From an uncultured SAR86 cluster bacterium (GTDB lineage Bacteria; Pseudomonadota; Gammaproteobacteria; Magnimaribacterales; AG-339-G14), in NCBI GenBank assembly GCA_902524805.1, contig CABZES010000011.1, forward strand, positions 1 through 43,953: a stretch of 43,953 bases of DNA, written 5' to 3'. Below the pieces are notes generated by a model. It was given only the letters and a program-made list of their open reading frames with translations. It searched no databases and was not told where the DNA came from. This document shows, piece after piece, positions 1 through 43,953 of this stretch (position 1 is the first letter of the stretch; the number at the start of each line of letters is the position of its first letter). Made by a program: the position numbers and the translations under genes.

Positions 1-281
1 GAACCGAAATAAAATGGGGTTTGTACAATTTTTCTGGAAAACCTTATGTTAATTGGTATCAATTCGCTCAGAAAATTTTTTTATCGGCAGAAAAACTTGA
101 TTTAATTAAAAAAGCTCCAAATCTTATTCCTGTGACTTCCGCAAACTTTTCTACGGCGGTCGAAAGACCAAAAAATTCTAAATTGAATTGTCAAAAGATA
201 GCTAAGGAATTCGGAATTTTTCCATCAAATTGGGAATTAGAATTAAAAAATATCATCAATTATATTGAGCAAGGCCAGTAA
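1..281 (+). CDS. rfbD: dTDP-4-dehydrorhamnose reductase, C-terminal fragment
   Basis: This is the 3' end of a gene that begins upstream of the window; the open frame runs from base 3 to a TAA at 279-281. The visible part matches the C-terminus of RmlD/RfbD: a G-Y/N-F-S-G-K stretch, then W-Y-x-F-A, and the family's terminal ERPKNSKLN signature around residues 55-63. RmlD reduces dTDP-4-keto-L-rhamnose to dTDP-L-rhamnose in the cytoplasm with NAD(P)H. The catalytic Tyr-x-x-x-Lys and the Rossmann motif lie outside the window. A TTG at 21 could be misread as a start, but coding similarity continues upstream of it. It heads the polysaccharide cluster and ends just before the fdtA-like gene. Confidence 0.8.
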   Translation, partial: TEIKWGLYNFSGKPYVNWYQFAQKIFLSAEKLDLIKKAPNLIPVTSANFSTAVERPKNSKLNCQKIAKEFGIFPSNWELELKNIINYIEQGQ

Positions 282-306
282 TTTGGATAAATTATCAAAA
301 AAGAAT

Positions 307-705
307 ATGGAATTATCTAGGCTAATTGAATTTTCACTAATGGGTGATGAAAGGGGCTCGCTTGTAGCTATGGATAGTTCATTGGGAGTTCCGTTTAAAG
401 TTAAAAGAGCTTATTTTATTTTTGATACAAAGAAAGGTGTCGTTAGAGGATGTCATGCTCATAGATCTCTTCACCAAGTTGCCGTTTGTGTCTCAGGTAG
501 CTGTAATATAATTTTGGATAACGGAGTTGTTAGAGAAAATATCATTATGAATTCTCCTATCATTGGCTTAGATCTTCCACCAATGTTATGGCATGAGATG
601 AATAATTTTAGCGACGATTGTATTCTCTTGGTTCTTGCCAGTGATTTTTATGATGAATCTGAATATATTCGAAGTTATGAGGAATTCTTAAGTTGTATTA
701 AATGA
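307..705 (+). CDS. fdtA: dTDP-6-deoxy-3,4-keto-hexulose isomerase (FdtA/QdtA family, WxcM-like cupin)
   Basis: This is a small single-domain cupin of about 132 residues. It has the family's N-terminal GDERGSLVA motif, the K-R-A-Y-F-I/F-D segment, the GCHAHR motif carrying the two catalytic histidines of FdtA, and a late P-x-M-W-H-E-M motif. Family members isomerise dTDP-4-keto-6-deoxy-D-glucose to the 3-keto sugar, the step before C3 transamination. I place the start at ATG 307, because family proteins usually begin about 10 residues before GDERGS. A TTG at 265 would add 14 residues and overlap rfbD. Whether the product leads to Fuc3N or Qui3N (FdtA or QdtA) cannot be told by eye. Confidence 0.85.
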   Translation: MELSRLIEFSLMGDERGSLVAMDSSLGVPFKVKRAYFIFDTKKGVVRGCHAHRSLHQVAVCVSGSCNIILDNGVVRENIIMNSPIIGLDLPPMLWHEMNNFSDDCILLVLASDFYDESEYIRSYEEFLSCIK

Positions 706-798
706 GTTCTTTCCTTTTAGATTTGTAAGAAAAAATCATTGATAATTGTAATTTACCTTAATATTAACTTTTAAAGACATAAAATTATTTCTAAAAAT

Positions 799-1902
799 AT
801 GATTCCTTTTCTTGACTTAAAAAAAATAAACAAACAATACCGCAAAGAGCTTATCGATGCATGTAGAGAGGTCATTGATTCAGGTTGGTTTGTTCTTGGA
901 AAACATGTTTCGAAATTTGAAAAAGATTTTGCAGAATATTGCGGTGTTAATAATTGTATAGGAGTTGCAAATGGCTATGATGCTTTATCATTGACTTTAA
1001 GAGCTTGGAAACATTTAGGTAAGTTAAAAGAAGGTGATGAAGTAATTGTTCAGGCAAACACCTATATAGCTTCTATATTAGCAATTACTGAGAATAATCT
1101 CGTTCCTGTATTAGTTGAGCCTGATACTGACACATTTAACTTAACTACTAAGAATATTTTAGCTTCTCTTACGAGCAAAACAAAGGTAATACTTCCCGTT
1201 CACTTGTATGGTCAAATATCACCGATGATTGAGATAAAGAATATTGCAGAATCAAATGATCTATTGATTTTAGAAGATTGTGCGCAATCGCATGGTTCTC
1301 AAATTCAGTCAAAGAAGTGTGGTGCTTGGGGCGATGCTGCTGCTTTTAGCTTTTATCCAGGTAAAAATTTAGGAGCTCTTGGCGATGGAGGGGCTGTAAC
1401 TACAAATGATCTTGAGCTTGCAACGGTCATCAGAGCTATGGGTAATTATGGTTCTGAGAAAAAATATGAAAATACTTATCGTGGCGTTAATAGCCGATTA
1501 GACGAAATTCAAGCTGCTATGTTGTCTGTAAAATTAAAGTATTTGGATCAGGAATTATTTAAGAGGAGAGATATTGCTTCAAAATATTTATCAGAAATAA
1601 AAAACTCTTTAATTCAACTTCCATTTTCAGAAAATGAGCACTCACATGTATGGCATCTATTTGTAATTAGAATTGAAAATAGGGAATTATTTATTGAACA
1701 CTTTAAAAAAAGCAAAATTGGGCTTTTAATCCATTATCCCATTCCACCCCATCTTCAGCTAGCTTATTTAAATTTCTTCTCTCAAGAGCTACCTATAACT
1801 GAATCAATTCATAATTCAGTAATAAGCTTACCGATATCTCCTGTAATGACCGATAGAGAAATTAAAAAAGTTATATCAGCTTGCAATAGCTTTAAGGGTT
1901 AA
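799..1902 (+). CDS. fdtB: dTDP-3-amino-3,6-dideoxyhexose aminotransferase (DegT/DnrJ/EryC1 family)
   Basis: This is a 367-residue PLP-dependent sugar aminotransferase of the DegT/DnrJ/EryC1/StrS family. Visible family features are the N-terminal I-P-F-L-D-L, the GVANGYDAL cofactor-phosphate region (55-63), D160 in the [11 protein letters not shown] motif (pyridine-nitrogen partner) and the Schiff-base lysine K189 in [14 protein letters not shown]. It follows the 3,4-ketoisomerase gene, so the expected reaction is transfer of an amino group from glutamate to C3 of dTDP-3-keto-6-deoxyhexose. The start is ATG 799. There is a 93-base gap after fdtA and only 2 bases before the next gene. The usual N-acetyltransferase partner (FdtC/QdtC) is not in the window. 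Confidence 0.88.
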
Positions 1903-1904
1903 AA

Positions 1905-3194
1905 ATGTCTTACAAGAATTTTTTTGTAAATTTTAATGATTACCTTGGCGGAGGCGAGACGCTTTTACTTAGACTTGTAGATGCTTTTACGACCGATGGA
2001 GTTGAAGTAATAACTAGCCATGATAGTTACATAAAAAGGGAACTGGATTACAAACAAAATAAAAATATAAAGTGTCATTCATATAATGAAAGTTACAATT
2101 ATAGTTACATGAATTTTAGGGAAAGAAGCAACTTGTTAAGCTGGTTAGACCCAATTTTTTCTCCAAAAAGCCATCAGCAAAACATAGTTACTTTTTGTAT
2201 GCGCGACCTACATATTGTATCCGATTATGTAAAAAAAAGAGGGCTTAAAAAAACAAGAGTTACTCATCTTCTTCTTCACCCATTAGATCATCTCTATTTA
2301 GGACAAACTATACTTAATAAATTAACTTCAATGATTTTTAATCGTTCATATTTTAGTGAAAACCAAAATATTGCTCTGAATTTTAAAATTTTAAATCAAC
2401 TAGCTGAAAGTGGTTCTTTAATACCTATGAACTTTAATACTTTAAAAAGAGTAAACTTTGATACGGGCATTAATTTAAAACATGAGGATATAATTCCATT
2501 ACCGTTTTATGAGCATTTTGAAATGGACTTTAAGATGCCGTCTAGTTCCGATTATCGCGAAAATATTAGTATAGTCTGGCTTGGACGAATTGTTGATTTT
2601 AAAATACCTGCAATAAAAGCAATGATTGATTTTGTTTCAAGCCAAAGCGGATTTACATTTGACATTATTGGATACGGGAATGAAAGTGTTATTGCAAAAT
2701 ATATATCTAAAAGTAAAGCTCACGACAAAGTAAAAATATTGGGAAAAATTAATTTGCCTGACCTTAAAAAAATACTCAGTAAATATGATGTTGGATATGC
2801 TATGGGAACTTCGATGGCAGAACTAACTGTTTGCGGTCTTCCTACTATTGTCGCACTTGCAAGCCCAGATTTTCGGTCCTTTGATGATCCTTTATGCGCA
2901 GGCCTTGTTTTCGAGCAGAAAGCTGGAAACGTAGGAGATAACTTATATTGCTTACCACTTTATGAGCAAAAAAATCCATCTATAGATAATGCTATGAACT
3001 TGATAAAAAAAAATCCGGAAGAGTGTTTACTTAAGTCTTTATCGCATCTTGAATCTAATTTTTCATTAACTGAAAATATTTGTAAATATAAAAAAGTAAT
3101 CGAGTTACCAAAAGCTGTTTTTTTTAAAGATATAAGTATCCCGTATGCAAGTTGTTTTCGCAAAATGCTTTATAAAACTTATTCATTACTTTGA
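1905..3194 (+). CDS. GT4-like glycosyltransferase
   Basis: This 429-residue protein has a recognisable C-terminal Rossmann half: I-V-W-L-G-R-I-V-D-F-K near residue 223, a D-I-I-G-Y-G segment, then V-K-I-L-G and A-E-L-T-V-C-G-L-P-T around E306. The order is that of GT-B fold family 4 transferases. The N-terminal half begins with an F-x-D-Y-L-G-G-G-E-T loop, the kind of glycine-rich segment found near the acceptor site. The second glutamate of the usual EX7E motif is not obvious, so it is a divergent member. It probably adds one sugar to the lipid-linked repeat unit on the inner face of the membrane. Donor and linkage cannot be read from sequence. It overlaps the next gene by 4 bases. Confidence 0.7.
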   Translation: MSYKNFFVNFNDYLGGGETLLLRLVDAFTTDGVEVITSHDSYIKRELDYKQNKNIKCHSYNESYNYSYMNFRERSNLLSWLDPIFSPKSHQQNIVTFCMRDLHIVSDYVKKRGLKKTRVTHLLLHPLDHLYLGQTILNKLTSMIFNRSYFSENQNIALNFKILNQLAESGSLIPMNFNTLKRVNFDTGINLKHEDIIPLPFYEHFEMDFKMPSSSDYRENISIVWLGRIVDFKIPAIKAMIDFVSSQSGFTFDIIGYGNESVIAKYISKSKAHDKVKILGKINLPDLKKILSKYDVGYAMGTSMAELTVCGLPTIVALASPDFRSFDDPLCAGLVFEQKAGNVGDNLYCLPLYEQKNPSIDNAMNLIKKNPEECLLKSLSHLESNFSLTENICKYKKVIELPKAVFFKDISIPYASCFRKMLYKTYSLL

Positions 3195-4345
3195 AAAGGA
3201 TTGACATCGTCCATATTTGCCCCGGGTCAGCTGGAACAGCAGGCATGTATTTAGATGAAATATATGAAACTTTAAAGCAAGATTTTAACCAAATTTGTAT
3301 TGTTAATTATTATTTTCCATTCAATTATGGAAGAAAAATATTTTATCAATTTACAGAATTAGTAGGTAAAAATTACTTTCGTAAATTTTCAAAATTAAGA
3401 CTCTACACTCGAATGTTTGAGTTGATGTTAAGTCTAAGTTATAGCTTGATTATTGTGTTTTTCAATAGACCTAGAATCATTAATTATTCTATGACATCAA
3501 ACTTTTATATAGAGTATTTATTTTTGAAGTTGGTAAATTTATCAAAAAGAACATTGATAATTATTACTTGTCATGACGTAATGCCATTTCATACTTTTTA
3601 TTCTGACTTAGAAAAGGAATCAAATAAAAGAACAAAATTTTATGCTCTTGCTGATTACCTTCTTATACACAATAAAAATTCGAAAGAGGATTTGGTAAAT
3701 TTTTATAAAATCAATCCTTCAAAAATAATTAGTCATGATTTCCCTATTATGGATTTGAAACATTTTCAATTAACAAAGGTCGCTAAGATCGATCTCATTC
3801 CAGATTTCAAGAAAAAGATTTTATTTGTTGGACATGCTCGATTAGAAAAGGGCTTAGAGGTTTTAATTGATGCATGGAAGCTTGGCGTTCCAAAAAATCT
3901 GCATTTAACAGTTGCGTCTAAAATACCTATTGATTCAAAATTTAAATTTAGCGAAATACAAGGAAAAAATTTTACTTTGATTGATAAATATTTAAGCGAT
4001 GCTGAATATGTATCTATTATTAGGCATCATGATTTTGTTATTCTTCCATACACAAAAGGAACCAATAGCGGCATCCCTAGTTCAGTTTTATCGCAGGGAT
4101 CTATTCCAGTTTGTTCTGATATTTCAATGTTTCAGAATAATGAACTTCTCTCAAAATATGACCTATTTAAAGCCGGTAGCTCAAAAGCATTATTTGATAA
4201 GCTAGTTCAATTATCTCTCCTAAGTGATATTGAGATTAAAGAAAAGCAAAAAACTATGATTAAAAATTATAATAAATATAGATTGAAGTTTTCAAAAAAT
4301 ACGATTTTTACTTATAAAAAAATCTTTGACTTACTAAATGGTTAG
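3191..4345 (+). CDS. GT4-like glycosyltransferase
   Basis: This 384-residue protein starts at a TTG embedded in the stop region of the preceding gene (a 4-base overlap), which suggests translational coupling. The N-terminus has an I-C-P-G-S-A-G-T-A-G-M-Y acceptor-side loop. A hydrophobic patch around residues 75-95 suggests membrane association. The C-terminal half carries K-I-L-F-V-G-H-A-R-L-E-K-G-L (about 209-222), the start of the donor-binding domain in GT4 enzymes, and later I-L-P-Y-T-K-G-T-N-S-G-I-P-S-S-V. The canonical EX7E pair is not clear. The specific sugar is unknown; context points to assembly of the same repeat unit as its neighbours. Confidence 0.68.
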   Translation: MKRIDIVHICPGSAGTAGMYLDEIYETLKQDFNQICIVNYYFPFNYGRKIFYQFTELVGKNYFRKFSKLRLYTRMFELMLSLSYSLIIVFFNRPRIINYSMTSNFYIEYLFLKLVNLSKRTLIIITCHDVMPFHTFYSDLEKESNKRTKFYALADYLLIHNKNSKEDLVNFYKINPSKIISHDFPIMDLKHFQLTKVAKIDLIPDFKKKILFVGHARLEKGLEVLIDAWKLGVPKNLHLTVASKIPIDSKFKFSEIQGKNFTLIDKYLSDAEYVSIIRHHDFVILPYTKGTNSGIPSSVLSQGSIPVCSDISMFQNNELLSKYDLFKAGSSKALFDKLVQLSLLSDIEIKEKQKTMIKNYNKYRLKFSKNTIFTYKKIFDLLNG

Positions 4346-4387
4346 TCTAACAGATTCTCTTATATAATCATTTCTAAAGTTATAAAA

Positions 4388-5239
4388 GTGTTTTCAAAAA
4401 ATTTAAAAATACTATGTTTGTATCATAAAGACGTTTTGGTAAATACCAACTTCTCTCCTTTTTTTGAAATACAATGCGGTAAGGCTGAGTCTGACATAAA
4501 TTTGCCTATGCAGGGAGATAACTTAGGAGAAAATATAAGCATTGAAAATAAGTATTGGTCTGAAATCACAGGGCTTTATTGGGCATGGAAAAATATTGAG
4601 AAGGTAAAGTATATCGGATTGTGTAGCTATCGAAGATTTTTTAATTTCACGGAAAAATCGTCGCCATTAGTTCTCACTTCTGCAAAAAGGGCTAAAAAAG
4701 CAATCCAATCTATTGACTATAGCCAATTAGATGAAATATTTCACTCTCACGATATTTTACTTCCTGTTCCGTATACATATGCTTGGAATATAAACAGTAT
4801 TATAAAAAAGAATTATAATAAAGAAGATTTTGAACTATTAGAAGAATACATCAAAAACTTTCATCCCGCATATTACGATTCCTATTTATCTGTAGTTTAT
4901 GATCGGAATTTTCTTGCAGGCCATAATATGTTTATTATGAAATGGGATGATTTTAAACATTATTGTGATTGGGTTTTTGATATCTTGTTTGCCATGCAGG
5001 ATAAAATAAAACCTAAGGATTATCCTATTCACCAAATAAGGGTCTTTGGGTATATGCATGAATTACTTCTATCCGTTTATGTCGAAAAGAGAAAAATGAG
5101 AATTTCTCATAGTCAGATTTTGTGGGTTAATAATGATATCTCATCATCTAGATTCAATAAAATATCTTACCGTGTGGCATGCCATATTGTATTTTTTATA
5201 GTCAACCTGATAAGTTATTTTAATAAATCAAAAGAATAA
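4388..5239 (+). CDS. DUF4422 family putative glycosyltransferase
   Basis: This 283-residue protein starts at GTG 4388. It matches the DUF4422 pattern: an N-terminal L-C-L-Y-H-K-D, then G-D-N-L-G-E-N-I-S, the conserved L-Y-W-A-W-K-N, and Y-I-G-L-C-S-Y-R-R-F-F (the Y-x-G-x-x-x-Y-R-R-F signature). DUF4422 proteins occur in capsule and O-antigen clusters and are treated as glycosyltransferases. A hydrophobic stretch near the C-terminus (about 260-278) may anchor it to the membrane. It lies between a GT4 gene and the flippase gene, so a role in completing the repeat unit is inferred. Donor and acceptor are unknown. Confidence 0.78.
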   Translation: MFSKNLKILCLYHKDVLVNTNFSPFFEIQCGKAESDINLPMQGDNLGENISIENKYWSEITGLYWAWKNIEKVKYIGLCSYRRFFNFTEKSSPLVLTSAKRAKKAIQSIDYSQLDEIFHSHDILLPVPYTYAWNINSIIKKNYNKEDFELLEEYIKNFHPAYYDSYLSVVYDRNFLAGHNMFIMKWDDFKHYCDWVFDILFAMQDKIKPKDYPIHQIRVFGYMHELLLSVYVEKRKMRISHSQILWVNNDISSSRFNKISYRVACHIVFFIVNLISYFNKSKE

Positions 5240-5334
5240 TTTTAAAATTTTATGAAATAAATTTTTTTAAAACAATGACTAAAAAAAATTAAATAATTAT
5301 CTCGAGTCGAATTAATCTTTTTAAATTTAATAAA

Positions 5335-6615
5335 ATGTCTATAACTTCAGATTTCAATTACATAAACCAACTATTTAAAAAAAGAATAGTTTTTTTTGCT
5401 TTACCTAAGCTTCTCAGTTCGGCATTTTCTCAGTCGATTATTCTTTTGCTAGTAATTTATCTAGATGCAGCTGAATTTGGATCATTAGCAATTTTATTAT
5501 CGATTGCGCAGGTATTCATAGTGGCATTAGTTGCATGGCATAGCGGAACAGTTCTTAATCACGGACAAAAATTCTTCGCCCGGACAAACTCACTATACAC
5601 AGTATTATCTTTTAGATTTTTTTGTATATTTTTAGGAGCAATTGTTTCATATTTTGCTTTCCTGTTTGGCGCTGGAGATTGGATAAACAGTTTTTCTGGA
5701 ATGAAAAATGGGACTTACATTTTGCTTTTGTGGGTTGTATCTGAAACGATATTTGAATTTACTGACAAAATTTTAGTTGTGTATGGAAAATTAATCGTAA
5801 ATGAAATTAGTATTCTCCTTTTAAAATTATGCAGTTTTCTTTTTGTGGCCACAAATTTCAAAGATATAGAGTCATATTTTGAAATTTATTTAATCCTTCA
5901 TGTTAGTTTTGCTATTTTTGTAATCAGTGTTTTATTCTTTAAAGATAGGCCTAAAATTGAAAAAATAAATTTAAAAAAATATTCTGAACTCATTCGTTTT
6001 AGCTTACTTGCAGCAGTAACCTCCTTCAGTATTTTGTTAGCCAATCAAGCATATAATCTTATTCTTAGAATTAACTCAATTGATATGTCAGATATTGGAG
6101 CTCACTCGCTTGCTTTCAAGGCATTTATGAGTTTAACAATAATGACATACTTCGTCAGAGCCTTATACCCGAGACTAATTTTTAGGAGTTCAGGTAAACA
6201 TAGAATTTCCAACTTAAGAAAAGTACTAAAAATTTATTTGCCTTTTTATATTCTTATTACATTAGCTGGTTACATGTTAGTTTCTCTTTTAGTATACATT
6301 TTGATAAATCTTTCTTTAGGCTCAGGCTATGAAAAAACTATGTTTTTCATATTGTTGTATGGTCCTGCATTTATACTTTTTCAAAGAGCACAATTTCTGG
6401 CAGTTGTATTAAATAATTCTAAATATTATAGAAAAGAAAACCTTGCATATATAATAATGAGTGTATTTTCTGTCTTAGCCAATATCTTATTCGTAAAAAT
6501 TTTTGGTACTTATGGAATTGTTTTAGGAACTACGCTAGCCTTTCTATTGTTTAATTTTTTAATAATGTTTTCTTTTAAGCCAAGATTTTTTCTGTCAGTT
6601 AGAAATTGGGACTAA
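5335..6615 (+). CDS. oligosaccharide flippase family protein (Wzx-like)
   Basis: This 426-residue protein is almost entirely hydrophobic, with about 12 membrane segments alternating with short charged loops. An early L-P-K-L-L-S-S-A-F-S-Q-S segment and the overall layout match the polysaccharide biosynthesis/MOP superfamily. Wzx-type flippases move undecaprenyl-PP-linked repeat units across the inner membrane. The gene follows the transferases and precedes a polymerase-like gene, the expected Wzx/Wzy order. Sequence conservation in this family is low, so the call rests on topology and context. The gap before it (5240-5334) is AT-rich, with no clear promoter or terminator. Confidence 0.78.
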   Translation: MSITSDFNYINQLFKKRIVFFALPKLLSSAFSQSIILLLVIYLDAAEFGSLAILLSIAQVFIVALVAWHSGTVLNHGQKFFARTNSLYTVLSFRFFCIFLGAIVSYFAFLFGAGDWINSFSGMKNGTYILLLWVVSETIFEFTDKILVVYGKLIVNEISILLLKLCSFLFVATNFKDIESYFEIYLILHVSFAIFVISVLFFKDRPKIEKINLKKYSELIRFSLLAAVTSFSILLANQAYNLILRINSIDMSDIGAHSLAFKAFMSLTIMTYFVRALYPRLIFRSSGKHRISNLRKVLKIYLPFYILITLAGYMLVSLLVYILINLSLGSGYEKTMFFILLYGPAFILFQRAQFLAVVLNNSKYYRKENLAYIIMSVFSVLANILFVKIFGTYGIVLGTTLAFLLFNFLIMFSFKPRFFLSVRNWD

Positions 6616-6694
6616 ATGAATTTAAAGACTTTGATATTTATCGATTAGAAAATGATACAAAAAAATTTTTTACTGAACAATAGAGAATAAGCCT

Positions 6695-7870
6695 TTGATA
6701 TATATTTCTATTATTACATATTTACTTTTTATCATTTACAAATATGAACTAAATGGTTCTCCAAGAGGTTTTTACAAATATCATATTTTTTTTACTTATT
6801 TAATTCTGGCGCTTGTAGCAGGCTTAAGGTATAGATTGGGCTCTGATGCTTATTATTATGAGTTTTTTATTAATAACAGTGCAGTAAGTATTTTAGAAAT
6901 TGATGGTAATTATCTTATAAATAGTATGTATCAGCCGGGATGGCTTTTAATATGTTCCATTGCTAAATATTTAGGGCATTATCTATATCTTCAAATTTTC
7001 GTAGCTTTTGTTTCTGTTTTTTCTGTATATTTTTTTTTAAAAAAAAATACTAGCTATGTTGCCTCGTCAACACTTTTTTTCTTTATTGCCTTTTATCATT
7101 ATTTTAGTGTTGAAATTCTTCGTGAAGCTCTTGCAATTTCTTTATTTCTAGGAGCTATCACTGTTTATGAAAATCGAAAAAATCTTTCTCTTGTTCTTTG
7201 TCTCGCTTCTCTTCTTTTTCATAAGTTTGCAATCTTTACGATACTTATATATTTTTTCTTAAGGCTTAATTTAGGCATAAAAGGGTTTATTTTTATTATG
7301 TCAGCTATTATCTTAACAATTGCATATTTTGAAGATCCATTGATAAGAATATCTACTTTATATTCAGTTATCGCAGATATTAATTTCGAATCATATGCCT
7401 TAGATGGATCAATGACAATTTTTGGATATTTACTCTACATTTGTAAGATAGTTTTCCCATTAATAATTGCACTGTATGGATACATTAGGCGGCATTCTAT
7501 TTCTGAGCATATACCTCCAAGAATTTTTTACGTTTTCTGCGGTTTAATAAGTTCTATTTATTTGATAAGGATAATTTCGCTTCCATATGCTGAGAGGCTT
7601 ACAAATTATTTTATTATTTTTGTAATTGCATATGGCGCTACTCTCCTTATTTTATTTTTTAAAAAACAAAATTTTGCTATTAGAAATATAATGTTTTCTC
7701 TAGTGTTTTTAGCAAGTTGCATTTTTACATGGCTACCATTAACTAAACCAAACGATGACGGACTGCCAGGTTATTCTATGTATTATCCTTATTATAGCTA
7801 TCTCAATCCAGGCGTTGACAAAGTTAGACAAGCACGACTGGAATCAAGATATGGTGATACCGAATGGTAG
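6695..7870 (+). CDS. EpsG/Wzy-type polysaccharide polymerase
   Basis: This 391-residue integral membrane protein has about 10-11 hydrophobic segments. The G-L-R-Y-R-L-G-S-D-A-Y-Y-Y segment near residues 45-57 is the hallmark of the EpsG family (a G-x-R-x-x-x-G-x-D-x-x-x-Y pattern). A second conserved stretch, F-F-S-V-E-I-L-R-E-A-L-A-I-S near 138-150, follows. These proteins are the presumed polymerases that join flipped repeat units in the periplasm. The start is TTG 6695; no upstream ATG in frame fits. It follows the flippase gene by 79 bases. It could be called Wzy, but the EpsG label is better supported. Confidence 0.8.
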   Translation: MIYISIITYLLFIIYKYELNGSPRGFYKYHIFFTYLILALVAGLRYRLGSDAYYYEFFINNSAVSILEIDGNYLINSMYQPGWLLICSIAKYLGHYLYLQIFVAFVSVFSVYFFLKKNTSYVASSTLFFFIAFYHYFSVEILREALAISLFLGAITVYENRKNLSLVLCLASLLFHKFAIFTILIYFFLRLNLGIKGFIFIMSAIILTIAYFEDPLIRISTLYSVIADINFESYALDGSMTIFGYLLYICKIVFPLIIALYGYIRRHSISEHIPPRIFYVFCGLISSIYLIRIISLPYAERLTNYFIIFVIAYGATLLILFFKKQNFAIRNIMFSLVFLASCIFTWLPLTKPNDDGLPGYSMYYPYYSYLNPGVDKVRQARLESRYGDTEW

Positions 7871-7952
7871 AAAAAAACAAAGTCATATTTTTTTCTTTAA
7901 ACTTTTAAATGTTACAATTGAATTAATTAAAAATTTCAAATAATCATTCCCT

Positions 7953-9275
7953 TTGAAAAGTTTAAAAATGTTCCAATTTCATGATGCATTCCTTACCATC
8001 AAGGGAATTTATAAGTATGAAAGATTTTTAAAAAAATCTGAACATTTTTCAAATGATGAAATTAAACATTGGCAGGCCAAATGGCTATCTGATCTACTCA
8101 TTCATTCCTATAAAAATATTCCTTGGTACAACTCTGTTTTTAAAATACATGAATTAGATTTAGCTTCTAAGAAGCCATTAAAAGAGTTACAAAAATTACC
8201 GATTTTGCAAAAGGAAGAAGTACAAAATAATCATAGCAGTTTTTGTATTTCAGAAGCTTATAGAAAATCTTTAAGATTTTCTACCTCAGGTACTATGGGA
8301 GAGCCAATGACCTCATACACAAGCTTTAATCAGTGGGTATTTGAGCAAGGTATTATATGGAGGCAGTGGAAAAATGCTGGCTATAATTTTAGAGACAAAA
8401 TGGCTATTTTCAGATCTTATGCTCCTCAATCTGGACAAGCATTAATTAAGAAAGATAGAATTCGGAATTGGAGTTATTTTTCAGTATATGACTTGAGTGA
8501 GGCTGATATTCACTTTTATGCTGATTATTTAAAGAAATGGAAGCCTAAATTTCTTCGAGGCTATCCCAGTGCACTCAACCTAATTGCAGAGCATGCTATT
8601 CGAAATGGCTGGAAGTTACCTAGTTTAAAGGCCGCTTTTTCCGCTTCTGAGGTAATACCTGTTAATTTGAGAGAAAACTTACATGAAGCTTTTAATATTG
8701 AGCTCTTTGATCATTATGGACAAGCGGAAATAACTTGTATGTTCCACGAGTGTGAGAAACACAATGGAATGCACATTAATTGGGAATATGGTTTAGTCGA
8801 ACTTTTGCCTTCTAGTGAAAAAGATGTCTTTAAAATAATAGCCACAAATTTACATAATTACTCAATGCCATTATTAAGGTATGACACTGGAGATCTAGCT
8901 ATTGGTTTTTGGAAGAAATGTTCTTGTGAGCGTTCTTCTTTAACGATTGACTCTATAAGGGGTAGAAGGGATGATTACCTCATTATGTCAGATGGATCTC
9001 TTGCTTCTCCAATAAATTTATACACTTATTTTGCAAATTTTTCAGGAATTCGAAAATTTCAATTAGTTCAAGAGATTGCAGGGGAGTTGATTATTATGGT
9101 TGAATTTCATGGAAATATATTTGATGAAAAGAGATTGGAACTGTGCGCTAAAATAATTAGTGACCTTTCTTCCAAAACAAATCTTTCAATTAAATGTCCC
9201 ATTCATCCTCACTTTTTAAATACTATTCAAGGGAAATTTTCCGCTTTTATTCAGAAGGTAAAATATGTTGGTTGA
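7953..9275 (+). CDS. CapK-like phenylacetate-CoA ligase family protein (adenylate-forming)
   Basis: This 440-residue protein has the N-terminal segment common to CapK/PaaK proteins (W-L-S-D-L-L-I-H-S-Y-K-N-I-P-W-Y around 44-59). The ATP-binding motif F-S-T-S-G-T-M-G-E-P lies at 109-118. F-D-H-Y-G-Q-A-E follows near 250, and R-Y-D-T-G-D-L further on. These are the A-motifs of adenylate-forming enzymes, which activate a carboxylic acid as an acyl-adenylate. CapK-like members occur in capsule clusters, where the acid and acceptor are mostly unknown. The start is TTG 7953; ATG 7968 is an alternative five codons in. It overlaps the next gene by 11 bases. A role in acylating or amidating a sugar is inferred. 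Confidence 0.82.
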   Translation: MKSLKMFQFHDAFLTIKGIYKYERFLKKSEHFSNDEIKHWQAKWLSDLLIHSYKNIPWYNSVFKIHELDLASKKPLKELQKLPILQKEEVQNNHSSFCISEAYRKSLRFSTSGTMGEPMTSYTSFNQWVFEQGIIWRQWKNAGYNFRDKMAIFRSYAPQSGQALIKKDRIRNWSYFSVYDLSEADIHFYADYLKKWKPKFLRGYPSALNLIAEHAIRNGWKLPSLKAAFSASEVIPVNLRENLHEAFNIELFDHYGQAEITCMFHECEKHNGMHINWEYGLVELLPSSEKDVFKIIATNLHNYSMPLLRYDTGDLAIGFWKKCSCERSSLTIDSIRGRRDDYLIMSDGSLASPINLYTYFANFSGIRKFQLVQEIAGELIIMVEFHGNIFDEKRLELCAKIISDLSSKTNLSIKCPIHPHFLNTIQGKFSAFIQKVKYVG

Positions 9276-10059
9276 TCTTCATAATCATAGTTCCTATTCT
9301 TATGATGGTTTCTCAAGTGAAAAAGAAATTATCAATGCTTGCAAGATAAGAAAAATTAATGCTATTGCTATCACAGAGCATGATGAAATTTGTAAATTAA
9401 ACTATGAAACTTTCAAAAAAAATGGCGTAGAGCTTATTCCTGGTAGAGAGTACACAACTAATAATGGTGCTCATATAATAGGATTATTTGTTACCGACGA
9501 ATTTGAGTATGGAAGCTCTAGAGAGGATATTATTCATGAAATTAAGAGACAAAATGGACTAGTACTAATGCCACATCCTTGGAAGCCTGTTTCAGGATAT
9601 ATGTCTCTATATAATGAGGATAGATTTATTGATAAATTTGATTTTATTGAGCTAGTAAACGGAGGTTGGAGCTCTTCAAAATACACATCAGAAATAATTC
9701 GAATATCCAAAAAATATTCTCTTCGTATGGTTTCATCTTCTGATTCTCATCGAGGATGTCAAGTTGGATTGTGCGCAACAAGAATAAATAATTCTTCTAC
9801 TTTTAAGATTGGAAATTCAAAAGAAATTTTGAAGGCAGCCCAACAGGCTGATTTAGAACTGCTTATTGATAATAAGATGCTAAGCAAAAAGGGTCGCAGA
9901 GTAAGAAAGTTTCAAATCAGCAAGTTTTATCAATATTTTGTACCTCTGATACCGTTTTACATAAAACGTAGTTTAAAGTTGATCCAATATTACTTTTCAA
10001 GAGATGGAGACTCTTCTCCGTCGAATTTTAATTCATTTGAGGAGTGGAAGTGTGATTAA
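9265..10059 (+). CDS. PHP domain metal-dependent phosphoesterase
   Basis: This is a 264-residue PHP-domain protein. Metal-ligand motifs are in the family order: D-L-H-N-H (H6, H8), E-H-D (H39, D40), G-R-E (E62) with A-H-I-I-G (H70), M-P-H-P-W (H104) and S-S-D-S-H (D160, H162). Stand-alone PHP proteins hydrolyse phosphoesters; known ones include histidinol-phosphate phosphatase and nucleoside or 3',5'-bisphosphate phosphatases. The last 50 residues are basic and aromatic, without a family I recognise. The start overlaps the CapK-like gene by 11 bases and the end overlaps the aminotransferase gene, so the three are probably translated together. Its substrate is unknown. Confidence 0.85.
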   Translation: MLVDLHNHSSYSYDGFSSEKEIINACKIRKINAIAITEHDEICKLNYETFKKNGVELIPGREYTTNNGAHIIGLFVTDEFEYGSSREDIIHEIKRQNGLVLMPHPWKPVSGYMSLYNEDRFIDKFDFIELVNGGWSSSKYTSEIIRISKKYSLRMVSSSDSHRGCQVGLCATRINNSSTFKIGNSKEILKAAQQADLELLIDNKMLSKKGRRVRKFQISKFYQYFVPLIPFYIKRSLKLIQYYFSRDGDSSPSNFNSFEEWKCD

Positions 10060-11140
10060 ACCCAACATCTATGTTGAAAAATTAGATGCTTACTCTATAA
10101 CACCTCAAGATGTTTGGTCCGATGATGCTCCACCAGATATTTTGAAAATTGATTGGAATGAGGCACCTTCCGACTTGACTTTTTATCAGAAAGAATTGAA
10201 AAAGATTATCGGCAAATCAAATTTAATTGCTTGGTATCCAGATTGCCTTTCTATAGATCTAATAGAAGCAATTTCAAACTTTATCAATGTTAGACCTAAT
10301 TTTATTCTGACATTCCCTGGTTCAGATGTTGGTTTGGATACTCTTTGTCGCTCGTATCTAAATGTAGGAGACAAAGTAATGGCTATTTGTCCAACATATG
10401 AAAATTTCTTTGTCTATGTAAATCAAATGGGAGCAGATTTATCTAAATTAGTTTTAGAAGAGCCATTTATTTTAGATTATGAACTTGTTGCCAATGAAAT
10501 CGAATCTCATGGTGAATTAAAAATGTTTTATCTTGCTAACCCTAATAATCCTTGTGGCTATGCAGTCACATCAGAGATAATCGAAAAGCTAGCTATAAAG
10601 TTTCCACAAACAATATTTGTTATCGATGAAGCATATATTGAGTTTACAAAAATATTATCATCTGCACCTCTTGCAGAAAAGTATTCTAATGTTGTTATTT
10701 TGAGATCATTTTCGAAAGCATTTGGAATGGCAGGATTAAGATTAGGTTATATGTGTGCTCCTATACCACTTATTCAAACTATGAATAAAATTAGAAATGG
10801 AAAAAATGTTTCTATGATGAGCCAAAAATTGGGTATTTTTGCGATGGAAAATTTTGATTTAGTTAAGAGTTGGATCGATGAGGTTGTTTTTTCTAGAAAA
10901 ATGTTTCAGGACTGGTGTATAAATACTGATGTGGAATTTTTTCCAAGCGAGGGTAATTTTGTCCTTTTTAAGGCTTCTTCACCTTTTGAATTATGCAAAG
11001 CTCTCAAAGCTGAAGGTATTTATATAAGAAATCGTGATTCATTGTTACCGGGATATGTTCGAATAACAATTGGCTCTAGATCTCAAACAGAAAGACTTAT
11101 TAGAACTGTTGAGAAATTTATGAATTATTTAGTCGATTAG
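10052..11140 (+). CDS. HisC/CobD-like class I/II aminotransferase
   Basis: This PLP enzyme of about 362 residues is related to histidinol-phosphate aminotransferase and threonine-phosphate decarboxylase. It shows A-N-P-N-N-P-C-G (about 162-169), V-I-D-E-A-Y-I-E-F (D192) and the Schiff-base lysine K222 in R-S-F-S-K-A-F-G-M-A-G-L-R-L-G-Y. I take GTG 10052 as the start, because a GGAG at 10041-10044 sits 7 bases upstream and it overlaps the PHP gene by only 8 bases. An ATG at 10004 would overlap by 56. Location in a sugar cluster next to a PHP phosphatase makes a role in making an amino-alcohol or amino-sugar side group more likely than histidine synthesis. The substrate is not known. Confidence 0.83.
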   Translation: MIKPNIYVEKLDAYSITPQDVWSDDAPPDILKIDWNEAPSDLTFYQKELKKIIGKSNLIAWYPDCLSIDLIEAISNFINVRPNFILTFPGSDVGLDTLCRSYLNVGDKVMAICPTYENFFVYVNQMGADLSKLVLEEPFILDYELVANEIESHGELKMFYLANPNNPCGYAVTSEIIEKLAIKFPQTIFVIDEAYIEFTKILSSAPLAEKYSNVVILRSFSKAFGMAGLRLGYMCAPIPLIQTMNKIRNGKNVSMMSQKLGIFAMENFDLVKSWIDEVVFSRKMFQDWCINTDVEFFPSEGNFVLFKASSPFELCKALKAEGIYIRNRDSLLPGYVRITIGSRSQTERLIRTVEKFMNYLVD

Positions 11141-11146
11141 GTAATT

Positions 11147-13255
11147 ATGAAACAGGTTATGCAAAATCTTTCTAATGGCGAAACATTTTTAGAAGAAGTT
11201 CCTTCTCCAAAAAAAATGAAAGGACATATTATTATTCAAACTACAAAATCGCTGATCTCAATTGGAACTGAGCGTATGTTGGTCGATTTTGCTAAATCGG
11301 GGTGGATTGATAGAGCGCGCTCTCAGCCAGATAAGGTAAGAATGGTTTTAGACAAGTTCAAAACTGATGGATTTACCGCAACTTACGATGCTGTTAAATC
11401 AAAGCTTGATCAACCCTTTCCTCTTGGATATTGTAATGTTGGAAAAGTTATAGATGGTAGCAATACTGGATTTGAAAAAGATATTCGTGTTGTTTCAAAT
11501 GGTTATCATGCTGAGGTGGTTCGAGTTCCTAAAAATCTCACAGCTTTTATTCCCGATCGGGTGGATGATGAATCAGCTTCATTTACGGTTTTGGGAGCCA
11601 TTGCCATGCAAGGAGTTCGTCTTGCAAATCCAACTATTGGAGAAACAGTCGTAGTGACTGGACTTGGTTTGATCGGATTAATTACAGTCCAAATTTTAAT
11701 AGCTAATGGCTGTAGAGTTTTAGGAATCGACTATGATTCAAAAAAATGCGATCTTGCAAGGCAGTTTGGTGCCGAGATTGTAGATTTATCAAAAAATCAA
11801 AATCCACTAACAATAGCTAGTTCGTTTTCACGTAAAAGGGGAGTAGATGCTGTGATTATAACGGCAAGCTCAAAAAGTAATGATATTGTAGATCAAGCGG
11901 CATATATGTGTCGAAAAAGAGGTAGAATTATATTGGTCGGTGTAGTTGGTCTTGAACTTAACAGGTCTAGTTTCTATGAGAAAGAACTCACTTTTCAAGT
12001 TTCCTGCTCTTACGGACCAGGTCGATACGAAGCTGATTACGAATATGAAGGGATAGATTATCCTTTTGGGTTTGTTCGCTGGACAGAGCAACGTAATTTT
12101 GAGGCAGTACTTGATCTTATGGCCTCAGGATCCATTAATGTTAAGCCTTTAATAAGTCATAGATTTGAAATAAACGATGCTGTAGCAGCTTATGAAAAGC
12201 TAGATGATAAATCATCATTAGGTATTTTACTTGATTATCAAAATACCTCATTAAAATCATTGACAAAAAATACAGTCAAAATTACTGATAAAATTAATAA
12301 AACTCAAGAAGGTAATATTGCATTTCTCGGCGGCGGTAACTATGCGTCAAGGACTCTTATTCCGGCTTTTAAAAAAGCAGGTGCTAATTTAACATCTTTA
12401 GTGACCAGCTCAGGTTTTAGCGCTGTTCATAGCGGAAGGAAAAATGGATTTTTTGCAGCTTCCACTGAAATCGAGCAGGCTCTTGATGATTCAGTTGATT
12501 GTGTAGTTATTGCAACTCAACATAATCTTCATGCGAGTCAAACTCTAAAAGCTTTAGAAAAAGGTAAGCATATTTTTGTTGAAAAACCATTAGCTCTCAC
12601 TCATGAAGAAATTGATGAAATTGAGGCTTTTCAGAAAAAGTCGAAGACTATGGTAATGGTGGGTTATAACAGACGTTTTTCGCCACATATTCAGAAAATT
12701 AAAAGTCTTCTAGATGCTAAGCCTTTGCCAAAAACTTTTATTATGACAATGAACGTAGGAGAAATATCTAAGAAACACTGGACTCAAAACATTGAGATTG
12801 GAGGCGGTCGAATTATTGGAGAAGCTTGTCATTATATTGATTTGATGAGGTTTTTAGCAGGTTCAAAAATTAAATCTTTTAGCGCCCTAAAAATGGGGGA
12901 TAATGATTTCTTAGAGATAACCGAAGATAAGGCTATCATATCAATCACTTTTGAGGACGGCTCCATTGGCTCTATTCATTATTTTGCAAATGGAGGAAAG
13001 ACTTTCTCCAAAGAACGTATTGAAGTTTTTTGTGATGATGCCGTGCTTCAACTAGATAATTTTCTCAAATTACGAGGGTATGGTTGGAAAGGTTTCAGTA
13101 AAATGAATCTTTGGTCTCAAGATAAGGGACAAAAAAACTGTATTAATACTTTTATGGATTGCTTAAGAAATGGAGGTGAAATTCCTATTCCTCAAAATGA
13201 AATTTTCGAGATAGCAAGAGTTTCTATTGATATTGCAGAAATGTTGAGAAGATAG
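11147..13255 (+). CDS. bi-domain oxidoreductase: zinc-type alcohol dehydrogenase fused to Gfo/Idh/MocA
   Basis: This 702-residue protein joins two dehydrogenase domains. Residues 1-365 resemble the medium-chain (zinc) alcohol dehydrogenase fold, with a V-V-T-G-L-G-L-I-G-L nucleotide motif near 168. Residues 385-702 are a Gfo/Idh/MocA oxidoreductase, with I-A-F-L-G-G-G-N-Y near 390, the E-K-P triad at 479-481 and the active-site H562 in C-H-Y-I-D. This fusion is a recognised family in O-antigen and capsule loci, often beside heparinase II/III genes as here. It is presumed to oxidise or epimerise a nucleotide sugar, but the exact reaction is not established. It begins 6 bases after the aminotransferase gene. 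Confidence 0.88.
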   Translation: MKQVMQNLSNGETFLEEVPSPKKMKGHIIIQTTKSLISIGTERMLVDFAKSGWIDRARSQPDKVRMVLDKFKTDGFTATYDAVKSKLDQPFPLGYCNVGKVIDGSNTGFEKDIRVVSNGYHAEVVRVPKNLTAFIPDRVDDESASFTVLGAIAMQGVRLANPTIGETVVVTGLGLIGLITVQILIANGCRVLGIDYDSKKCDLARQFGAEIVDLSKNQNPLTIASSFSRKRGVDAVIITASSKSNDIVDQAAYMCRKRGRIILVGVVGLELNRSSFYEKELTFQVSCSYGPGRYEADYEYEGIDYPFGFVRWTEQRNFEAVLDLMASGSINVKPLISHRFEINDAVAAYEKLDDKSSLGILLDYQNTSLKSLTKNTVKITDKINKTQEGNIAFLGGGNYASRTLIPAFKKAGANLTSLVTSSGFSAVHSGRKNGFFAASTEIEQALDDSVDCVVIATQHNLHASQTLKALEKGKHIFVEKPLALTHEEIDEIEAFQKKSKTMVMVGYNRRFSPHIQKIKSLLDAKPLPKTFIMTMNVGEISKKHWTQNIEIGGGRIIGEACHYIDLMRFLAGSKIKSFSALKMGDNDFLEITEDKAIISITFEDGSIGSIHYFANGGKTFSKERIEVFCDDAVLQLDNFLKLRGYGWKGFSKMNLWSQDKGQKNCINTFMDCLRNGGEIPIPQNEIFEIARVSIDIAEMLRR

Positions 13256-13292
13256 ACTATAAAATCAGTCTAAAAATATTTGACTGTGCGGA

Positions 13293-14927
13293 ATGAAAAA
13301 ATTATTACTCTTATTTAATACTCTTAAATATCTGAAGTGGAATCAAATTTATTTTAGGTTAAAGCGAAAAATAATAAAACTAAAAGCTACCGAAATATAT
13401 CTCGGCGCAAAGCTAAATCGTCCAAAAGGATGGAGTCATTTTCTTCTTTATGATGACAAAATTGATAGTCAATATGTAGCATGTTTCTTAAACTATTCTA
13501 AAAAACTTAATCTACCTGAAGACTGGAATATAGAATTTCCTAATAAGCTTTGGGTTTATAACTTACATTATTTTGAAGACCTTCTTTCTAAAAACGCGCA
13601 CAAGAAAAATCAATTTCATATTCAATTATTGAATCAATGGATTGATGAAAATCCAGTAGGATTTAAAAACGGTTGGGAGTCATATCCAACTTCTTTGCGG
13701 ATTGTTAACATCTTAAAAGCTTGGCTTGGAGGACTCAAGCTAGATGAGAAATTGTCAAATAGCGTTTTCATACAAGCAAGTTTTCTTTCTAATAATTTAG
13801 AAAAGCATCTCTTGGGCAATCACTATTTCTCAAATCTAAAGGCATTACTATTTGCTGGCTTAATTTACAATAATAAACGCTGGTTAAGAATTGCCGAAAA
13901 AGGGTTAGTTAATCAAATTCCTGAACAGATTCTTGAGGATGGTGCCAATTTTGAACTAAGCCCTATGTATCATTCTTTGATGCTGGTTGATATGTTAGAT
14001 ATGTATAATCTCAGCAAGGCCTACGAGGAGCAAATATCTAGCCAATTAACATCTCTTTTTAAAAAATATATACCTAAAATGCTTGATTTCATGGAGGTAA
14101 TGATGCACCCGGATGGTTGCGTATCATTTTTTAATGATTCGGTTGATGGGATTGCTCCATCAAAAGAAATACTAGAAAATTACGCTACGAAATTAGGATT
14201 TGAAATAAGTTCTATTGACTACAGCAAGACCCAAATAATTAATAATTCTAGCAGTGGATACATTTGTGCTATCACGCCTGGAAATAAACTAATTTTTGAT
14301 GTCTCAAATATTGGTCCAGATTATATTCCATCTCATGCGCATGCGGATACGTTATCTTTTGAATTATCTTTAGGTAATGAACGCGTATTTGTGAATTCAG
14401 GCACATCTCAATATGGAATGAGCGAATCTAGACTAAATCAACGTAAAACAAAATCTCATAATACTGTTGAAATTGATGGAAAAGATTCATCTCAAGTCTG
14501 GGATAATTTTAGGGTCGCAAATAGAGCTCGCATCAGTGAAAAATCATTTGAAATAAACTCAAATAATAGAATATTGTTATCGGGTGAGCATGATGGATAT
14601 AAGGGTGCTTTAAAAAAGTGTAATCATTCTCGCAACATAGATTTTGATGAAAATACTCTTATTGTAAGAGATTTTATTTCTGGAAGATTTAAGAGTGCAA
14701 CGTCACATTTTTACTTTCATCCAGAGCTTGAGATTAGTCTAAAAAAAAATATTCTCTTAGTGAGTGGATCAACTTTTTTGATGCAAAGTAATTTAGACGG
14801 ACTTAGATGCTCTCTTTCTGATTCTGAATATTATCCTGAGTTTGGTTTGGTCGTAGGCAACAAAGTCTTATCTATAAATTTCATAGGTAGATCAGTAGAA
14901 GTATGTTTTACTTGGGATTTAAGCTAA
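13293..14927 (+). CDS. heparinase II/III family protein
   Basis: This is a 544-residue protein with the two-part heparinase II/III layout. The alpha/alpha-toroid N-terminal domain (about 80-330) includes W-V-Y-N-L-H-Y-F and G-W-E-S-Y-P-T-S-L-R-I-V-N. The beta-sandwich C-terminal domain (about 345-540) begins at S-H-A-H-A-D-T (H348, H350, D352) and includes K-S-H-N-T-V. No signal peptide is apparent, so it probably acts in the cytoplasm or periphery rather than as a secreted degradative lyase. Members in capsule clusters are thought to trim or modify uronate-containing glycans. It follows the bi-domain oxidoreductase gene by 37 bases, a pairing common in such loci. Catalytic activity here is inferred. 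Confidence 0.87.
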   Translation: MKKLLLLFNTLKYLKWNQIYFRLKRKIIKLKATEIYLGAKLNRPKGWSHFLLYDDKIDSQYVACFLNYSKKLNLPEDWNIEFPNKLWVYNLHYFEDLLSKNAHKKNQFHIQLLNQWIDENPVGFKNGWESYPTSLRIVNILKAWLGGLKLDEKLSNSVFIQASFLSNNLEKHLLGNHYFSNLKALLFAGLIYNNKRWLRIAEKGLVNQIPEQILEDGANFELSPMYHSLMLVDMLDMYNLSKAYEEQISSQLTSLFKKYIPKMLDFMEVMMHPDGCVSFFNDSVDGIAPSKEILENYATKLGFEISSIDYSKTQIINNSSSGYICAITPGNKLIFDVSNIGPDYIPSHAHADTLSFELSLGNERVFVNSGTSQYGMSESRLNQRKTKSHNTVEIDGKDSSQVWDNFRVANRARISEKSFEINSNNRILLSGEHDGYKGALKKCNHSRNIDFDENTLIVRDFISGRFKSATSHFYFHPELEISLKKNILLVSGSTFLMQSNLDGLRCSLSDSEYYPEFGLVVGNKVLSINFIGRSVEVCFTWDLS

Positions 14928-15006
14928 ATTTTTAGAAATAAAATTTATGCAAAATATATTATATTTTAAATAAAAAAGTCTTTTCAGAGACAAGCAATTC
15001 TAAAAA

Positions 15007-16143
15007 ATGAAAATTTCTATAGTAACTTCGTTTCCCTTTCCTGATGGGAAGGCTACAGCCAATAGAATCAAGGTTTTTTCAGATGAGTTAATTAAAAGCC
15101 CAAAAGTTGATTATGTAGAGATTTTCTGTTGTTCAAAAGATTTCTCAAACTCTTACTTAGTTAATGACTCACTAAGAGTAACAAATATAAAATTTAAAAT
15201 TGTAAATAAAAAAAGTTTTTTTATAAGGGCCTTTTATGAACTTATTTTGGCTTTTAAGTTATTTTCGAAAACTAGAAATAATAAATTTGATATAACAATT
15301 GTTACAGTCCCCTCAATATTACTTTTAATACCATTGTTTTTTAGTTCTAAGAAGAATCTAATAGCATTAGACATAAGAGATGCAGTTTGGACATATTTTA
15401 ATAAAGGATTTTTTTCTAAAATTATTAGTTTAGTAATAGCTAAGTTATTTTCTTTTGCAGCAAGATACTCAGAAATAATTTCAGTAACAAATATTTCAGA
15501 ATATGAACAAATAAAATTGATTTCAGGCCGATCTTCAATTGTTGTTTCAAATGGTATCTCAAAGGCTAAATTAGACGAGATGAAATCTATAAAATTTCAA
15601 CCAAAAAGTAAACTTACACAATTAGCATATATTGGAAACGTCGGAATTGCTCAAGAAATTGATAAGCTAATAGATTTTTCAAGAAAAATACCCGAACTTG
15701 AAATTAAAATAATTGGAGACGGGACAAAATTGCAAGATCTTAAGAAAAAATGTTCTAATGAAAATATAGAAAACGTCATCTTTATGGGATTTGTACCTCC
15801 TAATGAAATTCGTAAACATATGGAAAATGTAGATATTTTTTTTGCACAAATTGGTCTATCTTATAGAACTGCAGTTCCAACAAAGGTTTTCGAGTATATT
15901 GCAAGTGGAAGAAAAGTTCTGCTTGGACTTCCTAAAGGACCTGCAAGAGAAATATTTTCTAAATTTTATGGAGTAGAAATATTTGAACTAGGATCAAGTA
16001 AAAGTTTTTACGAATCTTTTAATCTTTTGAAAGAATCGCATTTTTCCTACCTAGACAGAGAATATAATATATCGCTTCTTCAAAATAATTATCTCAGAGA
16101 ATCAAGTGCAAAATTACTAGTTAGAGCTATTGAAGCTTTGTAA
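15007..16143 (+). CDS. GT4 glycosyltransferase (WbuB-like)
   Basis: This 378-residue GT-B protein starts M-K-I-S-I-V-T-S-F-P-F-P-D-G-K-A, an N-terminal acceptor-domain loop. Two hydrophobic stretches (about 70-85 and 95-115) suggest membrane contact. The C-terminal half has L-A-Y-I-G-N-V-G-I-A-Q-E near 212, I-K-I-I-G-D-G near 236, and the P-T-K-V-F-E-Y-I-A-S-G-R-K-V donor-site segment near 292, with the glutamate of the GT4 family. It resembles WbuB-type transferases that act early in O-antigen repeat assembly. The donor sugar is not readable. A 79-base AT-rich gap separates it from the heparinase gene. Confidence 0.78.
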   Translation: MKISIVTSFPFPDGKATANRIKVFSDELIKSPKVDYVEIFCCSKDFSNSYLVNDSLRVTNIKFKIVNKKSFFIRAFYELILAFKLFSKTRNNKFDITIVTVPSILLLIPLFFSSKKNLIALDIRDAVWTYFNKGFFSKIISLVIAKLFSFAARYSEIISVTNISEYEQIKLISGRSSIVVSNGISKAKLDEMKSIKFQPKSKLTQLAYIGNVGIAQEIDKLIDFSRKIPELEIKIIGDGTKLQDLKKKCSNENIENVIFMGFVPPNEIRKHMENVDIFFAQIGLSYRTAVPTKVFEYIASGRKVLLGLPKGPAREIFSKFYGVEIFELGSSKSFYESFNLLKESHFSYLDREYNISLLQNNYLRESSAKLLVRAIEAL

Positions 16144-16183
16144 GAAATGATATTTTTTAAAATAAATTATTGAGTAATAAAAT

Positions 16184-17482
16184 ATGAAATTGATTTTTAT
16201 TGAGCTAAACGAAATAAATTTTGATGTAGTTAATTTTTACATTCAAAAAGGAGCGGTGTTACCTGGTTTTAAAAATCTAATCGATGAGGGTATTGTAGGT
16301 ACTTCATCTGAGTCAGAGTACAAATATCTAGAACCCTGGGTTCAATGGCCTTCTATCCATACTGGTAAAACCTACAAAGAACATAAAATATTTAGGCTAG
16401 GCGATTTTGTCAATTCTTCAGAAGAACAATTTTTTGAACAGGTTGAAAAAGCAGGTTTTTCTGTTGGAGCCGTATGTCCGATGAATGCTTCTAATAAGCT
16501 TAAGAATCCGGCATATTTTATACCCGACCCTTGGACCAAAACTCCAAGTGATAGCAGTTTCTTTAGTAAAAGTATTACTGATTCGCTGGTACAAGCTGTA
16601 AACGACAATTCGCAATCAAAGCTAACACTTAAAACTATATTTAATTTGAGCTTTGCTTTCATTGCTCTCGTAGAACCATCTCGTTTTTTGCCAATGATAA
16701 AATTTGCAATAAGATCACTGGGAAAATCTTGGAGAAAAGCACTTTTTTTAGATATGTTCTTATATGAAATCCATAAAACTTTATTAAAGAGAAAAAATCC
16801 AAATTTTTCTACATTGTTTCTCAATGCAGGCGCACATATACAACATCATTATTTTTTTAATTCACCTTTTGTTGATTCAACTGAGTTAAAAAACCCTTCA
16901 TCTTATATAAAAAAAGAAGAAGATCCTTTTTTTGAAATGCTTAAAGTCTATGATGAAATGTTATTGGATCTTCTGAGTATTCCTAATGCGGAATTAATTG
17001 TTGCTACAGGATTATCTCAAAAGCCTTATGAAGATTTAAAGTATTACTATCGTCTCAAAGATCATGCATCTTTTTTAGAAAAGGTGGGTATCGAATTCGC
17101 CAATGTCTTGCCCAGAATGACAAGAGATTTTTTAATTTCATTCGATACTACTGAACATGCGTCAATTGCAGAGCAAAAGTTATCAAAAATTTTTGTTGAT
17201 GATAAAATTAAGCTATTTGAAACAATAGATAATAGGGGGAAAGATATTTTTGTCGTCTTAACCTATCCTTCAGAAATTACGAAAAAAACAAAAATTTCTT
17301 ACCCTAAAAATGAAATGCTATTAAATGAATTAGTTACCTTCGTAGCAATCAAAAATGGCGAACATCAAAGTAAAGGATTCGCATACTTCTCTGATGGTCT
17401 ATTAAATATCGCCCCCTCTGAGGGGAGTCATGTCTCTAAAATTCATAATACTGTTTTAAAGTTCTTTGGTATTAGTAACTAA
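16184..17482 (+). CDS. alkaline-phosphatase-superfamily protein (putative phosphodiesterase/phosphotransferase)
   Basis: This 432-residue protein begins F-I-E-L-N-E-I-N-F and then has W-V-Q-W-P-S-I-H-T-G-K (about 50-60), resembling the W-x-S-x-x-T-G segment after the nucleophile in type I phosphodiesterase/nucleotide pyrophosphatase proteins. Further family-like elements are L-N-A-G-A-H-I-Q-H-H (about 211-220), I-V-A-T-G-L-S-Q and a closing G-S-H. The metal-ligand pattern is imperfect: asparagine appears where aspartate is usual near the N-terminus. There is no signal peptide. It closes the polysaccharide cluster before galU. It may hydrolyse or transfer a phosphate-linked group on the glycan; substrate unknown. 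Confidence 0.62.
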   Translation: MKLIFIELNEINFDVVNFYIQKGAVLPGFKNLIDEGIVGTSSESEYKYLEPWVQWPSIHTGKTYKEHKIFRLGDFVNSSEEQFFEQVEKAGFSVGAVCPMNASNKLKNPAYFIPDPWTKTPSDSSFFSKSITDSLVQAVNDNSQSKLTLKTIFNLSFAFIALVEPSRFLPMIKFAIRSLGKSWRKALFLDMFLYEIHKTLLKRKNPNFSTLFLNAGAHIQHHYFFNSPFVDSTELKNPSSYIKKEEDPFFEMLKVYDEMLLDLLSIPNAELIVATGLSQKPYEDLKYYYRLKDHASFLEKVGIEFANVLPRMTRDFLISFDTTEHASIAEQKLSKIFVDDKIKLFETIDNRGKDIFVVLTYPSEITKKTKISYPKNEMLLNELVTFVAIKNGEHQSKGFAYFSDGLLNIAPSEGSHVSKIHNTVLKFFGISN

Positions 17483-17512
17483 CTATTAATAAATACCTAT
17501 TATTTCAAAAAC

Positions 17513-18397
17513 ATGAAAAAGTTAAAAAAAGTGATCATCCCGGTGGCCGGCTTAGGAACCAGATTTCTTCCGGCGACGAAGGCAATTCCTAAAGAAATGC
17601 TCCCAGTTCTTAATAAACCTATCATTCAATATATAGTTGAAGAAGTTTTAGATGCTGGATTTAAAGAAATTATTTTGGTTACACATTCAAGTAAGAATGC
17701 TATTGAAAATCATTTTGATAAAAGCTTTGAATTAGAGGCAACTTTGGAAAAAAGAGTGAAAAGAGGAATGTTGAAAGAAATTAGAGATATCTCAAAATTA
17801 AATATATCTATACAAAGTATTAGACAAGGAGAGGCTAAAGGCTTGGGGCACGCGATTCTTTGTGCTAAAAGATTAATAGGCAAAGAACCCTTTGCCGTTA
17901 TATTGCCGGACATGCTGATAAGTAAGGATAATGGAAATGCTGGAGATTCGCTTAAAGCAATGAGATTAAATTTTGAAAGGGGAGAGATTTCTTCCATTCT
18001 TCTCGCTAAAGCTAAAAAAGCAGATATTTCAAAATACGGTATTGCTAAAATAAAAAAGAATTTAAAATTACCTGGGCTTGGATTGGTTGAAAAAATTATT
18101 GAAAAGCCTTCTATAAAAGAAGCCCCTTCTAATTTATATGCAGCGGGGAGATATATATTTAATAATAATTTTTTTAAATATCTTTTAAAAGCTAAGCCAG
18201 ATAAGTCTAATGAAATTCAGTTAACCGATGCAATACAGAATTACATTAGAGATGGAGAAAAAGTAAATGCTTTTCCTTTGGATGGCGACATATTTGATTG
18301 TGGAGATAATACTGAATATATCTTAGCCAATTTAGAATTTGCAATGAAGGATCCTGTAATGAAAACTAAAATAAATAATTATTTAAAGACTAGGTAG
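17513..18397 (+). CDS. galU: UTP--glucose-1-phosphate uridylyltransferase
   Basis: This 294-residue protein has the full GalU signature. The N-terminal I-P-V-A-G-L-G-T-R-F-L-P-A-T-K nucleotide loop (about 9-23) comes first, then I-P-K-E-M-L-P, I-Q-Y-I-V-E-E, and R-Q-G-E-A-K-G-L-G-H-A-I. Next are V-I-L-P-D-M-L, I-I-E-K-P and D-C-G-D-N near the C-terminus. It makes UDP-glucose from UTP and glucose-1-phosphate, which feeds surface-polysaccharide sugars. Length is normal for the family. It sits at the end of the glycan cluster, 30 bases after the phosphatase-like gene and 2 bases before rnd, so it may be transcribed with both. Confidence 0.95.
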   Translation: MKKLKKVIIPVAGLGTRFLPATKAIPKEMLPVLNKPIIQYIVEEVLDAGFKEIILVTHSSKNAIENHFDKSFELEATLEKRVKRGMLKEIRDISKLNISIQSIRQGEAKGLGHAILCAKRLIGKEPFAVILPDMLISKDNGNAGDSLKAMRLNFERGEISSILLAKAKKADISKYGIAKIKKNLKLPGLGLVEKIIEKPSIKEAPSNLYAAGRYIFNNNFFKYLLKAKPDKSNEIQLTDAIQNYIRDGEKVNAFPLDGDIFDCGDNTEYILANLEFAMKDPVMKTKINNYLKTR

Positions 18398-18399
18398 TT

Positions 18400-19263
18400 T
18401 TGATAGGCATTTTAAAAAAACTAGGCTACAACCTAAAAAATAAAAAAACAATATATCTTGTTGAATCTGATGAAAACGAAGAATTTATAAAAGAATCATT
18501 AGAAAAAGAAAAATATATTGGTATAGATACAGAGTTTAATTGGAGAAATACCTATTTTCCTGAATTATCGTTATTACAGATATCTACTAGTTCTAAAATA
18601 CTCTTAATTGACTGCTTGAAATTTAAAAAATTAGGATTTTTAAATAATATCTTAAAAGATAAAGCCAAGACAATTATTATGCATTCCTCAAGAAGCGATA
18701 CGACGGTTTTAAACACCAACCTAAATATAAAATTAAATAATTGCTTCGATATCCAGATTGCAGAAAAGTTTATTAATGGCGGTGAAATTAAAAATTATGG
18801 CTTTATAGTTGCTAAATACTTTGGTTATAAATTAGATAAATCAGAAACTAATTCTAATTGGTTAAAAAGACCTTTAACTCATCAACAGCTTGAGTATGCT
18901 GCTGACGATGTAAACTTTCTAATACCTATATATGAGAAGCAATTAAAAAATTTAAAAAAGCTTAAAAAAGAAAAAGAGGTAATTTCAGAGTTTAAGAAGG
19001 AGACTTTGCTTGGAAATCAAGAACTTTATATTTCCAGATTAAAAAAACTTAAAAAAGCTTCAAAAGAAGAAAGAGATATTTTCCTTTGGAGAGAGAAGTA
19101 TGCGAGTGAAAAAAACTTGCCACCATCCTATATTTTTGAGGACAAGTTTTTAAAGACGATAACAAAAAAAATTAAAAATAAAAAAGAAGAGCCCGATGAA
19201 ATTTTAAGATTATTCAAAGATAAATCTTCTGCAAAAGAATTTTTAAAATTTATAGAATTATGA
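18400..19263 (+). CDS. rnd: ribonuclease D
   Basis: This 287-residue protein has the DEDDy 3'-5' exonuclease motifs: D43-x-E45 (I-D-T-E-F), D100 in M-H-S-S-R-S-D, and Y166-A-A-D-D170. RNase D trims the 3' ends of tRNA precursors. The E. coli enzyme has about 375 residues with two HRDC domains; here only about 90 lysine-rich residues follow the catalytic domain, enough for one degenerate HRDC-like region. The start is TTG 18400, 2 bases after galU. It overlaps the following small membrane gene by 4 bases. The catalytic assignment is firm; the shortened tail is seen directly. Confidence 0.88.
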   Translation: MIGILKKLGYNLKNKKTIYLVESDENEEFIKESLEKEKYIGIDTEFNWRNTYFPELSLLQISTSSKILLIDCLKFKKLGFLNNILKDKAKTIIMHSSRSDTTVLNTNLNIKLNNCFDIQIAEKFINGGEIKNYGFIVAKYFGYKLDKSETNSNWLKRPLTHQQLEYAADDVNFLIPIYEKQLKNLKKLKKEKEVISEFKKETLLGNQELYISRLKKLKKASKEERDIFLWREKYASEKNLPPSYIFEDKFLKTITKKIKNKKEEPDEILRLFKDKSSAKEFLKFIEL

Positions 19264-19571
19264 CTTTTTTTTGGCTTTTTTATTATTTACTCTTAATTGC
19301 AATTTGTTATTTTTTTATTAAAACAATAAAAAATAAATTCTTAGTTTATTTTTTTACTCCGGTTTTATTTGGTTTTTTTGGAGCAGTATGGTTCGTTAAG
19401 CCTGAGAGCTATGATCTGGCTCCAATTTTCTCTATTTTATTTTTAGAACTTTCTATTATCGAATTTAATGGAATTAGTAGGTTACTCAGACCTCTTCTAA
19501 CATCAATTTTTATTCTTCAGTTATTTAGTTTTTTAGTATATTTTTATCGAAAAAAATTTGAAAGAAAATAA
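19260..19571 (+). CDS. small hydrophobic membrane protein, unknown function
   Basis: This 103-residue protein is mostly hydrophobic, with three or four likely membrane segments (about 3-20, 26-46, 53-68 and 78-94) and a basic C-terminal tail. I do not recognise a family. The ATG overlaps the rnd stop by 4 bases, suggesting coupling to rnd. A conserved-looking W-F-V-K-P-E segment sits between the second and third hydrophobic stretches. The stop lies 6 bases from the stop of the convergent methyltransferase gene. Reality as a gene is supported by the overlap, uninterrupted length and membrane-type composition. Confidence 0.68.
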   Translation: MTFFWLFYYLLLIAICYFFIKTIKNKFLVYFFTPVLFGFFGAVWFVKPESYDLAPIFSILFLELSIIEFNGISRLLRPLLTSIFILQLFSFLVYFYRKKFERK

Positions 19572-19577
19572 TTTAAC

Positions 19578-20240
19578 TCATTTTTTTAGTTTATAAATAA
19601 AGATTTGCCAAAAAAAATTATTTTCTATTTCAACTATGTGATCGTTAAAACTGAGTAGATCTATATTTCCTTTTAGTCTCTTAGAGAAAGGTACTTTTTC
19701 AACGTATAGTTTCTCCCAAGAATTTTCATAATTCTCTTCCATAGTTTTCTCTATTTTAGCTATATCCGAGAAAGAAGTAGCACATATAAACAATTCACCA
19801 TTATTTTTAAGGAAGTTTAAGGAGTCTTGGATAACTCTAATTATTAAATTAGCTCCAGAATCATCTGCTTTTGGAACTCCTTCAGGAAACCAGCCAGTAA
19901 TCTCAGCAATTTTTTTTTCAACTCCTGAAACATCACAACAAATAACTTCAAACTCTTCAGAAATATTCTCAAATAAATTAGATTTGACTATTTTTATATT
20001 TGCTTTATTTTTTTTAGCATTTAAAGATGTTAATTTTATATGTTCGTCATAAATATCAGATGCAGTCACTTCTTTTGCGCCATTTAAAGCAAAATAAATT
20101 GCTAAAGGACCAATACCACAACCAAGATCAAGTATTTTTTTTTCTTTAAAATCAACAACTTTTGCACAAGCTTCTGTTATTAATGTGGGCCTAAAGGAAA
20201 TATCATTTGTTTCAAGTTCAATGTCTTTAAAAGTTATCAT
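19578..20240 (-). CDS. class I SAM-dependent methyltransferase (small-domain type)
   Basis: This 220-residue protein has the SAM-binding motif I L-D-L-G-C-G-I-G-P-L-A near residues 37-47, then an acidic D-I-Y-D-E-H at the end of strand 2 (about 62-67). The layout resembles methyltransferase-small-domain proteins such as RsmC or PrmA relatives. The position where the usual N-P-P-Y catalytic motif would sit reads C-C-D-V-S-G-V, so an N-methyltransferase of the N-P-P-Y type is unlikely, or the protein is divergent. The substrate is unknown. It is last in a minus-strand group after the phosphodiesterase gene, with a 26-base gap. Confidence 0.72.
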   Translation of the reverse strand: MITFKDIELETNDISFRPTLITEACAKVVDFKEKKILDLGCGIGPLAIYFALNGAKEVTASDIYDEHIKLTSLNAKKNKANIKIVKSNLFENISEEFEVICCDVSGVEKKIAEITGWFPEGVPKADDSGANLIIRVIQDSLNFLKNNGELFICATSFSDIAKIEKTMEENYENSWEKLYVEKVPFSKRLKGNIDLLSFNDHIVEIENNFFWQIFIYKLKK

Positions 20241-20266
20241 TAATGTATTCTTCTATAATTTTAAAA

Positions 20267-20755
20267 TTAAAAATTAATAACTTCAGTTTTTAAACTTTCT
20301 GTACTAATTAGACCTACCTTATTTTTTCCTTTTAACAAGCCGGCACATTCTCCAGGATTGAAAATAAGTGTTTCTTTTAATATTTCCTCTCTGTATTTAT
20401 GAGTATGTCCATGAATAATTACATCTGAAACTTTTAACATTTCATGGTCAATTAATTCTGGATGATGAATTATAGTGAAGGAGACATCACTTATTTTAAA
20501 AAAATAAGGCTCTTCATGAAAAAAACAATCAAATTCAGTTGCTGTTTTAATTAAATCCTTTTTTTCTTCTTGATCATTGTTCCCGTAAACTCCAATAATC
20601 TTTGTGTTAAGATCTTTAAAAGCTCTTAGGGATTTTGGAAGAGTTATATCTCCGGTATGTATTACAAGATCTACATGTAAAGAATTAAATATTTCACATA
20701 TTTTTGAAATATTTTTTAAATTGTTATGCGTATCTCCAGTTATTCCAATTAACAA
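20267..20755 (-). CDS. YfcE/MJ0936-family metallophosphoesterase
   Basis: This protein of about 162 residues has the calcineurin-like phosphoesterase motifs: G-D-T-H-N-N near the start, H-T-G-D, V-Y-G-N-N-D, a histidine in I-I-H-H-P, and I-H-G-H-T-H. These bind the two catalytic metals. Family members are small phosphodiesterases (YfcE, MJ0936) acting on artificial substrates in vitro; the natural substrate is not known. I place the start at TTG 20755, two bases after the thiolase stop, because the family begins about 5 residues before G-D-T-H. A longer frame from TTG 20788 would overlap the thiolase gene. Context gives no clear functional link. Confidence 0.82.
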   Translation of the reverse strand: MLIGITGDTHNNLKNISKICEIFNSLHVDLVIHTGDITLPKSLRAFKDLNTKIIGVYGNNDQEEKKDLIKTATEFDCFFHEEPYFFKISDVSFTIIHHPELIDHEMLKVSDVIIHGHTHKYREEILKETLIFNPGECAGLLKGKNKVGLISTESLKTEVINF

Positions 20756-20757
20756 GA

Positions 20758-21897
20758 TTAAGATTTTTCTAGGATATGGATTGCACAAGCTGTTCCAAGA
20801 CCAATTACATGAGTCATTCCTATTCTAGCTCCATCTACTTGTCTCTTTCCAGCTTCTCCTCTTAAGTGAGAACACACTTCATATATATTTGCTATTCCTG
20901 TAGCACCTAAAGGATGACCTTTAGAAAGAAGACCTCCAGAGACATTAACTGGAATTTTTCCTCCTAACTCGACATGTCCTTCATCAATCATCATTCCTGC
21001 TTCTCCATCTTTACACAAACCTAGATTTTCATAATGGAGCATTTCAGCTGTTGCAAAACAATCATGCAATTCAACAAGGTTAATATCTTCAGCTCCAAGA
21101 CCGGCTTGTTCATATGCATCTGCAGCTGCAAGTCTTGTACAAGCATTGACATCAGGCATAACTAAATCTCTATCTGTGTAAGGATCACTTGCTAGAGCAG
21201 ATGCTCGGACTTTAATTGCTCGCTGCATCCCAAGCTCTTTTGCTTTTTTTTCAGATACTAAAACGGCCGCTGCAGAACCATCGACATTAACAGAACACAT
21301 CAATTTCGTATTTGGGTATGAAATCATCTCAGCATTCATTACATCGTCCAAAGGAGTTTCAATTTGATACATAGCTTTAGGATTTAAAGTTGAGTGATGA
21401 TGATTTTTAACTGAAATTTTTGCAAACTGCTCAAAAGTAGTTCCGTACTTGCTAGAGTGTTCCATACCTGCTTCTGCAAAAACACAAGGCATAGTTCCAG
21501 AGCCAAGCAGTCCTTCTTTAGGAATTCCGTCGCCTCCGCCAGCGCCACCTAAAAGACCTTTCCCCATTTGTTCAACACCAACTGCTAGAACAACATCATA
21601 CATTTCAGCTTTTATTGACATCCAAGCTTCTCTGAAAGCTGTGGCTCCAGTAGCACAAGCATTTGCACAATTAACAACTGGAATCCCTGTTTGGCCAATC
21701 TCTTGAAGAATTCTTTGTCCGACCATAGCATTTGCCTGACCAAGATTTCCACAATACATTGCTTGCATATCTTTTATAGTTAGGCCTGCATCATCTAAGG
21801 CCATTAAAGCAGCCTCAGCACCAATATTAGGAACAGTTCGGCCTGGAAATCTTCCAAACTTAATCATGTCCACTCCTAAAACATATACATCACTCAT
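20758..21897 (-). CDS. thiolase family protein (acetyl-CoA acetyltransferase / SCP-x type)
   Basis: This 379-residue protein has the thiolase catalytic elements: nucleophilic C81 in N-A-C-A-T-G, H278 in E-L-H-D-C-F, H328 in S-K-G-H-P-L-G-A-T-G and C371 in G-L-G-T-A-C-A-I-H. The short length and H-D-C-F motif place it with the SCP-x/archaeal-type thiolases rather than the FadA/AtoB type. Such thiolases often work with a DUF35 zinc-ribbon/OB-fold protein encoded next to them, and such a gene lies directly upstream here. Together they likely form an acyl-CoA condensing or cleaving complex. The substrate chain is not determined. Confidence 0.9.
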   Translation of the reverse strand: MSDVYVLGVDMIKFGRFPGRTVPNIGAEAALMALDDAGLTIKDMQAMYCGNLGQANAMVGQRILQEIGQTGIPVVNCANACATGATAFREAWMSIKAEMYDVVLAVGVEQMGKGLLGGAGGGDGIPKEGLLGSGTMPCVFAEAGMEHSSKYGTTFEQFAKISVKNHHHSTLNPKAMYQIETPLDDVMNAEMISYPNTKLMCSVNVDGSAAAVLVSEKKAKELGMQRAIKVRASALASDPYTDRDLVMPDVNACTRLAAADAYEQAGLGAEDINLVELHDCFATAEMLHYENLGLCKDGEAGMMIDEGHVELGGKIPVNVSGGLLSKGHPLGATGIANIYEVCSHLRGEAGKRQVDGARIGMTHVIGLGTACAIHILEKS

Positions 21898-21923
21898 AAT
21901 TTTTCTCCTTTCTAAATTAAAAC

Positions 21924-22325
21924 CTATGCAGGTTCAAAAAAATAACTCATATAAGAATTCCCATCCTTATCTTTTCTACCTAAAGCATCTCCATAGACAA
22001 CTTTAACTTTCATACCAAAATCAACATTATCTGGATCTGGTTCAACATTTATTAAGTTGCCTTTAACCGTTCCGCCATCCTCCAAATCAACAAGAGCAGA
22101 TATATAAGGAACGTCAATCCCTGGAAATGATCTGTATACGATAGAATAAGAGTAAAGGGTGCCATTATTGCTTAATTTAACTTTTGACATCTTATCTCTG
22201 GCAAAACACTTTGAGCAAACTGTTCTTTCACCCAAGAAAATTGCCTCACAAACATTGCACTTATGACCTTCCAAATAAGGATCACCTTTATCTGGAACTA
22301 TTAAGTAATCGACTGCAGGTAACAT
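21924..22325 (-). CDS. Zn-ribbon OB-fold protein (DUF35 family), thiolase partner
   Basis: This protein of about 133 residues has a four-cysteine zinc ribbon, C23-x2-C26 and C37-x2-C40, followed by an OB-fold of about 90 residues with G-T-L-Y-S-Y-S-I-V-Y and a P-Y-I-S-A-L-V-D-L-E-D-G-G strand. DUF35 proteins bind acyl-CoA and pair with SCP-x-type thiolases or HMG-CoA synthases. I choose ATG 22325 because a G-rich GGGGGA lies about 9 bases upstream and the zinc ribbon begins at the usual distance. A frame from ATG 22400 would add 25 residues that do not resemble the family. The stop lies 26 bases before the thiolase start. Confidence 0.86.
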   Translation of the reverse strand: MLPAVDYLIVPDKGDPYLEGHKCNVCEAIFLGERTVCSKCFARDKMSKVKLSNNGTLYSYSIVYRSFPGIDVPYISALVDLEDGGTVKGNLINVEPDPDNVDFGMKVKVVYGDALGRKDKDGNSYMSYFFEPA

Positions 22326-22382
22326 ATTTTTATTTCCCCCATAAAAATATTTATGTTTAAGATAACATTGAAACAAATTTTT

Positions 22383-22402
22383 TTTATAATTTAAATACAT
22401 TT
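22383..22402 (+). promoter_or_regulatory. possible -10 element upstream of djlA
   Basis: A perfect TATAAT lies at 22385-22390, 12 bases before the djlA start, in the 77-base gap between the divergent DUF35 and djlA genes. No good -35 hexamer sits at 17-base spacing; TTGAAA at 22368 is only 11 bases away. If used, the transcript leader would be only about 5 bases. In such an AT-rich gap a chance match is quite possible. Confidence 0.3.
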
Positions 22403-23137
22403 ATGAGTTTATTTGGTGGCATAGTCGGAGGATTTGTAGGATTTACCTTGTTAGGCCCTATTGGAGCACTGGTTGGAAGTGTGGTTGGCTCTAGAATGTC
22501 AGAAAATAGGACGCGCAGAAGAAATCCAAATAATTTTGACCATCAGGTAGCATTCTTTGCTGCTCTTTTTGCCTGTTTTGCTAAGATTTCTAAGGCTGAC
22601 GGAGTAGTAAGCAAAGAAGAAGTTAGTAAAATAGAAGAATTTATTTCTACTAAATTTAATTTAGATAAAGAGCAAAGGAATTTTGCAATCAATATCTTTC
22701 AAAAAGCCAAAGATGATAATGTTTCTTTTGAGGCTTATGCTAAGCAACTCTATTCACTTCTTAAACAAAGCCCCAATTCTTTATTAATCTTTTACGAATT
22801 GCTATTTGAATTAGCTATGGCAGATGGTGAATTACACCCGGCCGAAGAAAAAATTCTTAAAAAGGTCCCAAATATTTTCAATCTTCCATTAAATACTTTC
22901 AAAGATCTCTACGAAAAATATGTTTCTAACATTACAGATCATTATCAAGTATTGGGTGTGGATAAAAATATGAGCTTTTTAGAAATTAGAAAGATATATT
23001 TAAAGAAAAGAAAGGAATTTCATCCGGATATGTTGATATCCAAGGGGTTACCAGAGGAATTAATTGAAAAAGCAAAAATTAAGTTTATCGAAATACAAGA
23101 AGCTTATGAGGAGTTGGAAAAAAAACATAAAAAGTGA
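22403..23137 (+). CDS. djlA: DjlA-type co-chaperone (TerB + J domain)
   Basis: This 244-residue protein has three parts. A glycine-rich hydrophobic segment (about 4-30, G-G-I-V-G-G-F-V-G-F) probably crosses the inner membrane. A TerB-like helical domain (about 45-165) has paired K-A-D-G-V-V and M-A-D-G-E-L-H-P-A-E-E motifs. The C-terminal J domain (about 178-244) has Y-Q-V-L-G-V and the H-P-D tripeptide at 207-209. J domains stimulate the DnaK ATPase. The architecture and size match DjlA, a membrane-anchored DnaK co-chaperone in gammaproteobacteria. The gene is divergent from the thiolase group and 11 bases before doxX. Confidence 0.9.
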   Translation: MSLFGGIVGGFVGFTLLGPIGALVGSVVGSRMSENRTRRRNPNNFDHQVAFFAALFACFAKISKADGVVSKEEVSKIEEFISTKFNLDKEQRNFAINIFQKAKDDNVSFEAYAKQLYSLLKQSPNSLLIFYELLFELAMADGELHPAEEKILKKVPNIFNLPLNTFKDLYEKYVSNITDHYQVLGVDKNMSFLEIRKIYLKKRKEFHPDMLISKGLPEELIEKAKIKFIEIQEAYEELEKKHKK

Positions 23138-23148
23138 TATTTTGAGTA

Positions 23149-23616
23149 ATGAATTTTTTGAAAACTTTTAATCAAAGATTACTAAATCTTAACGCTTTCG
23201 ATTTTTTAGTCTTGTTATCTTTCAGACTTTATTTAGCTTATGTTTTTTGGTTTGCTGGATTCAGAAAAATTAAATGGGAGGACGGGTTACCTAACATTGA
23301 TAGATTTGCAGGTTTTTTGGGCCCTGGAGGACAAGACAACCTTAATTTTATCTTACCTCATTTTTTTGGTTGGCTTGCAGTATTGGCTGAAGCTGGTGGA
23401 GCACTCTTGCTCTTAGTTGGTTTGTTTTCAAGATGGATTGCTATTCCATTAATTTTCACTATGTTAGTAGCGGCTTATTATCATTTGCCTAATGGCTGGA
23501 ACGCTGATGCAAATGGGATAGAGATGTCCGTCACTTATATATTAATGCTTTTGGTAATTTTGGTTTTTGGTCCTGGAAAATATTTTTCCTTAGATTATTG
23601 GGTTTTAAGAAAATAA
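23149..23616 (+). CDS. DoxX family membrane protein
   Basis: This 155-residue protein has about four membrane segments and the DoxX pattern: an N-terminal R-L-Y-L-A-Y-V-F-W-F-A-G-F-R-K-I segment, then W-L-A-V-L-A-E-A-G-G-A-L-L-L-L-V-G in the second helix. DoxX/YphA-like proteins are small inner-membrane proteins of poorly defined function, linked in some bacteria to redox or sulfur metabolism. The N-terminus includes a soluble lead of about 20 residues. It lies between djlA and pdxH with gaps of 11 and 1 bases, so co-transcription is likely. No catalytic role can be read from the sequence. Confidence 0.83.
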   Translation: MNFLKTFNQRLLNLNAFDFLVLLSFRLYLAYVFWFAGFRKIKWEDGLPNIDRFAGFLGPGGQDNLNFILPHFFGWLAVLAEAGGALLLLVGLFSRWIAIPLIFTMLVAAYYHLPNGWNADANGIEMSVTYILMLLVILVFGPGKYFSLDYWVLRK

Positions 23617-23617
23617 A

Positions 23618-24224
23618 TTGATCATTGAGGAAAACATTAAGACCGAGCCCTTAGCAAAGGTCGCAGAAATACTAAAAAAATCTGAAAATTTAAATTTAAC
23701 AGACTGGAATGCAATGAACATTGCAACAGTCAGTGCAAAGAATTTGCCGAGTTCAAGGATGGTTCTATTAAAAAAAATAAACGATGACGGGTTAGTCTTT
23801 TATACAAATTTTAATAGTAAAAAAAGGAAAAGACCTAGTTAGCAATAAATATATAGCAGTTAATTTTTGGTGGAGAGAACTCCAAGAGCAAATAAGGATA
23901 GAAGGAGAGGCAGAAAAACTATCCGCAGAAAAATCCGATGAATATTTTAATTCACGACCGTTAAAATCTAGAGTTGCAGCGATAGTTTCTCAACAAAGTG
24001 AGAAAATCGATTCTTATGAAATTTTACAAAAAGAAATAGATGATTTGACTGAACAATTTGAGTTAAATAATGAAAATCCATCTAGACCAGAGCACTGCGG
24101 TCTTTACTTGGTAAAACCCAAATCTATCGAGCTATGGAAAGAAGGGGATTTTAGAACTCATCAAAGACAAAAATACGTTAAAAAAGATGATAAAACTTGG
24201 GAAAGTTCCTTTTTATCTCCATGA
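23618..24224 (+). pseudogene. pdxH: pyridoxamine 5'-phosphate oxidase, frameshifted
   Basis: The frame starting at TTG 23618 stops at 23842. However, PdxH coding continues in another frame to TGA 24222-24224. The break is at a run of seven A residues (23819-23825): removing one A joins Y-T-N-F-N-S-K-K to G-K-D-L-V-S-N and gives a continuous protein of about 201 residues. Family motifs lie on both sides: S-S-R-M-V-L-L-K before the break; A-V-N-F-W-W-R-E-L-Q-E-Q-I-R-I-E-G, S-R-P, S-Q-Q-S and P-x-H-C-G-L-Y after it. PdxH makes pyridoxal phosphate using FMN. The intact motifs suggest a recent lesion, an indel error at a homopolymer, or slippage rescue, rather than an old pseudogene. Confidence 0.85.
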
Positions 24225-24233
24225 TGAATAAGT

Positions 24234-24239
24234 TATAAT
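24234..24239 (+). promoter_or_regulatory. possible -10 element for the thrS operon
   Basis: TATAAT lies 30 bases before the thrS ATG, in the 45-base gap after pdxH. The 17-base-spaced -35 position reads TTTTAT, a weak match. If it is used, the thrS leader would be only about 24 bases. That would leave no room for the long structured thrS operator known from E. coli. Confidence 0.4.
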
Positions 24240-24269
24240 GTTTAATGGCCGTTCGTATAGGTCACGAAA

Positions 24270-26198
24270 ATGATAAATATAACTCTTCCTGACAAATCAA
24301 TTAGATCCTTTGAAAATCCTATTTCCGTAGAAGATTTATCCAAATCTATTGGTGCTAGCTTAGCAAAGGTAACCGTAGCCGGAAAAGTTGACGGAAATTT
24401 AGTCGATGCCGTCGACTTATTAGATAGTGACTGTTCGGTTGAAATTATTAGAGATCAAGATCAAGAAGGTATTGAAATTATCAGACACAGCTGTGCGCAT
24501 TTGTTCGGCCATGCTTTGAAGCAGATTTTTCCAAAAGCAAAAATGGCAATTGGCCCAATCATCGAAAATGGTTTTTATTACGATATTGATTTAGATCATT
24601 CCATTTCTCAAGAAGATTTAGAGAAGATAGAAAAAAGAATGAAGGATTTAGCTAATACTAAATATCGAGTGGTAAAAAAAGTTGTTCCGAAAAAGGAAGC
24701 GGTAAAAATTTTTAAAGAAAGACAAGAACTTTACAAATTAGAAATATTAAAAGAAATCAAAGATGAGGAGACTGTCGGACTTTATTATCACGAAGAATAT
24801 ATAGATATGTGTAGAGGACCACATGTGAACTCAATGAATCATATAAAAGCTTTAAAGTTAACTCATGTTGCAGGAGCTTATTGGAGGGGTGATTCAAAAA
24901 ATAAAATGTTGCAAAGAGTTTATGGAACAGCATGGAACAGCGAAAAAGAGTTAAAGAAATACTTAAATAATATAGAAGAAGCCTCGAAAAGAGATCATAG
25001 GAAATTGGGTCAAAAATATGATCTTTTCCATTTTCAAGAAGAAGCGCCAGGAATGGTATTTTGGCACCCAAAAGGTTGGACAATTTTTAGAATTATTGAG
25101 GATTATATTAGAGACAAGCAAATCAAAGCTGGCTACCAGGAAATAAAGACTCCACAAGTGGTAGATAGGAAACTTTGGGAAAAATCAGGCCATTGGGATA
25201 AATATCGAGAAAATATGTTTATCACTGAAATTGATGAAGAGCACGCTAATGAAAAGAGAGTGAATGCTTTGAAACCAATGAATTGTCCATGTCACGTGCA
25301 AGTTTATAATCAGGGAATAAAATCTTATAGAGATTTGCCGATTAGATTGGCTGAATTTGGTTCATGCCACCGATATGAAGCCTCAGGAACTCTTCATGGC
25401 TTGATGAGAGTTAGACAAATGACTCAAGATGATGGTCATGTATTTTGTACAGAAGATCAAATTGAGGAAGAAGCGAAGAATTTTATCAATCTGCTTTCTG
25501 AAATTTATAGTGATTTAGGTTTCAAGAAATATGACATAAAATTATCCACTCGACCGGAGGTGAGGGTTGGATCTGATAAAGTTTGGGACAAGGCTGAATT
25601 GGCTTTGGAAAATGCGATAAAAAAATTAAACCTTCCTTACGAAGTTTCTGAGGGGGATGGGGCATTTTATGGTCCAAAATTAGATTTTGTTTTAACTGAT
25701 GCACTGGATAGAGAATGGCAGTGTGGAACTTTTCAAGCTGATTTTAATTTACCAGAAAGATTGGAAGCTAACTTTGTAGGCGAAGATGGAGAAAGACATC
25801 GTCCAGTAATGATGCATAGAGCAATTTTAGGTTCCTTCGAAAGATTTATAGGAATTCTTATCGAAGAATACGATGGAAACTTTCCTTTGTGGTTATCTCC
25901 AATTCAGGCCGTAATAATGAATATTTCTGATAAACACGCCAAAAATACTAAAGAAATTGCCAAAAAACTTAAATCTAAGGGGTTTAGAGTAAAATTAGAC
26001 TTGAGGAATGAGAAAATCACTTATAAAATCCGCGATCACTCCATGCAAAGAATCCCTTTTCAGTTAGTAGTGGGCGATAAGGAGATAGAAAATAATACTG
26101 TTTCTGTTAGAGCGCGAAAAGGTGAAGACTTGGGGAGTTTAACTCTAGAAGATTTTTCGAAACTTTTGGATAAGAATATTAAATCAAAGGAGGTTTGA
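24270..26198 (+). CDS. thrS: threonine--tRNA ligase
   Basis: This full-length class II synthetase has 642 residues. The N-terminal TGS domain comes first (about 1-60), then the editing domain with the zinc-type H-S-C-A-H-L-F-G-H (about 73-81) and C-R-G-P-H. The catalytic core follows, with M-N-C-P-C-H (C in the zinc site) and F-G-S-C-H-R-Y-E motif 2. [14 protein letters not shown] and [10 protein letters not shown] motif 3 come next, and last the anticodon-binding domain from about 535. It charges tRNA-Thr. It opens the thrS-infC-rpmI-rplT-pheST-ihfA operon. An AGGAGG overlaps its last codons and serves whatever is translated next. Confidence 0.97.
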
Positions 26199-26228
26199 TT
26201 GAACATTACTGTGTGGACTTTAGTCTAA
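26199..26228 (+). CDS. possible 9-residue leader ORF upstream of infC
   Basis: A TTG at 26199 lies 5 bases after a perfect AGGAGG (26188-26193) and opens a 9-codon frame, M-N-I-T-V-W-T-L-V, ending at TAA 26226-26228. The infC ATG is only 3 bases further and in the same frame, yet has no Shine-Dalgarno site of its own. The best ribosome-binding site in the operon therefore serves this short frame, with infC probably reached by reinitiation. The geometry is seen directly; translation is inferred. An ATT at 26198 is an alternative start in a different frame. Confidence 0.35.
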   Translation: MNITVWTLV

Positions 26229-26231
26229 TTT

Positions 26232-26777
26232 ATGGCTCAGCCAAGAAAAGCTTACGAAAAAAAGAATAAGCACCAAATAAATCAATTCATTAAAGCAACT
26301 AAGGTAAGACTCATCTCAGAAGATGGTCAACAACTTGGAGTTGTGGAAATTAACGATGCTCTTGATCAAGCCAAATCTGCAAGTTTAGATTTAGTTCAAA
26401 TGAATGATGATCCTAAAACGCCAGTTTGTAAGTTAATGGATTATGGAAAACATTTATTTGACCAAAAAAAACAAAAAGCAGCTTCAAAGAAAAAAACTAA
26501 AAAGACACAACTAAAAGAAATTAAATTTCGTCCAGGTACTGATGAAAATGATTATCAAATTAAAATGAGGAACATAATTAAGTTTCTTAAAGAAGGCGAT
26601 AAAACAAAAATTACCATGAGATTTAGAGGAAGAGAGTTAGCTCATAAAGAAATAGGCCTAAACTTGCTAAAAAGAGTAGAATCCGATCTCAACGAAATTG
26701 CTGGAGTAGAACAAGAACCGGTTTCTGAAGGAAGACAATTAGTAATGTTATTAAGCCCGTTAAAAAAGAAGAATTAA
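26232..26777 (+). CDS. infC: translation initiation factor IF-3
   Basis: This 181-residue IF-3 has the N-terminal domain ([14 protein letters not shown] near 25-38, then L-D-L-V-Q and C-K-L-M-D-Y-G-K), the lysine-rich linker helix, and the C-terminal domain ([21 protein letters not shown]). IF-3 binds the 30S subunit, prevents subunit joining and checks the start codon. Many gammaproteobacteria start infC with the rare AUU, read under IF-3 feedback. Here the frame starts at ATG 26232, with an in-frame TAA just upstream, so no AUU start is possible there. A short leader frame precedes it. The N-terminus before the conserved domain is basic and about 20 residues long. Confidence 0.96.
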
Positions 26778-26778
26778 A

Positions 26779-26976
26779 ATGCCTAAAATTAAAGTACATA
26801 GTGGCGCTGCCAAAAGATTCAAAAAAACTGGATCTGGATTAAAGAGGAAGCACGCAAACAAAAGCCACATATTGACTAAAATGTCGACGAAGTCGAAACG
26901 TCAACTCAGGGGTACTGCTGCGCTAGCTGCTGGAGATGAAAAGCTAGTCAAAAGAATGTTCAAGGAGAAGTCTTAA
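26779..26976 (+). CDS. rpmI: 50S ribosomal protein L35
   Basis: This 65-residue, very basic protein has the L35 signature [17 protein letters not shown], followed by [11 protein letters not shown] and K-S-K-R-Q-L-R-G. Length is normal. It is part of the large ribosomal subunit. It begins 1 base after infC and ends 1 base before rplT, as in the standard infC-rpmI-rplT order. Confidence 0.96.
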
Positions 26977-26977
26977 G

Positions 26978-27334
26978 ATGTCTAGAGTAAAGAGAGGCGT
27001 TACAGCCAAAGCTCGTCATAAAAAAACTTTAAAACTGGCTAAGGGGTATAGAGGGGCAAGAAGCAGAACTTTTAAAGTTGCTAAACAAGCCGTCACTAGA
27101 GCTGGACAATATGCTTATAGAGACAGAAGAGTGAAAAAAAGAACTTTTCGCTCTTTATGGATTGTCAGAATCAATGCTGCGGTCAGAGCAAATGGTCTTT
27201 CATATAGTGTTTTTATGAATGCGTTGAAGAAAGCAAATATTGAGTTAGACCGAAAAGCTTTAGCAGATATGGCAGCGGAAGATGAAAAAGGATTTGCAGA
27301 TTTGGTCGCATTAGTTAAAGAAAATGCAGCATAA
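26978..27334 (+). CDS. rplT: 50S ribosomal protein L20
   Basis: This 118-residue basic protein matches L20 along its whole length: [24 protein letters not shown], then [11 protein letters not shown] and [12 protein letters not shown]20 is an early assembly protein of the 50S subunit and in E. coli represses rpmI-rplT translation. No long structured leader is visible here because rpmI directly follows infC. The gap to pheS is only 8 bases, leaving no space for a pheM-type attenuator. Confidence 0.97.
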
Positions 27335-27342
27335 TATATGCT

Positions 27343-28317
27343 ATGGACTTGCCACAGCTTAAGAAGCAACTATCTAAAGATTTAAATAAAGCATCAAATT
27401 CAAAAGATCTTCAAGACCTAAAAATTAAATATTTAGGCAAGAAAGGCAAAATTTCTTTACTGTCCAAAGATTTAGGAAAACTGTCTCAATCGGAACGACC
27501 TAAAGTTGGAAAGGCAATTAACCTTCTAAGGGTATTTTTTGAAGAGCAAAGTAAAGCCCTATCAAAGGAAATAGAACAACAAGAAATCAATGCAATCCTA
27601 GAAAAGGAATCAATTGATATATCTTTGCCTGTCGAATCTGGGAACCTTGGAAATTTGCATCCGATAACAAAAACCATTGATAAAATTTGCCAATATTTTC
27701 TCTCTCGGGGCTATTCCATTGAAGACGGACCAGAAATAGAATCGGAATATTTTAATTTCGATGCCTTAAATATCCCCAAAGATCACCCCGCGAGAGATAT
27801 GCACGATACTTTTTATGTTGGTGCAGAGACTTTATTAAGAACACATACTTCTCCTGTTCAAATAAGGTCAATTCTTAAAAGTAAGGCGCCATTGAAGATT
27901 ATCTGTCCAGGAAAAGTCTATAGAAGCGATGCAGATCAAACTCATACCCCAATGTTCCATCAGATCGAAGGCTTATTGATAGATGAAAAAGTAAATTTTG
28001 GCAATTTAAAGCAGGAGCTGACTGACTTTTTAAATTATTTTTTTGGTAAAAAACTTAAGGTTAGATTTAGACCATCTTATTTTCCTTTCACCGAACCTTC
28101 TGCAGAGGTAGACATCATGGATAAAAAGGGATGGTTGGAAATTATGGGATGCGGCATGGTGCACCCAAACGTTTTAATAGAGGCAGGCGTGGATCCAAAA
28201 AAATATTCTGGCTTTGCTTTTGGTTTGGGAATTGAGAGAATGACCAAACTTGATTACCAGATGGATGACATGCGTTTGTTGTTTGAAAATGATTTAAGAC
28301 TAATCTCCCAATCATAA
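27343..28317 (+). CDS. pheS: phenylalanine--tRNA ligase alpha subunit
   Basis: This 324-residue protein is close to the usual 327 for bacterial PheS. The N-terminal coiled-coil arm (about 1-90) is followed by the class II catalytic core: H-P-I-T-K-T, Y-F-N-F-D-A-L-N-I-P-K-D-H-P-A-R, L-L-R-T-H-T-S-P-V-Q motif 2 region, C-P-G-K-V-Y-R-S-D-A-D-Q-T-H, F-R-P-S-Y-F-P-F-T-E-P-S-A-E-V and F-G-L-G-I-E-R-M motif 3. It pairs with PheT to charge tRNA-Phe. Start ATG 27343 lies 8 bases after rplT. Confidence 0.97.
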   Translation: MDLPQLKKQLSKDLNKASNSKDLQDLKIKYLGKKGKISLLSKDLGKLSQSERPKVGKAINLLRVFFEEQSKALSKEIEQQEINAILEKESIDISLPVESGNLGNLHPITKTIDKICQYFLSRGYSIEDGPEIESEYFNFDALNIPKDHPARDMHDTFYVGAETLLRTHTSPVQIRSILKSKAPLKIICPGKVYRSDADQTHTPMFHQIEGLLIDEKVNFGNLKQELTDFLNYFFGKKLKVRFRPSYFPFTEPSAEVDIMDKKGWLEIMGCGMVHPNVLIEAGVDPKKYSGFAFGLGIERMTKLDYQMDDMRLLFENDLRLISQS

Positions 28318-28318
28318 A

Positions 28319-30358
28319 ATGAAGATTTTAAAATCCCATTTGGAAGAAAAATTAGGTAAGAAGAAAAATATTGATGTGTTAGGCGATCAATTAACAATGC
28401 TTGGTCTAGAAGTTGATTCCATCGCTAAACTTCAAAATGATTACTGCATAGACATTGATCTTACTCCAAACCGCGGCGATTGTTTTAGTGCGTTTGGAGT
28501 AGCTAGAGAAATTGCCGCATCAGATCAAATTGTTTTAAAAAAAGAAAAATTTTCATTAAAAACGCAAGGCAATTCTAAAACTAGGGTTTTAGTGCAGGCT
28601 AAAGAAGCTTGTCCAAAATATAGTTACTTAGAAATATCTAATTTGTCTTTAACAAATTCCAAAGGAAAAGCTAAAGAGTTACCTAAGCAAATCAATTCAC
28701 GCCTTGAGTCAGCAGGAATTAATTTAATAAATCCAGTAGTAGATATTCTTAATTATGTAATGCTTGATATTGGTCAGCCAATGCATGCCTTTGATAAGAA
28801 TAGAATTTCAGGAGATATAAAAGTTAGATTTGCTAAAAATAGTGAAAAGATAAAACTATTAGATGATCAAAAAATTTCTTTATCGAAAGATTGTCTTTTA
28901 ATTGCTGATGCAAAAGGACCTATTGCTTTTGCTGGAATAATGGGAAGCAAAGACTCATCAGTTGAATTAGATACTTCGGAAGTGGTATTGGAATCTGCCT
29001 TTTTTGCTCCAAAATTTATTAGAGGTAAAGCTAGAATATTTGGTATTCAAACTGATGCTTCTCAAAGATTTGAGAGAGGTGTAGATTTTAATTTACAACT
29101 CAAAGCTTTGGAGATGGCCAGCTCCTTGATAATTAAATATTTGGGCGGAAGTTGTACTAAAGTAAAAGAAATAATTTCTAATAAGTACCTTCCAAAACAA
29201 AAGAAAATAAATCTTTCAATTAATTTCTTGAATGAAAAGTTAGGTACTCAGTTATCAATCAACAAAGTAAAGCAAGTTTTAAAACATTTAGACATTCAAA
29301 TTCTTGCTGTAAAACCTGATTCAATTAAACTTTTAACCCCAAGTCATAGGTTTGATTTAGAAATACAAGAAGATCTTGTTGAAGAAATAGCTAGATTAGT
29401 TGGGTATGACAACCTGCCAACTAGAGAATTAAAAAGTTCTCAGCAAAAATTTTCAAAAACTGATTACTCAAAAGTATTGGAACTTAAAAAGTTTCTTACA
29501 AATAAGAATTTCCAAGAAGTAATTAATTATTCTTTTGTTGACGATGATTTGCAGAATAAATTAGAGCTTTCCAAAAATATTATTAAGATTCAAAACCCAA
29601 TTACTGAAAATTTAAACTCTATGAGAACTAGCTTATTTTCTGGGTTAATTACTAATCTTATTTCAAATGCAAAAAGAGGAAATGATTATTTAAAAATATT
29701 TGAAGAAGGTAAAGTTTTTTCTAGAAGCAACACTATCAAAGAGTCTAGTTATCTGGCTGGATTAATATTCGACCAAGAAAAAAAAAGCTGGAATCGATCT
29801 AATTCGTTTGATTTTTATTCTCTTAAAGAGCTTGTTTTAAACATCGCTAAATTTTCAAATGTTGAAGATGTATCACTTGAAAAGTCCGATTCAAATTTAC
29901 TACATCCTAAAATTTCGGCGGATATCTTCAAAGCTAATAAGAAAATAGGATGTTTTGGAAAGGTTCATCCACTTATATTAAAAAAAATAAATTTTAAAAA
30001 AGCTTTCTTTTATTTTGAATTTGAGACAAATGAATTATTCAATTCAAAAAAATTAAAACTTGTTGAGCCTTCTAAGTTTCCCTCTACTCAAAGAGATTTA
30101 GCCTTTATTGTGTCTGAGCACACAGATTACATAAAGCTGTTTGAAGAAATTTCAAAGTGTGCAGGAAAAGACTTGATAGACATCAAATTATTTGATTTAT
30201 TTAAAGGAGGAGAGTTGCAGAAAAATCAAAAAAGCCTTGCTTTCAGACTTACCTGGCAATCTAACAAAGGAACTTTGGAAGATAATTATATTGATTCAGC
30301 AGTCGAAAAAATAATTAAAAGCTCGAAAACTAAATTTGGAGCTAAATTGAGAAGTTAA
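28319..30358 (+). CDS. pheT: phenylalanine--tRNA ligase beta subunit, short form
   Basis: This 679-residue PheT is about 115 residues shorter than the E. coli protein (795). The loss is near the N-terminus. After T-M-L-G-L-E-V-D-S-I at about 27-36 the sequence runs within 15 residues to I-D-L-T-P-N-R-G-D-C-F-S, which normally follows the EMAPII-like tRNA-binding domain. The B3/B4 editing region (about 130-310), B5 (about 300-375, with H-R-F-D-L-E-I-Q-E-D-L-V-E-E-I-A-R) and the C-terminal anticodon-binding domain (F-P-S-T-Q-R-D-L-A-F) are all present. It should still form the alpha2-beta2 enzyme. The missing domain is seen directly; its effect is inferred. Confidence 0.95.
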   Translation: MKILKSHLEEKLGKKKNIDVLGDQLTMLGLEVDSIAKLQNDYCIDIDLTPNRGDCFSAFGVAREIAASDQIVLKKEKFSLKTQGNSKTRVLVQAKEACPKYSYLEISNLSLTNSKGKAKELPKQINSRLESAGINLINPVVDILNYVMLDIGQPMHAFDKNRISGDIKVRFAKNSEKIKLLDDQKISLSKDCLLIADAKGPIAFAGIMGSKDSSVELDTSEVVLESAFFAPKFIRGKARIFGIQTDASQRFERGVDFNLQLKALEMASSLIIKYLGGSCTKVKEIISNKYLPKQKKINLSINFLNEKLGTQLSINKVKQVLKHLDIQILAVKPDSIKLLTPSHRFDLEIQEDLVEEIARLVGYDNLPTRELKSSQQKFSKTDYSKVLELKKFLTNKNFQEVINYSFVDDDLQNKLELSKNIIKIQNPITENLNSMRTSLFSGLITNLISNAKRGNDYLKIFEEGKVFSRSNTIKESSYLAGLIFDQEKKSWNRSNSFDFYSLKELVLNIAKFSNVEDVSLEKSDSNLLHPKISADIFKANKKIGCFGKVHPLILKKINFKKAFFYFEFETNELFNSKKLKLVEPSKFPSTQRDLAFIVSEHTDYIKLFEEISKCAGKDLIDIKLFDLFKGGELQKNQKSLAFRLTWQSNKGTLEDNYIDSAVEKIIKSSKTKFGAKLRS

Positions 30359-30359
30359 A

Positions 30360-30635
30360 ATGTCTTTAACCAAAGCAAAATTAGTTGATTATTTGCATAA
30401 AAAAATGGGCTTGCCTAAAAAAGACTGTTTACAGGTAGTTGAAACTTTTTTTGAAGAAATCACTTTAGCTTTAGAGAAAGGTGAAGAAGTAAAGTTGCCT
30501 GGATTAGGAAATTTTTCAGTTAGTCATAAAAAAAGTCGACCAGGAAGAAATCCTCGGACTGGAGAAGCGCACACTATATCTGAAAGAAATGTAGTCAGCT
30601 TCAAAGCAGGAAGAAAGCTAAGAAAAAGTCTGTAG
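30360..30635 (+). CDS. ihfA: integration host factor subunit alpha
   Basis: This 91-residue protein of the HU/IHF family has the beta-arm tip R-P-G-R-N-P-R-T-G-E that inserts its proline into the minor groove, preceded by L-P-G-L-G-N-F. Position directly after pheT identifies it as the alpha subunit, since pheT-ihfA is a conserved gammaproteobacterial pair. IHF bends DNA at specific sites in replication, recombination and transcription. It is about 8 residues shorter than E. coli IhfA, mainly at the C-terminus. It starts 1 base after pheT. Confidence 0.93.
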   Translation: MSLTKAKLVDYLHKKMGLPKKDCLQVVETFFEEITLALEKGEEVKLPGLGNFSVSHKKSRPGRNPRTGEAHTISERNVVSFKAGRKLRKSL

Positions 30636-30638
30636 TTT

Positions 30639-30956
30639 ATGGATTTTGATTTAGGCGAAATACCAAATAAAAAATATTTTTCTATTCAAGAGGTCTCAAA
30701 TATTTTGGATATTGAAACTCATACTATTAGATATTGGGAACAAGAATTTGCAAAATCTTTTTCAATAAAACGAATTGGCAATAGACGAATGTTTCAACAA
30801 AAAGATATTATTAATTTGGTAAAAGTTAAAAATTTACTAAAGCAGGAAAAGATGACAATCAAGGGCGCACAAGAAAGATTAAAAAAAGATAAAAAAATAG
30901 ATTCGGTAGACTTTAAAATTATTAAAGAACTAAAAGAAATTTTAAAAATACTTTAA
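30639..30956 (+). CDS. MerR family transcriptional regulator
   Basis: This 105-residue protein has the MerR winged-helix domain: Y-F-S-I-Q-E-V-S-N-I-L-D-I near 14-26, H-T-I-R-Y-W-E-Q-E-F and then R-I-G-N-R-R-M-F-Q-Q-K-D-I. A short basic helix follows (M-T-I-K-G-A-Q-E-R-L). There is no effector domain or metal-binding cysteines. A MerR-type gene directly after ihfA is a conserved arrangement in gammaproteobacteria, usually followed by tRNA-Pro. Here two genes separate it from the tRNA. Its target is unknown. Confidence 0.9.
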   Translation: MDFDLGEIPNKKYFSIQEVSNILDIETHTIRYWEQEFAKSFSIKRIGNRRMFQQKDIINLVKVKNLLKQEKMTIKGAQERLKKDKKIDSVDFKIIKELKEILKIL

Positions 30957-30973
30957 CTTCAAAGGAGAAAGAA

Positions 30974-31498
30974 ATGAGAAGAATAATAACGGGACATAAT
31001 GCTGAGGGTAAATCCGTCATTACTATTGATGGTCCGCCAGCAAGATCTTTAAGTGAAAATGAGGGAGGTTTGTATGAGTTATGGAATACCGATGGCGATC
31101 AAATAAACACTTTGGACGATATCGATCGAGCAGATAGTGAGGTTTTGCTTTCACCACCAGATGGAGGTACAAAATTTAGATACTTTCAAATAAATCCAAC
31201 TCCCGAAGGTGTGCCGGCGGATTTGATAAAGGCGGCAACTGCAGAAGCGTTTGAAAAAATGGGTGCAGCCCATCACCAAGTTGATACCACTAGGCATCCT
31301 GCAATGCATAAAACTAATACAATTGACTATATTATTTTATTAAAAGGGGATGTGACTTTGCTTCTGGACGAAGAGGAAGTAGACCTAAAACCATTTGATG
31401 TCGTCGTCCAAAGAGGCACCAATCATGCTTGGGTTAATAATGGGACTGATACGGCGTTATTTATCGCAGTTTTAATTGATAGTGATTTAAAAGAATAA
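30974..31498 (+). CDS. cupin domain protein
   Basis: This 174-residue protein has a C-terminal cupin fold. The first motif is degenerate (H-P-A-M-H-K-T-N-T-I-D-Y-I-I-L-L-K-G, about 114-131) and the second is P-F-D-V-V-V-Q-R-G-T-N-H-A-W-x-N. The histidines in both could bind a metal. The N-terminal 90 residues include an acidic D-G-D-Q-I-N segment. The ATG has a strong AAAGGAG just upstream, unlike most neighbours, so a new translation unit may begin here. It is followed 4 bases later by a carboxyltransferase gene, suggesting a shared pathway. I cannot name the substrate. Confidence 0.75.
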   Translation: MRRIITGHNAEGKSVITIDGPPARSLSENEGGLYELWNTDGDQINTLDDIDRADSEVLLSPPDGGTKFRYFQINPTPEGVPADLIKAATAEAFEKMGAAHHQVDTTRHPAMHKTNTIDYIILLKGDVTLLLDEEEVDLKPFDVVVQRGTNHAWVNNGTDTALFIAVLIDSDLKE

Positions 31499-31502
31499 AA
31501 CA

Positions 31503-33096
<1,594 letters not shown>

Positions 33097-33132
33097 TTGA
33101 ATGATAATTAACATTACTTGTAAAATTTAAAA

Positions 33133-36100
33133 ATGATTAGGTTAGGGGTAATAACTCTCTCAATCATTCTTTTTGGATGTGGAGGGGGAGGAAGCAGTTC
33201 AGGCACAACAAACAACCCAGGCCCTGTGACAATCTCTGGATCTGTTCAAGACGGATATATTTCAGGTGCTTCAGTTTTTATAGACACAAATGCAAATTAT
33301 ATTCTTGACGCAGGAGAAAAATCAGCAACCACCAATGATAGAGGTGAATTTTCTTTATATTATGAAAATGGTTTGCCATCGGGGTTCTTGGTCTCTGTCG
33401 GAGGAACTGATTTAGATACAGGAATTGCTGATACCGAGTTGGTTTTCGTAAAAAAGGTTGCTGATATTTCAAATACAAACTTGATAACCCCTTTATCTTC
33501 AATTGCAACTTATCTTAGTGCTAGCAGCGATCTAAATAAAATACTTGGATTTTCAAGTTCATATGAATTTGTTCATCCAGCAACCAATAAAAACAGCAAA
33601 TACTATCAAGCCGCTAATAAATTATCCGTTTTAGCCAAAATATTAAGAAGTATTACTAATGCTCGAAAAGGATTTAACAACTATGAACTTGATACACATA
33701 TTTTTTTTGAAACTATTGCAAGCAGATTAGCTCAGAATGATTTAGGTCAAGCAATAAAAATTGATGAAACTGTCTTTTTGGAACAACTTTTAACAGATCT
33801 AGAGATAAAGCAAAGCGTTCAAATAAATAATAAAAGCGATATAAGTATTGCAGTGTCAAATGCTCTTTCCTTGATTCAGTATAAATCTGATGATCTAACT
33901 AATAGATTATTAAAATGGGCAAATGAAACACTACCTGATGAAATTGTTTCTGGTACGCAAAGTAACGCATCCTACTTCGATAAATTTAAAAATGATATTT
34001 TCAATCTTGTGATTACATCAAGCACTTTTAATGGATTATCCTATGACGCTAGCCAATTGGTTCCCAGCCTAGAAATTGGCGCAGATACATTTACTATTAA
34101 TGAGGATACTGCTTCGACAATTGATGTTTTAGCCAATGATGATTTTATGTCGTCTTATCCTTTTACTTTTAGTCCTGATTTGGCGCCAGTGAATGGCTCA
34201 TCTTCTTTAGTTGATAACAAAATCGTTTATACGCCAAACGCAAATTTTAATGGAACCGAGACATTTTCTTATTCTCTGACTCAAAACGGTCAAACAAAAG
34301 TTGGTTCAGTAAATATAATAATTACTCCTGTTAACGACGCACCTGAAATAGGAATTGCTTTGCCAATCACAGTCAATGAAAATCAAACCGCGATTAAAAC
34401 CATACTTTTTTCAGATGTTGATTCAGCTGCAGAACTTATAACAACTTCTCTAAGCGGAACCGATGCCAGTTACTTCAATTACACCTCAGCAGGAGTTTTG
34501 TCTTTCAAAGAAGCTCAAGATTATGAATCCAAAAATTCCTTTTCCATAACCATAACAGCCACCGATGGCACATCGGAAAGATCTTATAACGCAATCGTTC
34601 AACTTATTAACTTAAATGATAATAGCCCTGTGATTCCGACTAATTCCTTTGCAATAAATGAAAATACGACTACCGTTACTTCTTCTTTGGCAACTGATGC
34701 TGATGGCGGTGCTCTTAATTACTCTCTGTCTGGAACCGATGCTGCAGCTTTTTCGATTTCTTCTCTTGGGGCTTTAACTTTTAATACTGCGCCAAATTAT
34801 GAAGTAAAAAATAGTTATTCTTTTGATGTTACTGCATCTGATGGCACAAATCCTTCGGTAACTGACTCTATTATAGTAAATGTTTTAGATGTAAACGACG
34901 CTCCGGTAATGGCAAATCTAACCGCTTCTATTAATTTACTACCAACGGTATCTTCTTCTGCTACAAAGACTGTCGCAATGAATGCTTCCGATGACGAAGG
35001 AGACGCAATAACTTATTCGATAGTTGAAAATGGATCTTATGGCACTGCCGCAATAAGCGGAACTTATATTACTTATACGGTAAGCGCATCAACTAACAAT
35101 TCTTCAGTTGCAACAGATACAATAAAAATAAGACTGAGTGATGGATTAGATATCTCAGATATTCCATTTACTATAAATTTAAAAACGGATCCGTTTTATC
35201 AACACTCTTGGCATTTGAAAAATACAGGGCAAACAAATTTTGCCTCAAATACAGGGACAGCTGGAGCCGATATGAACGTCGATGCAGTTATAAATTCTGG
35301 AAAAACCGGTAGTGGTGTCACTATTGCAATTCAAGATTCAGGCTTGGAAATTGCACACGAAGACATAGCTGACAATCACCTCGCTGGTAAATCATGTGAT
35401 TTTTTAAACAACGATGACGATCCAACACCAGCATCAAGCGGCGGAGATCATGGGACTTCTGTTGCAGGAATTGCTGCAGCTTCAGGTTGGAATGATAAAG
35501 GGGGCAGAGGAATAGCTCCCAAGGCAAATTTAGTAGGTCACAATATATTAGCTTATCAAACTTTAAGTACTTATCTTGATGCTTACGGAGCAACCCCAGG
35601 TGGTTGCGATACAGATGTTGTAGATATTATGAATCAAAGCTATGGAGCCGGAGATTCTGATAGTTTTAATACTGCAGGTTTGTTCAGTCTTTTTTTAGAT
35701 GCTTATATAAATGGAGTGACGAATGGGAGAAGTAATAAAGGCTTTTTGTATGTACGATCTACAGGAAATAGCTTTTTTTCTCGTACCCTTGGACATTGTT
35801 CTCCTACAGGAGTTTCGTTGTCAAACACGCCTTATGAATATAGTTGTTACGATTCAAGTTATGACGATGATCTTACAGAGCCCTATTTAATCGGCGTCAC
35901 AGCATTAAATGCATTCGATCTAAAGTCTTCTTATTCCACTCCAGGAACAAGCGCATGGATATCTGGATATGGGGGTGAATTTGGATCGACTTATCCCGCA
36001 ATGATGACAACTGATTTGATGGGTTGTGATAAAGGCTATAACCAATCTTCTTCAGTAATTAATGGGGATTCAAATTGCGATTACATGCAAAATTTCAATG

Positions 36101-36765
36101 GAACTTCATCTGCGGCACCGTCGGTTTCAGGAGCTATTGCTTTAATTTTAGAAGCAAATACAAATCTAACTTGGCGAGATATCAAACATATTTTAGCTTC
36201 TTCAGCTACTCAAATTGATAATTTGAGATCTAAGACTTACGAATCTGTCGATTTATATAAGTGGACTACCAATGCAGCTGGGTTCAAGCATCATCCCTGG
36301 TATGGGTTTGGCAAAATTAATGTTCAATCTGCTATTACTCTTGCTGAGGCATATGTGCTTGGAAGTCTAGGAACATTTGTAAACACGTCTGGAACACAAA
36401 CAAGCATTGGTGGAACTATTACTAGCAATCAAAGAACAATATTTACGGCAAAAAAAATAACTTTATCTGCACCAGCAGGATCATCAAATTTCGTCGAGTT
36501 CATTAAGCTGAGCCTTGGGTTTGATCATGCAGATCCAGAAGAAATAAGTGTTGAACTTAAATCTCCTGATGGAACTACTGTAACTGTATTACAACCTTTC
36601 ACCTTGAAAACTTCCAATCCATCAAATAATGATTTCGATATGGGCATAAGTTCGTTTTACGGTGAAAGTATTTCAGGGGATTGGACTTTAATCATCACTG
36701 ACTACACTGACGATGGTGTAGGAGGTACACTTGATAATTGGAGTATAAAAGTTTATGGCCATTAA
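33133..36765 (+). CDS. kexin-like subtilase lipoprotein with cadherin-like repeats and P domain
   Basis: This 1210-residue surface protein has a lipoprotein signal with lipobox L-F-G-C (C16), then a Gly/Ser-rich linker. A small repeat-like domain carries D-T-N-A-N-Y-I-L-D-A-G-E, a calcium-type loop near 54-65. Three or more cadherin/Ig-like repeats (about 310-690) have V-N-D-A-P and N-E-N-T motifs. The S8 peptidase domain (about 700-1080) has catalytic D735 (I-Q-D-S-G), H773 (D-H-G-T-S-V-A-G) and S992 (N-G-T-S-S-A-A-P). The C-terminal P/homo-B domain (about 1095-1210) ends D-N-W-S-I-K-V-Y-G. No recognisable propeptide is present in the chain. It overlaps the next gene by 11 bases. It is probably an outer-membrane-anchored protease; substrates unknown. 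Confidence 0.88.
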   Translation: MIRLGVITLSIILFGCGGGGSSSGTTNNPGPVTISGSVQDGYISGASVFIDTNANYILDAGEKSATTNDRGEFSLYYENGLPSGFLVSVGGTDLDTGIADTELVFVKKVADISNTNLITPLSSIATYLSASSDLNKILGFSSSYEFVHPATNKNSKYYQAANKLSVLAKILRSITNARKGFNNYELDTHIFFETIASRLAQNDLGQAIKIDETVFLEQLLTDLEIKQSVQINNKSDISIAVSNALSLIQYKSDDLTNRLLKWANETLPDEIVSGTQSNASYFDKFKNDIFNLVITSSTFNGLSYDASQLVPSLEIGADTFTINEDTASTIDVLANDDFMSSYPFTFSPDLAPVNGSSSLVDNKIVYTPNANFNGTETFSYSLTQNGQTKVGSVNIIITPVNDAPEIGIALPITVNENQTAIKTILFSDVDSAAELITTSLSGTDASYFNYTSAGVLSFKEAQDYESKNSFSITITATDGTSERSYNAIVQLINLNDNSPVIPTNSFAINENTTTVTSSLATDADGGALNYSLSGTDAAAFSISSLGALTFNTAPNYEVKNSYSFDVTASDGTNPSVTDSIIVNVLDVNDAPVMANLTASINLLPTVSSSATKTVAMNASDDEGDAITYSIVENGSYGTAAISGTYITYTVSASTNNSSVATDTIKIRLSDGLDISDIPFTINLKTDPFYQHSWHLKNTGQTNFASNTGTAGADMNVDAVINSGKTGSGVTIAIQDSGLEIAHEDIADNHLAGKSCDFLNNDDDPTPASSGGDHGTSVAGIAAASGWNDKGGRGIAPKANLVGHNILAYQTLSTYLDAYGATPGGCDTDVVDIMNQSYGAGDSDSFNTAGLFSLFLDAYINGVTNGRSNKGFLYVRSTGNSFFSRTLGHCSPTGVSLSNTPYEYSCYDSSYDDDLTEPYLIGVTALNAFDLKSSYSTPGTSAWISGYGGEFGSTYPAMMTTDLMGCDKGYNQSSSVINGDSNCDYMQNFNGTSSAAPSVSGAIALILEANTNLTWRDIKHILASSATQIDNLRSKTYESVDLYKWTTNAAGFKHHPWYGFGKINVQSAITLAEAYVLGSLGTFVNTSGTQTSIGGTITSNQRTIFTAKKITLSAPAGSSNFVEFIKLSLGFDHADPEEISVELKSPDGTTVTVLQPFTLKTSNPSNNDFDMGISSFYGESISGDWTLIITDYTDDGVGGTLDNWSIKVYGH

Positions 36766-37297
36766 GATTTTATCTTTTCTTATTATTTTTTTTACAGCTA
36801 ATCTTTATGCAGTAAAGACAGTCGAAGTTCTCTTTATAGAACAAAATACCCAAACTGAATCTAAAGAAAATAATTTTTCTAACGAACCTATCCTGTTAAA
36901 AGATTCCTTTGTCATATTAGATAAAGATGATTTGTATAAAGATCCTAGTCTTAAAAGTCTCGGTCCTTATAAATATATTTTAGAAGTAAAAGAAACCCGA
37001 AAAGCAAATATTTCAAATTTATCGGAAGAAAAAACTATACCCCTCAAGCTTATTAAATTTCCAAATTCCGAATATAGAGTAACTGATGGAAGTATTATTG
37101 TTGCCTTTAAGGAAGATGTTGATAAACAAACTTTTGCATCTGATTACGGCTTAGAAAGCAAAAGTGATTTTGGCTTTGGGGTAGCCTACAAGGCTATTTC
37201 ATTTGAGAATGTTGAAAAAGTTTTATCAGAAATTAAAAATGACTCAAGAGTAAAATATGCTGAATATGATTATTTTCAAACAAATATACCGCATTAA
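36755..37297 (+). CDS. secreted protein resembling a free-standing subtilase propeptide
   Basis: This 180-residue protein has a signal peptide (about 1-19, hydrophobic core, cut near L-Y-A). The last 75 residues read like the propeptide of subtilases: D-G-S-I-I-V-A-F-K-E-D, F-A-S-D-Y-G-L-E, G-V-A-Y-K-A-I-S-F, then V-L-S-E-I-K-N-D-S-R-V-K-Y-A-E-Y-D-Y, matching the K-D-P-R-V-x-Y-A-E-P-x-Y ending of such domains. Its ATG overlaps the subtilase stop by 11 bases, so both are made together. A trans-acting foldase or inhibitor for that protease is inferred, as known for the Aeromonas sobria serine protease and its ORF2 chaperone. The middle (20-100) I do not recognise. Confidence 0.7.
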   Translation: MAIKILSFLIIFFTANLYAVKTVEVLFIEQNTQTESKENNFSNEPILLKDSFVILDKDDLYKDPSLKSLGPYKYILEVKETRKANISNLSEEKTIPLKLIKFPNSEYRVTDGSIIVAFKEDVDKQTFASDYGLESKSDFGFGVAYKAISFENVEKVLSEIKNDSRVKYAEYDYFQTNIPH

Positions 37298-37371
37298 AAC
37301 TATTTCTTACTGGCAAAAATAACATTCCTATTTACCAACTTGATTGTCAAATCCGCCGCTAATATTAAAAT

Positions 37372-38349
37372 TTATTTTTTGCATCTTGAAACTTTTAGTT
37401 CTCCATTTTTACGTTTAATACATTTTTCTTTTTTTACAGTCTCAATTTTATCTCCCTTTTTGTAGAAACTAGTTCTTCTTAATTCTCCGCCTTGTCTAGT
37501 AAACATTTTTTGTTCCTTCTTCAAATCTTCTAACTTAAGCTCTTTATAGGTTTCACCAAAATTTCTGTTTTTATAGTCTTCATAAGCTCTATTGAAATGA
37601 GCTATTCTTTCGGGACCAACAGGATGAGTAGAACCATATGGAGTTTCAAATGAATATCCATCAGATAGATATAAAAGAATATTTTTTCCTTTTTGAAAAT
37701 CATAACCAGAATTCAAAAAAATTTCTAAACCTATTCTGTCTGCTTCAAGTTCTTGAGAGGGTGAAAAATTAATTCTTCCTATGTAATTACCGACTTCTGC
37801 TCCAGTATTACCAAAGATGTCTACCCAATTTGGATCACCTGTTTCCATTCCAATCCCATATCCAATAGCTGCACCTGCTATAGTTCCTAAAAGTTGACCG
37901 CCTAGAGCATTCATTCTGTCCTCTTGGAGATGATTCAATATAGCGTGAGACATTTCATGTGCCATTATTAAAGCTATTTCGTCATCATTTTTAGAAATAG
38001 AAATCATTTTTTTTGTAAATGAAATTGTTTGCATTGAACCTTCTCCAGATAAATAAGCATTTTCCACATCATGGTCTAAAATTTGAGTTCTCCAATAATT
38101 ACAATTTTGACCTTCTGATAAACTCAAACAAATTTTCTTTGCGTACGGTAGCAAAGTTGTATAGATTTCTTCTATTCTTATCTTTGCCTCATCAAGAGAT
38201 ATTTCGTTTGATTGCCTTTCTTTTATAGAACCTAATAATTCGTTTTTTGCACTAGTTAATTCAACATTATTAATATCCTGATAAACATATTTAGGAGTTG
38301 AACAGCCCGAGATGATAAAAAATAAAATTAAAATATTAAAGCACTTCAC
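37372..38349 (-). CDS. M48 family metalloprotease, lipoprotein
   Basis: This 325-residue protein has a lipoprotein signal ending in I-S-G-C (C16) and the zinc motif H131-E-M-S-H135, with the third ligand region E200-L-E-A-D204, as in M48 peptidases. A glycine-rich hydrophobic stretch (about 151-170) lies between them. The domain organisation resembles BepA/LoiP-like periplasmic proteases that monitor outer-membrane protein assembly, but no TPR region is visible. The last 60 residues are lysine-rich. The gene is convergent with the propeptide-like gene and lies 11 bases from the CaiB-type gene upstream of it on the minus strand. The substrate is unknown. Confidence 0.86.
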   Translation of the reverse strand: MKCFNILILFFIISGCSTPKYVYQDINNVELTSAKNELLGSIKERQSNEISLDEAKIRIEEIYTTLLPYAKKICLSLSEGQNCNYWRTQILDHDVENAYLSGEGSMQTISFTKKMISISKNDDEIALIMAHEMSHAILNHLQEDRMNALGGQLLGTIAGAAIGYGIGMETGDPNWVDIFGNTGAEVGNYIGRINFSPSQELEADRIGLEIFLNSGYDFQKGKNILLYLSDGYSFETPYGSTHPVGPERIAHFNRAYEDYKNRNFGETYKELKLEDLKKEQKMFTRQGGELRRTSFYKKGDKIETVKKEKCIKRKNGELKVSRCKK

Positions 38350-38360
38350 CTTAAATTCTC

Positions 38361-39545
38361 TTAACCGATTGAAACCACACCTTCTTTAATTAATCTTTCT
38401 TTTTCTTTGTCACTATATTCAATGGATGAAAGGATTTCGAGGGTATGCTCACCTAATTTTGGTGCTGGCCTAGATATCTTACTGGGCGTTTCACTAAATC
38501 GAGCTGCAGGATTTGCTTGTCTGACCTCGCCAAATCCTTCGTAATCAGTTCGTAATATTGAATCGTTAGAAATGATTTGTTCATTGCCTAATAATTCCAT
38601 ACGATCAAGCAAGGGTGCGCTAGGCACGCCTTCTTGTTGCAGACGAGTTAGGATTTCTTCACCGTTCCACTTTGAAATTTCTTCACCTGTAATTTCTTTC
38701 CTTACCTGAGCATTTGATACTCGTCCAGACGGGGTTGCAAATCTTTCATCGTCTATTAAATCCTCTCTATTTAACGCCTTGCACATTCCTTCCCACTCAG
38801 CATCTGATACCGCGCCTGCAGTGATGTATCTATCCTTAGCTTTATAAATAAGATCCTGGGTACCTTGTAGTTTACGGATATCTATTTCGTTTTCAGCATA
38901 AACAATGCCTGCCATCCCTTCCGGCCAAAAAAAAGACAACATACTATCGAGCATAGATAATTCTATATGCTGACCTACATCATTTTTTTCTCGGGCATAC
39001 AAAGCGGAAGATACAGCTTGAGCCGAGGTAAGGGCGGTGACTTTGTCGGCAATGATAATTCGAAACATTTTGGGCGTCTGAGTTTCCCTATCAGCTTGAA
39101 TGTCAGTTGCTCCAGAAAGGGCTTGAATGACTGGATCATAAACTCTCGAGTTGGCATAAGGCCCCTTGTTGCCGAAGCCGCTGATAGAGACATAAATTAT
39201 TTTTTTGTTTATCTCTCTGATGGTTTTTTCTCCTATGCCCATTCGGTCCACTGCGCCAGGACGGAAATTTTGCATAAAGACATCTGCTTCAGCAGCTAAC
39301 TTGAATAAAATTTCTTTGCCTTCCTCGGACTTAAGATTTAAGGCAATTGATTTTTTACCGCGGTTACAAGAGAAGAAAACTGGGTTCACTCCATTATGAG
39401 GCGCAGCCATATGGCGAACCAACTCTCCAGTTATAGGCTCTACTTTGATTACTTCTGCACCTTGATCAGCAAGCATCATTGCTCCGACCGGTCCTGAAAC
39501 CATGCCAGTCAAATCTAAAACTTTTACTCCTTCAAGTGGACCCAT
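38361..39545 (-). CDS. CaiB/BaiF family CoA-transferase
   Basis: This 394-residue class III CoA-transferase has the N-terminal L-x-G-V-K-V-L-D-L-T signature and G-A-E-V-I-K-V-E-P. F-R-P-G-A-V-D-R-M-G follows near 95, and the catalytic aspartate D167 lies in I-A-D-K-V. G-Q-H-I-E-L-S-M-L-D then precedes the C-terminal domain with its G-V-P-S-A-P-L-L-D. Such enzymes move CoA between carboxylic acids; relatives act in formyl-, carnitine- and bile-acid-CoA metabolism. It lies 5 bases after a GST-like gene on the same strand, so they probably share a transcript. With the thiolase and carboxyltransferase elsewhere in the window it adds to a rich acyl-CoA set. Substrate unknown. Confidence 0.92.
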   Translation of the reverse strand: MGPLEGVKVLDLTGMVSGPVGAMMLADQGAEVIKVEPITGELVRHMAAPHNGVNPVFFSCNRGKKSIALNLKSEEGKEILFKLAAEADVFMQNFRPGAVDRMGIGEKTIREINKKIIYVSISGFGNKGPYANSRVYDPVIQALSGATDIQADRETQTPKMFRIIIADKVTALTSAQAVSSALYAREKNDVGQHIELSMLDSMLSFFWPEGMAGIVYAENEIDIRKLQGTQDLIYKAKDRYITAGAVSDAEWEGMCKALNREDLIDDERFATPSGRVSNAQVRKEITGEEISKWNGEEILTRLQQEGVPSAPLLDRMELLGNEQIISNDSILRTDYEGFGEVRQANPAARFSETPSKISRPAPKLGEHTLEILSSIEYSDKEKERLIKEGVVSIG

Positions 39546-39550
39546 ATAGT

Positions 39551-40183
39551 TTAACTTTGAAAGTTTATCTCCATTGCTTTTTTAAAAGCACTTCGTTCTG
39601 ATATTTTATCTTTATATATAGTAATATTTTTTGGTAATTTGAATTCATGATAGATCGCCCAATCTAGACAAGACATTAAGAATATATCGGCTAGACCAAA
39701 ACCTTGATCTAGAACTGATTCTTTTTTTTCTAAATAAGGCTCAATAACTCGAAATTGTCTTTCCAAGTATTCTCGACATGATTTCACAACATTGGGTGCT
39801 GCCCCATAGATATCAGACAAATCATGATGTCTTCTAATAATGTAAAGACAAGTTTCATCTAACTCACCATAAATAAAACTACACCATTCATCTTCTTTGG
39901 CTAAATCTTTCGGTGTTTGAGGAATAAATAAATTATTGGATGGGAAGGTATTTTGTAAATATTTGCAAATAGCTAAGCTTTCTGAAAGCTGAAAGTCACC
40001 ATGCTCCATGAAAGGAATTTTTTGTTTAGGATTAAGCTTGGTATATTCCTCTGATAAAGTTTCACCAGTTCTTGGGCCGATTGGTAAAAGTTCATATTCG
40101 ATTTCAAGTTCTTCTGCCATCCATATAGGACGCAGACTTCTTGCGGTCTTGGAGCCCCATATTTTTATTTTCTCTGAATCCAT
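39551..40183 (-). CDS. glutathione S-transferase family protein
   Basis: This 210-residue protein has the GST N-terminal thioredoxin-like domain (I-K-I-W-G-S-K-T-A-R-S, then P-K-Q-K-I-P-F-M-E-H-G and Q-L-S-E-S-L-A-I-C-K-Y-L, with the cis-proline and the E-S pair that binds glutathione). An all-helical C-terminal domain with F-G-L-A-D-I-F-L follows. A catalytic Ser near S8 or S13 is possible. The reaction is not readable. It is first of a minus-strand group with the CaiB-type and M48 genes and is divergent from the PsiE-like gene. Confidence 0.87.
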   Translation of the reverse strand: MDSEKIKIWGSKTARSLRPIWMAEELEIEYELLPIGPRTGETLSEEYTKLNPKQKIPFMEHGDFQLSESLAICKYLQNTFPSNNLFIPQTPKDLAKEDEWCSFIYGELDETCLYIIRRHHDLSDIYGAAPNVVKSCREYLERQFRVIEPYLEKKESVLDQGFGLADIFLMSCLDWAIYHEFKLPKNITIYKDKISERSAFKKAMEINFQS

Positions 40184-40247
40184 AATTTAATTTTAGATTA
40201 AATTTAATTTTTAACTAGATTAAAAGAGCAATTTTGATGATAATTTA

Positions 40248-40661
40248 ATGATGGGAGAGGAAAAAAAATCCGTTGATGGTGTTCATTGGCTTACAGCGGC
40301 TAGTGAAAAGGTTTTATTAGTAATCATTGGGATAGCAACTTGCATAGCTTCTTTGCAATATCTGTATCAAATGTATTTGTTACAAGAAATTGTATTGGCA
40401 GATTTATTTATGCTTTTTATATTTACTGAAATTCTTGCCATGGTTGCAGCTTTTTATAGCTCTAAAAGAATTCCAGTCACCTTGCCTATTATCATTGCCA
40501 TAACTGCTCTTTGTAGGTTAATTGTTATGCAAAATAAAGACATGGATGCATTAATAATAATAGCCGAGGCTACTGCTGTATTAATTCTCGCAGGTGCAGC
40601 TTATTTAATGAGCTTAAAAGATAAATTAAGTTTAGAAAAACTAAGAAATCAACGAGATTGA
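40248..40661 (+). CDS. PsiE-like membrane protein
   Basis: This 137-residue protein has four likely membrane segments (about 20-40, 48-65, 72-90 and 98-118). It resembles the phosphate-starvation-inducible PsiE family: A-S-E-K-V-L-L-V-I-I, a F-I-F-T-E-I-L-A-M segment and a R-L-I-V-M-Q motif. The biochemical role of PsiE is not established. Two tandem ATG codons (40248 and 40251) are possible starts, with no clear ribosome site upstream. It is divergent from the GST gene across 64 AT-rich bases that must hold both promoters, though no strong hexamers stand out. Confidence 0.75.
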   Translation: MMGEEKKSVDGVHWLTAASEKVLLVIIGIATCIASLQYLYQMYLLQEIVLADLFMLFIFTEILAMVAAFYSSKRIPVTLPIIIAITALCRLIVMQNKDMDALIIIAEATAVLILAGAAYLMSLKDKLSLEKLRNQRD

Positions 40662-40715
40662 AGATTTTTAATTTTAATACAGGACTAAATTTTAATTATT
40701 TTTAAGGAGGCATAA

Positions 40716-41027
40716 ATGCTTATTCAAGTAGTTACAACGTGGGAAGGATCTCCCGCGGGATTAGAGAAAATTGTTGAAGGTTCCAAACAAGCTGGACCAA
40801 TTCATGAGTCGATGGGAGCCAAAAACCCCAGACTTTGGAGAGCTAGCGCTGGCGGAGACGTAGAAGAAGTTTATTACTCAGTTGAATTTGATTCATACGA
40901 AGCCTACGGTAAGTATATGGATGAAATGATGGGCTCCGAATGGTGGACAGGACTTATGAAGTTTCTTGAAGATGAATATCCTGACTTAAAAACTTTGGGG
41001 ACGGATGTTTATTACAATGCAATCTAA
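40716..41027 (+). CDS. small alpha/beta-barrel-like protein, unknown function
   Basis: This 103-residue protein has a pattern of alternating strands and helices typical of dimeric alpha/beta-barrel (NIPSNAP/ABM-like) proteins: M-L-I-Q-V-V-T-T-W at the start, V-Y-Y-S-V-E-F-D-S-Y-E-A-Y as a central strand-helix, and W-W-T-G-L-M-K-F-L near the end. I do not recognise a specific family. Its AAGGAGG at 40703-40709 is the strongest ribosome site on this side of the window, suggesting high expression. The stop lies 2 bases from the convergent tusA stop. No function can be assigned. Confidence 0.68.
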   Translation: MLIQVVTTWEGSPAGLEKIVEGSKQAGPIHESMGAKNPRLWRASAGGDVEEVYYSVEFDSYEAYGKYMDEMMGSEWWTGLMKFLEDEYPDLKTLGTDVYYNAI

Positions 41028-41029
41028 GT

Positions 41030-41245
41030 CTATTTTTTTTGAACTTTAAAAATCATCTGATCTTTCTTCTCTTCGAAAGAAATTAATCGATGATCAAGGA
41101 ATTCGCAAAACTTTTCTACATCTTTTTTGGCAACTGGGTCAGTTGCTATTAGCTCAACGACCTCTCCTGACTTGGATTCATGAATAGCCTTATGAAGAAG
41201 CATAATTGGTTCAGGACAAATCAGACCAGTAGCATCAATCTTCAT
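41030..41245 (-). CDS. tusA: TusA family sulfurtransferase
   Basis: This 71-residue protein has the TusA signature: D-A-T-G-L-I-C-P-E-P with catalytic C10, followed by G-E-V-V-E-L-I-A-T-D-P-V-A-K-K-D-V near residue 27 onward. TusA passes persulfide sulfur from IscS toward tRNA 2-thiouridine and other acceptors. Length is typical (E. coli 81). It overlaps the upstream cytidylyltransferase-cupin gene by 11 bases, so it is translated with it, although no functional link is obvious. The stop is 2 bases from the convergent gene. Confidence 0.9.
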   Translation of the reverse strand: MKIDATGLICPEPIMLLHKAIHESKSGEVVELIATDPVAKKDVEKFCEFLDHRLISFEEKKDQMIFKVQKK

Positions 41246-42011
41246 TTTTAAAGTATCTAAGACGTTCTATATCTTCTTCAGTAGTTTCTTCTCCATATTG
41301 AATTTCTATTACGTGGCAAGGTATATCAAAAGGATTAAAGATTTGATGCCAAGATTCTTTTTGTACATGAAAGGTATCCTCAGTATTGAGAGAAATTTCT
41401 TCAAAATTATCAGGATCCTTTTTGCTAAAATTTACTGAGCACTTACCTTTGCTGATAAACCATATTTCGTTTCTTAGGAAATGTCTTTGAAAGCTCATCC
41501 CTTTTCCAGGAGCAATAATTAATTCTTTTAACTTTAAAAAATCATTAGAAAACAAATTATAAAATTCTCCCCAAACTCTTTCTTCTTTCTCGTATTGAAA
41601 GTTTTTTAAAATCCAACTAGAAGAATTCTTTTTATCTTCTCCTCCAACGCTGAACTCGAACCTTATGTTACTAACTTGCATTTCAGGGATATTTTCTTTA
41701 GTTCGATCTCCACCGTTGCAAAAAATAATTTCATCATTTGGATGAAGCTCTTTTATTTTTTCTAATGCTTGAGAGGCGCTCCCAGCTTCGTCATCCTCAA
41801 AATTAATAACTTCGTCGACCATAGACAAATTTTCCACAATTATTTTGCGTTCTTCGAAAGGCATAAAGAATTTCTCTTTCTTTTTTATAAGCCAGGCATC
41901 ACTATTAAGAGCAACAATGAGTTTTTCGCCGAGCTTTTTAGCAGATTTAAAATAAGCAATGTGACCAGAATGGATAGGGTCAAAACCGCCACTAACAACT
42001 ACAACTTTCAT
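41235..42011 (-). CDS. cytidylyltransferase-like domain fused to a cupin
   Basis: This 258-residue two-domain protein starts with a nucleotidyltransferase of the cytidylyltransferase/HldE-C type: G-G-F-D-P-I-H-S-G-H (H14, H17) binds nucleotide, A-L-N-S-D follows, and the domain ends near 120. The second half (about 145-258) is a cupin like that of mannose-6-phosphate isomerase: I-A-P-G-K-G-M-S-F-Q-R-H, W-F-I-S-K-G-K-C-S-V-N and V-Q-K-E-S-W-H-Q-I-F-N-P. It may activate a sugar phosphate and isomerise or bind a sugar. Substrate unknown; the fusion is unusual. It overlaps tusA by 11 bases and follows the MATE gene by 26. Confidence 0.82.
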   Translation of the reverse strand: MKVVVVSGGFDPIHSGHIAYFKSAKKLGEKLIVALNSDAWLIKKKEKFFMPFEERKIIVENLSMVDEVINFEDDEAGSASQALEKIKELHPNDEIIFCNGGDRTKENIPEMQVSNIRFEFSVGGEDKKNSSSWILKNFQYEKEERVWGEFYNLFSNDFLKLKELIIAPGKGMSFQRHFLRNEIWFISKGKCSVNFSKKDPDNFEEISLNTEDTFHVQKESWHQIFNPFDIPCHVIEIQYGEETTEEDIERLRYFKNED

Positions 42012-42037
42012 GAGTGATATTTTAAGTTATTTTTGAT

Positions 42038-43450
42038 TTAAAAGACTTTAAAGTTTTTATCTCCAATAGCTTTTTTTGTGGTTTTATCAAGCCTAAAAAA
42101 AACTAATATAGAAGCTAAAATTACTCCACAACACATCCCAATCCACATGCCATAAGCGCCCAACGCAGGGAGGAAAACATCAGTTAATCCTAGCGAGTAC
42201 CCAATTGGCAAGCCGAAGAACCAAAAAGCTAAGATCATGATATACATTGGAGCCAAGGTATCTTTATAACCCCTTAGAGCTCCTTGACCAGTAAAACTAA
42301 TTCCATCGGATAGCTGCATAAATGCGGCAATAAACAATAAAGAACTTGATAGAGCAACTATAGATCTGTCGGCATTAAAAAACGAAGCGAAATAATCTCC
42401 ATAAAAAATCAAAGCAAGAAAATTAAAAGATGCCAAAGATACTGCAACGATAATTGCAAAAAAAGAAGAATATCTAGCACCAATAAAATCTCCTGCACCT
42501 AATAAATTTCCAGTTCTTACCGCTGCAGCTAAACCAACGGATAATGGCAACATAAAAGTAACGGTTGTAACTTGCATGGCTATCGAATGAGCAGCGATTG
42601 TCTGTTCACCTAAATTACTAAGTAAAAGACCACTGCCACTAAAAAGACCAAATTCAACAAAAATACATGCTCCAATTGGAAAACCTAACTTAAAAATTTC
42701 TGTTATTTTTTCTAAATTAGGTTTTTCAAATTTAGTAAACAAGTTTGCGGATTGATAAGGTTTAGAAAAGTAAATATAAATGACTAGAGCCAACAGGGCA
42801 CTCCAAGAGGAAATAGCAAAAGATATTCCGCATCCTGCTCCACCAAGCTCAGGCAGACCAAAATTCCCAAAAATAAATCCATAATTCAATATCGCGCTTA
42901 AAGTTACCATCCCTATATTTATGATTGTCACTGGAAGCGGTCTTGTTATTCCCTCGCTAAATGACTTAAGGGGTTGAAATAAAAATAACGCAGGTGTTCC
43001 TATCATTAATCCGTAAAGATAACCTTTAGTAATTTTTTGAACTTCTTTGGGAGTGCCAAAAAAATCCAATATTTGGCCGATATAACTCAAATACATAGTT
43101 ACCAATATTATTAAAGGGATGCACAACCAAAAGGCTTGTTTTAAGAGTGGACCAATTTCAGCATTTCTTTTTGCTCCGTAAAATTGAGCTACAAAAGCAG
43201 TGACGATGAACAAAGAACCGCCTAGACCAAAAAATACCGGCCAAAACAACATATTTCCTGTTGCAACTGCAGCTTGATCCAAAGTGTTGTAGCTTCCTGT
43301 CATCAAAGCAGATATGACTCCTGTAGCATGAGCTGCAAGTTGTGAAAAATAAATTGGAATTACTAAACTGGCAAAAGTTTTGATTTCAAAACTAATTTTA
43401 TTTGAAGTATCTGCAATTATTTCTGAATTTTTATCTTCGATCTCTTTCAT
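42038..43450 (-). CDS. MATE family efflux transporter
   Basis: This 470-residue membrane protein has about 12 hydrophobic segments in two similar halves, with the early I-P-I-Y-F-S-Q-L-A segment. N-M-L-F-W-P-V-F-F-G-L and A-F-V-A-Q-F-Y-G-A follow in the first half, and P-I-G-A-C-I-F-V-E-F-G and G-L-A-A-A-V-R-T-G-N-L-L-G-A in the second. This is the NorM-type MATE layout, Na+ or H+ driven export of cationic drugs or metabolites. Length is typical. The gene reads away from the partial acyltransferase gene across 45 bases. The substrate is not readable. Confidence 0.92.
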   Translation of the reverse strand: MKEIEDKNSEIIADTSNKISFEIKTFASLVIPIYFSQLAAHATGVISALMTGSYNTLDQAAVATGNMLFWPVFFGLGGSLFIVTAFVAQFYGAKRNAEIGPLLKQAFWLCIPLIILVTMYLSYIGQILDFFGTPKEVQKITKGYLYGLMIGTPALFLFQPLKSFSEGITRPLPVTIINIGMVTLSAILNYGFIFGNFGLPELGGAGCGISFAISSWSALLALVIYIYFSKPYQSANLFTKFEKPNLEKITEIFKLGFPIGACIFVEFGLFSGSGLLLSNLGEQTIAAHSIAMQVTTVTFMLPLSVGLAAAVRTGNLLGAGDFIGARYSSFFAIIVAVSLASFNFLALIFYGDYFASFFNADRSIVALSSSLLFIAAFMQLSDGISFTGQGALRGYKDTLAPMYIMILAFWFFGLPIGYSLGLTDVFLPALGAYGMWIGMCCGVILASILVFFRLDKTTKKAIGDKNFKVF

Positions 43451-43495
43451 AAAGGTAGGGTATGATACTACTTGAAACTATCTTGGAGATAAAAA

Positions 43496-43953
43496 ATTAG
43501 AAGAGATAATCGCCCCTTTTGGTTAAAGCGCATTCATTGGTGGCTTGATCAAAAATATATAAAAAATGTAATTTCTCCTCAATTTGATAAATTGGGCGTC
43601 GGTCCTTTAGTATTGGGAGTTAAATATCTTCATGTCAATGGAGAAGGTATATCGGTTGGAGATTTTGCAACTTTTATTACTGCTCCAGATTCTCATATTC
43701 ATCTAACGACTTGGAATGCTGACAAACATGATGGAAAAATAGAGATCGGAGATTTTTGTTTATTCAGCCCCGGGGTAAGAGTTTCTGCAGCTACAAAAAT
43801 TAAGATAGGAAATTCTTGCATGTTTGCAAATAGCGCCTATATTTCTGATTCAGATTGGCATGGCATTTATGATCGAGCACTTCCAGTTGGTCAGTCCAAA
43901 CAAGTTACTTTAGAAGATAACGTTTGGATCGGCGATGGAGCAATCGTAAGTAA
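43496..43953 (+). CDS. hexapeptide-repeat acyltransferase, N-terminal part
   Basis: The gene runs off the window end after about 152 codons. The later part shows left-handed beta-helix hexapeptide turns: I-E-I-G-D-F-C-L-F-S-P-G, I-K-I-G-N-S-C-M-F-A, V-T-L-E-D-N-V-W-I-G-D-G-A-I-V. These are typical of acetyl- and acyltransferases acting on sugars or small alcohols. A conserved D-W-H-x-I-Y-D-R segment (about 121-128) suggests a group common in marine gammaproteobacteria. The frame is bounded upstream by TAA 43490-43492. The first plausible start is ATT 43496, 8 bases after a GGAG (43484-43487); the first canonical start is TTG 43592, too far in. Confidence 0.8.
   Translation, partial: MRRDNRPFWLKRIHWWLDQKYIKNVISPQFDKLGVGPLVLGVKYLHVNGEGISVGDFATFITAPDSHIHLTTWNADKHDGKIEIGDFCLFSPGVRVSAATKIKIGNSCMFANSAYISDSDWHGIYDRALPVGQSKQVTLEDNVWIGDGAIVS

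What the first reader, a model, noticed from the sequence alone, without database searches (positions are those of the whole stretch)
33133..37297. Kexin-like subtilase lipoprotein paired with a free-standing propeptide-like secreted protein
The 1210-residue subtilase has a lipobox, repeats, an S8 domain (D735, H773, S992) and a C-terminal P domain, but no recognisable propeptide before the S8 domain. The next gene overlaps its stop by 11 bases. It encodes a signal-peptide protein whose last 75 residues resemble a subtilase propeptide, including an R-V-K-Y-A-E-Y-D-Y ending. The known Aeromonas sobria protease/ORF2 chaperone pair has the same logic. A propeptide supplied in trans could act as foldase, periplasmic safety inhibitor, or both, and here the protease is membrane-anchored and repeat-bearing. 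This may be an undescribed variant.
Basis: partly seen in the sequence, partly recalled or inferred. Interest (0 to 1): 0.62.

Follow-up and report, generated by a model that had tools for sequence, protein, structure and literature searches.

The report
Protease with separate downstream folding helper
A marine SAR86 bacterium makes a lipid-anchored furin/kexin-like protease whose missing pro-segment is encoded as a separate small secreted protein right after it, the same arrangement as the Aeromonas ASP/ORF2 pair, and relatives found here show that this split design is common in Gram-negative bacteria rather than a curiosity of one pathogen.

Summary
Observation and interpretation both hold up. 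P1 (33133-36765) is a lipoprotein-like protein with Big_9/cadherin repeats, an S8 domain (D735, H773, S992) and a P domain, and no detectable cis propeptide. Its nearest solved structure is Aeromonas sobria ASP (E 6.5e-66). P2 (36755-37297) overlaps P1 by 11 bases. Its residues 107-174 are predicted with high confidence as a beta-alpha-beta-beta-alpha-beta propeptide fold. Foldseek probability is 1.00 to proprotein-convertase prodomains and to ORF2 in the ASP-ORF2 crystal. A profile of P2 relatives finds ORF2 as best PDB sequence match (2.3e-5). In 203 genomes of the same order the same 21 carry a P2-like gene and a P-domain protease, always adjacent. P2-anchored hits elsewhere lie beside an S8 protease in 5 of 5. 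Among 79 kexin-like loci found by protease sequence, 63 have a significant P2 relative: 54 downstream, 8 upstream, 1 fused N-terminally. It is a divergent, lipid-anchored, repeat-bearing member of the known ASP/ORF2 external-chaperone kind. What is new is how widespread the arrangement is, its order variants, and the sequence bridge between ORF2 and cis propeptides. Foldase and inhibitor functions are inferred, not shown.

The parts
33133..36765 (+). P1: kexin-like (S8B-type) serine protease, 1210 aa, lipoprotein signal (LFG-C16), N-terminal region about 36-310, Big_9/cadherin-like repeats about 317-690
   Evidence: Pfam; lipobox by eye; the only Peptidase_S8 match in the genome
35308..36219 (+). 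S8 catalytic domain (aa 726-1029), triad D735/H773/S992, oxyanion N879
   Evidence: best solved relative ASP 3hjr/3wqb E 6.5e-66
36496..36750 (+). P domain (aa 1122-1206)
   Evidence: PF01483 1.2e-14
36755..36765 (+). 11-base overlap of the P1 end (incl. TAA) and the P2 start (ATG); same -11 spacing in 12 of 79 related loci, suggesting translational coupling
   Evidence: coupling is inference
36755..37297 (+). P2: ORF2-like trans-encoded propeptide/external chaperone, 180 aa, Sec signal peptide about aa 1-19
   Evidence: signal peptide by eye
36812..37072 (+). P2 N-terminal region (aa 20-106): low-confidence linker aa ~21-40, then a small predicted beta/alpha unit (strands 46-55, 67-75, helix 80-89, strand 97-101)
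   Evidence: AF2 model
37073..37276 (+). P2 propeptide core (aa 107-174), beta-alpha-beta-beta-alpha-beta fold
   Evidence: AF2 pLDDT about 95 or more; Foldseek prob 1.00 to 9fic/9fid/3wqb_B; Pfam
37277..37294 (+). P2 C-terminal tail Q-T-N-I-P-H, predicted to enter the protease cleft; Pro at -2 and acidic residue at -7 recur in the family
   Evidence: P at -2 in 30/56, E or D at -7 in 39/56; ORF2 ends Q-P-K at the ASP active site (PMC5638518)

Best explanation
P1 and P2 are a SAR86 version of the ASP/ORF2 external-chaperone system. P1 is exported and lipid-anchored, with its S8-P unit unable to fold efficiently because it has no cis propeptide. P2, translated from the overlapping next ORF, is exported to the periplasm. 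Its propeptide-like core packs on the S8 domain as a folding template, and its C-terminal tail (-N-I-P-H) occupies the active cleft, so it is also a temporary inhibitor until displaced or degraded. Supplying the propeptide in trans lets the catalytic domain mature without being cut from its N-terminal anchor and repeats. Shown: sequences, homology, fold prediction, strict co-occurrence and adjacency. Inferred: foldase action, inhibition, tail insertion, coupling, the anchoring rationale.
For: P1's closest solved structures are ASP 3hjr/3wqb (6.5e-66), ahead of Kex2 (about 1e-32) and furin. No propeptide in P1. P2 matches Fervidolysin_NPro-like and ORF_2_N over the same 60 residues, and relatives such as L148 exceed the cut-offs of both families. 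P2-family profile vs PDB: ORF2 3wqb_B 2.3e-5 and 2mk4_A 2.7e-5 are the top hits. AF2 of P2 alone: pLDDT 85, core about 95 or more, beta-alpha-beta-beta-alpha-beta; Foldseek prob 1.00 to PC1/3 prodomains, ORF2, PAM protease prodomain. Same 21 of 203 genomes hold both genes, adjacent in all. P2-anchored phylum search: 5/5 beside S8. S8-anchored survey: 63/79 with a significant P2 relative. Fixed C-terminal register. Artificially joined S8-P + P2 model has pTM 0.81, more than the roughly 0.7 expected if the propeptide core were unplaced (my estimate from the residue fractions).
Against: The window P2 alone is just below the ORF_2_N cut-off, and A1 (9 close relatives) found no PDB match. Foldseek E-values are modest (0.03-0.05), and other ferredoxin-like folds appear lower in the list. 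No coordinates or PAE were available, so docking is inferred from pTM only; the tail has pLDDT about 54. The terminal residue is not conserved (H here, K in ORF2). P1 is lipid-anchored, while ASP is described as extracellular. No biochemistry.
Confidence: 0.86

Rival explanations
1. P2 is mainly a periplasmic safety inhibitor (immunity-like), descended from a propeptide but not needed for folding of P1.
For: The propeptide fold and conserved tail would inhibit; ORF2 inhibits mature ASP with IC50 84 nM (PMC5638518); stand-alone propeptide-like inhibitors exist in other organisms (e.g. PMC6993865).
Against: P1 has no other propeptide and S8 enzymes of this type generally need one. P2 is never found without an adjacent protease in the genomes searched by P2. 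In three related proteins the same domain sits N-terminally in cis, the position of a foldase propeptide.
Confidence: 0.1
2. P1 folds without help and P2 is an unrelated secreted ferredoxin-like protein that is merely co-transcribed.
For: Ferredoxin-like folds are common and several unrelated ones appear in the Foldseek list.
Against: Exact co-occurrence in 21/203 genomes, independent P2-anchored adjacency 5/5, sequence match to ORF2 and to propeptide families, fixed C-terminal register, fused forms.
Confidence: 0.02
3. A cis propeptide is hidden in the N-terminal region or repeats of P1 and P2 is redundant.
For: P1 aa about 36-310 has no assigned family.
Against: Pfam and the P2-family HMM find no propeptide in P1. 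The region before S8 is Big_9/cadherin repeats running to about aa 690. Most protease relatives with different N-termini still carry the partner gene.
Confidence: 0.02

Closest known systems
Aeromonas sobria serine protease (ASP) with its external chaperone ORF2 (PDB 3hjr, 3wqb, 2mk4)
   Same: Kexin-like S8 + P domain, no cis propeptide, chaperone gene immediately downstream, homologous chaperone core, C-terminal tail with penultimate Pro (PMC5638518)
   Different: P1 carries a lipobox and about 700 aa of extra N-terminal sequence with repeats; P2 is divergent, with a longer, partly structured N-terminal region; terminal residue His instead of Lys; genes overlap by 11 bases
Fervidolysin-type cis propeptides (Pfam PF22148)
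   Same: P2 core matches above the curated cut-off; same fold class
   Different: In P2 the domain is on a separate polypeptide and C-terminal in it
Eukaryotic proprotein convertase prodomains (PC1/3, furin)
   Same: Top Foldseek matches of the P2 model, prob 1.00; P1's S8-P unit matches furin/Kex2 structures
   Different: Those prodomains are in cis and cleaved; no repeats or lipid anchor
Stand-alone propeptide-like subtilisin inhibitors (e.g. POIA1, the malaria SUB1 propeptide-like protein of PMC6993865)
   Same: Free-standing propeptide-like fold that can inhibit an S8 protease
   Different: Regulators of proteases that have their own propeptides; no Inhibitor_I9 match in P2; P2 is gene-linked to a propeptide-less protease

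Membership tests
ASP/ORF2 external-chaperone system | Kexin-like S8 catalytic domain with intact triad | tested here: met
ASP/ORF2 external-chaperone system | C-terminal P domain | tested here: met
   PF01483 1.2e-14
ASP/ORF2 external-chaperone system | No cis propeptide in the protease | tested here: met
   No Pfam propeptide in P1; P2-family HMM negative, domain E 0.38
ASP/ORF2 external-chaperone system | Chaperone gene directly downstream on the same strand | tested here: met
   11-base overlap; adjacency in all 21 genomes of the order
ASP/ORF2 external-chaperone system | Chaperone homologous to ORF2 (PF18492) | tested here: met
   Single sequence 27.2 vs cut-off 29.2 bits, just below; family profile vs ORF2 2.3e-5; fold match 3wqb_B prob 1.00; relatives over the cut-off
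ASP/ORF2 external-chaperone system | C-terminal tail of the chaperone in the active cleft | tested here: inconclusive
   Penultimate Pro as in ORF2 (PMC5638518); joined model pTM 0.81 but tail pLDDT about 54 and no coordinates seen
ASP/ORF2 external-chaperone system | Chaperone needed for folding and inhibits the mature enzyme | not testable with these tools
   needs biochemistry
ASP/ORF2 external-chaperone system | Soluble secreted protease (a property of ASP, not clearly defining) | tested here: not met
   Lipobox LFG-C16 in P1; lipobox-like patterns also in many relatives
Conventional cis-propeptide subtilase | Propeptide N-terminal to S8 in the same chain | tested here: not met
Inhibitor I9 / POIA1-like free-standing inhibitors | Inhibitor_I9 family match | tested here: not met
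   No I9 match in P2 at E up to 1

The most novel reading that the evidence does not exclude
Propeptides supplied in trans are a general maturation mode of bacterial kexin-like proteases in several phyla. The propeptide gene has shifted between downstream, upstream and fused N-terminal positions, and the split form lets N-terminally lipid-anchored proteases mature without being cut off their anchor.
Probability: 0.4. Interest if true: 0.65.

Novelty: new member of a known kind. Interest (0 to 1): 0.48.

Why it matters
A 2022 survey still names ASP as the exception among subtilases that lacks an intramolecular propeptide (PMC9549277), and asp-orf2 operons had been listed in five genera (PMC5638518). 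The survey here finds partner genes beside kexin-like proteases in Gamma- and Betaproteobacteria and in records labelled Alphaproteobacteria, Myxococcota, Thermodesulfobacteriota, Acidobacteriota, Bdellovibrionota and SAR324. It also finds upstream and fused versions and a sequence bridge between ORF2 and ordinary propeptides. That makes the question how a chaperone domain moves between cis and trans directly testable, and it corrects annotation: such proteases expressed without their small neighbour would probably be inactive.

Tried and rejected
phmmer of P2 alone against the PDB gave only chance hits, and the 9-row profile A1 gave none; the 56-row profile A4 was needed. A direct Pfam-model search (PF18492) of 369 genomes of the class found only the window and one weak hit (E 0.0046) overlapping what looks like an anti-sigma-factor gene, not pursued. 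A viral-contig scan found no relative. Plasmid search by P2 gave one hit at E 0.3, ignored. Joining P1 and P2 with unpaired full-length P2 rows misaligned their N-termini, so they were trimmed. A hidden cis propeptide in P1 was considered and not found. Partners of L149, L163, L168, L152 and L167 are assigned by eye only (HMM E 0.3-2 or none) and are not in the 63/79 count. Other S8 proteases of the order (89 genomes without a P domain) have no P2-like gene detected; whether they carry cis propeptides was not tested with Pfam.
Full report
WHAT IS THERE. The window lies in a 1.05-Mb genome. Relatives of P1 with named records are SAR86 cluster bacteria, and P1's sister on a tree is a SAR86 protein with full support. 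P1 (33133-36765, 1210 aa) starts with a lipoprotein-like signal ending LFG-C and has an unassigned N-terminal region and Big_9/cadherin repeats. These are followed by Peptidase_S8 (aa 726-1029) and a P domain (aa 1122-1206). The triad D735/H773/S992 is as stated. P2 (36755-37297, 180 aa) begins inside the last codons of P1 and has a Sec-like signal peptide. P1 is the only S8 protein found in this (80% complete) genome.

P1 IS AN ASP-TYPE PROTEASE WITHOUT A CIS PROPEPTIDE. Against all PDB chains its catalytic part matches Aeromonas sobria ASP (3hjr, 3wqb) at 6.5e-66; Kex2 and furin follow at about 1e-32 and 1e-30. The predicted model also has ASP as best structural match. Neither Pfam nor the P2-family HMM finds a propeptide in P1.

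P2 IS AN ORF2-LIKE PROPEPTIDE DOMAIN. Its residues 110-170 match the fervidolysin propeptide family above cut-off and the ORF2 family just below it. Canonical ORF2 genes downstream of the Vibrio and Pseudoalteromonas homologues score 90.7 and 38.9 bits in ORF_2_N. Relatives of P2 such as L148 and L119 pass the cut-offs of both families over the same residues, so ORF2 and fervidolysin-type propeptides are linked by sequence. A profile of 56 P2 relatives finds ORF2 itself as its best PDB match (2.3e-5); the link from the window protein to ORF2 is partly transitive, through intermediates. AlphaFold2 gives beta-alpha-beta-beta-alpha-beta for residues 107-174 with pLDDT about 95 or more. Foldseek lists PC1/3 prodomains, ORF2 (3wqb_B) and a PAM protease prodomain at probability 1.00, though with E-values of 0.03-0.06.

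THE TAIL. Across 56 relatives the C-terminus has a fixed register: E or D at -7 in 39 and P at -2 in 30 (background Pro 3.7%), while the last residue varies. ORF2 ends Q-P-K, with its Lys at the ASP active-site serine (PMC5638518). P2 ends I-P-H.

LINKAGE. In 203 genomes of the order, the P2 profile hits 21 and the P domain hits the same 21. S8 in general occurs in 110. In all 21 the P2-like gene follows the protease directly (and, for the first nine). The Fisher p value (5e-29) ignores shared ancestry. A search by P2 alone over 398 genomes of the phylum gave five further genomes, all with an S8 protease next door: four with P2 downstream, and one (L181) with P2 upstream of a 347-aa S8 lipoprotein.

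SURVEY BY PROTEASE. A scan of GTDB species genomes with the S8-P alignment returned 79 loci. An iterated HMM finds a P2 relative in 63: 54 downstream, 8 upstream (mainly Bdellovibrionota) and one in the same polypeptide, L169 residues 105-168. One of the eight counted as upstream, L155, also has a downstream copy. Two more, L136 and L164, look fused on weaker evidence. The protease tree shows the downstream arrangement spread over most branches, upstream mostly in one Bdellovibrionota clade, and the fused forms in one gammaproteobacterial group (the labels of a few rows on that tree are by eye). Spacing of exactly -11 recurs in 12 loci. The remaining loci include contig ends and by-eye candidates.

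DOCKING. Coordinates and PAE were not available. To place both parts in one model I used an artificial reading in which one GGCC is read as one residue, which joins the P1 and P2 frames; I do not claim that any frameshift occurs. Some alignment rows were likewise joined by reading through a stop, purely to pair the two proteins. The model has pTM 0.81 with a confident S8-P part and a confident propeptide core. If the core were unplaced relative to the protease I would expect about 0.7 from the residue fractions, so this favours a confident placement, but it is indirect. A beta-bridge at the penultimate residue appears only in the joined model, at low pLDDT.

HOW IT PROBABLY WORKS. By homology with ASP/ORF2: P2 templates folding of the S8 domain, plugs the cleft with its tail, and is later displaced or degraded. 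A trans propeptide also avoids cutting the catalytic domain from its lipid anchor and repeats. In line with this, the three fused forms have the propeptide near the extreme N-terminus and no lipobox pattern, while about 45 of 69 readable N-termini show one (count partly by eye). Soluble trans pairs exist too (Vibrio, Photobacterium), so the rule is not absolute. Folding, inhibition and anchoring are all untested here.

LITERATURE. PMC5638518 describes the ORF2 tail, its IC50 of 84 nM on ASP, and homologous operons in Vibrio, Shewanella, Chromobacterium and Pseudoalteromonas. PMC9549277 calls ASP the exception among subtilases. The 2015 structure paper was not available to read. Searches of open-access papers found no description of SAR86 pairs or of a wide distribution, which does not exclude one elsewhere.

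VERDICT. The finding is real and correctly interpreted: a divergent member of a known kind, with a new domain setting. The broader pattern around it is the more interesting part.

Noticed in passing
L169:4858-7536, L136:4840-8592, L164:4897-7527: Kexin-like proteases with a P2-like domain fused at the N-terminus, separated from S8 by roughly 200 residues; natural cis counterparts of the trans system.
   Followed up: partly
L125, L131, L140, L142, L147, L154, L156 (mostly Bdellovibrionota): The P2-like gene lies upstream of the protease instead of downstream.
   Followed up: partly
L168:7589-8098: A P2-like gene (by eye, HMM E 0.3) sits between two S8-P proteases, so it may serve both.
   Followed up: no
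L181:443-1869: A P2-like gene upstream of a 347-aa S8 lipoprotein: trans propeptides may not be limited to kexin-like enzymes.
   Followed up: no
L124, L141, L143: Two P2-like genes within one locus, suggesting tandem protease/partner pairs.
   Followed up: no
window 37372-38349 (-): Convergent gene for an M48-family metallopeptidase with a lipoprotein-like signal next to the protease pair.
   Followed up: no
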